Source: Marivirga sericea
Lineage (GTDB): Bacteria; Bacteroidota; Bacteroidia; Cytophagales; Cyclobacteriaceae
Assembly (NCBI RefSeq): GCF_900177665.1
Contig: NZ_FXAW01000012.1
Span: forward strand, 2,501 to 42,361
Reading direction: 5' to 3'
Length of the DNA: 39,861 nucleotides
Positions 1 to 39,861 of the stretch are shown here, piece after piece. The position numbers and the translations under genes are program-made. Under the pieces are notes generated by a model. It was given only the letters and a program-made list of their open reading frames with translations, was not told the DNA's origin and did no database searches. How positions within the stretch are numbered: the first letter of the stretch is position 1; each line of letters begins with the position of its first letter.

Positions 1-193
1 ACTCTCCTTCAAAACTCCTGACCATTTACTCCCCATTCCCTCAACTTTTCTACTGCTTTTCCCGCCTCGCTTTCCGTATTGGGAGTGCAAATGTAGAAGC
101 TTTTTTGCTCTAAACAATGCATAAGGCCAAAATAAATCGGAAGAATTTGTAATGATCAAAGTAAATGTTTTACTATCAGCTTATTATAGCCAA

Positions 194-712
194 TTATTTT
201 TTTGGCGCTTTATAAATCGGAACTGTACTACATGGTTCACCATACATTAATGAACTAACAAAAGGCATCATTCTATTCGTGATTTCTGTAAAAGCGAATT
301 CTGGGTGAGATAAGTCACTGCATCCTTTTATCACAATTTTACCATCCTGAAACTGGCTATAATCAATTTCATTCAACTTTAATCTTAAAATTTCTTTTTC
401 CAATTCGTTAACATCTCCCTGCACGATCAATCTTGCCAGCGAGGAAAGCTTACTAACCAAAAGCATATAAGCCCAATTGGGTATTATGGCATCCTCACTA
501 CAGGTTATATTCACATAGCAATCTTTGTACTGACTCCAGTCATGTTCTTTTACAAAAACACGGAAATCCTTTTCTCGCAAAACCATCCCTTGAAATAGGT
601 TGTCTTTCAGATCTATGGTTTTCCTTTCTAGCGCTTTGTCTACAATGTCTTCCAAATCGAAAGAAACCAAAGGGCTTTTCTTAACTTTATTTATAATCTG
701 CTCTTCCATCAC
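194..712 (-). CDS. DUF2480 family protein
   Basis: The 172-residue protein matches my memory of the Bacteroidota family DUF2480. It has an N-terminal stretch reading about EEQIINKVKKSPLVSFDLED, a central KEHDWSQYKD followed by a cysteine and AIIPNWAYMLL, and the C-terminal MYGEPCSTVPIYK. No signal peptide or membrane segment is visible, so it is probably cytosolic. The family has no function that I know of. It lies 27 bp downstream of tsaB on the same strand and is probably the last gene of the rpmH-rnpA-S41-tauE-tsaB cluster. The start is ambiguous between two adjacent ATG codons (712 or 709). The conserved Cys near position 108 and the conserved CST near the C-terminus might bind something, but that is only a guess. 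Confidence 0.8.
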   Translation of the reverse strand: MMEEQIINKVKKSPLVSFDLEDIVDKALERKTIDLKDNLFQGMVLREKDFRVFVKEHDWSQYKDCYVNITCSEDAIIPNWAYMLLVSKLSSLARLIVQGDVNELEKEILRLKLNEIDYSQFQDGKIVIKGCSDLSHPEFAFTEITNRMMPFVSSLMYGEPCSTVPIYKAPKK

Positions 713-739
713 ATCTCTTTTGAAAATCTTCTGAGCACC

Positions 740-1447
740 TCAACGGTTTAAATCTAAAAATGATTTCTTTTTTGACTTAGGTGAGTAAAATTCTTTACCA
801 TAATTTGGTTCAAAATACGCAAGGTCTTCAAACTGCTCTTTATTATACTTACTAAATGCAATTGCTCCGAAATATTTCGCTGAAGGATCTACGTGATTAA
901 CTAGAATGAAATTTTCAGACTGTTGAGTTAATACATCCCACGCCTTTTTCGCTCCGTTTCCAAAAAGGTATATTTTCTTTTCTTTGTATTTATTAAATGA
1001 ATCCTCTTCTATAATCAAGTTCGACATTTGTTCTATGTCTGAAAGATTCACATCGGAAATCTTATAGAAAACCTCCATCCTTCTTGCATCAAGCATCGGA
1101 ATATAAAATGCACTTGGATCATGATGAAAGTTAATCACTTGTTCTGTCATACTATCAAGAGAGGAAATAGAAATCAATGGGATATCTAGTGCATAGCACA
1201 ACCCCTTTGCCGTGCTTAGGCCTATTCTTAATCCTGTATATGATCCTGGACCAGAAGAAACTGCTATTGCATTTAAATCACTCATTTTCAAGTCGCAATG
1301 TTGAAGCAATTGTTCTATTAAAGGAGATAAAGAATTTGAATGGGACTTTTCTAGAAAAAGATCCGCATTAGCCATCAGTTTGGCATCTTTATGAATTGCC
1401 ACGGAACAAATGGGCGTAGAGGTTTCTATACTAAGAATAATACTCAT
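740..1447 (-). CDS. tsaB: tRNA threonylcarbamoyladenosine biosynthesis protein TsaB
   Basis: TsaB is the inactive ASKHA-fold partner of TsaD in the complex that makes N6-threonylcarbamoyladenosine at position 37 of ANN-decoding tRNAs. The N-terminus (ILSIETSTPICSVAI) and the segment AVSSGPGSYTGLRIGLSTAKG near residues 62-82 are the hallmarks of the family. The length of 235 residues is normal. It lacks the metal-binding HxxxH of TsaD, as expected for TsaB. Its ATG lies inside the end of the upstream permease gene (ATGA, 4-nt overlap), which suggests translational coupling. A cytosolic housekeeping role is secure from family knowledge; I see nothing odd in the gene. Confidence 0.93.
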   Translation of the reverse strand: MSIILSIETSTPICSVAIHKDAKLMANADLFLEKSHSNSLSPLIEQLLQHCDLKMSDLNAIAVSSGPGSYTGLRIGLSTAKGLCYALDIPLISISSLDSMTEQVINFHHDPSAFYIPMLDARRMEVFYKISDVNLSDIEQMSNLIIEEDSFNKYKEKKIYLFGNGAKKAWDVLTQQSENFILVNHVDPSAKYFGAIAFSKYNKEQFEDLAYFEPNYGKEFYSPKSKKKSFLDLNR

Positions 1448-2256
1448 AACAATTCCATCAACTTCTTAATAATGACTAGTACAATAAAAGATGAAAATAA
1501 ATAGCTTACTGAGGAAGCTTTCATTTTCCTACTCAATTTCACTCCCCACCTAGCGGTTAGAAGCGTCCCCACTATTAATGGACCTGCTACTTGGAAAAGA
1601 ATATATCCTGAGTGATTTACATCTATGGTTTTCATAGGCTCTTGAAAAAGATTAAACATCACCATAGCCAAGGAGGTAATAGTAATCACTCCCAGTGAGA
1701 TGGTTTTTGCTTTTTTGACGCCCATTTTAAAGCCTTGATTTAGAAATGGAATAATTACTATCCCTCCTCCTAATCCAGTTAAGGATGCGGTTAAGCCAGC
1801 TGAAAGCCCTGTAAATGTTAACAATCTCTTAGTTCTCTTTGTAGTTTCTTGAAAACTAGCTTGCTTCTTTGCATTTGATAAAGTAGACACTAACATAGCT
1901 ATAAGTAAAAAGATCACTACGATATTAAAGACATCACGAGAATAAAATGGGGTATTCACAATAAAATAAAGTGACAATAAGCCTGCTATAATCGATGAAA
2001 CACTAATGAGTAAAATTTGTCTTGGATAAAATTCACCTTGCCTAAAATGACTGTATGTTGCAAACAAGCCAGCAAAGAAGGTTCCAAAAAGGGAGTTAGC
2101 GATAGTGAATTGCGCAATTTCTTGATCTGGAATTCCAATAAACTGAAAAGCTATCGGCAGAATAAGGATATACACAATTCCTCCACCTACACCTAATAGT
2201 CCGGATATTAAGCCGCCTACTAAACCTGCCAAAAATAACAAGAAATAAAAATCCAT
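1444..2256 (-). CDS. TauE/SafE family sulfite/anion exporter permease
   Basis: This 270-residue, very hydrophobic protein has about eight membrane segments arranged as two similar halves. Each half opens with a glycine-rich turn: GLISGLLGVGGGIVYI near residue 16 and GLTASLTGLGGGIVII near 155. That internal repeat is diagnostic of the TauE/SafE (DUF81) family, whose members move sulfite, sulfoacetate or other small anions across the inner membrane. The substrate here cannot be read from the sequence. Its start overlaps the S41 protease stop by one base (TAATG) and its stop overlaps the tsaB start, so it is embedded in a translationally coupled cluster. The sulfur-assimilation operon is more than 14 kb away, so a link to it is not implied. 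Confidence 0.88.
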   Translation of the reverse strand: MDFYFLLFLAGLVGGLISGLLGVGGGIVYILILPIAFQFIGIPDQEIAQFTIANSLFGTFFAGLFATYSHFRQGEFYPRQILLISVSSIIAGLLSLYFIVNTPFYSRDVFNIVVIFLLIAMLVSTLSNAKKQASFQETTKRTKRLLTFTGLSAGLTASLTGLGGGIVIIPFLNQGFKMGVKKAKTISLGVITITSLAMVMFNLFQEPMKTIDVNHSGYILFQVAGPLIVGTLLTARWGVKLSRKMKASSVSYLFSSFIVLVIIKKLMELL

Positions 2257-3917
2257 TAATTCTTAACTTGAAGAAGGTTTTTATATTGATTCTTATCATT
2301 TAGTAGCATTATTGCTTCCTCAACTTCCTCGTCATTTTCAAAGGAAGACTCAATCATTCCTTGTCTTTTATGATAGCGAGAAATAATCTCTTCTTTGAGC
2401 GCCCTCTTGATTTCTAACTGAAACACTTCCAAATCTTCCTTCTTGTGATTCTCAATTTCATTTTCAAGAGCAGCAATCTCTTCTTCGATGAAATCAAAAT
2501 ATTTATCTTGATTAGCAGTTTCCTTTAGCTCTTTAATCATTTCTTCGGTGGATGTCGTATAGCTATAATTACGTCCAGAAACCCATTTTGTAAATTCTTT
2601 ATACAAATCATCAGAGATATTGAATGCCTTTGGATCTGGCTTCAAATCTACATTTTGATAGTAGTACTCAGTGGCAAAATCAAAGATGAAGCCTTTTTTT
2701 ATTAATTGAATGGTAATCGGTGCATACCCTTTATTAACTACAGCATGGTCAGGTGAAACGCCTCCGCCATCAAAAACTACTCTTCCTGCCCTCGTTTTAA
2801 ACTCGCTTTTTAGAGAATCTGGTATCTTCCCTATACTACCATCTTTGTTTCTGTGGCTATAATCAATTGCTTGAATACATCTGCCACTAGGAATATAATA
2901 CTTGGCTGTAGTAATTTTCAACTGACTGTTGTAGCTCAAAGGCCGAGTGGCTTGTACTAAACCTTTACCAAAACTCTTCTGACCAACTAATACTCCTCTG
3001 TCGTAATCCTGCATAACTCCAGCCACAATCTCAGAAGCGGATGCGCTATTGTTACTGATCAACACTGCTAAAGGAATATTAACATCAACAGGATTCTTAT
3101 TGGCTGTATACGTTTTATTCCATTCTTCTATTTTGCCTTTAGTGCTTACTACCTCTAGCCCTTTAGGAATAAAGATGTTGGAAATCTCTATAGATTCGTT
3201 TAAAAGTCCACCGGGATTCCCTCTCAAATCAAGAATAACTTTTTTAGCACCTTGCCCTTTTAACTCTACCAATGCAGATCGTACTGAAGCGCCAGCACCA
3301 CTTGAAAACTCTGTTAATCTTATATACGCAATATCCCCAGAAATCAAACCATAATAGGGAACACTTTCTATATTGATTCGATCACGATTTATTTCAAAAT
3401 TCAGCGGCTTTTTAACTCCCTTTCTATTCACTTTCACGTCAACCTCCGTGCCTATTTGACCTTTAAGAAGTTTATTGATTTCATCAGTACTGTAATCCTT
3501 AACGGAATTGTTATTGATCTCAATCAGTTCATCTCCAATTTTTACTCCAGCAATCTCAGCTGGAGCCCCTTCCAATATCATCATTACCACATGACGGCCC
3601 TCAATCTCCCCCATTGTAGTTCCAATCCCACCATACTGCCCCGTGGACATGATGCGATAATCTTCAATTCTATCTTCAGGAATAAAGTTAGTGTAAGGAT
3701 CTAAAGATTCTAACATAGCTTCAATACCTGTCTCCATTATTTCCGTAGGATTAATCTCGTCAACATAATAAGTATTGAGTTCCTTGTAAAGTGTGGTGAA
3801 AACGTCTAGGTTCTTAATAATTTCAAAATATCTATCGTTTTTCTTTACTTGGAATGACACCAATGCTATCATACCAATTGCTAGAAGTGTGATTATTACT
3901 TTATTTGAAAGCTTCAT
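2256..3917 (-). CDS. S41 family C-terminal processing peptidase (CtpA/Prc-like)
   Basis: The 553-residue protein is a periplasmic serine protease of family S41. An N-terminal membrane anchor (residues 6-24) is followed by the typical helical segment ELNTYYVDEI, a PDZ domain at about 88-165 (STGQYGGIGTTM, then GAPAEIAGVKIGDEL) and the catalytic domain. The active site is visible: the Ser lies in NNSASASEIVAG (probably Ser293) and the Lys in KSFGKG (Lys318), 25 residues apart as in CtpA. The C-terminal part is long, Glu/Lys-rich and probably coiled coil (about 440-545). It follows rnpA after a 349-bp gap; the rnpA-S41 neighbourhood is, from memory, common in Bacteroidota. The TAATG overlap couples it to the permease gene. 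Confidence 0.93.
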   Translation of the reverse strand: MKLSNKVIITLLAIGMIALVSFQVKKNDRYFEIIKNLDVFTTLYKELNTYYVDEINPTEIMETGIEAMLESLDPYTNFIPEDRIEDYRIMSTGQYGGIGTTMGEIEGRHVVMMILEGAPAEIAGVKIGDELIEINNNSVKDYSTDEINKLLKGQIGTEVDVKVNRKGVKKPLNFEINRDRINIESVPYYGLISGDIAYIRLTEFSSGAGASVRSALVELKGQGAKKVILDLRGNPGGLLNESIEISNIFIPKGLEVVSTKGKIEEWNKTYTANKNPVDVNIPLAVLISNNSASASEIVAGVMQDYDRGVLVGQKSFGKGLVQATRPLSYNSQLKITTAKYYIPSGRCIQAIDYSHRNKDGSIGKIPDSLKSEFKTRAGRVVFDGGGVSPDHAVVNKGYAPITIQLIKKGFIFDFATEYYYQNVDLKPDPKAFNISDDLYKEFTKWVSGRNYSYTTSTEEMIKELKETANQDKYFDFIEEEIAALENEIENHKKEDLEVFQLEIKRALKEEIISRYHKRQGMIESSFENDEEVEEAIMLLNDKNQYKNLLQVKN

Positions 3918-4266
3918 GGACAGTTATTTACTTAATTTTTTACAATACTAATTCATGTTATCTCTTTTGCCGTTCAGTTAAGAAACTGAGAATAATTGAT
4001 CAAATATCTCTAGAGCTATTGCTTTTTTTTTCATTTTTCGCATTTTCTATTTGCTTGACCAAAAGAAATCAGCTAGTAAGCGGACAGGCGAAAAATTCAA
4101 GAATGTTTAATGCTTCCTCCCTCAAGGCCATCGCTGGCTTGTCTGCCACAAGCAGGCCCGCTAAACTTTCCTCCCTCCCGCTCTTCCGAGTTCCTCGGAA
4201 GTGGACGATTAAGTTCTTTTAATACTGAATATGACAATATATATTATCTCTTTTGAATTTCGGTTA
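3918..4266. other. Gene-free stretch between rnpA and S41 gene with GC-rich patch
   Basis: I see no convincing gene here. About 4075-4215 is clearly richer in G+C than its surroundings and contains a small hairpin, CCGAG-TTC-CTCGG (4186-4198 region). A 105-codon plus-strand reading frame spans part of the stretch, but its product is low-complexity and resembles nothing I know. A yidD gene, often next to rnpA, is not present. The patch could be a remnant or an intergenic repeat. Confidence 0.4.
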
Positions 4267-4668
4267 TTAAACTATGAATTCTTGATGCAAACGCTCCAAA
4301 GTCTTTTTTAGTTTTTTAGTTAAAACATCAGATGGCATTTTTTTATCAGAAGTGTAAATATAAGCAATCCTTAAAATTTTACTTAGTTTTTGAGGAGCAA
4401 TCAAATCTTTATGATGCCGATAGGCTTCTCTTACTTGCCGCTTTATAGAGTTTCGGTCGGGGGCTTTTTTAAATTTCCTTTTGGGAACGGAAATCAAGAT
4501 TTGCTGAGGCTTGATTTTAGAATCAAAAGATTCAGCAATATAAATGACCTTAAATGGGTATAAATAAAAAGAGGAGCCTTTTTCAAAAAGCTCCTGAATA
4601 TCATTCCTGTGATGTAAGCGCTCTGTTTTCTTAAAAGAGAAATCGTTATTGCCCGAAATTACAGACAT
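4267..4668 (-). CDS. rnpA: Ribonuclease P protein component
   Basis: RnpA is the basic protein subunit that helps the RNase P RNA cleave 5' leaders from pre-tRNAs. The 133-residue product has the family signature RNSIKRQVREAYR (an RNxxKRxxRE-type RNR motif, near residues 77-89), and before it the FKKTERLHHRNDIQELFEKG opening and VPKRKFKKAPDR. The gene begins 21 bp after the rpmH stop codon, the usual rpmH-rnpA arrangement, and is very likely transcribed from the rpmH promoter. I checked whether the rpmH frame runs on into rnpA: it stops with TAA at 4690-4692. Confidence 0.95.
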   Translation of the reverse strand: MSVISGNNDFSFKKTERLHHRNDIQELFEKGSSFYLYPFKVIYIAESFDSKIKPQQILISVPKRKFKKAPDRNSIKRQVREAYRHHKDLIAPQKLSKILRIAYIYTSDKKMPSDVLTKKLKKTLERLHQEFIV

Positions 4669-4689
4669 GCGCTTAGTTGCATAGAACTA

Positions 4690-4851
4690 TTATTTTCTAT
4701 GCTTACTTTTTTCGTCTGAAACAGTTAATTTATGACGACCTTTCGCTCTTCTTCTCGCCAAAACGTTTCTTCCATTAGCAGATTCCATTCTAGTTCTGAA
4801 TCCATGCTTATTTTTTCTTTTCCTTTGAGAAGGCTGAAATGTACGTTTCAT
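4690..4851 (-). CDS. rpmH: 50S ribosomal protein L34
   Basis: This 53-residue reading frame, translated by hand from the minus strand, opens [18 protein letters not shown] and continues [20 protein letters not shown], the universal L34 sequence. It ends in a short basic tail (SDEKSKHRK). L34 is a small, Arg/Lys-rich protein of the large ribosomal subunit. The gene is the first of a minus-strand cluster and is preceded by an A-rich leader and a near-consensus promoter at 4896-4927. The rnpA gene follows after 21 bp. Confidence 0.96.
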
Positions 4852-4895
4852 ATCTTTATATTTTTAAATTTTCTCTTGTTCTTTTGTAAGGGCTG

Positions 4896-4927
4896 CAAAG
4901 ATAAGCAGTTAATTTCTTTTTGCAAAA
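4896..4927 (-). promoter_or_regulatory. Bacteroidota-type promoter of rpmH-rnpA cluster
   Basis: On the minus strand TTTTG (4923-4927) is followed after 19 bases by TATCTTTG (4896-4903), matching the Bacteroidota sigma-factor consensus TTG / TAnnTTTG at about -33 and -7. Transcription would start near 4889, giving a leader of about 38 nt before the rpmH ATG. The match and spacing are read directly; activity is inferred. Confidence 0.75.
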
Positions 4928-5112
4928 CAGTTTTTCAAAATACTATAACAATATCTCGTTTTATATCTCCTTATAAATCATCAACTTTACAATACAGATT
5001 GAAGATTCGCGGCTAGTGATCTATAATGGTCAACAAAGATCGCAATCAATAGATTATTAACCAAAAAAAATCGATCAAACAATTAATCTGCTGAACGACA
5101 AAAATAACACTA

Positions 5113-6813
5113 ATGATTCAATATACATTATCGCAAAAGTATCCGCAGGATTCATTTTTACAAGTAGAGGTATTGGTAAAACCCTCCCAGGCCAATTTTG
5201 AAATGAAACTGCCTGACTGGCGGCCAGGAAGATATCAACTGGGGAATTTTTCCAAATATTTAAGAAATTTTAGAGCTACAAATCCAAAGAAAGAACGCTT
5301 AGATTATAAAAAAACTAATAAAAACACTTGGCAAATACATTGCAAGGATGAATACTGTGTCATTCAATATGAAATTTTCACTTCTACTATTGATGGTGGT
5401 AGCACTTATGTTGATGAAGAGCATTGGTATCTGAATTTTATAAACTGTTTACTCTATCAGCCCGATGCAATGCTGCTGAATCATAAGGTGCAATTAGAAA
5501 TCCCAGAAGACTGGACAGTGGCATGCGGGTTAAAAAAAGAAGGCCGAAATTTGTTTGCCAGCAGCTTCTACGAATTGGTGGATAGCCCTGTTTTAAGCTC
5601 GAGCGACTTGCAGCATCTTCAATATAAAGTTCAGGAAATAGATTTTCATTTATGGTTTAGAGGAAAGGCAGATTTAAGGAAACGAGAGCAAATAATTGAA
5701 GATTTCAAGAAGTTCACGACCTTCCAAATGGACACAATGGGTGAATTTGAAAATCAAGACTATCACTTCTTATTTCAGATTCCTGATGAGAAAGCATATC
5801 ATGGAGTGGAACATTTGAACAGCACGTGTATAGTGTTGGGTCCGGCAAAGGAATTTAATACTGCCAGCTTTTACGATAACTTTCTGGGCATCAGTTCACA
5901 TGAGTTATTTCATTATTGGAACATTATTCGAATAAGACCTAAGGAATTGTATCCTTACGACTTTGAGAAGGAAAACTATTTTTCAACTGGATATGTGGCT
6001 GAGGGTGTAACCACCTACTATGGAGATCTGTTTCTGATTAGAAGCGGAGTAAAAAACTTAGAATGGTATTTGAATGAATTAAATATCTTATTCAAACGAC
6101 ACTTCGAAAACTACGGTCGATTCAACTCATCATTAGCTGACTCGTCTTGGGATTTATGGCTAGATGGCTATGAAGCTGGAATCCCAGATCGTAAAGTCTC
6201 AATTTATGTCAAGGGTGCTTTAATTGCTTTAATACTGGATCTAAAAATCATTTTGGAAACTGAAGGGGAAAAGAGTTTAGATAATGTGATGAGAAAATTA
6301 TGGGACAACTACTATAGGCAGGATAAAGGATTCAGTCCGGAAGACTATTTAAGTACTGCTGAAGCAGTCATTGGTCATGATTTAACAGCGTATTCAAAAC
6401 AATTCATAAACGGTTGTCACCCAATAGAAGAAGAATTGAGCCTCTTATTAGGACAATTCGGATTTGAACTACATTTAAAAGAAAATGAAGACTCATTTGC
6501 TAAGCATTTAGGTTTAAAAACCAATGAAGGCAAAGTTATTGGTCTAGCTCCTGATAGTCCCGCTGAAAAACAATTCAGAATTGGGGATCAATTGATCAGT
6601 TGCGAAAATCATAGATTTAACGAGATTGATACTGGAAATTTCGTAAACAGTGATAAACCAACATATAGCTTTCACATTTTCAGAAACGATGTTCAAAAGG
6701 AAATTAAGCTTCATTCGGGAAAGCGCCTATTTTACAGTCGATTTACTATCAAAGAGAAAAAAAGTGCTGATAACAAAGAAAATCAAATGAAGAAGAAGTG
6801 GTTAAATCTTTGA
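5113..6813 (+). CDS. M61 family metallopeptidase with C-terminal PDZ domain
   Basis: The 566-residue protein belongs to the M61 (glycyl aminopeptidase-like) family. An N-terminal beta domain contains the typical LPDWRPGRYQLGNFSKY (about 33-49). The zinc site HELFH is at 263-267 inside SSHELFHYWN, and the third ligand is probably Glu297 in AEGVTTYYGDLFL. Near 485-545 there is a PDZ-like segment with GLAPDSPAEKQFRIGDQLIS. I see no signal peptide, so it may be cytosolic, although family members also occur in the envelope. It is transcribed alone and ends at a strong terminator, converging on the M48 gene. The natural substrate is unknown. Confidence 0.9.
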   Translation: MIQYTLSQKYPQDSFLQVEVLVKPSQANFEMKLPDWRPGRYQLGNFSKYLRNFRATNPKKERLDYKKTNKNTWQIHCKDEYCVIQYEIFTSTIDGGSTYVDEEHWYLNFINCLLYQPDAMLLNHKVQLEIPEDWTVACGLKKEGRNLFASSFYELVDSPVLSSSDLQHLQYKVQEIDFHLWFRGKADLRKREQIIEDFKKFTTFQMDTMGEFENQDYHFLFQIPDEKAYHGVEHLNSTCIVLGPAKEFNTASFYDNFLGISSHELFHYWNIIRIRPKELYPYDFEKENYFSTGYVAEGVTTYYGDLFLIRSGVKNLEWYLNELNILFKRHFENYGRFNSSLADSSWDLWLDGYEAGIPDRKVSIYVKGALIALILDLKIILETEGEKSLDNVMRKLWDNYYRQDKGFSPEDYLSTAEAVIGHDLTAYSKQFINGCHPIEEELSLLLGQFGFELHLKENEDSFAKHLGLKTNEGKVIGLAPDSPAEKQFRIGDQLISCENHRFNEIDTGNFVNSDKPTYSFHIFRNDVQKEIKLHSGKRLFYSRFTIKEKKSADNKENQMKKKWLNL

Positions 6814-6839
6814 TTAAAATACAAAAGGGTGGGAAAAGC

Positions 6840-6865
6840 GAAAGGCAGCTCCCCAGCTGCCTTTC
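6840..6865 (+). terminator. Hairpin terminator after the M61 gene
   Basis: An 11-bp perfect stem (GAAAGGCAGCT / AGCTGCCTTTC) closes a CCCC loop 27 bp after the M61 stop codon. The plus-strand T tract after it is short, and the minus strand has CGCTTTTCCC after the stem, so it may act in both directions between the convergent M61 and M48 genes. Confidence 0.75.
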
Positions 6866-7039
6866 TATTTCAACCAAAACCTTACAAAGTCATTGACTTG
6901 TATAAGATGTCATAAATGTAAAATGATTTATTTTAGCAGTCAAGCCCCTATTAGAATTTTTTTCAAAATTCTATGAAAAGTTATACTTAAAAACTATATA
7001 TCTAATTAAAGTACAATGCAATTACTGTTGATACATGAA

Positions 7040-7822
7040 TTATTGTTTCAAAGATAATTTAAACTCCTCCCAATTTAAGTCAATGGGTCTTTCTTTTACA
7101 GAATCACTTGCATTTTCGGTGACGAACTGAATTCTTTCCTTCAAAGCCGGGTGAGAAGAGATCCATTCTAAGCCTTCAGGAATCTCTCTATTTTTTTGCT
7201 TTAGTTTTAAGAAAAACTGAGTTAATCTATTTGGATTAATTTGAGCATTGCTTAGATACTGAATGGCATATTCATCTGCCTCTCTTTCCATTCTTCTGCT
7301 GAATCCACTACTTACTACCATTTTGGTGATTTCTTGCATAACTACAGGGTCTCCCCCGGAAATGATAAGTACTAGGGAATTCAACCCTATTTCTTTAACT
7401 AGATTCTTAACTACATGTCTCTTTTCTGCATGAGCTAATTCATGCGCCAAGACTGCAGCTAACTCTTCTGGAGATTCTGTCTGATCAATTAAGCCCGTAA
7501 AAACAAATAATTGTCCATTGAAAGCCGTAAAAGCATTTACCTGATCCGATCTTAAGACGTAGATATCATAATCGTAGCTGACAGTATCCATTCCATTTGC
7601 TAAGCGCTCAAAAATCACGTTCATGACTGAATCTGTAAGCTCTACATCTACTGAATCAAACTCTTTGAAAATTTGACTATTAAAATAATCCGCAATATCA
7701 GCCTCTTGCTCAAGAGAGACCAGATCTTGCTGTTCAGTAGTTGTAGAGAAGTAAGTAAATCCTGCCCAAATTGCTGAAGCAATGATGACAATTACTGCTA
7801 AATCTCGCAGGCTTCTATTCAT
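7040..7822 (-). CDS. M48 family metalloprotease
   Basis: This 260-residue zinc protease has one N-terminal membrane anchor (about residues 7-25) and an envelope-facing M48 domain. HELAH at 127-131 (within AAVLAHELAHAEKRH) supplies two zinc ligands and the catalytic Glu, and EREADEYA near 179-186 supplies the third ligand, Glu181. The segment NAFTAFNGQLFVFTGL before it is typical of the BepA/LoiP and Oma1 side of M48, whose members take part in envelope protein quality control. There is no TPR domain. It lies downstream of the DUF4870 and DUF4389 genes on the same strand, 121 bp away, so co-transcription is possible but unproven. Confidence 0.9.
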   Translation of the reverse strand: MNRSLRDLAVIVIIASAIWAGFTYFSTTTEQQDLVSLEQEADIADYFNSQIFKEFDSVDVELTDSVMNVIFERLANGMDTVSYDYDIYVLRSDQVNAFTAFNGQLFVFTGLIDQTESPEELAAVLAHELAHAEKRHVVKNLVKEIGLNSLVLIISGGDPVVMQEITKMVVSSGFSRRMEREADEYAIQYLSNAQINPNRLTQFFLKLKQKNREIPEGLEWISSHPALKERIQFVTENASDSVKERPIDLNWEEFKLSLKQ

Positions 7823-7849
7823 GTGTATAATATTATTTTTTAATTGTCA

Positions 7850-7865
7850 CCCCGAGTAGTCGGGG
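7850..7865. repeat. Short GC-rich hairpin in the spacer between the M48 and DUF4870 genes
   Basis: CCCCGA-GTAG-TCGGGG forms a 6-bp stem with a 4-base loop in an otherwise AT-rich 121-bp spacer. The surrounding words (GTCA before, GGGGCAAGCTATGG at its end) resemble short intergenic repeats seen in Bacteroidota genomes. It could also serve as a weak terminator for the DUF4389-DUF4870 pair, but no T-run follows. Confidence 0.4.
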
Positions 7866-7943
7866 CAAGCTATGGAATTCACATAGATCTATTCATTCCT
7901 CGCTTGGTATATTAGGGAATCTAGATTTATGCTCATTTTATAA

Positions 7944-8435
7944 TTACATTTTAGGCGGTTGATTGACAATTTTTTCAGTAACAAAATCTTTCTTCTTAAA
8001 GACCGACTGATACGATACTCTACCAAAAAACAAGAAATAATACATTTCCCCTTTTCTTGCTTTCACTGCACCTATAATACTGAAAATGATATAAATTAGG
8101 TTAGCTACACCTACTAGCCATAAATAGCCTTTGAATACATCAGTAAAGGCATAATCCAAGAAAATTATTCTTGCACCCCAAAATACAGCTATAGCATTCA
8201 AAATACTAGTTGGCAGTTGACTCAATAGTGATTGTAAAGAGTGAAATCTAACGAACAAACTCTTTCCTTTATTGATATAGTAATAAATAATAGCCGCAAC
8301 TAAATTCAAAATAGGCAAAGGAAGCCCAGCTCCTAATGCTGCAAACATCATCAAATAGGCCCCCATTGCATCTTCCTTCTCTCGAATATCTAACTGATCA
8401 GGCTGCGGAATTGGATTGAAATTTTCTTCTGTCAT
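7944..8435 (-). CDS. DUF4870 domain-containing membrane protein
   Basis: A short charged N-terminus (residues 1-24) leads into a first membrane segment rich in Ala/Gly/Leu, then a loop reading SLFVRFHSLQSLLSQ that is typical of DUF4870/Tic20-like proteins, and two more hydrophobic segments before a Lys-rich tail. The 163-residue length is usual. Function is unknown; members are small inner-membrane proteins. The gene starts 2 bp after the stop of the DUF4389 gene, so the two are surely co-transcribed. Confidence 0.75.
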   Translation of the reverse strand: MTEENFNPIPQPDQLDIREKEDAMGAYLMMFAALGAGLPLPILNLVAAIIYYYINKGKSLFVRFHSLQSLLSQLPTSILNAIAVFWGARIIFLDYAFTDVFKGYLWLVGVANLIYIIFSIIGAVKARKGEMYYFLFFGRVSYQSVFKKKDFVTEKIVNQPPKM

Positions 8436-8437
8436 AA

Positions 8438-9028
8438 TTATAAAGGTTTACCTGAAAATGGAGGGTATACATCAGTCATGTATGACATATAAAGGTTCAC
8501 TCGCGTTTGCCACCTTAAGGTTCCCACTATAAATTCATGCCAAGACTTAGGGAATTCACCAGTAAAAAGCACTACCCACCATGCAATAAAAACTAAAATT
8601 TGTGTCCAAATAAATCGGAAAAAAAGGATAAAAGCATGTGGAATGATCACGTAAATCGGACCAAAAAATAATCTCAACAGAACCAATCCTCTGCTTATTC
8701 TTTCAGGATATTGAACATCTACCTTCACATAATCATCTTGTGCATCTAAGCCAAAGGGAGGGTAATCATCAACTAAATTAAATAGCCTTGCACTTACTCT
8801 AGTATTCCATCGGATCAATTTTACTTGGTATTCAAAGAAGCTCTGGGGATATCTACCTGTAAAAAGTACCACCAAAAAAGCTATAAAACCTAAAATGGCA
8901 CCCCACAACCCCATGAAAAAAAGTAAAAACAGATGCGGAATCGCTATATATATAAATCCGAAAAAAGTTCTCAATAATAATTCACCCCGAGAATAGTGGT
9001 CTTGATGTTTAATACTAAAAGTTAACAT
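8438..9028 (-). CDS. DUF4389 domain-containing membrane protein (two-repeat)
   Basis: The 196-residue protein is an internal duplication. The first half (about 1-95) and the second (about 100-196) share the order basic/aromatic start, YSRGELLLR or ISRGLVLLR, then YIAIPH or YVIIPH, a hydrophobic segment, VVLFTGRYP or VVLFTGEFP, an aromatic-rich RW-NTRV or RW-QTRV stretch and a DDYPPF or DVYPPF end. This layout is that of DUF4389 proteins. There are about two membrane hairpins. Function is unknown. It is the upstream partner of the DUF4870 gene. Confidence 0.75.
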   Translation of the reverse strand: MLTFSIKHQDHYSRGELLLRTFFGFIYIAIPHLFLLFFMGLWGAILGFIAFLVVLFTGRYPQSFFEYQVKLIRWNTRVSARLFNLVDDYPPFGLDAQDDYVKVDVQYPERISRGLVLLRLFFGPIYVIIPHAFILFFRFIWTQILVFIAWWVVLFTGEFPKSWHEFIVGTLRWQTRVNLYMSYMTDVYPPFSGKPL

Positions 9029-9152
9029 AGTGATTGTTGGTTTAGTGAAACCCGAAATTGTAAAATAATATGATAAATTACAATTTTTATGCTATTTATA
9101 AACACTAGTATTATCTACAGTAATTTACAACTCACTTTCACTCAATAAAAAA

Positions 9153-9172
9153 GGCTCGAAAAATTTCGAGCC
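9153..9172 (-). terminator. Intrinsic terminator of the beta-oxidation operon
   Basis: On the minus strand the stem GGCTCGA / TCGAGCC (further A-T pairs are possible) is followed by six T residues. It lies 34 bp beyond the acyl-CoA dehydrogenase stop codon, in the right place and orientation to end the fad operon. Confidence 0.85.
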
Positions 9173-9205
9173 CTTTATCTATTATTGTAGAGTAAATCTT
9201 AATGA

Positions 9206-11008
9206 TTAAAATTCATAAGCTTGTTTTTCCAAAACATGATCAGCTATTGATCTTCTAACGTCTTTCAGATTCATAGGATCGATTTTCGTGAATCTCTTCA
9301 GACCTAACAACATCATGCGTTGTTCATCGCCTTCAGCAAAGGCAAAAATCGCTTCTTTACCCGCTTTGTTAGCGATTTCCACCGCTCTATGCAAGTAAAG
9401 CCTACTCATATTGATTTGTTGCTCACACGCTTGCTCTCCTTTTATACCTACCAACTTCTCTGTTCTTAATAAAGCAGATTCCGCTGCATAAACTTCAATC
9501 AGCATATCCGCAAGATTCATTAATATTTCTTGCTCGTGAGAGAGTTTTTGCATGAATTTTTGAACCGCTGCTCCTGAAATCATCAGGCCAGCTTTTTTCA
9601 AATTAGACAACACTTTTTTCTCTTTAGCGAACAATGAATCATCTTCATCCGATCCAAAATCAGGTATTGAAGTCAACTCTTTCTGCACGTTCATAGCAGG
9701 CGTCATCAAGTCCAATTTACCTTTCATAGCACGTTTCAACAACATATCAATTGTCAACATACGGTTGATTTCATTCGTACCCTCGAAAATTCTATTGATA
9801 CGGGCGTCACGGTATGATCTATCCATAGGAGCATCAGCTGAGAAGCCCATTCCACCGTAGGTCTGAACACCTTCATCTGCTACATAATCCAAAGTTTCAG
9901 AACCATGAACCTTCATGATAGCACATTCAATGGCAAATTCTTCGACTGATTTTAATTTAGCTTCAGTTTTATCCATTCCGCCAGCTACCATATCTTCGTA
10001 AGCATCGTCAATATTCTGACCTGCTCTGTAAGCTGCTGATTCAGAAGCATAAGTTCTTGCTGCCATTTCAGCTAGTTTGTGCTTTATAGCTCCAAAACTA
10101 CCGATTGAAGTACCAAACTGCTTTCTCTCATTAGCATATTGAGAAGCATTTGCAATAATTCCCTTAGAAGCCCCAATAGTAGAAGCCGCCAATTTAATTC
10201 TACCTATATTCAAGATGTTAACAGCAATCTTAAACCCATTTTCTCTTTCAGAGAGTAAGTTTTCAACCGGCACTTTGCAGTCATTGAAGAATACCTGACG
10301 AGTTGAGGATCCTTTGATTCCCATTTTCTTCTCTTCTTCGTTCATGGTAACTCCACCAAAATCCTTCTCAATTATGAAAGCTGAAAGATTTTTATCATCA
10401 TCTATTTTAGCAAATACAATGAAGATATCTGCAAATCCACCGTTTGTGATCCACATTTTCTGTCCATTGATGATATAGTGCTTTTTATCTTCCGTTAAAA
10501 CCGCCTTAGTTTTTGCAGCGTTTGCATCAGAACCAGAATCCGGCTCAGTCAAACAGTAAGAAGCTTTCCACTCACCTGTTGCTAATTTTGGCAAATATTT
10601 TTTCTTTTGGTCTTCAGTACCATAATATAAGATCGGTAATGTACCAATTCCAGTATGTGCTGATAATGCAACCGCAAATGAATATCCTGCTCCAATTACC
10701 TCTGCAACCAGCATTGAGGTATTGAAATTCATACCGAAGCCTTCGTATTCTTCAGGAACTGAAGTACCTAAAAGTCCAAGCTCTCCAGACTTATCCAATA
10801 GTTGAGGCATCAATTCCGGATTACCTTTTACATCATCGATTTCATCCAGCTTAGGATAAACTTCCTGCTCTAAGAAATCTTTACAAGTTTGGGCGATCAT
10901 TTTTTGCTCTTCTGTCCACTCTTCCGGAGTGAAAACTGCCTGAGCAGGTGTTTCTTCAATTAAAAAAGCCCCACCTTTTGCTGTGAATTTTTTTTCTGTC
11001 GTACTCAT
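9206..11008 (-). CDS. fadE: Acyl-CoA dehydrogenase (FadE-type, long form)
   Basis: This 600-residue flavoenzyme catalyses the first, FAD-dependent step of fatty acid beta-oxidation. The catalytic core covers about residues 25-430: YCLTEPDSGSDA (FAD and substrate contact), KMWITNGGFADIF, RKQFGTSIGSFGAIKHKLAEM, TYGGMGFSADAP and RIFEGTNEINRML, whose Glu is the expected catalytic base. A further helical domain of about 150 residues follows, so the length matches VLCAD/ACAD9-like and Bacillus FadE (about 594 residues) proteins rather than the 380-residue short forms. It is the last gene of the operon, 158 bp after the thiolase, before the terminator at 9153. The electron acceptor, presumably ETF, is not in the window. 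Confidence 0.9.
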   Translation of the reverse strand: MSTTEKKFTAKGGAFLIEETPAQAVFTPEEWTEEQKMIAQTCKDFLEQEVYPKLDEIDDVKGNPELMPQLLDKSGELGLLGTSVPEEYEGFGMNFNTSMLVAEVIGAGYSFAVALSAHTGIGTLPILYYGTEDQKKKYLPKLATGEWKASYCLTEPDSGSDANAAKTKAVLTEDKKHYIINGQKMWITNGGFADIFIVFAKIDDDKNLSAFIIEKDFGGVTMNEEEKKMGIKGSSTRQVFFNDCKVPVENLLSERENGFKIAVNILNIGRIKLAASTIGASKGIIANASQYANERKQFGTSIGSFGAIKHKLAEMAARTYASESAAYRAGQNIDDAYEDMVAGGMDKTEAKLKSVEEFAIECAIMKVHGSETLDYVADEGVQTYGGMGFSADAPMDRSYRDARINRIFEGTNEINRMLTIDMLLKRAMKGKLDLMTPAMNVQKELTSIPDFGSDEDDSLFAKEKKVLSNLKKAGLMISGAAVQKFMQKLSHEQEILMNLADMLIEVYAAESALLRTEKLVGIKGEQACEQQINMSRLYLHRAVEIANKAGKEAIFAFAEGDEQRMMLLGLKRFTKIDPMNLKDVRRSIADHVLEKQAYEF

Positions 11009-11013
11009 ATTAT

Positions 11014-11065
11014 TAGTATCTAGTATCTAGTATCTAGTAGCTAGGAGCTAGAAATGCATCTAGAC
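11014..11065. repeat. CTAG-rich direct repeats between fadA and fadE
   Basis: Just before fadE the spacer holds consecutive copies of AGTATCT, read as AGTATCTAGTATCTAG and so on, followed by degenerate copies (AGTAGCTAG, GAGCTAG, CATCTAGAC). Similar CTAG-centred words fill all the spacers around the four-helix-bundle gene and the thiolase gene. No gene or terminator accounts for them. Confidence 0.7.
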
Positions 11066-11129
11066 AAGGACTACTAAATGGGTTCTAAAATTATTTATTT
11101 TATAACTTTGGTTATATAAACCAATAAAT

Positions 11130-11160
11130 AATCTAGAGTCTTTATTCTAGACTCTAGATT
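11130..11160. repeat. Perfect inverted repeat after the thiolase gene
   Basis: AATCTAGAGTC (11130-11140) and GACTCTAGATT (11150-11160) form an 11-bp perfect stem around a 9-base loop, immediately after the thiolase stop codon. No T-run follows on the minus strand, so it looks more like an mRNA-processing or stability hairpin, or part of the CTAG repeat family, than a terminator. Confidence 0.7.
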
Positions 11161-11166
11161 CTCTTT

Positions 11167-12336
11167 TTACATCATCTCGTAAATTCCGGCAATACCCTGA
11201 CCACCACCAATACATGCGGTTACCATTCCATATTTACCGTTCGTTCTTTTCAATTCATTCATCAACTGAACTGAAAGCTTCGCACCTGAGCAACCTAATG
11301 GATGACCCAAAGCAATTGCTCCACCGTTTACATTCAATTTGCTTGTATCGATATCCAACTCTCTGATTACCGCTAAAGATTGAGCGGCAAAAGCTTCGTT
11401 CAATTCAATCAAGTCAATATCACTCATCTTCAAACCAGCATTTTTCAAAGCCTTCGGAACTGCTTCCACTGGTCCGATACCCATAATTCTAGGCTCAACT
11501 CCTGCAACTCCAAAACCTACCATTCTAGCAATTGGCTTTACATTTAATTCTTTTACCATTCTTTCCGACATCACCATTGTAAAAGAGGCACCATCATTAG
11601 TTGGAGAAGAATTACCTGCGGTAACTGAACCACCTTGGGCAAATACTGGTCTCAAATTTCCCAAAATATCTGTGGTAGTTCCTGCTCTCGGTCCTTCATC
11701 TTTATCTACTGTGTAATCACGTGTTTTCTTTTTACCCTCTTCCACATAGGTTTCTTTCACGTTGATAGGCACGATTTCATCATCAAATTTGCCTTCTTTT
11801 TGTGCTTTCACAGCTTTCATGTGCGAGTTATAAGCAAACTTATCCTGATCTTCGCGAGATATTTTCCATTTCTGAGCAATTTGCTCTGCAGTTAATCCCA
11901 TAGAAGTGTAATAATCAGGAGTCTCGGTAGCAATCTTATAATTAAGGGCAGTTTTATACCCCATAATCGGCACCATTGACATTGATTCCGTACCACCTGC
12001 AATAATGATATCAGCATAACCAGCTTGTATTTTTGAAGCTGCAATATTGATCGCTTCCAATCCTGAGCCACAATATCTATTGATTACCATACCTGGCACC
12101 TCTTTGCCTAAGGCCAATAATGAAATCATTCTCCCCATTTGCATTCCTTGCTCTGCTTCCTGCACAGCGTTTCCTACAATAAGGTCATCTACCATTTTAT
12201 TTTCCACGCCACCCACTTGAGATACCAAGTGCTTGATGACATCTGAGGCTAAATCATCCGGACGGTAAAACCGGAGACCTCCTTTTTTGGCTCTTGTTAC
12301 AGCCGTTCTATATCCTGCTACTATATATGCGTCCAT
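11167..12336 (-). CDS. fadA: Acetyl-CoA C-acyltransferase (3-ketoacyl-CoA thiolase)
   Basis: The 389-residue enzyme cleaves 3-ketoacyl-CoA with CoA in the last beta-oxidation step. All catalytic elements are visible: the acyl-carrying Cys89 in INRYCGSGLEAI, NEAFAAQ near 314, His345 in GGAIALGHPLGCSGAK and the second Cys, about 375, in TACIGGGQGIA. The length is normal. The gene lies between the four-helix-bundle gene and fadE, matching the thiolase position in the fadN-fadA-fadE order known from Bacillus. Flanking spacers carry CTAG-rich repeats. Confidence 0.94.
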   Translation of the reverse strand: MDAYIVAGYRTAVTRAKKGGLRFYRPDDLASDVIKHLVSQVGGVENKMVDDLIVGNAVQEAEQGMQMGRMISLLALGKEVPGMVINRYCGSGLEAINIAASKIQAGYADIIIAGGTESMSMVPIMGYKTALNYKIATETPDYYTSMGLTAEQIAQKWKISREDQDKFAYNSHMKAVKAQKEGKFDDEIVPINVKETYVEEGKKKTRDYTVDKDEGPRAGTTTDILGNLRPVFAQGGSVTAGNSSPTNDGASFTMVMSERMVKELNVKPIARMVGFGVAGVEPRIMGIGPVEAVPKALKNAGLKMSDIDLIELNEAFAAQSLAVIRELDIDTSKLNVNGGAIALGHPLGCSGAKLSVQLMNELKRTNGKYGMVTACIGGGQGIAGIYEMM

Positions 12337-12357
12337 TTCTTTTTAATTTTAGATATT

Positions 12358-12383
12358 TAGAATCTAGAACATAGAGTCTAGAC
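12358..12383. repeat. CTAG-rich repeat downstream of the four-helix-bundle gene
   Basis: The words TAGAATCTAGAAC and AGAGTCTAGAC lie here, partly overlapping the 3' end of the four-helix-bundle gene. Together with 12752-12780 they flank that gene on both sides. Confidence 0.6.
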
Positions 12384-12737
12384 TTCTGCATTCATTTTCT
12401 TTATAAAAGAATTAAGCATCTTCTGGATTTCGTTTAATGCTTCAACAACAGCATCAAAATCGCTTTCTGAAATAAAATCCAGATCTTTACTTAACAATAA
12501 TTGAGTTTTCAATTCAAAACTAGAACCAATAGATATTCTCAAGAACCTAGAAAAGTCTTTGCTTGAATCTCTAGAAGACCCTTCAGCGATATTGGACGGT
12601 ATAGAAACTGCACATCTTCTGATCTGAGACGTTAATCCAAATCTTTCCTCTTTCGGAAAAGTACTTGTGATTTGATAAACCAATAGAGATAACTCCATTG
12701 ATTTCTCCCAAATTTTAAGCTTTTTATAATTATGCAT
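12378..12737 (-). CDS. Four-helix-bundle (S23/IVS-type) protein
   Basis: The 119-residue protein belongs to the four-helix-bundle family first known as the protein encoded in 23S rRNA intervening sequences. The pattern is clear: NYKKLKIWEKSMELSLLVY, then FPKEERFGLTSQIRRCAVS, IPSNIAEGSSRDSSKDF and SFELKTQLLLSKDL. The structure is known for relatives, but the cellular role is not. Here it lies between fadN and fadA, with CTAG-rich repeats on both sides, as if it were a small cassette inserted into the beta-oxidation operon without breaking it. It is not next to any rRNA gene. Nothing in it suggests a role in lipid metabolism. Confidence 0.88.
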   Translation of the reverse strand: MHNYKKLKIWEKSMELSLLVYQITSTFPKEERFGLTSQIRRCAVSIPSNIAEGSSRDSSKDFSRFLRISIGSSFELKTQLLLSKDLDFISESDFDAVVEALNEIQKMLNSFIKKMNAEV

Positions 12738-12751
12738 TTTCTATAAATTTC

Positions 12752-12780
12752 AGTCTAATATCTAGACTCTAGGCTCTAGC
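12752..12780. repeat. CTAG-rich repeat upstream of the four-helix-bundle gene
   Basis: AGTCTAATATCTAGACTCTAG and GGCTCTAGC lie in the 52-bp spacer between the fadN-type gene and the four-helix-bundle gene. The core TCTAGACTCTAG also occurs at 11146-11158. Confidence 0.6.
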
Positions 12781-12789
12781 ATCTTACTG

Positions 12790-15192
12790 CTAGTTTCTCA
12801 AAGGTTTTCCTCCCTGCAATACTGCCTGAATTCTTTCGAGTGTTTTCTTTTCTCCCAAGAGAGACAAGAAAGCTTCTCTTTCTAGATCCAATAGGTATTG
12901 TTCTGAAACTTCTTGAGGATATGATAAATCTCCACCGCACATCACATAAGCTAGCTTATCTGCTATCTTTTGATCGTGTTCTGAAATATATCTTCCCATC
13001 TTCATACCAGAAACACCCGCTTTGAATAAAGCGATGCCTGTTTTCCCTTGAACTTTGATATCTGTTCTTTGAACTGGCATAGTATATCCAGCATCTGCTA
13101 AACTAATCGCAGCAGCTTTGGCATCTGCAATCTGACGACTTCTGTTTATAGAAATACCATCTGAAGGCCTTAAAATACCCATATCTCTAGCTTCATGTGC
13201 TGAAGTTGCCACTTTTGCCATTGCGATATTCATATATGCGTTTTGCAATGCATTCAACTCTACATCGCCATCTTGATATCTATCTGAAACACGAAGTGCA
13301 TTTTCCTTAGTACCACCACCGCCAGGGATGACACCAACACCAACTTCAACTAAACCAATATAAGTTTCAGCTGACGCTTGAACGTGATCTGCATGCATTG
13401 AAAGTTCACAACCTCCACCTAATGCCATATTATGAGGTGCAACTACTACTGGAATAGCAGAATATCTAGCTCGCATCATGGTTTGCTGAAACTGACGAAT
13501 CATAAAATCCAATTCATCATAATCTTGCTCGATCGCATACATGAAAATCATTCCTAGATTAGCTCCTACTGAGAAGTTTGAGCCCTCATTAGAGATTACT
13601 ACTCCTCGGTATTTTTCTTCAGCCATTGAAATAGCCTTGTTGATACCTTCTACAACTCCGCCACCAAGTGAGTTTGACTTAGATCTGAATTCAACATTAA
13701 TAATGCCATCACCTAAATCAATGATTCCAGCTTCTGCATTACTCCATATTTCTTTACCACTTTCTTTTAAGTTCTCCAGAATAATGAATTCTTCAGTACC
13801 TGGGATATTCACATATTTCTTGCTATCAATATCATAATACTGTTTCTGTCCAGCTTCCACTCTGTAGAATGAATCAGCACCAGATTCTAACATATCATAA
13901 ACCCACTGATTTGGTTTACAACCTGCTTCCTCCATTTTTTCAACCGTTTTCTTAACGCCTAAAGCATCCCAAGTTTCGAAAGGACCAATTTCCCAACCGA
14001 AACCAGTGCAAAGTGCCTGATCGATTCTGTATAATTCGTCAGAAATTTCCGGAATCCTGTTAGATGAATATTGGAATAATCCGTAGAAAGAATCTCTGTA
14101 AAATTCACCTGCTTTATCTTTACCACCGAGTAATACCGGGAATCTTTCCTTCAGATTTGATATCTGCTTTGTTGTTTCAAGCGTTGCAAACTTTGGTTTA
14201 GATTTAGGCTGGTACTCCATTGAATCTAAGTCCAAAGTCAAGATCTCTGTCTTACCATCTTTCTTAGTTTTCTTATAAAACCCTTGTCCTGTTTTATCAC
14301 CTAGCCATTTATTCTCTTCTAATTTCCCAATTACATCAGGTAATTTAAAGGTATCTCTAGCTTCATCATTAGGAAGATTGTCATATAAGCCATTCGCCAC
14401 TTTGATCAACGTATCTAAACCTACTACATCAGAAGTTCTGAAAGTTGCAGACTTAGGTCGACCAATCACCGGACCTGTTAATTTATCAATCTCATCTATA
14501 TTCATTCCCAGCTTTTGCATTGATTCCACTACTTTGAGAATAGCATAAATCCCTACTCTATTCGCAATGAACGCTGGTGTATCTTTACATAAAACGGTTG
14601 TTTTCCCTAAATACAGGTCGCCATAATGCATCAAGAAATCTGTGATCGCTTGATCTGTTTTTGGCGTAGGTATAATCTCTAATAATTTTAGATAACGCGG
14701 TGGGTTGAAAAAGTGAGTTCCAATGAAATGCTTTTGAAAATCCTCACTTCTATCTTCTAACATCATATGGATAGGAATACCCGAAGTATTGGAAGAAATG
14801 ATAGTACCTTTTGTCCTATGCTTTTCAACATTTTCAAAGACTTGCTTCTTAATATCTAGTCGCTCAACAACAGCTTCCAGCACCCAGTCGCAGTCTTTAA
14901 TTTGATGCATATCATCATCAAAATTCCCCAAAGAAATTCTATTGGCGAAATCTTTGTGATATAATGAGGCTGGCTTCCCTTTCAAGGTAGATTCAAAAGC
15001 CTCATTTACAATGCGGTTTCGTACCTGTGGATCCTCTTTTGTTAGACCTTTTTCTTTTTCGGCATCCGTAAGTTCAAAAGGTACGATATCAAGTAGAAGC
15101 ACTTCCACACCAATATTGGCAAAGTGGCAGGCGATTCTTGATCCCATTATCCCAGAACCTAAAACGGCTACTTTTTTAATGTTTCGTTTCAT
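12790..15192 (-). CDS. fadN: Bifunctional 3-hydroxyacyl-CoA dehydrogenase / enoyl-CoA hydratase (FadN-type)
   Basis: This 800-residue protein carries two consecutive beta-oxidation activities. The NAD-binding motif VAVLGSGIMGSRIA is at 9-22, and the dehydrogenase domain follows with SSNTSGIPI and the catalytic His in GTHFFNPPRYLKL (about 160). A second helical dehydrogenase segment lies at about 355-460. The enoyl-CoA hydratase/isomerase part is C-terminal (about 480-690): NFSVGANLG and ALGGGCELSMHAD for the oxyanion hole and first Glu, and VEVGVGVIPGGGG with the second Glu. This dehydrogenase-first order is that of Bacillus FadN, the reverse of E. coli FadB. It lies 29 bp downstream of the MarR gene and begins the enzyme part of the operon. 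Confidence 0.93.
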   Translation of the reverse strand: MKRNIKKVAVLGSGIMGSRIACHFANIGVEVLLLDIVPFELTDAEKEKGLTKEDPQVRNRIVNEAFESTLKGKPASLYHKDFANRISLGNFDDDMHQIKDCDWVLEAVVERLDIKKQVFENVEKHRTKGTIISSNTSGIPIHMMLEDRSEDFQKHFIGTHFFNPPRYLKLLEIIPTPKTDQAITDFLMHYGDLYLGKTTVLCKDTPAFIANRVGIYAILKVVESMQKLGMNIDEIDKLTGPVIGRPKSATFRTSDVVGLDTLIKVANGLYDNLPNDEARDTFKLPDVIGKLEENKWLGDKTGQGFYKKTKKDGKTEILTLDLDSMEYQPKSKPKFATLETTKQISNLKERFPVLLGGKDKAGEFYRDSFYGLFQYSSNRIPEISDELYRIDQALCTGFGWEIGPFETWDALGVKKTVEKMEEAGCKPNQWVYDMLESGADSFYRVEAGQKQYYDIDSKKYVNIPGTEEFIILENLKESGKEIWSNAEAGIIDLGDGIINVEFRSKSNSLGGGVVEGINKAISMAEEKYRGVVISNEGSNFSVGANLGMIFMYAIEQDYDELDFMIRQFQQTMMRARYSAIPVVVAPHNMALGGGCELSMHADHVQASAETYIGLVEVGVGVIPGGGGTKENALRVSDRYQDGDVELNALQNAYMNIAMAKVATSAHEARDMGILRPSDGISINRSRQIADAKAAAISLADAGYTMPVQRTDIKVQGKTGIALFKAGVSGMKMGRYISEHDQKIADKLAYVMCGGDLSYPQEVSEQYLLDLEREAFLSLLGEKKTLERIQAVLQGGKPLRN

Positions 15193-15221
15193 TTAGTCGC
15201 TATGGTTTAAATTTTAAAAAA

Positions 15222-15677
15222 TTAATGAACTGATTCCTTATTATCATAAATCTCATTTTTGTCTATTATATCATTCACTTTATGAATGACCTCAAAAAAA
15301 GCCTCCAATTTGTCAGGTTCAATCGTCCTGAAAACCTCTTCATTGAAAGCTTTTACCGTTTCTCTTGAAATTGCTTTTTTCTCTATCCCTAGTTCTGTCA
15401 TGAAAATTCTTACAGAACGTTTGTCTTCAGGATCAGGCTTTTTGTAAATCAGCCCTTTCTCTTCCATACTTTTTAGCATACGAGTTAGACTCCGACTCTC
15501 TAAACCCATAAGGGGGGCAATTTTAGTAGCAGGAGTTCCGTCTTTCGTATTGATATTCAATAAGACAAAGCCAATGGAAGTAGTGATTCCGTATTTTACA
15601 GCTTGCTGGTTATACATACGTGAAATCGCATGCCAGGCTGCTTTGATATTATAATCGATAGATTCTTCTCTCTTCAT
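15222..15677 (-). CDS. MarR family transcriptional regulator (probable fad operon repressor)
   Basis: From the preferred start the protein has 151 residues with the MarR winged-helix layout: an N-terminal helix (SIDYNIKAAWHAISRMYNQQ), the recognition region TKIAPLMGLESRSLTRMLKSMEEKGLI, the wing with DPEDKRSVRIFMTELG, and a C-terminal dimerisation helix pair. An ATG further upstream (15713) would add 12 residues of unlikely sequence (HAYYIFVYLNS) and lies inside the palindrome at 15697-15720, so the ATG at 15677 is chosen. It is the first gene of the beta-oxidation operon, 29 bp before fadN, and is likely an autorepressor responding to an acyl-CoA or fatty acid. The ligand is inference. Confidence 0.9.
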   Translation of the reverse strand: MKREESIDYNIKAAWHAISRMYNQQAVKYGITTSIGFVLLNINTKDGTPATKIAPLMGLESRSLTRMLKSMEEKGLIYKKPDPEDKRSVRIFMTELGIEKKAISRETVKAFNEEVFRTIEPDKLEAFFEVIHKVNDIIDKNEIYDNKESVH

Positions 15678-15696
15678 GGAATTCAAATATACAAAA

Positions 15697-15720
15697 ATAT
15701 AGTATGCATGCATACTATAT
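15697..15720. promoter_or_regulatory. 24-bp perfect palindrome, probable MarR operator
   Basis: The 24 bases read identically on both strands; the core is AGTATGCATGCATACT flanked by ATAT on both sides. It ends 19 bp before the chosen MarR start codon and next to a TATATTTG box (minus strand, 15684-15691). Position, symmetry and length fit a MarR dimer autoregulating the fad operon. Confidence 0.75.
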
Positions 15721-16102
15721 TGTAAAAAATATTTTATTTGGTGATAAACTCGACTAAAGAAGAATAACTGTTAAAAAACGAATTTCAAGCTATAAAGGAT
15801 ACGTAAATCGCCCATAAGCTTATTTTAATGCAAGTCGGATGTCTTTGAAGGAACTTAGTGAATCAAATAAAAAGAAAAACCCAACACTATCTAGAAACAT
15901 TAAAATATGATTAAGCATGGGTCTTCTTTACTTTAAATATATGTATGAAGATGCTGAATTAGCCTATGCTCCAAAAGCAAATTATCAAAATACATTCGAT
16001 CACATTACTCAAGCATTTTATTGTAATTACTTGATCGAAAACTATTCTTATTTCATTTAGTCTTACCTAAGATTTAGCACAATGAGGGATTCTTATTTAC
16101 GA
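15721..16102. other. Gene-poor stretch between the fad and sulfur operons
   Basis: This lies between the end of the CysH gene and the start of the MarR gene. The only reading frame that might matter is on the plus strand at 15917-16060 (47 codons, see separate entry). No hairpin with a T-run is evident beyond the CysH stop. The sequence is AT-rich and otherwise featureless to my eye. Confidence 0.4.
15917..16060 (+). CDS. Possible small ORF of unknown function
   Basis: An ATG-started frame of 47 codons ends in TAG. The product opens MGLLYFKYMYEDAELAYAPK and is unusually rich in Tyr and Phe. It resembles no family I know. It stands alone on the plus strand in a gene-poor stretch between two minus-strand operons. 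It could be a gene remnant or chance. Confidence 0.2.
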   Translation: MGLLYFKYMYEDAELAYAPKANYQNTFDHITQAFYCNYLIENYSYFI

Positions 16103-16762
16103 TCATAAGTGTATCCCGCATTCCACCTTAGCATTGCCTGACCATCGCCCTTCTCGGCCGCTTCCTTTTGTAGTACAGTGGGTACATCCAATTGAGCTAT
16201 AGCCCTTTGCTACTAATTTATGGCTGGGCAGTTCGTGTATGAAAAAATAGGCATGCACCTCCTCCGGAGTCATATCCAATAGCGGATAGACTTTTAAAAT
16301 ATCCGGTTTTTCATCGAAAAAAGTCAGTTGCTTACGGTTCTCATTCTGATATTTGAACAAACCCGAAAGCCATATTTTATGCGATTCGCGCAATGCCGCA
16401 AGGGGCTCCACCTTATTAATAAAGCAGCATAAATCCTGATTATGCTGATAGGTATAGTTTTCTTCCGTAAAACGATGTTTATTTTTCGGTGCACCTATGG
16501 TTTTTACATTTAAGCCCAGCTGTGCATGCAGTTTATCTTTATAGGCTTTGGTTTCCTCAAAATGATAGCCTGTATCCAAAAAATAAATGGGATGCCTGGG
16601 GCTGATTTTATGAATTAAATGTAAAAGCAAGGCCGATGAACTCCCAAAAGAGGATGTCATCAGAATCTCATCCTCAGCAAAATGATCGAAAATCCAGCGC
16701 ACCCTTCCTTCTATGCTATACTGCTGAAAATCAGCTTGAGCAAATCCCTTGATACTGTCCAT
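16103..16762 (-). CDS. cysH: CysH-type phosphoadenylyl/adenylyl-sulfate reductase
   Basis: The enzyme reduces activated sulfate (APS or PAPS) to sulfite. The 219-residue product has the PP-loop-like opening LMTSSFGSSSALLLHLI and IYFLDTGYHFEET. The iron-sulfur pattern CC (in DLCCFINKVEPL) and CxxC (in GCTHCTTKG) is present, and the catalytic Cys lies in the C-terminal ECGIHL. The CC...CxxC pattern marks the [4Fe-4S] type, which usually prefers APS. The start at 16762 is chosen because it lies just beyond the TGA of the preceding gene; an in-frame ATG at 16807 would add 15 residues overlapping that gene. It is the last gene of the sulfur operon. No cysD/cysN-like sulfate-activating genes are in the window. 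Confidence 0.9.
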   Translation of the reverse strand: MDSIKGFAQADFQQYSIEGRVRWIFDHFAEDEILMTSSFGSSSALLLHLIHKISPRHPIYFLDTGYHFEETKAYKDKLHAQLGLNVKTIGAPKNKHRFTEENYTYQHNQDLCCFINKVEPLAALRESHKIWLSGLFKYQNENRKQLTFFDEKPDILKVYPLLDMTPEEVHAYFFIHELPSHKLVAKGYSSIGCTHCTTKGSGREGRWSGNAKVECGIHL

Positions 16763-16763
16763 A

Positions 16764-17366
16764 TCAATTTTCCTTTTTATGATGTACAAAAGAGGCAGTG
16801 ATTTCATTTAGCACCTCCATTTTCTTTTCAAAATCACCTTTTAAGCCTTTTCTTATGGTGGCCAGATTTCGCAGAATATCATCTGTATTATCGGGCAGCA
16901 CTTCCTCCAGTATTGCCCTTAGCCTTTTGGCAAATGTGGGCGATTTCCCATTGGTGGAAATCCCGATTTTCAGATTGCCTTTTTTGACCGTGCTGCCAAG
17001 GTAAAAATCGCAGAGTTCAGGCGTATCCGCTACATTCACCAAAATTCCTTTTGTCTTGGCATTCCGGTAAATTTGCTGGTTCACTTCGTAGAAATTGGTG
17101 GCGCCTATTACCAGATTAATAGCTGCTAAATCTGACTTTTCATAGCTTTTCTCCACCAATTCAATGGCTGGGTGAACCGCAGCAATTTCCCTGATCTCCT
17201 GCCTGATTTCGGGCGCCACTATTTTCACCCTAGCTTCGGGATCATTCTTCAAAAGTGCTCCCAGCTTTTCCCAGCCTACATATCCTCCACCCACTAACAG
17301 CGTTTGGATTTTATCCAGCTTTAGAAATACCGGGAACAAATGGTTTTCTTCAGATCTGTGTGACAT
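16764..17366 (-). CDS. Precorrin-2 dehydrogenase / sirohydrochlorin ferrochelatase (CysG N-terminal type)
   Basis: This 200-residue protein makes siroheme from precorrin-2 by NAD-dependent oxidation, and probably iron insertion. The NAD-binding motif is TLLVGGGYVGWEKLGALLKN (about 18-37), followed by VIGATNFYEVNQQIYRNAK and NVADTPELCDFYLGS, then KIGISTNGKSPTFAKRLRAILEE, all typical of the Met8/SirC/CysG(N) family. It overlaps the end of the upstream methyltransferase gene by 17 bp. It supplies the siroheme cofactor for the sulfite reductase encoded in the same operon. Confidence 0.9.
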   Translation of the reverse strand: MSHRSEENHLFPVFLKLDKIQTLLVGGGYVGWEKLGALLKNDPEARVKIVAPEIRQEIREIAAVHPAIELVEKSYEKSDLAAINLVIGATNFYEVNQQIYRNAKTKGILVNVADTPELCDFYLGSTVKKGNLKIGISTNGKSPTFAKRLRAILEEVLPDNTDDILRNLATIRKGLKGDFEKKMEVLNEITASFVHHKKEN

Positions 17367-18108
17367 GCTGTTTTATATTTTTGATGGTGGTAAAATCAAT
17401 TTGCTGTGCTAGCGACTCGCCTACTAAAATAATCCCGGGAGAAGCCACTTTTTGCTCCCTTATGGTGTGGGCTAATTGCCCTACTGTGGTCCGATACACT
17501 TTCGCATTAGCCAATGAGCCATTGGAAACAATCGCTGCTGGCAGATCGGCTTTGTCTTGCAATGCATAAGCTTCACTAATCGCTGCCGATTTTCTTAACC
17601 CCATGAGAAAAATAGCTGTAGCAGAAGTTTCTGCCACTTTAGCCACATCTCTTGATAATTCCCCGCTTTTGGTGGTAGCAGTTACCACCCAAAAACTTTC
17701 ATTGATGCCCCTGGTGGTTAAAGGCAGCCCGTACATTCCGGCTAAATTGATGCTGGAAATACCGGGCACCACCTGAGTCCTAATCCCGAAACTTTCCGCA
17801 TAATCAATCTCCTCTTTTCCTCTTGCGAAAATAAAGGGGTCTCCACCTTTCAAGCGAACCACATGCCCATGACTAAATACATTTTCAATAATCAATTCAT
17901 TGATTTCTTCCTGTTTGTAGCTGTGTTTGCCCGCTCGCTTGCCAACATAAATTTTTAATGCTTTTGAGGGCACATAATTTAATAATTCGGGATGCACCAG
18001 AGCATCATATAATACCACATCTGCTTGTGCCAATGTTTTGATACCTTTCACACTGATCAAATCCGGATCTCCCGGACCTGCTCCTACTAGACTTAATTTC
18101 TTTTCCAT
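17350..18108 (-). CDS. cobA: Uroporphyrinogen-III C-methyltransferase
   Basis: The enzyme methylates uroporphyrinogen III twice with SAM to give precorrin-2, the first step of siroheme synthesis. The 252-residue sequence shows the family motifs VGAGPGDPDLISVKG (7-21), VLYDALVHPELL, RLKGGDPFIFARGKEEI (about 84-100), VVPGISSINLAG and GLPLTTRGI. It starts 2 bp after the sulfite reductase stop and overlaps the precorrin-2 dehydrogenase gene, so the two siroheme genes are coupled and produced with their client enzyme. In enterobacteria both activities are fused in CysG; here they are separate. Confidence 0.93.
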   Translation of the reverse strand: MEKKLSLVGAGPGDPDLISVKGIKTLAQADVVLYDALVHPELLNYVPSKALKIYVGKRAGKHSYKQEEINELIIENVFSHGHVVRLKGGDPFIFARGKEEIDYAESFGIRTQVVPGISSINLAGMYGLPLTTRGINESFWVVTATTKSGELSRDVAKVAETSATAIFLMGLRKSAAISEAYALQDKADLPAAIVSNGSLANAKVYRTTVGQLAHTIREQKVASPGIILVGESLAQQIDFTTIKNIKQHVTQI

Positions 18109-18110
18109 GA

Positions 18111-20237
18111 TTATGCTTTATAAAAATGATTAATGACTTTCTTTTCCGTTGATTCAATTCCTCTCAAACTCTTGGCTTCCTCCAAAAATTGATGGGCCGA
18201 TTTCAGATAATGCTGTACAAATTCCTCTGTCGGTTTTTGTGATTTGATCTGATAGACCAAATCGGCAAAAGAGCTTTCCAAATTCACTTTTTCGGTCTCC
18301 ACAAAATGCACATCAAAATCCGCTATGATACCAGCTTGGGTATTACACTGCACATCTTCCGCCAGCAATAGCGCTTTAGCCGTGGTGACCAAAACATTAT
18401 AGCTGTTGTACAATGCATGTTCCAGCTCATTATCCTGAAAATGCTCATAGGCATTTACCAACTTTTCCTCTGCTTCTTTGAAAATGGTGCTGACCAAATC
18501 AAAGCTGGTTCCGGCACATTCTCCCAATCCTATTTCGGGTGTGAATTCCTGATCTCTGTTCCAGTCGATATAATCCTCATCCCTGATGTGGGTCAGATCA
18601 CCCAAATGCTTCAGTAAATCATAGAAGTACTTTTTCTCTTTTGTCCTGAAATAATCCGGATAAAATGCCCCATTGGCATTGGCTTCATAATCATTTAGCA
18701 AAACCCTGAAAGCTTCCGGGATTCTTTTAGTCGGCAGTTTGATGACCTTTTCTGCCGCTAATCCGGTTCCATCAGATCGCAATCCACCACCCAAAACCAC
18801 TTGCATGGCGGGCACTACTTTTCCTTTGTTTTTTATGGAACTTCCATGAAGGCCAATACCGGCAATCATGTGTTGACCACAAGCATTCATACAGCCGCTG
18901 ATTTTAGTATTGATCAGTTTGCTATGCGCCAGATGCGAAAATTCCTGCAATAGGAATTTCTCCAAAATATCCGCCAAAGCGGTACTATTGGTTACCCCCA
19001 GATTACAAGTATCCGTTCCGGGGCAAGCGGTGATATCGGCAAAGCTTTCCGCTCCGGACTGATTTAATCCCAGCTCACCCAACTTTTCAAATAAAACGGG
19101 CAAGGCATTTTTCCGAACAAAGCGAATGACCAAGCCTTGATATACACTGATGACCAAATCACCGCCTACAAATTCGTCTATTAGATCGGCTAGCTTTTTG
19201 GCCTTTACATGATCAATATCGCCCAAAGGTGCTTTTACCAAAACCCCATAATAGCCTTGCTGCTTTTGCTCAAAAACATTAGAATCCAACCATTGCTGGT
19301 AGGCCCATTGATCTTGCACATCATAGCTGGAATAGATTTTTTGAGGCTTTGCCTCTTCCACTTTCGAAGGTTTTAAATCTAATGGCTTAGGATGTAAAAC
19401 TTTCTCTTCTTCCCCTACCAATCTCCTGAATTCATCTAATCCAATTTTCTTGATAAGGAATTTCAAGCGGGCTTTCATTCTTTTCTCGCGCTCGCCAAAA
19501 CGGTCAAAAACTCTTAAAGCTGCTTCAAGGAAAGTGATCAATCTATTTTCGGGAAGAAATTCGAAGAACTCCTGGGCCAGAATGGTTTGGGCACCTAAGC
19601 CACCTCCAACTAAAACACGAAATCCTTTTTCTTCTTCTTTTCCATTTTTTCTCAAGACCGGGATAAATCCGAAATCGTGAATGAAAGCAAAAGCCGTATC
19701 CTTCTCACTGGAGGAAAAAGCAATCTTAATTTTTCTCCCCATTTCCTGGCAAATCGGATTTCTCAAGAAAAATCGGAATACCGCATCCAAATAAGGTGTG
19801 ACATCAAAAGGCTCATGCGGATCAATGCCTGCCTTATGACTAGCCGTTATATTCCGAACCGTATTTCCACAAGCTTCTCTTGCGGTTAAACCCGAAGCTT
19901 CTAGTGCGGTCCAAATGGCTGGGGAATCATCCAGTTTCACATAATGAAATTGGATGTTTTGCCGGGTAGTTAAATGTAAATTGCCCGTTGCATATTGATC
20001 CGATAGATCAGCCACTACTCGCAATTGTTCGGTGGTAATTCTCCCAGCAGGGATTTTCAATCGGAACATCTGCACGCCCTGTTGCCTTTGTCCGTAAACC
20101 CCGCGCGTTAATCGGTAGGCCTTAAATTTCTCTTCATCTATCTGTCCAGATCGGAAGAGTTCAATTTTGTTTTGAAGCTCAGCTATGTCTTTTTTTGCTA
20201 GCTTCGGTACTGCTAAATTTTCAGATAATGTTGTCAT
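18111..20237 (-). CDS. Siroheme-dependent sulfite (nitrite) reductase with C-terminal HEPN-like domain
   Basis: The protein (708 residues from the chosen ATG) reduces sulfite to sulfide in assimilation. Two ferredoxin-like plus siroheme half-modules are visible: the first with GVYGQRQQGVQMFRLKIPAG and HLTTRQNIQFHYV, the second with KISGCMNACGQH. The [4Fe-4S]-siroheme cysteines are in TACPGTDTCNLG and SGCMNACGQH. After about residue 560 a helical extension of about 140 residues resembles a HEPN domain. The start 20237 (MTTLSENLAV) is preferred; an earlier in-frame ATG at 20291 lies inside the attenuator hairpin. The neighbours (siroheme genes, CysH, a sulfhydrylase) point to sulfite rather than nitrite as substrate, with ferredoxin as likely donor. 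Confidence 0.88.
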   Translation of the reverse strand: MTTLSENLAVPKLAKKDIAELQNKIELFRSGQIDEEKFKAYRLTRGVYGQRQQGVQMFRLKIPAGRITTEQLRVVADLSDQYATGNLHLTTRQNIQFHYVKLDDSPAIWTALEASGLTAREACGNTVRNITASHKAGIDPHEPFDVTPYLDAVFRFFLRNPICQEMGRKIKIAFSSSEKDTAFAFIHDFGFIPVLRKNGKEEEKGFRVLVGGGLGAQTILAQEFFEFLPENRLITFLEAALRVFDRFGEREKRMKARLKFLIKKIGLDEFRRLVGEEEKVLHPKPLDLKPSKVEEAKPQKIYSSYDVQDQWAYQQWLDSNVFEQKQQGYYGVLVKAPLGDIDHVKAKKLADLIDEFVGGDLVISVYQGLVIRFVRKNALPVLFEKLGELGLNQSGAESFADITACPGTDTCNLGVTNSTALADILEKFLLQEFSHLAHSKLINTKISGCMNACGQHMIAGIGLHGSSIKNKGKVVPAMQVVLGGGLRSDGTGLAAEKVIKLPTKRIPEAFRVLLNDYEANANGAFYPDYFRTKEKKYFYDLLKHLGDLTHIRDEDYIDWNRDQEFTPEIGLGECAGTSFDLVSTIFKEAEEKLVNAYEHFQDNELEHALYNSYNVLVTTAKALLLAEDVQCNTQAGIIADFDVHFVETEKVNLESSFADLVYQIKSQKPTEEFVQHYLKSAHQFLEEAKSLRGIESTEKKVINHFYKA

Positions 20238-20254
20238 AGTTTTAAATTTTGAGT

Positions 20255-20297
20255 AAAAAAAATGCCTCTTGCGGAAGTTGGGATTCTGCAAGAGGCA
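20255..20297 (-). terminator. Intra-operon attenuator terminator before the sulfite reductase gene
   Basis: On the minus strand TGCCTCTTGC (20288-20297) pairs perfectly with GCAAGAGGCA (20263-20272), with an inner GAA/TTC stem, and is followed by eight T residues (20255-20262). This is a textbook intrinsic terminator, yet it lies inside the operon, between metZ and the sulfite reductase gene, 18 nt before the latter's start. It directly follows a cysteine-containing 22-codon ORF (20320-20388), so attenuation is the obvious reading. Confidence 0.85.
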
Positions 20298-20319
20298 CTA
20301 TAGTTTGGGTATAGCGATA

Positions 20320-20388
20320 TCATGCAGCATGCGGAGGAGCCTTGCAACACATCATAAAACAGATCTTATTTTCTATCCTTAATTCCAT
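20320..20388 (-). CDS. Putative 22-residue cysteine/methionine leader peptide
   Basis: An ATG overlaps the metZ stop codon (TAATG), so a ribosome ending metZ can reinitiate here. The 22 codons include the cluster ICFMMCCK (Cys10, Met12, Met13, Cys14, Cys15) and end HAA-stop. A strong terminator hairpin begins 22 nt after the stop codon, followed by the sulfite reductase gene. This is the classical layout of ribosome-mediated attenuation, with Cys (and perhaps Met) supply as the signal. The bases TGCAAGGC over the last Cys codon can pair with the 5' arm of the terminator (GCCTCTTGCA) with a 2-nt bulge. Translation of the peptide is not proven. Confidence 0.65.
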   Translation of the reverse strand: MELRIENKICFMMCCKAPPHAA

Positions 20389-21560
20389 TATTTTGAAGCT
20401 TTTAGTGCTTGTTCAATATCTTCAATGATATCATTTACATTTTCCAAACCCACCGACAAACGGATGAGCCCATCGGCAATTCCTACCCTATGCCTTTCCT
20501 CCTCGCTTAGTTTGCTGTGCGTAGTCGTGGCAGGATGCGTGACAATTGATCGGGTATCTCCAAGGTTGGACGTGACCGACAGCATTTGCAGATTATTGAC
20601 AAATTTGCTACATCGTTCCCCTCCGCCTTTCACAATGAAAGTGAGAATACCGCCTCCTTTTAGCATCTGTTTTTTTGCTAAATCAAACTGAGGGTGCGAT
20701 TTCAAGAAGGGGTATTTAACGCTTTCTAATTCGGTATGCCCTTCCAAGTATTCCGCAATTTTCAAAGCACTTTCGCAATGCCTGTCCATGCGCACCGCTA
20801 GAGTTTCCAAACTTTTGGAAAGTACCCAGGCATTAAAAGGTGAAATAGCCGGCCCCGTATGGCGACTGAAAAAGCGTACATCCTTGATTAATTCTTTAGA
20901 GCCCAGGATCAAGCCACCCAATACTCTTCCTTGTCCATCAATAAATTTGGTGGCACTGTGTGAAACAATATGCGCACCCCATTTGGCTGGTTGTTGCAAA
21001 TAGGGAGTGGCAAAGCAATTGTCCACCACAAAAATCAAATTATGGGCTTCCGCCAATTTCCCCAGCCATTCCAAGTCAATAATCTCCAGTCCAGGATTGG
21101 AAGGCGTTTCCACAAAAATCATTTTGGTTTCAGGCTTAATCAGGCTTTCCCATTCATGCGTTCTGCTGATATCCGCATAAGTGTGAGAAATACCCCATTT
21201 TGGGAAAATCTGCGTCAGCAATTGGTGGGTAGAACCAAATAATGATCTAGCCGCCAAAATATGGTCCCCTTGTTGTAGCAATGCCGCCATACTTCCAAAC
21301 ATTGCCGCCATACCGGTAGCGGTTGCAAATCCGTCTTCCAAGCCTTCTAATCGAGTCATTTTATCTATCAATTCCGAACTATTGGGGTTGGAAAATCGGG
21401 AATAAATATTGCCTTCCTCTTCATCATTGAATAATGCTTTGGCTTGTTCGGCATTTTCAAAAGTGAAGGAAGATGTCAAATAAAGCGGTACGGCATGCTC
21501 TCTGTTGCCACTTTGGACAGCTTGGGTACGGATAGCCTGGGTTTCGAAATGTTGAGACAT
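20388..21560 (-). CDS. metZ: O-succinyl/O-acetylhomoserine sulfhydrylase (MetZ-type, PLP enzyme)
   Basis: This 390-residue enzyme of the Cys/Met-metabolism PLP family joins sulfide (or cysteine) to an activated homoserine on the way to methionine. The PLP lysine is Lys205 in SHSATKFIDGQGRVLGG, Asp180 in VVDNCFATPYLQQP faces the pyridine nitrogen, and YSRFSNPN and GMAAMFGSMAALL are family marks. The TSSFTFENAEQAKALF opening and GQGRVLGG point to MetZ rather than MetB, but the donor (succinyl or acetyl) cannot be read from sequence. It sits behind a SAM riboswitch and a Cys-rich leader ORF and opens the sulfur operon, taking sulfide from the sulfite reductase encoded downstream. Confidence 0.85.
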   Translation of the reverse strand: MSQHFETQAIRTQAVQSGNREHAVPLYLTSSFTFENAEQAKALFNDEEEGNIYSRFSNPNSSELIDKMTRLEGLEDGFATATGMAAMFGSMAALLQQGDHILAARSLFGSTHQLLTQIFPKWGISHTYADISRTHEWESLIKPETKMIFVETPSNPGLEIIDLEWLGKLAEAHNLIFVVDNCFATPYLQQPAKWGAHIVSHSATKFIDGQGRVLGGLILGSKELIKDVRFFSRHTGPAISPFNAWVLSKSLETLAVRMDRHCESALKIAEYLEGHTELESVKYPFLKSHPQFDLAKKQMLKGGGILTFIVKGGGERCSKFVNNLQMLSVTSNLGDTRSIVTHPATTTHSKLSEEERHRVGIADGLIRLSVGLENVNDIIEDIEQALKASK

Positions 21561-21705
21561 AAAAATATTGGTTATAGTTTCCCCTTGAAGGGATGTGAAA
21601 TTTGAAAAAACTAAGTTGGATAAGCTTTAAAGATGCGTGCAGAAACTGCCTAGGATTATGATCCCATACAAATTCAACTGATTACCTAAAAGCTAAAATT
21701 GGAAA
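21561..21705 (-). promoter_or_regulatory. Structured leader between the Cys-rich ORF and metZ
   Basis: These 145 nt hold several small stems on the minus strand (GGAT-CATA-ATCC, GCAG-TTT-CTGC, CCCT-TCAA-AGGG), the last close to the metZ start. There is a TTTTTT run without a clear stem in front. If the upstream ORF controls metZ, it may do so by translation or mRNA structure rather than by a simple terminator. Confidence 0.35.
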
Positions 21706-21837
21706 TCAACAACAGCAATTGCTACAACAGCAAATACTTATTAGATTTGTTAATTTAGAAATAGTCGTAAATTCCAAAGATTGATTTTGTGAATCAAGTT
21801 GGTAATTGCGCGAGATGTAATCTTTTTGTGTGTTCAT
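21706..21837 (-). CDS. Putative 43-residue leader peptide ending in CCCSNCCC
   Basis: The frame runs from ATG at 21837 to TGA at 21706. It opens MNTQKDYISRNYQLD, is polar through the middle, and ends SICCCSNCCC, so six of its last eight sense codons are cysteine, directly before the stop. The ATG is 11 nt downstream of the SAM aptamer's closing stem in an A-rich context like other starts in this window. A run of Cys codons before a sulfur operon is the design of cysteine-sensing leader ORFs known from mycobacteria and other actinobacteria. The Cys-codon DNA also contains the dyads TTGCT-GTTGT-AGCAA and AGCAATTGCT. Translation and function are inferred. Confidence 0.65.
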   Translation of the reverse strand: MNTQKDYISRNYQLDSQNQSLEFTTISKLTNLISICCCSNCCC

Positions 21838-21848
21838 TGTTTTACCGT

Positions 21849-21948
21849 TTTATATTTCCCTTCGTTGGGCAGGAATTGGCACCTTTCCAAATTGCTTGGG
21901 GGTTGCCAGAGGGTCAACGAGCCTGTTCTCTCACCTCATCTATATAAA
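21849..21948 (-). promoter_or_regulatory. SAM-I (S-box) riboswitch aptamer
   Basis: On the minus strand the segment shows the conserved S-box order: GATGAGGTGAGAGAACAGGC, GTTGACCCTCTGGCAACC, a variable arm, then AAGGTGCCAATTCCTGCC. The closing helix P1 is TTTATAT (21942-21948) with ATATAAA (21849-21855). This class binds S-adenosylmethionine and lowers expression of methionine and sulfur genes. No obvious terminator follows the aptamer; instead the ATG of the Cys-rich leader ORF comes 11 nt later, so SAM may act on translation of that ORF. Confidence 0.93.
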
Positions 21949-21972
21949 TCGGTCGAAACCGATATGATTTCT

Positions 21973-22005
21973 CAAATATAGAAACTTGATTTTGACTTAA
22001 CCAAA
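21973..22005 (-). promoter_or_regulatory. Promoter of the sulfur-assimilation operon
   Basis: On the minus strand TTTGG (22001-22005) precedes TATATTTG (21973-21980), an exact TAnnTTTG box, by about 20 bases. Transcription would begin near 21966, just upstream of a small hairpin (ATCGGT-TTCG-ACCGAT) and the SAM aptamer. Confidence 0.7.
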
Positions 22006-22222
22006 TTTGTAGTAAAATATTTTACGGAAGCGCTCCTTTTGTTTTTGTAAGTAGTTAAAAAACAGCCTCCTATCATGCTGATATGGGTGTAATTAAAGCA
22101 CGAACTGGGAAGCTCGCGCTAGCACCTAACTACAGTATTTAAAAGAAAAATATTAGATTAGCTTGATAATAAAATATATCAGCAAGGCTGATAGTATCCA
22201 AGATTAAAAAGCAGAACTCCAC
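22006..22222. other. Intergenic region before the acetyltransferase gene
   Basis: This separates the divergent sulfur operon and acetyltransferase gene. It contains a small hairpin, TATCAGC-AAG-GCTGATA (about 22178-22194), and a GC-richer segment near 22100-22125 (AAGCTCGCGCTAGCACC) that resembles REP-like debris. I see no gene. Confidence 0.35.
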
Positions 22223-22678
22223 ATGAAATTTAGAAAAGCAACCATAAATGACGTTCCCGATATTGTTGAAATGATTGCGGATGATGAACTAGGAAAAACC
22301 AGGGAAAATTTTCAAACACCCTTGCCAGATGAGTATATTAATGCTTTTGAAAATATAAACTCTGACCAAAATCAAGAACTGATTGTTGTTGAAAACGAAA
22401 ATTCTGAAATTATTGGTACTTTACAATTGTCATTTATTCAATATCTGACTTATCGTGGAGGGATCAGAGCTCAAATAGAAGCTGTAAGAATTAGAAAAGA
22501 CAAAAGAGGACTTGGAATTGGAAAGACAATGTTTGATTGGGCAATTAATAGAGCAAAAGAAAGAAATGCTCATCTATTGCAACTGACAACGGACAAAAAA
22601 AGACCAAAGGCAATTAAATTCTATGAAGACTTGGGATTTAAAGCTACACACGAAGGAATGAAAATACACTTTAAATGA
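22223..22678 (+). CDS. GNAT family N-acetyltransferase
   Basis: The 151-residue protein has the GNAT fold order: MKFRKATINDVPDIVEMI at the start, EIIGTLQLSF (beta strands), the acetyl-CoA-binding loop VRIRKDKRGLGIGKTMFDWAI (about 91-111, R/Q-x-x-G-x-G/A) and the C-terminal AIKFYEDLGFKATHEGM. It transfers an acetyl group from acetyl-CoA to an amine; the substrate cannot be told. It is a single plus-strand gene, followed directly by a block of short palindromes. Confidence 0.88.
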   Translation: MKFRKATINDVPDIVEMIADDELGKTRENFQTPLPDEYINAFENINSDQNQELIVVENENSEIIGTLQLSFIQYLTYRGGIRAQIEAVRIRKDKRGLGIGKTMFDWAINRAKERNAHLLQLTTDKKRPKAIKFYEDLGFKATHEGMKIHFK

Positions 22679-22696
22679 TGTAGCTGCTTGTAGCTG

Positions 22697-22826
22697 TTCG
22701 AGATTTGTAATCTCGAAACTATTAGCTAAGGATTTATAATCCGCTTAGCCATAATATGCAATAGAGATTAAACTTGGCACATACGGATTACAAATCCTAT
22801 GATCTTTATTCGACATTACAAATGTC
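22697..22826. repeat. Cluster of REP-like palindromes with ATTACAAAT core
   Basis: Four imperfect palindromes sit in 130 bp: TTCGAGATT-TGT-AATCTCGAA (22697-22717), GCTAAGGATT-TAT-AATCCGCTTAGC (22725-22749), GGATTACAAATCC (22785-22797) and GACATTACAAATGTC (22812-22826). They share a GATTTRTAATC or ATTACAAAT centre, and AGCGCAAGTGGCGG follows the last. This resembles the short palindromes linked to RAYT/IS200-like transposases in Bacteroidota. No transposase is present. Confidence 0.65.
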
Positions 22827-22854
22827 AAATAGCGCAAGTGGCGGTCTAAGTTTC

Positions 22855-23157
22855 CTATTTTATAGTAGTTGGATGCTTGCTAGTATGAAATACATTTAAG
22901 ATCATGACTCTGGATTCTTTAACAAGATAAACTACCCGGTAGCTCCAGCGAAAAAATCTTCTAACCTCAAGCGTACTATCAGAATAATATTCATCAACTT
23001 GAAACTTAAAAGGATTTTTAGATAACTTGTCAGTTGTTTCAATAATTTCCTTTCTAACTAAATCTGAATAAAAAAGAGAGTCTCCGGCTATAATGTCACA
23101 ATAAAAATCTAACGATTCCATTGCTCTCTTTGACCATATAACCTCGTATTCTTTCAA
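22855..23157 (-). CDS. RelE/ParE family toxin
   Basis: The 100-residue protein has the ParE/RelE layout: VIWSKRAMESLDFYCDII at the start, a helical hairpin, then FRWSYRVVYLVKESRVMILNVFHTSKHP at the end, where Tyr/Arg residues and the terminal HTSKHP are typical of the family. Such toxins act on translating ribosomes (RelE) or DNA gyrase (ParE); which one applies here cannot be read from the sequence. The gene overlaps the antitoxin gene by 4 bp. Confidence 0.87.
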   Translation of the reverse strand: MKEYEVIWSKRAMESLDFYCDIIAGDSLFYSDLVRKEIIETTDKLSKNPFKFQVDEYYSDSTLEVRRFFRWSYRVVYLVKESRVMILNVFHTSKHPTTIK

Positions 23158-23402
23158 ATTTTCTTGTTCATCTCTTCCTGAGAAATAAACTGTCCACTTT
23201 CTATTTCAGCAATTGCATCGTCTATTTCCTTTTTATAAGCTGATTGGGTTAAAGGTAATCCTTTTGAGGTATAAGCAACTATTTTTTCTTTCTTCTCCAT
23301 TTCACTACGCATAAAGTTTTTAAGCTCCGTTAAAAATTTTATATCATCATTTTCAGCAATGAATTGATGGAGTGTGGATTTTATTTCTGCTATATTATTC
23401 AT
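23154..23402 (-). CDS. Antitoxin partner of the RelE/ParE toxin
   Basis: This 82-residue acidic protein lies directly upstream of the toxin and overlaps it by 4 bp (ATGA). It opens NNIAEIKSTLHQFIAENDD, like the small addiction-module antitoxins common in Bacteroidota, and has a C-terminal segment (AIAEIESGQFISQEEMNKKI) of the kind that wraps the toxin. No clear DNA-binding motif is visible. The call rests mainly on position. Confidence 0.8.
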   Translation of the reverse strand: MNNIAEIKSTLHQFIAENDDIKFLTELKNFMRSEMEKKEKIVAYTSKGLPLTQSAYKKEIDDAIAEIESGQFISQEEMNKKI

Positions 23403-23460
23403 TAGATCGACATTTCGTTAAATATAATTATTTCTGTAACACAATTCCAATAGATTTCAT

Positions 23461-24708
23461 TCAAACAGCCGCTGCCGCCTGCAACAATAATCCACAAATA
23501 TAAGCTGCGTAAGTACCAAGCGCATATCCCAATACTGCCAAAAGCACTCCAACCGGAGCTAAGCTTGGATGAAAGGCACCGGCTACAATTGGAGCGGATG
23601 CTGCACCGCCAACATTGGCTTGACTACCTACTGCAACAAAGAAATAAGGGGCTTTTATGATTTTTGCCACACCCAATAAAACGATCACATGCACCGCCAT
23701 CCAAATCAAACCGACCATAAAGAATCCTGGATTATCGAATATAGCCGTTACATCCATTAACATCCCTATGGAAGCCACCAAAACATAAATCATAACACTT
23801 CCCAGGCGAGAAGCCCCTACGCCTTCTAGTTTGCGGGCTTTGGTAAATGATAGCCCTAAGCCAATGGTAGTGGCAATTACGACCAACCAAAAGAAAGAGG
23901 AAGTCAAACTAAATTTATCTAATTGAGGAGCAACCTCTCCTATCCAAGGGGCAATAATATCTGCTCCAAAATGTGCAATTGCAGTAGCTCCAAAGCCAAC
24001 ACCCAATACCGTCATTACTTCCGGTAAAGTGGGTATTTTCATGATTGAAGCCTGATATTTCTCAATTCCATTTTTCACTTCTTCGATGGAAGAGGCATCT
24101 GCTTTTAATCTTTTATCTAGCTTCTTGGAAATACCGACTCCATACAGCAAGAACGCCATCCAAATGTTGGCTACAATCACATCTACAGTGATCATAGTAG
24201 CGAATAAATCTTCACTGGCTCCGAACGTTTCAAACATAGCGGCTTGGTTTGCTCCTCCACCAATCCAACTCCCGGCTATAGTCGCCATTCCTCTCCATAC
24301 TGCATCAGGTCCAACACCGCCTACAATATCGGGGGCAAATGAAGAAACAATCAGAATCGAAAGTGGGCCACCGATAACGATTCCAGTGGTTCCTGCTAAA
24401 AACATGATGATGGCTTTTTTTCCTAATCTGGCAATGGCTTTAAGATCAATGCTCAAGGTCAGTAAAACCAAAGCTGTAGGCAATAGATATCGAGATGACA
24501 TGAAATACAGATTGGATTCATCTCCTGAAATGATCCCGAAAGTGTTAAATAGAGACGGAATAAAATAGCAAAGCAGAACAGAAGGAATAAACCTGTAAAA
24601 TTTTTGCCAGCCAGATTTTTTACTGGACGCGGTGATAAAAACGGCTGCCAATATTAGCATTAGCAAACCCAAAACTACAGCATCATTGGTTATAAAAGGT
24701 TTTTCCAT
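23461..24708 (-). CDS. DUF819 family membrane protein
   Basis: This protein of about 415 residues has ten or more hydrophobic segments. The start at 24708 (MEKPFITNDAVVLGLL) is chosen because its ATG overlaps the stop of the upstream Nudix gene (TAATG); an earlier in-frame ATG at 24771 would lie inside that gene. IAGSWIGGGANQAAMFETFGAS and PYFFVAVGSQANVGGAASAPIVAGAFHPSLAPVG are typical of DUF819 (YjcL-like) proteins, probable transporters of unknown substrate with a duplicated fold. Confidence 0.85.
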   Translation of the reverse strand: MEKPFITNDAVVLGLLMLILAAVFITASSKKSGWQKFYRFIPSVLLCYFIPSLFNTFGIISGDESNLYFMSSRYLLPTALVLLTLSIDLKAIARLGKKAIIMFLAGTTGIVIGGPLSILIVSSFAPDIVGGVGPDAVWRGMATIAGSWIGGGANQAAMFETFGASEDLFATMITVDVIVANIWMAFLLYGVGISKKLDKRLKADASSIEEVKNGIEKYQASIMKIPTLPEVMTVLGVGFGATAIAHFGADIIAPWIGEVAPQLDKFSLTSSFFWLVVIATTIGLGLSFTKARKLEGVGASRLGSVMIYVLVASIGMLMDVTAIFDNPGFFMVGLIWMAVHVIVLLGVAKIIKAPYFFVAVGSQANVGGAASAPIVAGAFHPSLAPVGVLLAVLGYALGTYAAYICGLLLQAAAAV

Positions 24709-25340
24709 TAGGTATAATGTTCTTTCAAAATTTCTACAAATTCGCTTAAAATCATGGCCGTTGCTCCCCATACTACCCTTTCCTCTATATCGAAAAAGGG
24801 AGCTTTTAACCTGACAGTCTGGGCTACGGTCAATTCCTTTTCTTGCAATGTTTGAGGATTAATCAAATGTTGGACTTCCGCTTTAAAAATTGCTTCTACT
24901 TCTCTTGGATCCTTAACAAAATCAGGTTTTTTATTGAGCACACTTATCACCGGCTTCACAATAAAGTTACTTGCGGTCACATTCAAATCTGATAAACTGC
25001 CGATCACCTCTTTATCTGATATCTTCACTCCAATTTCCTCAAAAGTCTCCCTGATGGCAGTCTCAATTAAATCACCATCTGAATCTTCCATTTTTCCACC
25101 AGGTAGGCTGACTTGTCCACCGTGAATTCCTTCGTAAGGAGGCCTCTGCATCAATGGGAAGTAGATTTTCCCTTCATCAGGATAAAGTACAATCATCACC
25201 GCTCCTTTTTTAGGTGGCTTTTCATATTGCATCTTAAAGCGCTGCCCAATGGGTTGAGCCATCATTTGCTGATGGGCATTATCCCCTGGTAATTCTTGTG
25301 CTAGCCGTGCTTCCAGAAAGTCTTTTAGTTGCAGTATCAT
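24708..25340 (-). CDS. CoA pyrophosphatase (Nudix hydrolase)
   Basis: This 210-residue enzyme probably cleaves CoA or acyl-CoA to phosphopantetheine and 3',5'-ADP. The Nudix box is GGKMEDSD-GD-LIETAIRETFEEIGV (about 97-121, slightly longer than the standard spacing, as in CoA-specific members). Before it stands the UPF0035-type LMQRPPYEGIHGGQVSLPGGK. The C-terminal part has FFDIEERVVWGATAMIL, again usual for the NudL/PCD1 group. It forms a coupled pair with the DUF819 gene. Confidence 0.88.
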   Translation of the reverse strand: MILQLKDFLEARLAQELPGDNAHQQMMAQPIGQRFKMQYEKPPKKGAVMIVLYPDEGKIYFPLMQRPPYEGIHGGQVSLPGGKMEDSDGDLIETAIRETFEEIGVKISDKEVIGSLSDLNVTASNFIVKPVISVLNKKPDFVKDPREVEAIFKAEVQHLINPQTLQEKELTVAQTVRLKAPFFDIEERVVWGATAMILSEFVEILKEHYT

Positions 25341-25678
25341 AGATTATAATCCACAATAATACAAAACTTCAGTGATGTGAGTAAAAAAATACGTGGAAAG
25401 CTAAAGTTAAAAGATCAAATCCTGAATGTTAAGGAAATCCCATATTTATATTGAAAAGTAAATCGAAAGTTTCGGACAATAATTCCCGAGCTTCGGACAA
25501 TAAATGAGGGGCTTCGTCCTTGATCGGTATTGAATCTCGAAGATTGTAGCTTACTTCCACAAAGAAATCCTTCATAACCTTTTAGTTGCAGCTGATCCAA
25601 AGCAATTATTTTATAGAGTGAATGCAGGAATTCAAACCAAACCACGTATTTATATTTTCTTAAACGATATAAACTAAA
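25341..25678. other. Gene-free divergent spacer before the first giant gene
   Basis: This 338-bp spacer lies between the divergent Nudix gene and the first giant secreted protein. It contains two direct copies of TTCGGACAATAA (25471-25482 and 25492-25503) and AT-rich sequence near the start of the giant gene. I see no gene, tRNA or strong promoter match. Confidence 0.4.
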
Positions 25679-28600
25679 ATGAAAAAGTTATTATCAATTG
25701 TATACTTACTATTTAGTACATTACTCTGTATAAACTCAGCACTGGGTCAAGCCCCCACCATCACCAATATATCACCAACTGAAGGCCCAGTCGGTAGTTT
25801 GGTGACCATCACCGGAACCAACCTTGGTGACCTAACAGCCTTAAGTATAGCTGGTGTAACTGGTCTTGAAATTTCCAACGATCAATCCACCCTGATAGGC
25901 TTTGTAATGCCTGGTGCCACGACAGGCACCGTAGATGTAACTACCTCATTTGGTAGTGTAAGCAGTTCGCAAAGCTTTACGGTAAACAATCCAGCTGCAA
26001 CCCCAGCCTTACAGCTCGGTGCAGACATAGACGGAGAAGCAGCAAGTGATGAATCAGGCTCTTCAGTTTCAATTTCTGCAGATGGTCTACGTTTAGCCGT
26101 TGGTGCTCCTGGTAATGATGGAACCGATACAGATGCAGGACAGGTGCATATCTACGAATGGTCAGGTTCGGCATGGGGACAAGTCGGCTTAGACATTGAT
26201 GGTGAGGCAGCAGGTGACCAGTCAGGCTGGTCAGTCTCCCTTTCTGCCGATGGGCATCGGGTGGCCATTGGTGCTCTTGGTAATAATGGATTTACTGGTC
26301 ATGTGCGCGTTTATGAAGACATTGCAGGGGTGTGGACGAAAATTGGTGATGATATAGATGGCGAGGCAGTAAGTGACCAGTCAGGCTATTCAGTCTCACT
26401 TTCTGCCGATGGGCAGCGAGTGGCCATTGGCGCTCGTCTTAATGGTGCAAATGTTGGGCATGTTCGTATATACCAAGATAATGCAGGAGTTTGGACGCAA
26501 ATAGGGTTAGATATAGACGGTGAGAATACAAATGACCAGTCAGCTTTTTCAGTCTCGCTGTCTGCCAATGGACAACGGGTTGCCATTGGTGCCCCTTTTA
26601 ATGCAGGAAATGGTTCAAGAGCCGGGCACGTGCGTATTTTTGAAGATATAGCTGGCACCTGGACGCAAGTGGGTGTAGATATAAATGGAGAGGCAGTAAA
26701 TGAAGAGTACGGCTGGTCAGTTTCGCTTTCTGCAGATGGACAACGGGTAGCAATTGGAGCAACTGCAGTTCTAACTGGAAGTGCTGGATATGTCCGCATT
26801 TACGAATGGTCTGGTTCAGTTTGGAATAAGATAGCAGATATAGACGGAGAAGTACCAGATGACAGATCTGGCATTTCAGTCTCACTTTCTGCCGATGGGA
26901 ATCGGGTAGCAATTGGCGCTCGCCTTAATGCTGGAGGGGGCTTAGATGCAGGGCATGTACGTATTTATGAAGATATAGCTGGGACATGGTCGCAGATTTT
27001 AGATGATATTGATGGGGAAGCGGCAGGTAATGAGTCAGGCAGATCAGTTTCACTTTCAGCAGATGGTGAGCGCCTGGCAATTGGTGCTCCTTTTAATAAT
27101 GGGAATGGTGTGAGTGCTGGACATGTGCGTGCCTTTCAGCTGGTAAATCCCTTAAACCTGATCACTAGCACTCCAACTAGCAATGCTAATAACGTGGCCA
27201 CGAATAGCAATATCGTTTTAAACTTTGATTTAAACGTTGATGGCACCACTGCAAATGCTACAAACATCGTTGTTTCTGGAAACCTCTCAGGTTTAATCGA
27301 CGGGACTTTTTTGGGCGGTGGTACTTCTACCATCACCTTTACTCCTTCTAACTCTTTTAAACCTGCGGAAATTATTTCGGTAACGGTAACTGCTGGTCTA
27401 TTAGGGACAGGAGCTGAAATTGCAGTGGCCAAAACCTTCCAATTTACTGTCGCCAGCCAGACGGGTCCCGGTACTTTTCTGCCTGCTGGAAACTTAATTC
27501 TAGGTGGGATATCCGGAGGACGGGGACTAAAAGCTGTCGATTTGGATGGAGACGGTGATATAGATTTCCTTAGTGCAAGTTATTTTGCCGATGAAATAGC
27601 GTGGTTGGAAAATGATGGAAGTCAAAATTTCACAAAACGTGTAATAGGCACCGGTTTTCAGGTTGACCAGGCAAGCGATCTATTTGCTGCTGATTTTGAT
27701 GGAGATGGCGATTTAGATATCGTAAGCGTGTCAACGACCGATTTTGGTAGAGTCAATTGGTGGGAGAATGACGGAAGTCAAAACTTCAGCACAAATTTTG
27801 TGACTGCATTTTCTATGGAAGATCCTGGTGTTGTTATAGCTGCTGATATGGACCGTGATGGAGATATGGATATTGTCCTTGGCACATCCATCCCCGCTCC
27901 TCAAAGGATCAGATGGTACGAAAACACAGGTCCATTTTTTGCTGCAGGGAGAGACGTGCTAAGTGGAATAGAAACCGTGAATTTTGTAAGTGGTTTGTTT
28001 GCTACAGATATGGACAATGATGGAGACATGGATCTGCTGAGTTCCTCTTTTCTTGATGATAAAATTGCCTGGTATGAGAATGATGGGAATGAGTATTTCA
28101 CACAACGAGTAATTACAACAACCGCCAGTAGGGCAAATGATGTATATGCAGCGGATATTGACTCAGATGGTGATGTAGATATATTTACAACTGGATTTTT
28201 AGATAACACAGTTTATTGGTTTGAAAACAATGGGAGCCAATCTTTCACTGAACGAACGTTGACCACTAAAAATGGCCCCAGTTCAGTTGTGGTAACTGAT
28301 GTTGACGGAGATGGGGATATGGATGTTGTCACTTCAGCTCAAGATGATAATACAGTTACATTTTTAATCAACGATGGATCACAGAATTTCACAGAGCAAG
28401 CCATCACAAGCACAGCTAATACTCCGAATACTGTAACTCCTGTGGACATGGATCAAGATGGAGATTTAGACATCGTAATTTATAACCAAGCAGGAACCGA
28501 GATACTTTGGTACGAGCAAGCAGTCATTGCACCTATAACCCAAGCCAGTAATCTTAGCTTTAGCAATGTTACCAGTTCTTCATTAACACTCGATTGGACG

Positions 28601-31600
28601 AATGGCGATGGCGCAAACAGAATAGTAGTAGCCCGGGCAGGAAGTCCTGTCGATGCGAACCCTTCTGACAATACTACCTACAATGCAAATACTATTTTTG
28701 GTGATGGAGACCTTGTCGGGACAGGTAATTTTGTAGTATACAACGGCAGTGGAAACAGCTTTACAGTGACAGGCTTAACGGCTGGTCAGACCTATCATTT
28801 CAGTGTTTTTGAATATAATGGTGCTACAGGAGGAGAGAAGTTTAATACCGCTACTGCCATAAACAATCCTGCTAGTAAATGGATAGGTAGACCATTTATC
28901 ACCACCTGGTCCACAACAGATGGTAACATTACTATTCCAACAACCGGTACAGGTTATAATTATGACATTAAATGGACCAACCTAACCAGCACTGGAGTCG
29001 GTGATGGTCTTGCTTCAGGTATTGGTAATACCCCTTACTTAATTTCGGGACTGGCCCCTAATGAAACCTATCAAATAGAAATCTCAGGAACATTTCCGCG
29101 AATTTATTTTTTTAACGGTTCGGAAAAAGATAAAATTCAAACCGTAGAACAATGGGGCGATATTGTCTGGAGTCCCACTATGACCTTTACATTTCTTGGT
29201 TGTACCGCATTGACAATCCCTGCAGTAGATGCTCCGGATTTGTCTAATGTAACAAATATGACTGGATTCTTTAACGGTGCCTCTGCTTTCAATAGTGACA
29301 TAAGCAATTGGGATTTATCTAATGTGAATTTTATGGGTGGCTTTTTTCAAAATGCCACTGCCTTTAATAATGGTGGCCAACCTTTGACTTGGGGTAGTAG
29401 TGTGTCAAACGTCAGTAATATGAACAGCTTATTTAGTGGTGCAATTAGTTTCAATCAAGACATTAGCGATTGGGATGTGAGTAGTGTAGAGAATATGAGC
29501 TCAATGTTTTTTAATGCTTCGCTATTCAATCAGGACATTAGTGATTGGGATGTTTCTGAAGTGTTAGACATGAGTTTTATTTTCGCTAATGCTTCAAACT
29601 TTAATAATGGTAGTCAAGCATTAAATTGGGGAGTAAAAACTGCTAAAGTACAAAATATGGCCAGAATGTTCGAGAATGCAGCTCAGTTTGATCAAGCCAT
29701 AGGTGACTGGAATGTGTCTCAAGTAACAGATATGAGTAGTATGTTTAGTGGTGCCTCTAGTTTCAATCAAGACATTAGCAGCTGGGAAGTATCAGAAGTA
29801 CAAAACATGAGCCAAATGTTTATTACTGCCTCTAATTTTAATCAAAATATAGGTGGCTGGGATGTTAGTAAAGTAGAAAATATGTCTTTGATGTTTTTTT
29901 CAGCTACTGAATTCAATAATGGAGATGCCCCTTTGCTATGGAATTCAAATGGCGGAACATCAGCCGTAATCAATATGGCTTCAATGTTTTCGAATGCAAT
30001 TAATTTCAATCAAGCTATTAGCACTTGGAATGTAAGCAGTGCGACCAATATGTCTGGCATGTTTTTTCGAGCTGGTTCTTTCAATCAAAACATCGGGGGT
30101 TGGGATGTAACCAGCGTAACCGATATGTCCAACATGTTTCGTGATGCCTCAAACTTCAATAATGGTGGATCTGCTTTACTCTGGAATACAAACGGAGGAA
30201 CAGGAGCCGTAACTAATATGTTTCGCATGTTTCACAATACTTCTGGTTTCTATAGTTTCAATCAGGACATTGGCACTTGGGATGTCAGTAGCGTGACCAA
30301 TATGTCTCAGATGTTTTACAACAATAATTTTAATCAAAACATTGGGGGTTGGGATGTGACTAGTGTGACTGATATGTCTAGAATGTTCAATAGTGCATCT
30401 GCATTCAATAATGGTGGAGCACCGCTGCTATGGAATTTAAATGGAGGAACAGCAGCCGTAACAGACATGTCTAGCATGTTCTCTTCTGCCACCAGTTTTA
30501 ATCAAAATGTAAGCACATGGGATGTAAGCAGCGTAAACAATATGTATCGGATGTTTCTTAATAGCCTTGCTTTTGATCAAAGTCTAGCCGCATGGGACGT
30601 CAGCGCAGTAGTAAGTATATCGAGCACAGATGGAATGAACAATATGCTGTACAGATCAGGCCTCTCCACTGCTAATTACGATGCCACCTTGGAAGGCTGG
30701 AGTAGCCTTCCCCTTCAAAACAACATTACTCTTGATGCACGTGACATCTTCTATTGTTCTCCTTCTGCCGCAGCAGCTCGAGCTGATATAATTGCGAATT
30801 TTGGCTGGACGTTTGATGATGGAGGAATATGTGAACCTTCGAGCCAAGCATCAAACATCACCTTTAGCAATATTGGTGTCAATCAGATGGACATTAATTG
30901 GACTAGTGGAAACGGATCTGATCGAATTGTAATAGTGAGAGATAGTGCTCCAGTGAATGCAATTCCATCGGATGCAAATTCATACACTGCTAATGCTGCT
31001 TTTGGCGATGGCGCAACGGAAATAGGAACAGATAACTTTGTAGTCTACAACGGGACTGGAAACTCAATTACTATAACAAATTTAGTAGGTGGTACAGACT
31101 ACCATGTGAGTGTTTTTGAATACAATGGAACTACAGGCAATGAGAACTACATTTCAACCGGTTCAATAAATAGCCAATCTACTTTAGCCACTCAGCCTAC
31201 TGCTCAAGCAAGTAGTATCAATTTTACCAACCTTGCTGCTTCTGAATTGGAAATCAGCTGGATGAATGGAAACGGAAGTAACAGAATTGTACTGGTGAAA
31301 GCTGGGGCTCCAGTGGATGCGGTACCTGCAAACGCCACTGCCTATAACGCCAATTCCGTTCTTGGATCAGGCGATGATTTAGGAACAGGGAATTTTGTAG
31401 TTTACAACGGTAATAGTAATAATTTTACTCTAAGCGGACTGAATGCTAGTACGACTTACCATGTGCAAGTATTTGAATACAATGGCACTTCAGGGACAGA
31501 AAGCTATAATATCAGTGCGCTAAGTGGCAATCCGGCCAATCAAAGCACACTAGCCACCCAACCCACGAATCAGGTATCCAACATAGCCTTTACTAATTTA

Positions 31601-34267
31601 AGCACGACTCAAATGGATGTTGGCTGGGATATTGGAAATGGCACTAACCGCATTGTAGTAGTGAAAGTCGGAGCTCCGGTAGATGCAACACCTGCAAATG
31701 CCTCTACCTATAACGCTAACTCAGCTTTTGGCTTAGGTGATGAGTTGGCAACCGGCAATTTTGTGGTTTACAATGGTACAGGAAACACTTTTACCCTCAC
31801 AAACTTGACATTTGGAACAGAGTATCATGTACGAGTATTCGAATATAACGGCACAAGCGGCACCGAAAATTATAATGTTAATATCGGTGTAATGGGTAAT
31901 CCGACTAATATTTTCCTAGGCCCAGAAATTCAAGTCCTCAATGAACCTACCAACTTGACTTCGACAGATTTGGTAGATTTTGGCTCCGCTCTGATAAACC
32001 AATCCAGCTCCGAAACCTTTACAATCACCAATCAAGGATCCATAGATTTAATAATATCCGACATGCAATTGACGGCGGGCACTGCTTACTCCATTAGCGG
32101 CATCACTTTACCGGCAACTATTAATGCTGGTGGCACAACCAATTTCACAATTACACTTTCCAGTGCTATCCCTCAGCAATGGGACGATATTTTGACCATT
32201 TCTAATAATGATGCAAACGAAACCAATTTTGTGATCAACTTATCAGGAACGATTACAGCAACAGCAGAACCGGAAATAGAACTACTAGCCGGTACTATTC
32301 CTTTTAGCACAGGTAGTACAATAACCTTAGCAGATGCAGTGCAATCCAATGAAGCAACTCAAATTTTTACCATTAATAATATTGGAACTGCAGAGCTAAC
32401 CATCAATAGCGCCAATTTTAATGATGGATCAGCTTTTAGCGTTTCTAGCATTTCCTCTCCAATTGCAGCTGGGAGCTCTGCAAACTTTACAGTGACTTTA
32501 GATGGCACTTTAGCAGGTGATTTTTCAGATGTATTGACGATTTTCAGCAATGATGCAGATGAAAGTAGTTTTGTCATAAACCTATCAGGAACGGTCATTG
32601 GAATTTCAGAACCAGAAATTGAAGTTATAAACGCTTCAACAGTATTGGTATCAGGCAGTTCGGTCATTGATTTTGGTCAAGGCACAGTTGGTAGTAATGT
32701 CCAACAGCAACTGGTCATCAACAACTTGGGGACCACTGATTTGAACATCTCTTCTCTGACCTTGAGGGGAGATAGCAATTTTTCTGTTAGCCCTGCCACT
32801 GCTGTTGTGCCGGCCGGTGGCACCGCCAGCTTTAGCCTTACATTGAGCACCGCTGCAGCGGGCAGCTTCACCGACCAGTTGACCATTAACAGCGATGATC
32901 CGGATGAAGGCGCTTTCATCATTGACCTTCAGGGTATCATTGTGGCAGCCGATGGGCAAGAAATTTCCGTCATCTACGATGGAAGCCCGCTCATTTCCGG
33001 CACAGGCCTAATAGATTTTGGCGAGGTAATCCAAGGGCAAACTGCCAGCCAGACGCTTACAATCGAAAATACGGGCACCAGTGAGTTAGTCATCACCGAA
33101 ATACTCTTGGATGACGGCTCTGCATTCTCATTTGAAGAGTTGGATTTTCCACTGACACTAATGCCCGAGGAATCTTTGGCCATCACCCTGCTCTTGAGCA
33201 CGGATGTTGTAGGCTTTTTTACCGATACCATGACCATTGTCAGCAATGACCCAGACCTCGGCGGATTTGAGATAGACCTATCCGGTAATGTAAATCCTGT
33301 CCCAGTCCCGCGACTGGAAGTTAGGGATAGTGCAGGACTAGTTGGCAAGGTAGTCCAATTTGGAACAACAGAAGAAAACAATGGACTGAGCTTGTCATTT
33401 AACATCTTCAACCTGGGGACTGCCGAACTTCAGATAAGCAATATTGGTAGCACGAGCGGGCAGTTCACAGTATCCGGCATTACTTTGCCGATCAGCATAG
33501 CCGCTAGCACTTCCGCTTCTTTCAATTTAACCTTCTCTGCCGATCAGGTGGGCGAATTCGAATCGACCATCTCCATTTCCTCCAACGACCCCGGTCAAGA
33601 GGTCTTTTCTTTCAACGTCCGAGCAGTGATTTCGGGTGGACAAGCGGTCGTGTTCATCACCAACGAGGACAATACAGTAGATCGTTTCGTCATCTCCAAT
33701 GAGGACATAGACTTGGGCCAGACTCTTGTCGACTTGGACATAGTCAAAATATTTGGGATAGAAAACCTGAGCGAGTCGGAAACGCTGCAGATCAACGGCA
33801 TCACCACCGATAATCCATTGTTCACCGTCTCCGATATCCCGGCATCGGTGGCTGCAGGGGGGTTAGAGGAGTTTTCCCTCACCCTCAATTCAAGGCGGGT
33901 CGGGATCAATTCAGCACAGATCACCATTTCCACCAGCATCAATGACTTCTCCTTCAATGCCGTGGCAGAAGTCATAGCCGAAGAAGAGCCACAATTGACC
34001 GTCTATAATGTCATCACCCCTAATGGGGATGGAAGGCATGATTTTCTCTTCATAGAAAACATCGACCTCTACCCCAACAGCAGTCTGAGCATCTACAACC
34101 GTTGGGGAAACAAAGTATTCGAGATCGACCGATATGACAACACTGGAAATATCTTCGAAGGTATTTCCGACAGCGGGGAGGAACTGCTCACCGGCAACTA
34201 CTATTATGTAATAGACCGAGGCGATGGTTCCGGGAGGTTCAGTGGGTTTATACTTATCAAAAGATGA
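25679..34267 (+). CDS. Giant T9SS-secreted multidomain surface protein
   Basis: The 2862-residue protein starts with a signal peptide (cleavage near GLGQ-APT, about 24). Domains in order, approximate: IPT/TIG Ig-like (25-100), seven FG-GAP-like blades each opening with an IDGE-type motif (113-491), SbsA-type Ig-like (493-592), seven DxDxDGDxD calcium-loop VCBS repeats (600-948), fibronectin-III-like (950-1067), BspA-type DUF285 repeats with WDVS-V--M--MF units (1071-1721), three more fibronectin-III-like domains (1722-2080), several choice-of-anchor-D domains (2083-2770), and a gliding-type T9SS C-terminal domain (about 2774-2862) with VITPNGDGRHD, SIYNRWGNKVFE and LTGNYYYVID. Such proteins are secreted and often carry adhesin or propeller functions. 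The next gene, PorP/SprF, overlaps by 4 bp. Confidence 0.9.
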   Translation: MKKLLSIVYLLFSTLLCINSALGQAPTITNISPTEGPVGSLVTITGTNLGDLTALSIAGVTGLEISNDQSTLIGFVMPGATTGTVDVTTSFGSVSSSQSFTVNNPAATPALQLGADIDGEAASDESGSSVSISADGLRLAVGAPGNDGTDTDAGQVHIYEWSGSAWGQVGLDIDGEAAGDQSGWSVSLSADGHRVAIGALGNNGFTGHVRVYEDIAGVWTKIGDDIDGEAVSDQSGYSVSLSADGQRVAIGARLNGANVGHVRIYQDNAGVWTQIGLDIDGENTNDQSAFSVSLSANGQRVAIGAPFNAGNGSRAGHVRIFEDIAGTWTQVGVDINGEAVNEEYGWSVSLSADGQRVAIGATAVLTGSAGYVRIYEWSGSVWNKIADIDGEVPDDRSGISVSLSADGNRVAIGARLNAGGGLDAGHVRIYEDIAGTWSQILDDIDGEAAGNESGRSVSLSADGERLAIGAPFNNGNGVSAGHVRAFQLVNPLNLITSTPTSNANNVATNSNIVLNFDLNVDGTTANATNIVVSGNLSGLIDGTFLGGGTSTITFTPSNSFKPAEIISVTVTAGLLGTGAEIAVAKTFQFTVASQTGPGTFLPAGNLILGGISGGRGLKAVDLDGDGDIDFLSASYFADEIAWLENDGSQNFTKRVIGTGFQVDQASDLFAADFDGDGDLDIVSVSTTDFGRVNWWENDGSQNFSTNFVTAFSMEDPGVVIAADMDRDGDMDIVLGTSIPAPQRIRWYENTGPFFAAGRDVLSGIETVNFVSGLFATDMDNDGDMDLLSSSFLDDKIAWYENDGNEYFTQRVITTTASRANDVYAADIDSDGDVDIFTTGFLDNTVYWFENNGSQSFTERTLTTKNGPSSVVVTDVDGDGDMDVVTSAQDDNTVTFLINDGSQNFTEQAITSTANTPNTVTPVDMDQDGDLDIVIYNQAGTEILWYEQAVIAPITQASNLSFSNVTSSSLTLDWTNGDGANRIVVARAGSPVDANPSDNTTYNANTIFGDGDLVGTGNFVVYNGSGNSFTVTGLTAGQTYHFSVFEYNGATGGEKFNTATAINNPASKWIGRPFITTWSTTDGNITIPTTGTGYNYDIKWTNLTSTGVGDGLASGIGNTPYLISGLAPNETYQIEISGTFPRIYFFNGSEKDKIQTVEQWGDIVWSPTMTFTFLGCTALTIPAVDAPDLSNVTNMTGFFNGASAFNSDISNWDLSNVNFMGGFFQNATAFNNGGQPLTWGSSVSNVSNMNSLFSGAISFNQDISDWDVSSVENMSSMFFNASLFNQDISDWDVSEVLDMSFIFANASNFNNGSQALNWGVKTAKVQNMARMFENAAQFDQAIGDWNVSQVTDMSSMFSGASSFNQDISSWEVSEVQNMSQMFITASNFNQNIGGWDVSKVENMSLMFFSATEFNNGDAPLLWNSNGGTSAVINMASMFSNAINFNQAISTWNVSSATNMSGMFFRAGSFNQNIGGWDVTSVTDMSNMFRDASNFNNGGSALLWNTNGGTGAVTNMFRMFHNTSGFYSFNQDIGTWDVSSVTNMSQMFYNNNFNQNIGGWDVTSVTDMSRMFNSASAFNNGGAPLLWNLNGGTAAVTDMSSMFSSATSFNQNVSTWDVSSVNNMYRMFLNSLAFDQSLAAWDVSAVVSISSTDGMNNMLYRSGLSTANYDATLEGWSSLPLQNNITLDARDIFYCSPSAAAARADIIANFGWTFDDGGICEPSSQASNITFSNIGVNQMDINWTSGNGSDRIVIVRDSAPVNAIPSDANSYTANAAFGDGATEIGTDNFVVYNGTGNSITITNLVGGTDYHVSVFEYNGTTGNENYISTGSINSQSTLATQPTAQASSINFTNLAASELEISWMNGNGSNRIVLVKAGAPVDAVPANATAYNANSVLGSGDDLGTGNFVVYNGNSNNFTLSGLNASTTYHVQVFEYNGTSGTESYNISALSGNPANQSTLATQPTNQVSNIAFTNLSTTQMDVGWDIGNGTNRIVVVKVGAPVDATPANASTYNANSAFGLGDELATGNFVVYNGTGNTFTLTNLTFGTEYHVRVFEYNGTSGTENYNVNIGVMGNPTNIFLGPEIQVLNEPTNLTSTDLVDFGSALINQSSSETFTITNQGSIDLIISDMQLTAGTAYSISGITLPATINAGGTTNFTITLSSAIPQQWDDILTISNNDANETNFVINLSGTITATAEPEIELLAGTIPFSTGSTITLADAVQSNEATQIFTINNIGTAELTINSANFNDGSAFSVSSISSPIAAGSSANFTVTLDGTLAGDFSDVLTIFSNDADESSFVINLSGTVIGISEPEIEVINASTVLVSGSSVIDFGQGTVGSNVQQQLVINNLGTTDLNISSLTLRGDSNFSVSPATAVVPAGGTASFSLTLSTAAAGSFTDQLTINSDDPDEGAFIIDLQGIIVAADGQEISVIYDGSPLISGTGLIDFGEVIQGQTASQTLTIENTGTSELVITEILLDDGSAFSFEELDFPLTLMPEESLAITLLLSTDVVGFFTDTMTIVSNDPDLGGFEIDLSGNVNPVPVPRLEVRDSAGLVGKVVQFGTTEENNGLSLSFNIFNLGTAELQISNIGSTSGQFTVSGITLPISIAASTSASFNLTFSADQVGEFESTISISSNDPGQEVFSFNVRAVISGGQAVVFITNEDNTVDRFVISNEDIDLGQTLVDLDIVKIFGIENLSESETLQINGITTDNPLFTVSDIPASVAAGGLEEFSLTLNSRRVGINSAQITISTSINDFSFNAVAEVIAEEEPQLTVYNVITPNGDGRHDFLFIENIDLYPNSSLSIYNRWGNKVFEIDRYDNTGNIFEGISDSGEELLTGNYYYVIDRGDGSGRFSGFILIKR

Positions 34268-35115
34268 AAAAAGAAATGAAAAATTTATTTAAATTAATAC
34301 TGTTTGCCTCAGTCTTGTTCCCGTTTGGCTTAAAGGCCCAGCTCGACCCCCTCTACAACCAGTATTTCTTCAACCAGGCCATGATCAATCCTGCCTATAC
34401 CGGGGTTAACGATGTCTTTAATGCCACCGCCATCAGCCGATTGCAATGGGCTGGGATTGACGGTGCACCCGTGACCAACACCCTTAACGTAACCAGTTCG
34501 GCCTTCAATAACAAGGTAGGGTTAGGAGGCACACTCATCTACGATACCTACGGCATCAACAGCAATACCGAGTTCAACGTGGCCTATTCCTACAAAATTT
34601 CTACCGCGACCGGTGACGTCTTTTCAATGGGCCTGCAAGCAGGCCTGATCAATATTAATTATGATTATGAGCGCTTGACCCTGCAGTATGTGGATGATGT
34701 GGTCCTCTCGAGTGCTCAACCAAGTGTGACGGAGGAAAACATAGGGGTCGGTTTCTGGTACATGAGCAAGGACTATTATGTGGGCCTTTCAGTCCCCAGG
34801 ATGCTGGATATCAATATAGAGGATGGCGGTATAGAAAGCACCCGCTACCGTAGGCATTATTACCTAAGTGCCGGCTACGTATTCGACCAGCTCTTTGCCC
34901 TCAAGTTCAAACCTTCAATCTTGCTGATGTATATGGACAGGGACAATTACGCCCTAGACCTGAACGCTTCCTTCTTGTTGAACGAGGCCATATGGCTTGG
35001 GGCATCCTTCAGAAACTTCGGCACCGTTGGCCTCAACACACAGATGAAGGTCGGTGAGGCCCTCAAACTGGGCTATGCCTTTGAATTGCCTGTCAACAAC
35101 ACCGCCCTGACCGGT
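32700..35115. other. GC-rich mosaic patch across the giant gene and its PorP/SprF partner
   Basis: From about 32,700 the coding sequence changes to GC-rich codons and stays so to about 35,115, within the end of the PorP/SprF gene. Hand-counted 60-base samples give 53% GC at 33301, 45% at 34801 and 52% at 35041, against 37% at 29461 in the same gene and 28% at 39541 in the homologous C-terminal domain of the second giant gene. The edges are approximate. Confidence 0.7.
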
Positions 35116-35193
35116 TTTGGAACTCATTCTTTAATGGTTTCGCTTGATTTTGAGTTATTGAGTAAACATGGAATTGGTAGAAGGTTTTTTTAA
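34264..35193 (+). CDS. PorP/SprF family T9SS outer-membrane protein
   Basis: The 309-residue protein has a signal peptide ending near LKAQ, then LDPLYNQYFFNQAMINPAYTG, the signature of the PorP/SprF family, and a beta-rich remainder ending in an aromatic residue (RRFF), as outer-membrane proteins do. In gliding bacteria SprF-like proteins serve type IX secretion of particular cargo with a type B C-terminal domain. The ATG overlaps the giant gene's stop (ATGA), so cargo and helper are coupled. Most of the gene is GC-rich compared with the window, except its first 50 and last 80 bases. Confidence 0.92.
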   Translation: MKKEMKNLFKLILFASVLFPFGLKAQLDPLYNQYFFNQAMINPAYTGVNDVFNATAISRLQWAGIDGAPVTNTLNVTSSAFNNKVGLGGTLIYDTYGINSNTEFNVAYSYKISTATGDVFSMGLQAGLININYDYERLTLQYVDDVVLSSAQPSVTEENIGVGFWYMSKDYYVGLSVPRMLDINIEDGGIESTRYRRHYYLSAGYVFDQLFALKFKPSILLMYMDRDNYALDLNASFLLNEAIWLGASFRNFGTVGLNTQMKVGEALKLGYAFELPVNNTALTGFGTHSLMVSLDFELLSKHGIGRRFF

Positions 35194-35621
35194 TAAAAGA
35201 ACCCCCTTTAAGACCCAAACTAACAAACCTTAATCGTGGATCCTCTTGATGTGTATCGCAAACTTGAAAAGTCTGAGCAACTATTTGCATCAATAAAAAC
35301 ACAAGCATTGTTAGCCTTATTACTGGAAAAATAACCCCTATTTTCCTATTTGCCTATACCTTTCAACATTTGCGCACTAAAGAAAATATTTACATCTCAA
35401 AAAATTACTTCTTTTTACTTTCCCATGACCTTCTTCCGAATAATTAGGTGTAATTATCTAATGAATGCTGATTAAAAATCGATAGTTCTTGTTATTAAGC
35501 GTTTAGGGTAAATACATCATTATCAATTATTTAAGAATATAGTTAGTAAAAAATATTATTGTTTTCTTAGTATTTTTTTATATACCTTTATATACAATAT
35601 TTTAAAATTCTCATCTCTGCC
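35194..35621. other. Intergenic region between the two T9SS modules
   Basis: These 428 bp are AT-rich. A 32-codon frame with GTG start (35236-35334, plus strand) gives a product ending QLFASIKTQALLALLLEK, which looks like the first helices of an ArsR/nucleotidyltransferase-type winged helix and then stops; it may be a gene remnant. Near 35559-35590 TTG and TACCTTTA, about 21 bases apart, may be the promoter of the second giant gene. Confidence 0.35.
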
Positions 35622-38600
35622 ATGAAAAAACGGATATTTTTCTTTCTGCTATTATTTTTTGGAGCTGGTTTCATATCTAAAATAAGCGCTCAGAATCCCT
35701 TTATCACCACTTGGCAAACCACAGATGGTGGAATTACCATTCCAATTATTTCTGAGGATAGCTTAACCTACAATTATGATATTGAGTGGAACAACCTAAC
35801 AAACCCTGGAGCGGGAAATGGGTCAGATACTGAAATTTCAACTGATTACACCATTGACGATTTAAATAATGGTGACACATACGAAATTAAAATCTCTGGG
35901 ACATTCCCGGCTATTTATTTTTTGGGTTCAGGCGCTGCAAATGCAGCAAAAATTCAAACCATTGAACAATGGGGAGATATTGAGTGGCAAACCATGTACT
36001 TTGCTTTTTGGCAATGCGAAAACTTAACTTCTAGTGCCACCGATGCACCAGATTTAAGTCAGGTAACTAGTCTTTTGGCAACATTTGGCTTAGCAACATC
36101 ATTTAACAGCGACTTGAATAATTGGCAGGTGAGTTCTATTAAAGACATGACCGGTACATTCTTTGGAGCAACATCTTTCAATGGTAATATCAGTAATTGG
36201 TCAACTTTTGATGTCGAGAACATGAGTCAAATGTTTGATGGCGCTACTTCTTTCAATCAAGACATCGGTAATTGGAGCGTCAGTTCAGTTACGACAATGA
36301 ATGGAATGTTTCGCAATGCAAGCTCATTCAATCAGTCTTTGACAGATTGGTTTACATTTAATGTCACCAATATGAGCAATATGTTTTCGGGGGCGAGCTC
36401 ATTTGATCAACCTTTGGGCGATTGGAATATTGGGGATGTCACTACTATGGCAGGGATGCTGGATAACAGCGGTTTATCAAAACTTAATTATGACGCCACA
36501 TTGAGAGGTTGGGAATCTTTCTTTGCTACACCGACAAACGTTACTTTAGGAGCAAATGGGCTAATTTATTGCAATGCTTTAGATAGTAGAACCACCTTAA
36601 CTGGAACTGCCTTGAATTGGACAATCAATAATGATATCTTACAATGTGAACCCTTTGTAACCACTTGGCAAGTATCTGATAATGAAATCACTATCCCTAC
36701 CTACACTTTCGGATCTTTGATCTATTTTTATGAAGTTTCTTGGTCAAACCTTACTAATCCGGGGGAAGGTGATGGTTCAGATGCTGCAATTACTGGAACT
36801 TACACTATAGCTGAATTAAATAACGGGGACATTTATGAAGTTTCCATTTCAGGAGATTTCCCTAGAATTTATTTTCAGAATTTCAATCTTTCTGCAGAGG
36901 ATAGAGCAGAAATCCTAACTATAGAACAATGGGGTGATCAAGAATGGTCTAGTATGGATGGTGCTTTTTCAAATTGTGTCAATTTGGTATTAGAAGCAAC
37001 AGATACACCTCTCTTAAGAAATGCTACATCCTTTAGAAACATGTTTTCTGGCGCTACAAACTTTGAAGGCGATCTAAGCGACTGGGATGTGAGCACCATT
37101 GAGGATATGGAAAGAATGTTTGAAAATGCTACTTCATTTAATAGCAATTTAAATAACTGGGATGTCAGTAATGTAAACATCATGAGCTCCATGTTCAGAG
37201 AGGCTACAAATTTTAATAGCGATTTGAGCAATTGGGATGTAAGCAATGTAACACAAATGGCCTCCATATTTAGTGGTGCCACTTCATTTAATAGAAACTT
37301 GAATTCATGGGATGTTAGTAATGTTAATTCTATGAGCAATATGTTTGCGGGAGCTACTTCATTTAACAATGACATAAGCAACTGGAGTGTTAATAATGCA
37401 ACATCTATGGACGGAATGTTTAGGGAAGCTTCCGCTTTTAACGGAGATATAAGTGATTGGAATGTTGGGAATGTAACGAGAATGAATGAAATGTTTGCAG
37501 ATGCCACCTCATTCCGTGGAGATTTAAGTAATTGGGATGTTCGAAACGTTACAGAAATGGCTGGAATGTTTAATGGGGCAACATCATTTAATAGTGACTT
37601 AAGCGATTGGAATGTAGCAAAAGTCACCAACATGGGTGGAATGTTTTGGAATGCCACTTCATTTAATCAAAATCTTGAAAACTGGGATATCAGTTCAGTT
37701 TTACCCTTTGAAGAAGAATCAAGTGGGCCTGTTGGGATGGAATCCTTTTTTACTAATTCAGATCTATCTACATTTAATTATGACTCTACTTTGATCGGTT
37801 GGGCAACATTATCTGCAGGAGAATCTCAGATTCCTACCGATATAATTTTAGGTGCTCAAAATTTAAATTATTGTGTTTCAGATGATGAGAGATCATCGTT
37901 AATTGAAGATTTTGGTTGGACGTTTGAAGATGATGGCCCAGGTTGTTCAGCACCATCTATTCAAGCCTCCGGTATTACTTTTTCAAACGTCACGGATTCT
38001 CAAATGGATATTGCCTGGGTCAATGGAGATGGTTCAAGAAGGCTCGTAATTGCTAGAGAAAATAATTCTGTAGATTCAAACCCAAATAATCGATCTGTTT
38101 ATACAGCAAATTCAGTTTTTGGTGCAGGGCAGGAATTAGGTACAGGAAATTTTGTAGTCTACAATGGTAATGGAAATAACTTTACACTCTCTGAACTTTC
38201 AGAGGGAACAACTTACCACATCAGAATATATGAATATAATGGAGATGGTGGATTAGAAGTTTATAATCGAACAACTGTTTCTGGAAACCCTTCTTCTCAA
38301 GAAACGCTGTCCATTCCAAACATTACAGATTTTAACCCACCTATTGCTGGAGAAGGAATGAACATTACTATAAATGGAAGTGGCTTCAATGGAGTGAATT
38401 TTGTAAGCTTTGGAGGAACTTCAGCAGATTCTTTTACAGTGGAGTCTGATTCAATCATAAATGCCACTGTGGCAAAAGGATCAACAGGAGACGTCCTAGT
38501 ACGGAATCTAGCAGACTCTGCCACTCGAGCAGGTTTTGAATTTATCCCCGCACCAATAATAACTTCCTTTAGTCCAGTCTCTGCATCACCAGGCGAAACT

Positions 38601-39737
38601 ATAAATATTACTGGAGCGAATCTATCTACTACCTCCGAAGTAAGCTTTGGAGGCATCAATGCAGATTCATTCACTGCAGTTTCAGATACATTAATTAATG
38701 CAGTAGTAGGTGAAGGCTCCAATGGCCAAGTCTTTTTGCGTACCATTGGAGGCTCTGCATCCTTGGGTGGCTTTAACCTAAGTTTTTCTCAGATCTCTGT
38801 ATTTTCGGCAAATAATAGTGCTATTGCCAATAATCAGCCTGAGCCTATAGATTTAGGAACTTCCGTACCAGGAGAAGTAATTGAAGCACAATTGATTATT
38901 TTGAATAGTGGGAATTCTGACCTTATCATCTCAGATTTCCTGTCCTCATCAGAAGATTTTGTAATTACAGCCGCACCTGATACAATAAGCCCTGGGTCTC
39001 CGGCACAATTTACGGTGCAATTTTCATCAAACGCTTTGGGAGACTATGACAGTGAGATAACAATTCGTAATAATAGCTTTAATAGTCCAAACTTTACTTT
39101 TAATGTCAGTGCCGAAATAATCGGACTTAATATTATCAATAATGACACAGACTCCATTATCATTTCAAATGAAGATATCAATTTAGGCAGCACTGTCATT
39201 AATGTTAATGTTGATAAGATTTTTAGTATAGAAAACCTGAGCTCAAAATCTTCAATTGAGATCGAAAACATTGTGTCAGACAATCCAATATTTCAAGTAA
39301 TTAATGCTCCCTCCACAATAGCACCTCTCTCTACAGAAGAGTTTACTGTAAGACTTAATGCTAATACAGTTGGGGAATACAGTGGTATTGTCACAGTGAC
39401 CACCAGTCTAAATGAGTTCTCATTCGCAGTTTTCGGGACTGTGTTAGCCGAAGCATCAACAGAAATCAATGTCTATAATGTGGTTACTCCGAATGGTGAT
39501 GGAAGGCATGACTATCTTCAAATTGAAAACATTACAGAATATACTAATAATTCGGTAAGCATCTACAATCGATTAGGTAATAAGGTTTTTGACATAAACA
39601 ATTACAATAATAGTTCTAATGTCTTTGAAGGCCTCTCTAATAATGGTGAAGAACTGCTCACAGGTAATTACTATTATGTCATCGATAAGGGTAATGGGGA
39701 TAAAAGAATCACTGGGTTTTTACTAATTAAGAGATAA
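35622..39737 (+). CDS. T9SS-secreted BspA-repeat surface protein
   Basis: The 1371-residue protein starts with a signal peptide (cleavage near ISAQ-NPF). Domains in order, approximate: BspA-type DUF285 array A (25-343), array B (345-775), both opening with a PF(I/V)TTWQ segment; fibronectin-III-like (777-893); two IPT/TIG Ig-like domains (894-1050); choice-of-anchor-D-like domains (1055-1280); gliding-type T9SS C-terminal domain (1284-1371) with VVTPNGDGRHD, SIYNRLGNKVFD and LTGNYYYVIDKG. It is a shorter paralogue of the 25,679 gene: the C-terminal domain, the domain before it and the DUF285 head domain clearly match. BspA-type repeats in other bacteria mediate binding to host or matrix proteins; the ligand here is unknown. 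A PorP/SprF gene follows 4 bp later. Confidence 0.9.
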   Translation: MKKRIFFFLLLFFGAGFISKISAQNPFITTWQTTDGGITIPIISEDSLTYNYDIEWNNLTNPGAGNGSDTEISTDYTIDDLNNGDTYEIKISGTFPAIYFLGSGAANAAKIQTIEQWGDIEWQTMYFAFWQCENLTSSATDAPDLSQVTSLLATFGLATSFNSDLNNWQVSSIKDMTGTFFGATSFNGNISNWSTFDVENMSQMFDGATSFNQDIGNWSVSSVTTMNGMFRNASSFNQSLTDWFTFNVTNMSNMFSGASSFDQPLGDWNIGDVTTMAGMLDNSGLSKLNYDATLRGWESFFATPTNVTLGANGLIYCNALDSRTTLTGTALNWTINNDILQCEPFVTTWQVSDNEITIPTYTFGSLIYFYEVSWSNLTNPGEGDGSDAAITGTYTIAELNNGDIYEVSISGDFPRIYFQNFNLSAEDRAEILTIEQWGDQEWSSMDGAFSNCVNLVLEATDTPLLRNATSFRNMFSGATNFEGDLSDWDVSTIEDMERMFENATSFNSNLNNWDVSNVNIMSSMFREATNFNSDLSNWDVSNVTQMASIFSGATSFNRNLNSWDVSNVNSMSNMFAGATSFNNDISNWSVNNATSMDGMFREASAFNGDISDWNVGNVTRMNEMFADATSFRGDLSNWDVRNVTEMAGMFNGATSFNSDLSDWNVAKVTNMGGMFWNATSFNQNLENWDISSVLPFEEESSGPVGMESFFTNSDLSTFNYDSTLIGWATLSAGESQIPTDIILGAQNLNYCVSDDERSSLIEDFGWTFEDDGPGCSAPSIQASGITFSNVTDSQMDIAWVNGDGSRRLVIARENNSVDSNPNNRSVYTANSVFGAGQELGTGNFVVYNGNGNNFTLSELSEGTTYHIRIYEYNGDGGLEVYNRTTVSGNPSSQETLSIPNITDFNPPIAGEGMNITINGSGFNGVNFVSFGGTSADSFTVESDSIINATVAKGSTGDVLVRNLADSATRAGFEFIPAPIITSFSPVSASPGETINITGANLSTTSEVSFGGINADSFTAVSDTLINAVVGEGSNGQVFLRTIGGSASLGGFNLSFSQISVFSANNSAIANNQPEPIDLGTSVPGEVIEAQLIILNSGNSDLIISDFLSSSEDFVITAAPDTISPGSPAQFTVQFSSNALGDYDSEITIRNNSFNSPNFTFNVSAEIIGLNIINNDTDSIIISNEDINLGSTVINVNVDKIFSIENLSSKSSIEIENIVSDNPIFQVINAPSTIAPLSTEEFTVRLNANTVGEYSGIVTVTTSLNEFSFAVFGTVLAEASTEINVYNVVTPNGDGRHDYLQIENITEYTNNSVSIYNRLGNKVFDINNYNNSSNVFEGLSNNGEELLTGNYYYVIDKGNGDKRITGFLLIKR

Positions 39738-39741
39738 TCAA

Positions 39742-39861
39742 ATGAAGAAAATTTATAGGCTTTTATTCGTCTTTATTGCTTGCTGTTCTTTTAATGTAAG
39801 CGCACAGCTTGATCCCCTATACAATCAGTATTTCTTTAATCAAGCCATGATCAATCCTGCC
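39742..39861 (+). CDS. PorP/SprF family protein, 3' end cut by window edge
   Basis: The first 40 codons give a signal peptide (KKIYRLLFVFIACCSFNVSA) followed by QLDPLYNQYFFNQAMINPA, the same family signature as at 34264. It begins 4 bp after the second giant gene and is thus its secretion partner. Here the DNA is AT-rich, unlike the paralogue at 34264. Confidence 0.9.
   Translation, partial: MKKIYRLLFVFIACCSFNVSAQLDPLYNQYFFNQAMINPA

Follow-up and report, generated by a model that had tools for sequence, protein, structure and literature searches.

What lets transcription reach the distal genes of an operon when an intrinsic terminator stands between them and the promoter? Such a terminator lies between a metZ-like gene and a sulfite reductase (SiR)-like gene of Marivirga sericea, within the 39,861-nt stretch of contig NZ_FXAW01000012.1 that was analyzed here (the window). 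The initial annotation, made from the letters alone, proposed an attenuator with a Cys/Met leader peptide. On the evidence below, a cysteine-sensing, ribosome-mediated transcription attenuator inside the operon is the best explanation and a likely one, with no experiment as yet behind it.

Table 1. Features of the metZ-SiR locus (positions of the window)
Feature	Coordinates	Strand	Remarks
TAnnTTTG promoter-like element (TATATTTG)	21973..21980	minus	possible operon start
SAM riboswitch aptamer, Rfam RF00162	21847..21950	minus	cmscan 75.6 bits, E 3.9e-16
43-codon ORF ending ISICCCSNCCC, then stop	21706..21837	minus	start 9 nt past aptamer; candidate second Cys sensor
metZ-like O-succinylhomoserine sulfhydrylase	20388..21560	minus	Pfam Cys_Met_Meta_PP
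Leader ORF MELRIENKICFMMCCKAPPHAA	20320..20388	minus	22 codons; ATG 20388-20386, stop TGA 20322-20320
Predicted antiterminator hairpin	20286..20327	minus	from folds with the ribosome-covered bases masked; almost no variation among five Marivirga
Intrinsic terminator	20255..20298	minus	stem about 20298-20262, T8 20262-20255
SiR-like hemoprotein, 708 aa (regulated gene)	18111..20237	minus	Pfam NIR_SIR and NIR_SIR_ferr; ATG 20237-20235
Uroporphyrinogen-III C-methyltransferase (siroheme)	17350..18108	minus	
Siroheme synthase N-terminal type (precorrin-2 dehydrogenase)	16764..17366	minus	
Phosphoadenylyl-sulfate reductase CysH	16103..16807	minus	

The features of the locus are collected in Table 1. 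The top NCBIfam model for the metZ product was O-succinylhomoserine sulfhydrylase, whose score of 510.4 bits is below the cut-off of 522. No NCBIfam model exceeded its cut-off for the SiR protein, the best of those below it being the NirA family model; since cysH and metZ share the operon, we infer that the substrate is sulfite and not nitrite. The SiR protein queries (domain, family and homologue searches) began at 20243, two in-frame residues before the true start, and the closest named relatives were those of Marivirga sp. LH_M32 (92% identity) and M. aurantiaca (83%). An attenuator is expected to serve synthesis of the amino acid that it senses, and the genes behind the terminator (SiR-like, siroheme genes and cysH) meet this criterion. 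In the minus strand of 20240-22100, TAnnTTTG, which we take to be the Bacteroidota -7 motif (a promoter reading from sequence only, with no mapped transcription start), occurs at a single site, upstream of the SAM riboswitch. The site has an equivalently placed counterpart ahead of the riboswitch in L112 and L116 (such handles denote loci). The claim that the terminator is internal to an operon is thus supported by metZ standing before SiR, an order shared by the Marivirga that were examined and by other relatives, and by the lone promoter-like element, though L112 has two extra copies inside metZ.

The leader ORF begins on the metZ stop codon (TAA, 20390-20388), its ATG overlapping as TAATG, and has Cys at codons 10, 14 and 15 (20361-20359, 20349-20347 and 20346-20344). 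Its own stop is 82 nt from the SiR start, with the strong terminator in between. In these respects the initial annotation held, as it did for the 22-codon length and the eight T; it failed in two details. The stem, described as a perfect 10-bp helix, consists of 12 outer pairs, an A.C mismatch and three inner pairs (-19.8 kcal/mol), and the T run, by count, ends 17 nt before the SiR ATG and not 18 nt as stated. The region has a folding z-score of -2.34. A simple terminator scan listed the hairpin on the plus strand only, and its total of 19 carries no weight on its own, shuffles giving 14.7 +/- 3.4. Among 4227 Rfam families, none exceeded its gathering score at 20240-20400, the SAM riboswitch being the sole match in the window. 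Over the last eight leader codons, five Marivirga sequences vary in six columns, five synonymously and one not (D/H). This mostly synonymous pattern suggests translation; the conservation of the leader end is also explained by that RNA forming the antiterminator. At codon 20 (20329-20331, minus strand) the source genome is alone of the five in having His (CAT) for Asp. Searches of the source genome for TGYTGYTGY N0-6 TGYTGY returned eight places, leader-like only for the ORF before metZ, and the MMCCK pattern had one second place, without leader-like context.

To ask whether Cys leaders accompany SiR terminators in general, we assembled 109 SiR loci, 30 from 59 genomes including the source genome (31 with a match) and 79 from named genomes. 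A SiR start was located in 107 of these (105 distinct); L108 and L134, in which no start was found, were dropped. A terminator was called within 420 nt before SiR in 72 of the 107, and 60 of the 72 had a leader with at least three Cys. Relatives that keep the hairpin without the Cys codons, which had been named beforehand as a refutation, are therefore the exception, and three of the 12 (L086, L096 and L102) have a run of at least five Cys in a nearby ORF. Counting all terminator units before SiR, 84 of 108 had a leader with at least three Cys, while 5.6 were expected from dinucleotide shuffles. The remaining terminators in the same DNA of the 79 named loci, which have 516 terminators in 737,964 bases searched on both strands, served as controls: leaders with at least four Cys preceded 74 of 84 terminators before SiR and 4 of 432 others, and those with at least three preceded 76 of 84 and 12 of 432, respectively. 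Two of the four apparent controls with at least four Cys (L063 and L134) actually lie before SiR, uncredited by the script, and the other two (L069 and L118) are on the opposite strand. Both of two criteria for an attenuator, a short ORF in which the regulatory codons are over-represented and an intrinsic terminator before the gene, are met.

What is conserved in these leaders is the Cys codons and not the peptide sequence, as sequence and comparison show. Outside the genus the peptides look unalike, with Cys runs as long as nine residues substituting for one another, and the CC dipeptide occurred 413 times, against 38.4 in shuffles. Cys made up 22.5% of residues, followed by Asn (7.3%), and Met only 6.1%; Met as a second signal was thus not supported, and the proposed Cys/Met leader becomes a Cys leader. 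Between the leader stop and the terminator stem the gap was 16-58 nt (median 28) over 84 units. Within Marivirga, the stretch containing the antiterminator is present in five of ten genomes, the same five that have SiR (the source, G002, G004, G006 and G007). The other SiR-bearing members retain the leader together with the hairpin. Completeness is below 90% for two of the ten genomes, G001 (without the element) and G007 (with it). The leader ORF, the terminator, the conservation of Cys codons and the association with SiR are in our view shown by sequence and comparison, and attenuation of SiR by a cysteine leader, as first proposed, is supported by the comparative tests; dependence on cysteine itself is inferred.

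The element is not universal. No terminator was called before SiR in 35 of the 107 loci, some of which have Cys ORFs missed by start calls or thresholds (for example L092, L101, L110, L115, L119 and L121, all except L092 later recovered). Among the named loci a unit was present in 49 of 79, two or more in 28, and none in 30. No unit was found in eight of eight Roseivirga (L090 has almost no upstream DNA), in five of five Sinomicrobium, or in 10 of the 11 loci that bear the name Lewinella or Neolewinella (these include L108, for which no SiR start was located). Two Cys units in series before SiR occur mostly in records titled Saprospiraceae or Chitinophagales (L063, L064, L066-L068, L070-L072, L076, L080, L082, L084, L085, L087, L088, L094, L105, L107, L119, L123-L126, L128, L131-L133 and L140). 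CCCCCC matched in 216 of 395 genomes of the phylum, a count that was discarded as evidence: most of 30 loci examined lacked leader-like context, and several were TGT repeats or other gene frames.

An attenuator further requires that the terminator and an alternative hairpin exclude one another, with a stall at Cys freeing the alternative and a ribosome at the stop codon masking it. We folded the RNA as it would be before synthesis of the terminator's 3' arm and treated 13 nt, counted from the first base of the A-site codon, as covered by the ribosome; cover of about 12 nt downstream of the codon has been described (PMC4833913). With the ribosome stalled at Cys10, 14 or 15, the hairpin 20327-20286 (a slightly shorter variant for Cys10) was predicted to hold 9-10 nt of the terminator's 5' arm, paired with the leader end, its stop codon and the linker (-13.2 to -14.5 kcal/mol). 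When the ribosome was placed at the leader stop, this hairpin was lost (0 nt held, -0.9 kcal/mol). The four other Marivirga behaved alike, holding 10-14 nt when stalled and 0-4 at the stop; antiterminator energies across structures were about -13 to -19 kcal/mol, and the D-to-H change at codon 20 weakens the base of the predicted hairpin (-13.2, compared with -19.0 in L005). As predicted by folding only, this requirement is met.

Across relatives, L006 and L112, and likewise L007 and L116, have identical upstream DNA, leaving 82 of the 84 units for the pairing and folding tests. These held on average 11.6 arm nt with the ribosome at the first Cys, 9.5 at the last Cys and 2.2 at the stop, while shuffled sequences in the first state held 7.6 (Wilcoxon p 1e-14), and own terminator arms paired better than foreign ones (p 2e-8). 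The low value at the stop is partly automatic because less RNA is free in that state, and 15 of 82 units keep at least 6 arm nt there. Taken singly, the source sequence gave an antiterminator not beyond shuffles (p 0.25), and just 17 of 82 units reached p<=0.05. The five Marivirga sequences are 95% alike and vary too little for a covariation test. A candidate based on RNAduplex against the terminator arm alone, in which codons 14-17 pair with the arm in Marivirga, was rejected: the pairing had p 0.21-0.38, a ribosome at Cys14 or Cys15 would hide these codons, and folding of the whole stretch gave a better, local hairpin.

The mechanism that we propose is inferred as to ribosome stalling, restart from metZ, the response to cysteine and its sign. 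Ribosomes ending metZ would restart on the overlapping leader. When Cys-tRNA is plentiful, a ribosome reaching the leader stop would hide the antiterminator's 5' strand, the terminator would form, and the SiR, siroheme and PAPS-reductase genes would be off while metZ is still made. When Cys-tRNA is short, the ribosome would stall at Cys codon 10, 14 or 15, and the antiterminator (20327-20286) would take the 5' arm of the terminator before the 3' arm exists, allowing read-through into SiR. Restart is plausible by inference from the position of the leader start: relative to the metZ stop, the nearest leader ATG fell between -4 and +11 nt in 11 of 12 loci measured (L011 was at +64), and at -1 or 0 in the five Marivirga. 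From this set no metZ end was found in L012 and L019, and L101 gave no unit.

The same transcript appears to begin with another regulatory element. The aptamer upstream of metZ meets the criterion for membership of RF00162, exceeding its gathering score of 44.4 bits, and is followed by an ORF with a Cys run at its stop. In Rfam scans of the window and 37 further loci, the latter in batches, a SAM riboswitch was found in 2 of 14, in 9 of 15 and in 5 of 8 of them. In the 17 scanned loci with a SAM riboswitch before metZ, before a ferredoxin-like gene plus metZ, or before SiR, an ORF with an ATG 0-13 nt past the aptamer (mostly 8-9) and a Cys run at or adjoining its stop was present in 16 (or in 15 of 16 when L116 and L181, identical in sequence, are counted once); L184 has the riboswitch without such an ORF. 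With M. aurantiaca (L116) included, the second ORF keeps mainly its Cys-run end. Two wider SAM searches provided the best-scoring 60 loci, of which 58 were usable (L196 and L232, truncated, were left out), and nine had the Cys-run ORF, compared with 0.5 expected. All nine are among the 29 loci of Marivirga's order, start 8-10 nt past the aptamer and precede a sulfhydrylase-like gene (FETLQLHAGQ-like start by motif reading; L201 confirmed by family); none of the 29 SAM loci from the phylum draw had such an ORF. By motif reading of the same set, it accompanied 9 of 14 sulfhydrylase cases and none of nine metH cases, L199 and L210 being fragments that match methionine synthase models. In L010 and L127, SAM riboswitch, Cys-run ORF and attenuator follow one another directly before SiR.

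No intrinsic terminator was found after ORF 21837-21706 in the source locus, and that this ORF acts through Rho or translation is possible, no more than a guess. It is likewise possible that the transcript senses SAM and cysteine in turn. A bolder reading, which as a single joint claim we favor by only a narrow margin, is a serial two-metabolite decision in which the output of the SAM riboswitch is translation of the ORF that closes with the Cys run, acting as a SAM-gated sensor of cysteine for sulfhydrylase genes, followed by metZ and then by a metZ-coupled cysteine attenuator for sulfite reduction, with the stacked attenuators of relatives sharpening the response to Cys-tRNA.

Three other explanations were considered, each of which we regard as very unlikely. 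The first is a constitutive partial terminator that fixes the ratio of metZ to SiR, the small ORF being incidental. An intra-operon terminator would by itself lower SiR, and some relatives (9 to 12 of the 72 loci with a terminator) have no Cys leader. Against it stand the Cys leaders at 74 of 84 SiR terminators compared with 4 of 432 others, the mostly synonymous changes at the leader end and the presence of more than one unit at 28 of 79 loci. The second, no more probable, is that the Cys-rich nascent peptide senses a thiol-reactive signal (copper, zinc, sulfide or sulfite) and arrests the ribosome, with no part for Cys-tRNA. Cys runs with nearby Met could, by inference, bind soft metals, MM pairs are mildly over-represented in leaders (32, compared with 10.6), and the product of SiR is sulfide. 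However, the peptides differ widely except in Cys, run length and spacing vary as codon counting predicts, and the genes served are those of Cys and Met synthesis and, in one case of a Cys run at the stop, cysS. The third, that Rho or translational coupling regulates and not a hairpin switch, the leader keeping the RNA covered or feeding ribosomes to SiR, is plausible as to Rho at the Cys-run ORF behind the SAM riboswitch because no intrinsic terminator was found there, but at SiR it faces the 82 nt and strong terminator between leader stop and gene start and the stop-to-stem gap (16-58 nt, median 28, over 84 units).

As a cysteine attenuator, the element belongs for comparison with the trp, his and leu type of leader-peptide attenuators, a well-known class. 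Like them, it has a short ORF with runs of the sensed codon, a mutually exclusive terminator and antiterminator and a biosynthetic target; it differs in lying inside an operon after a complete gene, its start overlapping that gene's stop, in sensing Cys and in being often tandem in relatives. Untranslated RNA, folded in search of a protector hairpin that would give termination without translation, was predicted to favor the antiterminator in four of five Marivirga, unlike trp. The uORFC-8-2 motif before cysS of Rhodobacterales, for which attenuation has been proposed (PMC8632094), is alike in that its short ORF contains a tandem pair of Cys codons and is followed by an intrinsic terminator. 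It is an alpha-proteobacterial motif of cysS, whereas the present element belongs to Bacteroidota and a SiR-like gene, so we do not count the latter as a member; Bacteroidota are not mentioned in the main text of that paper. In mycobacteria, polycysteine ORFs precede sulfur genes of cys operons with no conserved terminator hairpin reported (PMC1262725), and they are reportedly leaderless (Canestrari 2020, by title). Their Cys run near the stop resembles ORF 21837-21706, for which no terminator was found either; leader 20388-20320 has an intrinsic terminator, unlike them, and is not a member of this class.

Bacteroid-trp RNA (RF01692) is a cis-regulatory RNA of Bacteroidetes listed for trp (PMC2864571). 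It is an attenuator; it concerns trp and not cysteine, and had no match in the window at its gathering score. The upstream aptamer is a member of the SAM riboswitch (S box) family, yet the next frame here is the Cys-run ORF and not a structural gene. The Mbox riboswitch of M. tuberculosis controls translation of a small upstream ORF, with Rho (PMC12810186), and a B12 riboswitch likewise controls a small ORF (PMC11260477); these are alike as riboswitches acting on small ORFs, which are not known to be runs of sensed codons. A Flavobacterium transcriptome reported leader-peptide attenuation before amino-acid operons, cysteine being unnamed in the relevant section of the main text (PMC9723704), and one of Bacteroides mentioned leader-peptide-like small ORFs in general (PMC7366714). 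The open-licence literature that we searched contained no Cys attenuator in Bacteroidota and no RNA switch for their sulfite reduction. Judged from that literature only, leader-peptide attenuation has probably not been described in such a setting, where the element lies within an operon, downstream of a SAM riboswitch that has a Cys-run ORF of its own, and is repeated in tandem in relatives.

A class of switch recognizable from DNA alone, by its Cys codons, predicts cysteine-responsive genes in many uncultured Bacteroidota. Its place inside the operon would allow the methionine and cysteine branches to run separately from one promoter, as had been suggested at the outset. If the reading of the upstream elements is true, SAM riboswitch and Cys-run ORF are two sulfur signals in series on one RNA, and tandem attenuators offer a direct test of whether stacking sharpens the response. 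Similar elements were also seen before other genes. In one genus of another family, MMCCK leaders with terminators, paired by eye, precede O-acetylhomoserine sulfhydrylase with a small ORF between (L041, confirmed by family, and L045, by matching start), and in L046 such leaders with terminators precede a drug/metabolite exporter-like gene (below cut-off). In L159 the ORF MFFLSHTCCCCCCC, with its Cys run at the stop, lies shortly before cysS, with no terminator found. Long Cys runs at an ORF stop occur in L173 and L177 upstream of a gene without assigned function (no NCBIfam hit for L173), and at G127:C1:1257240-1257488 an MMCCK match is followed, at a distance of about 118 nt and in the same strand, by a SAM riboswitch.
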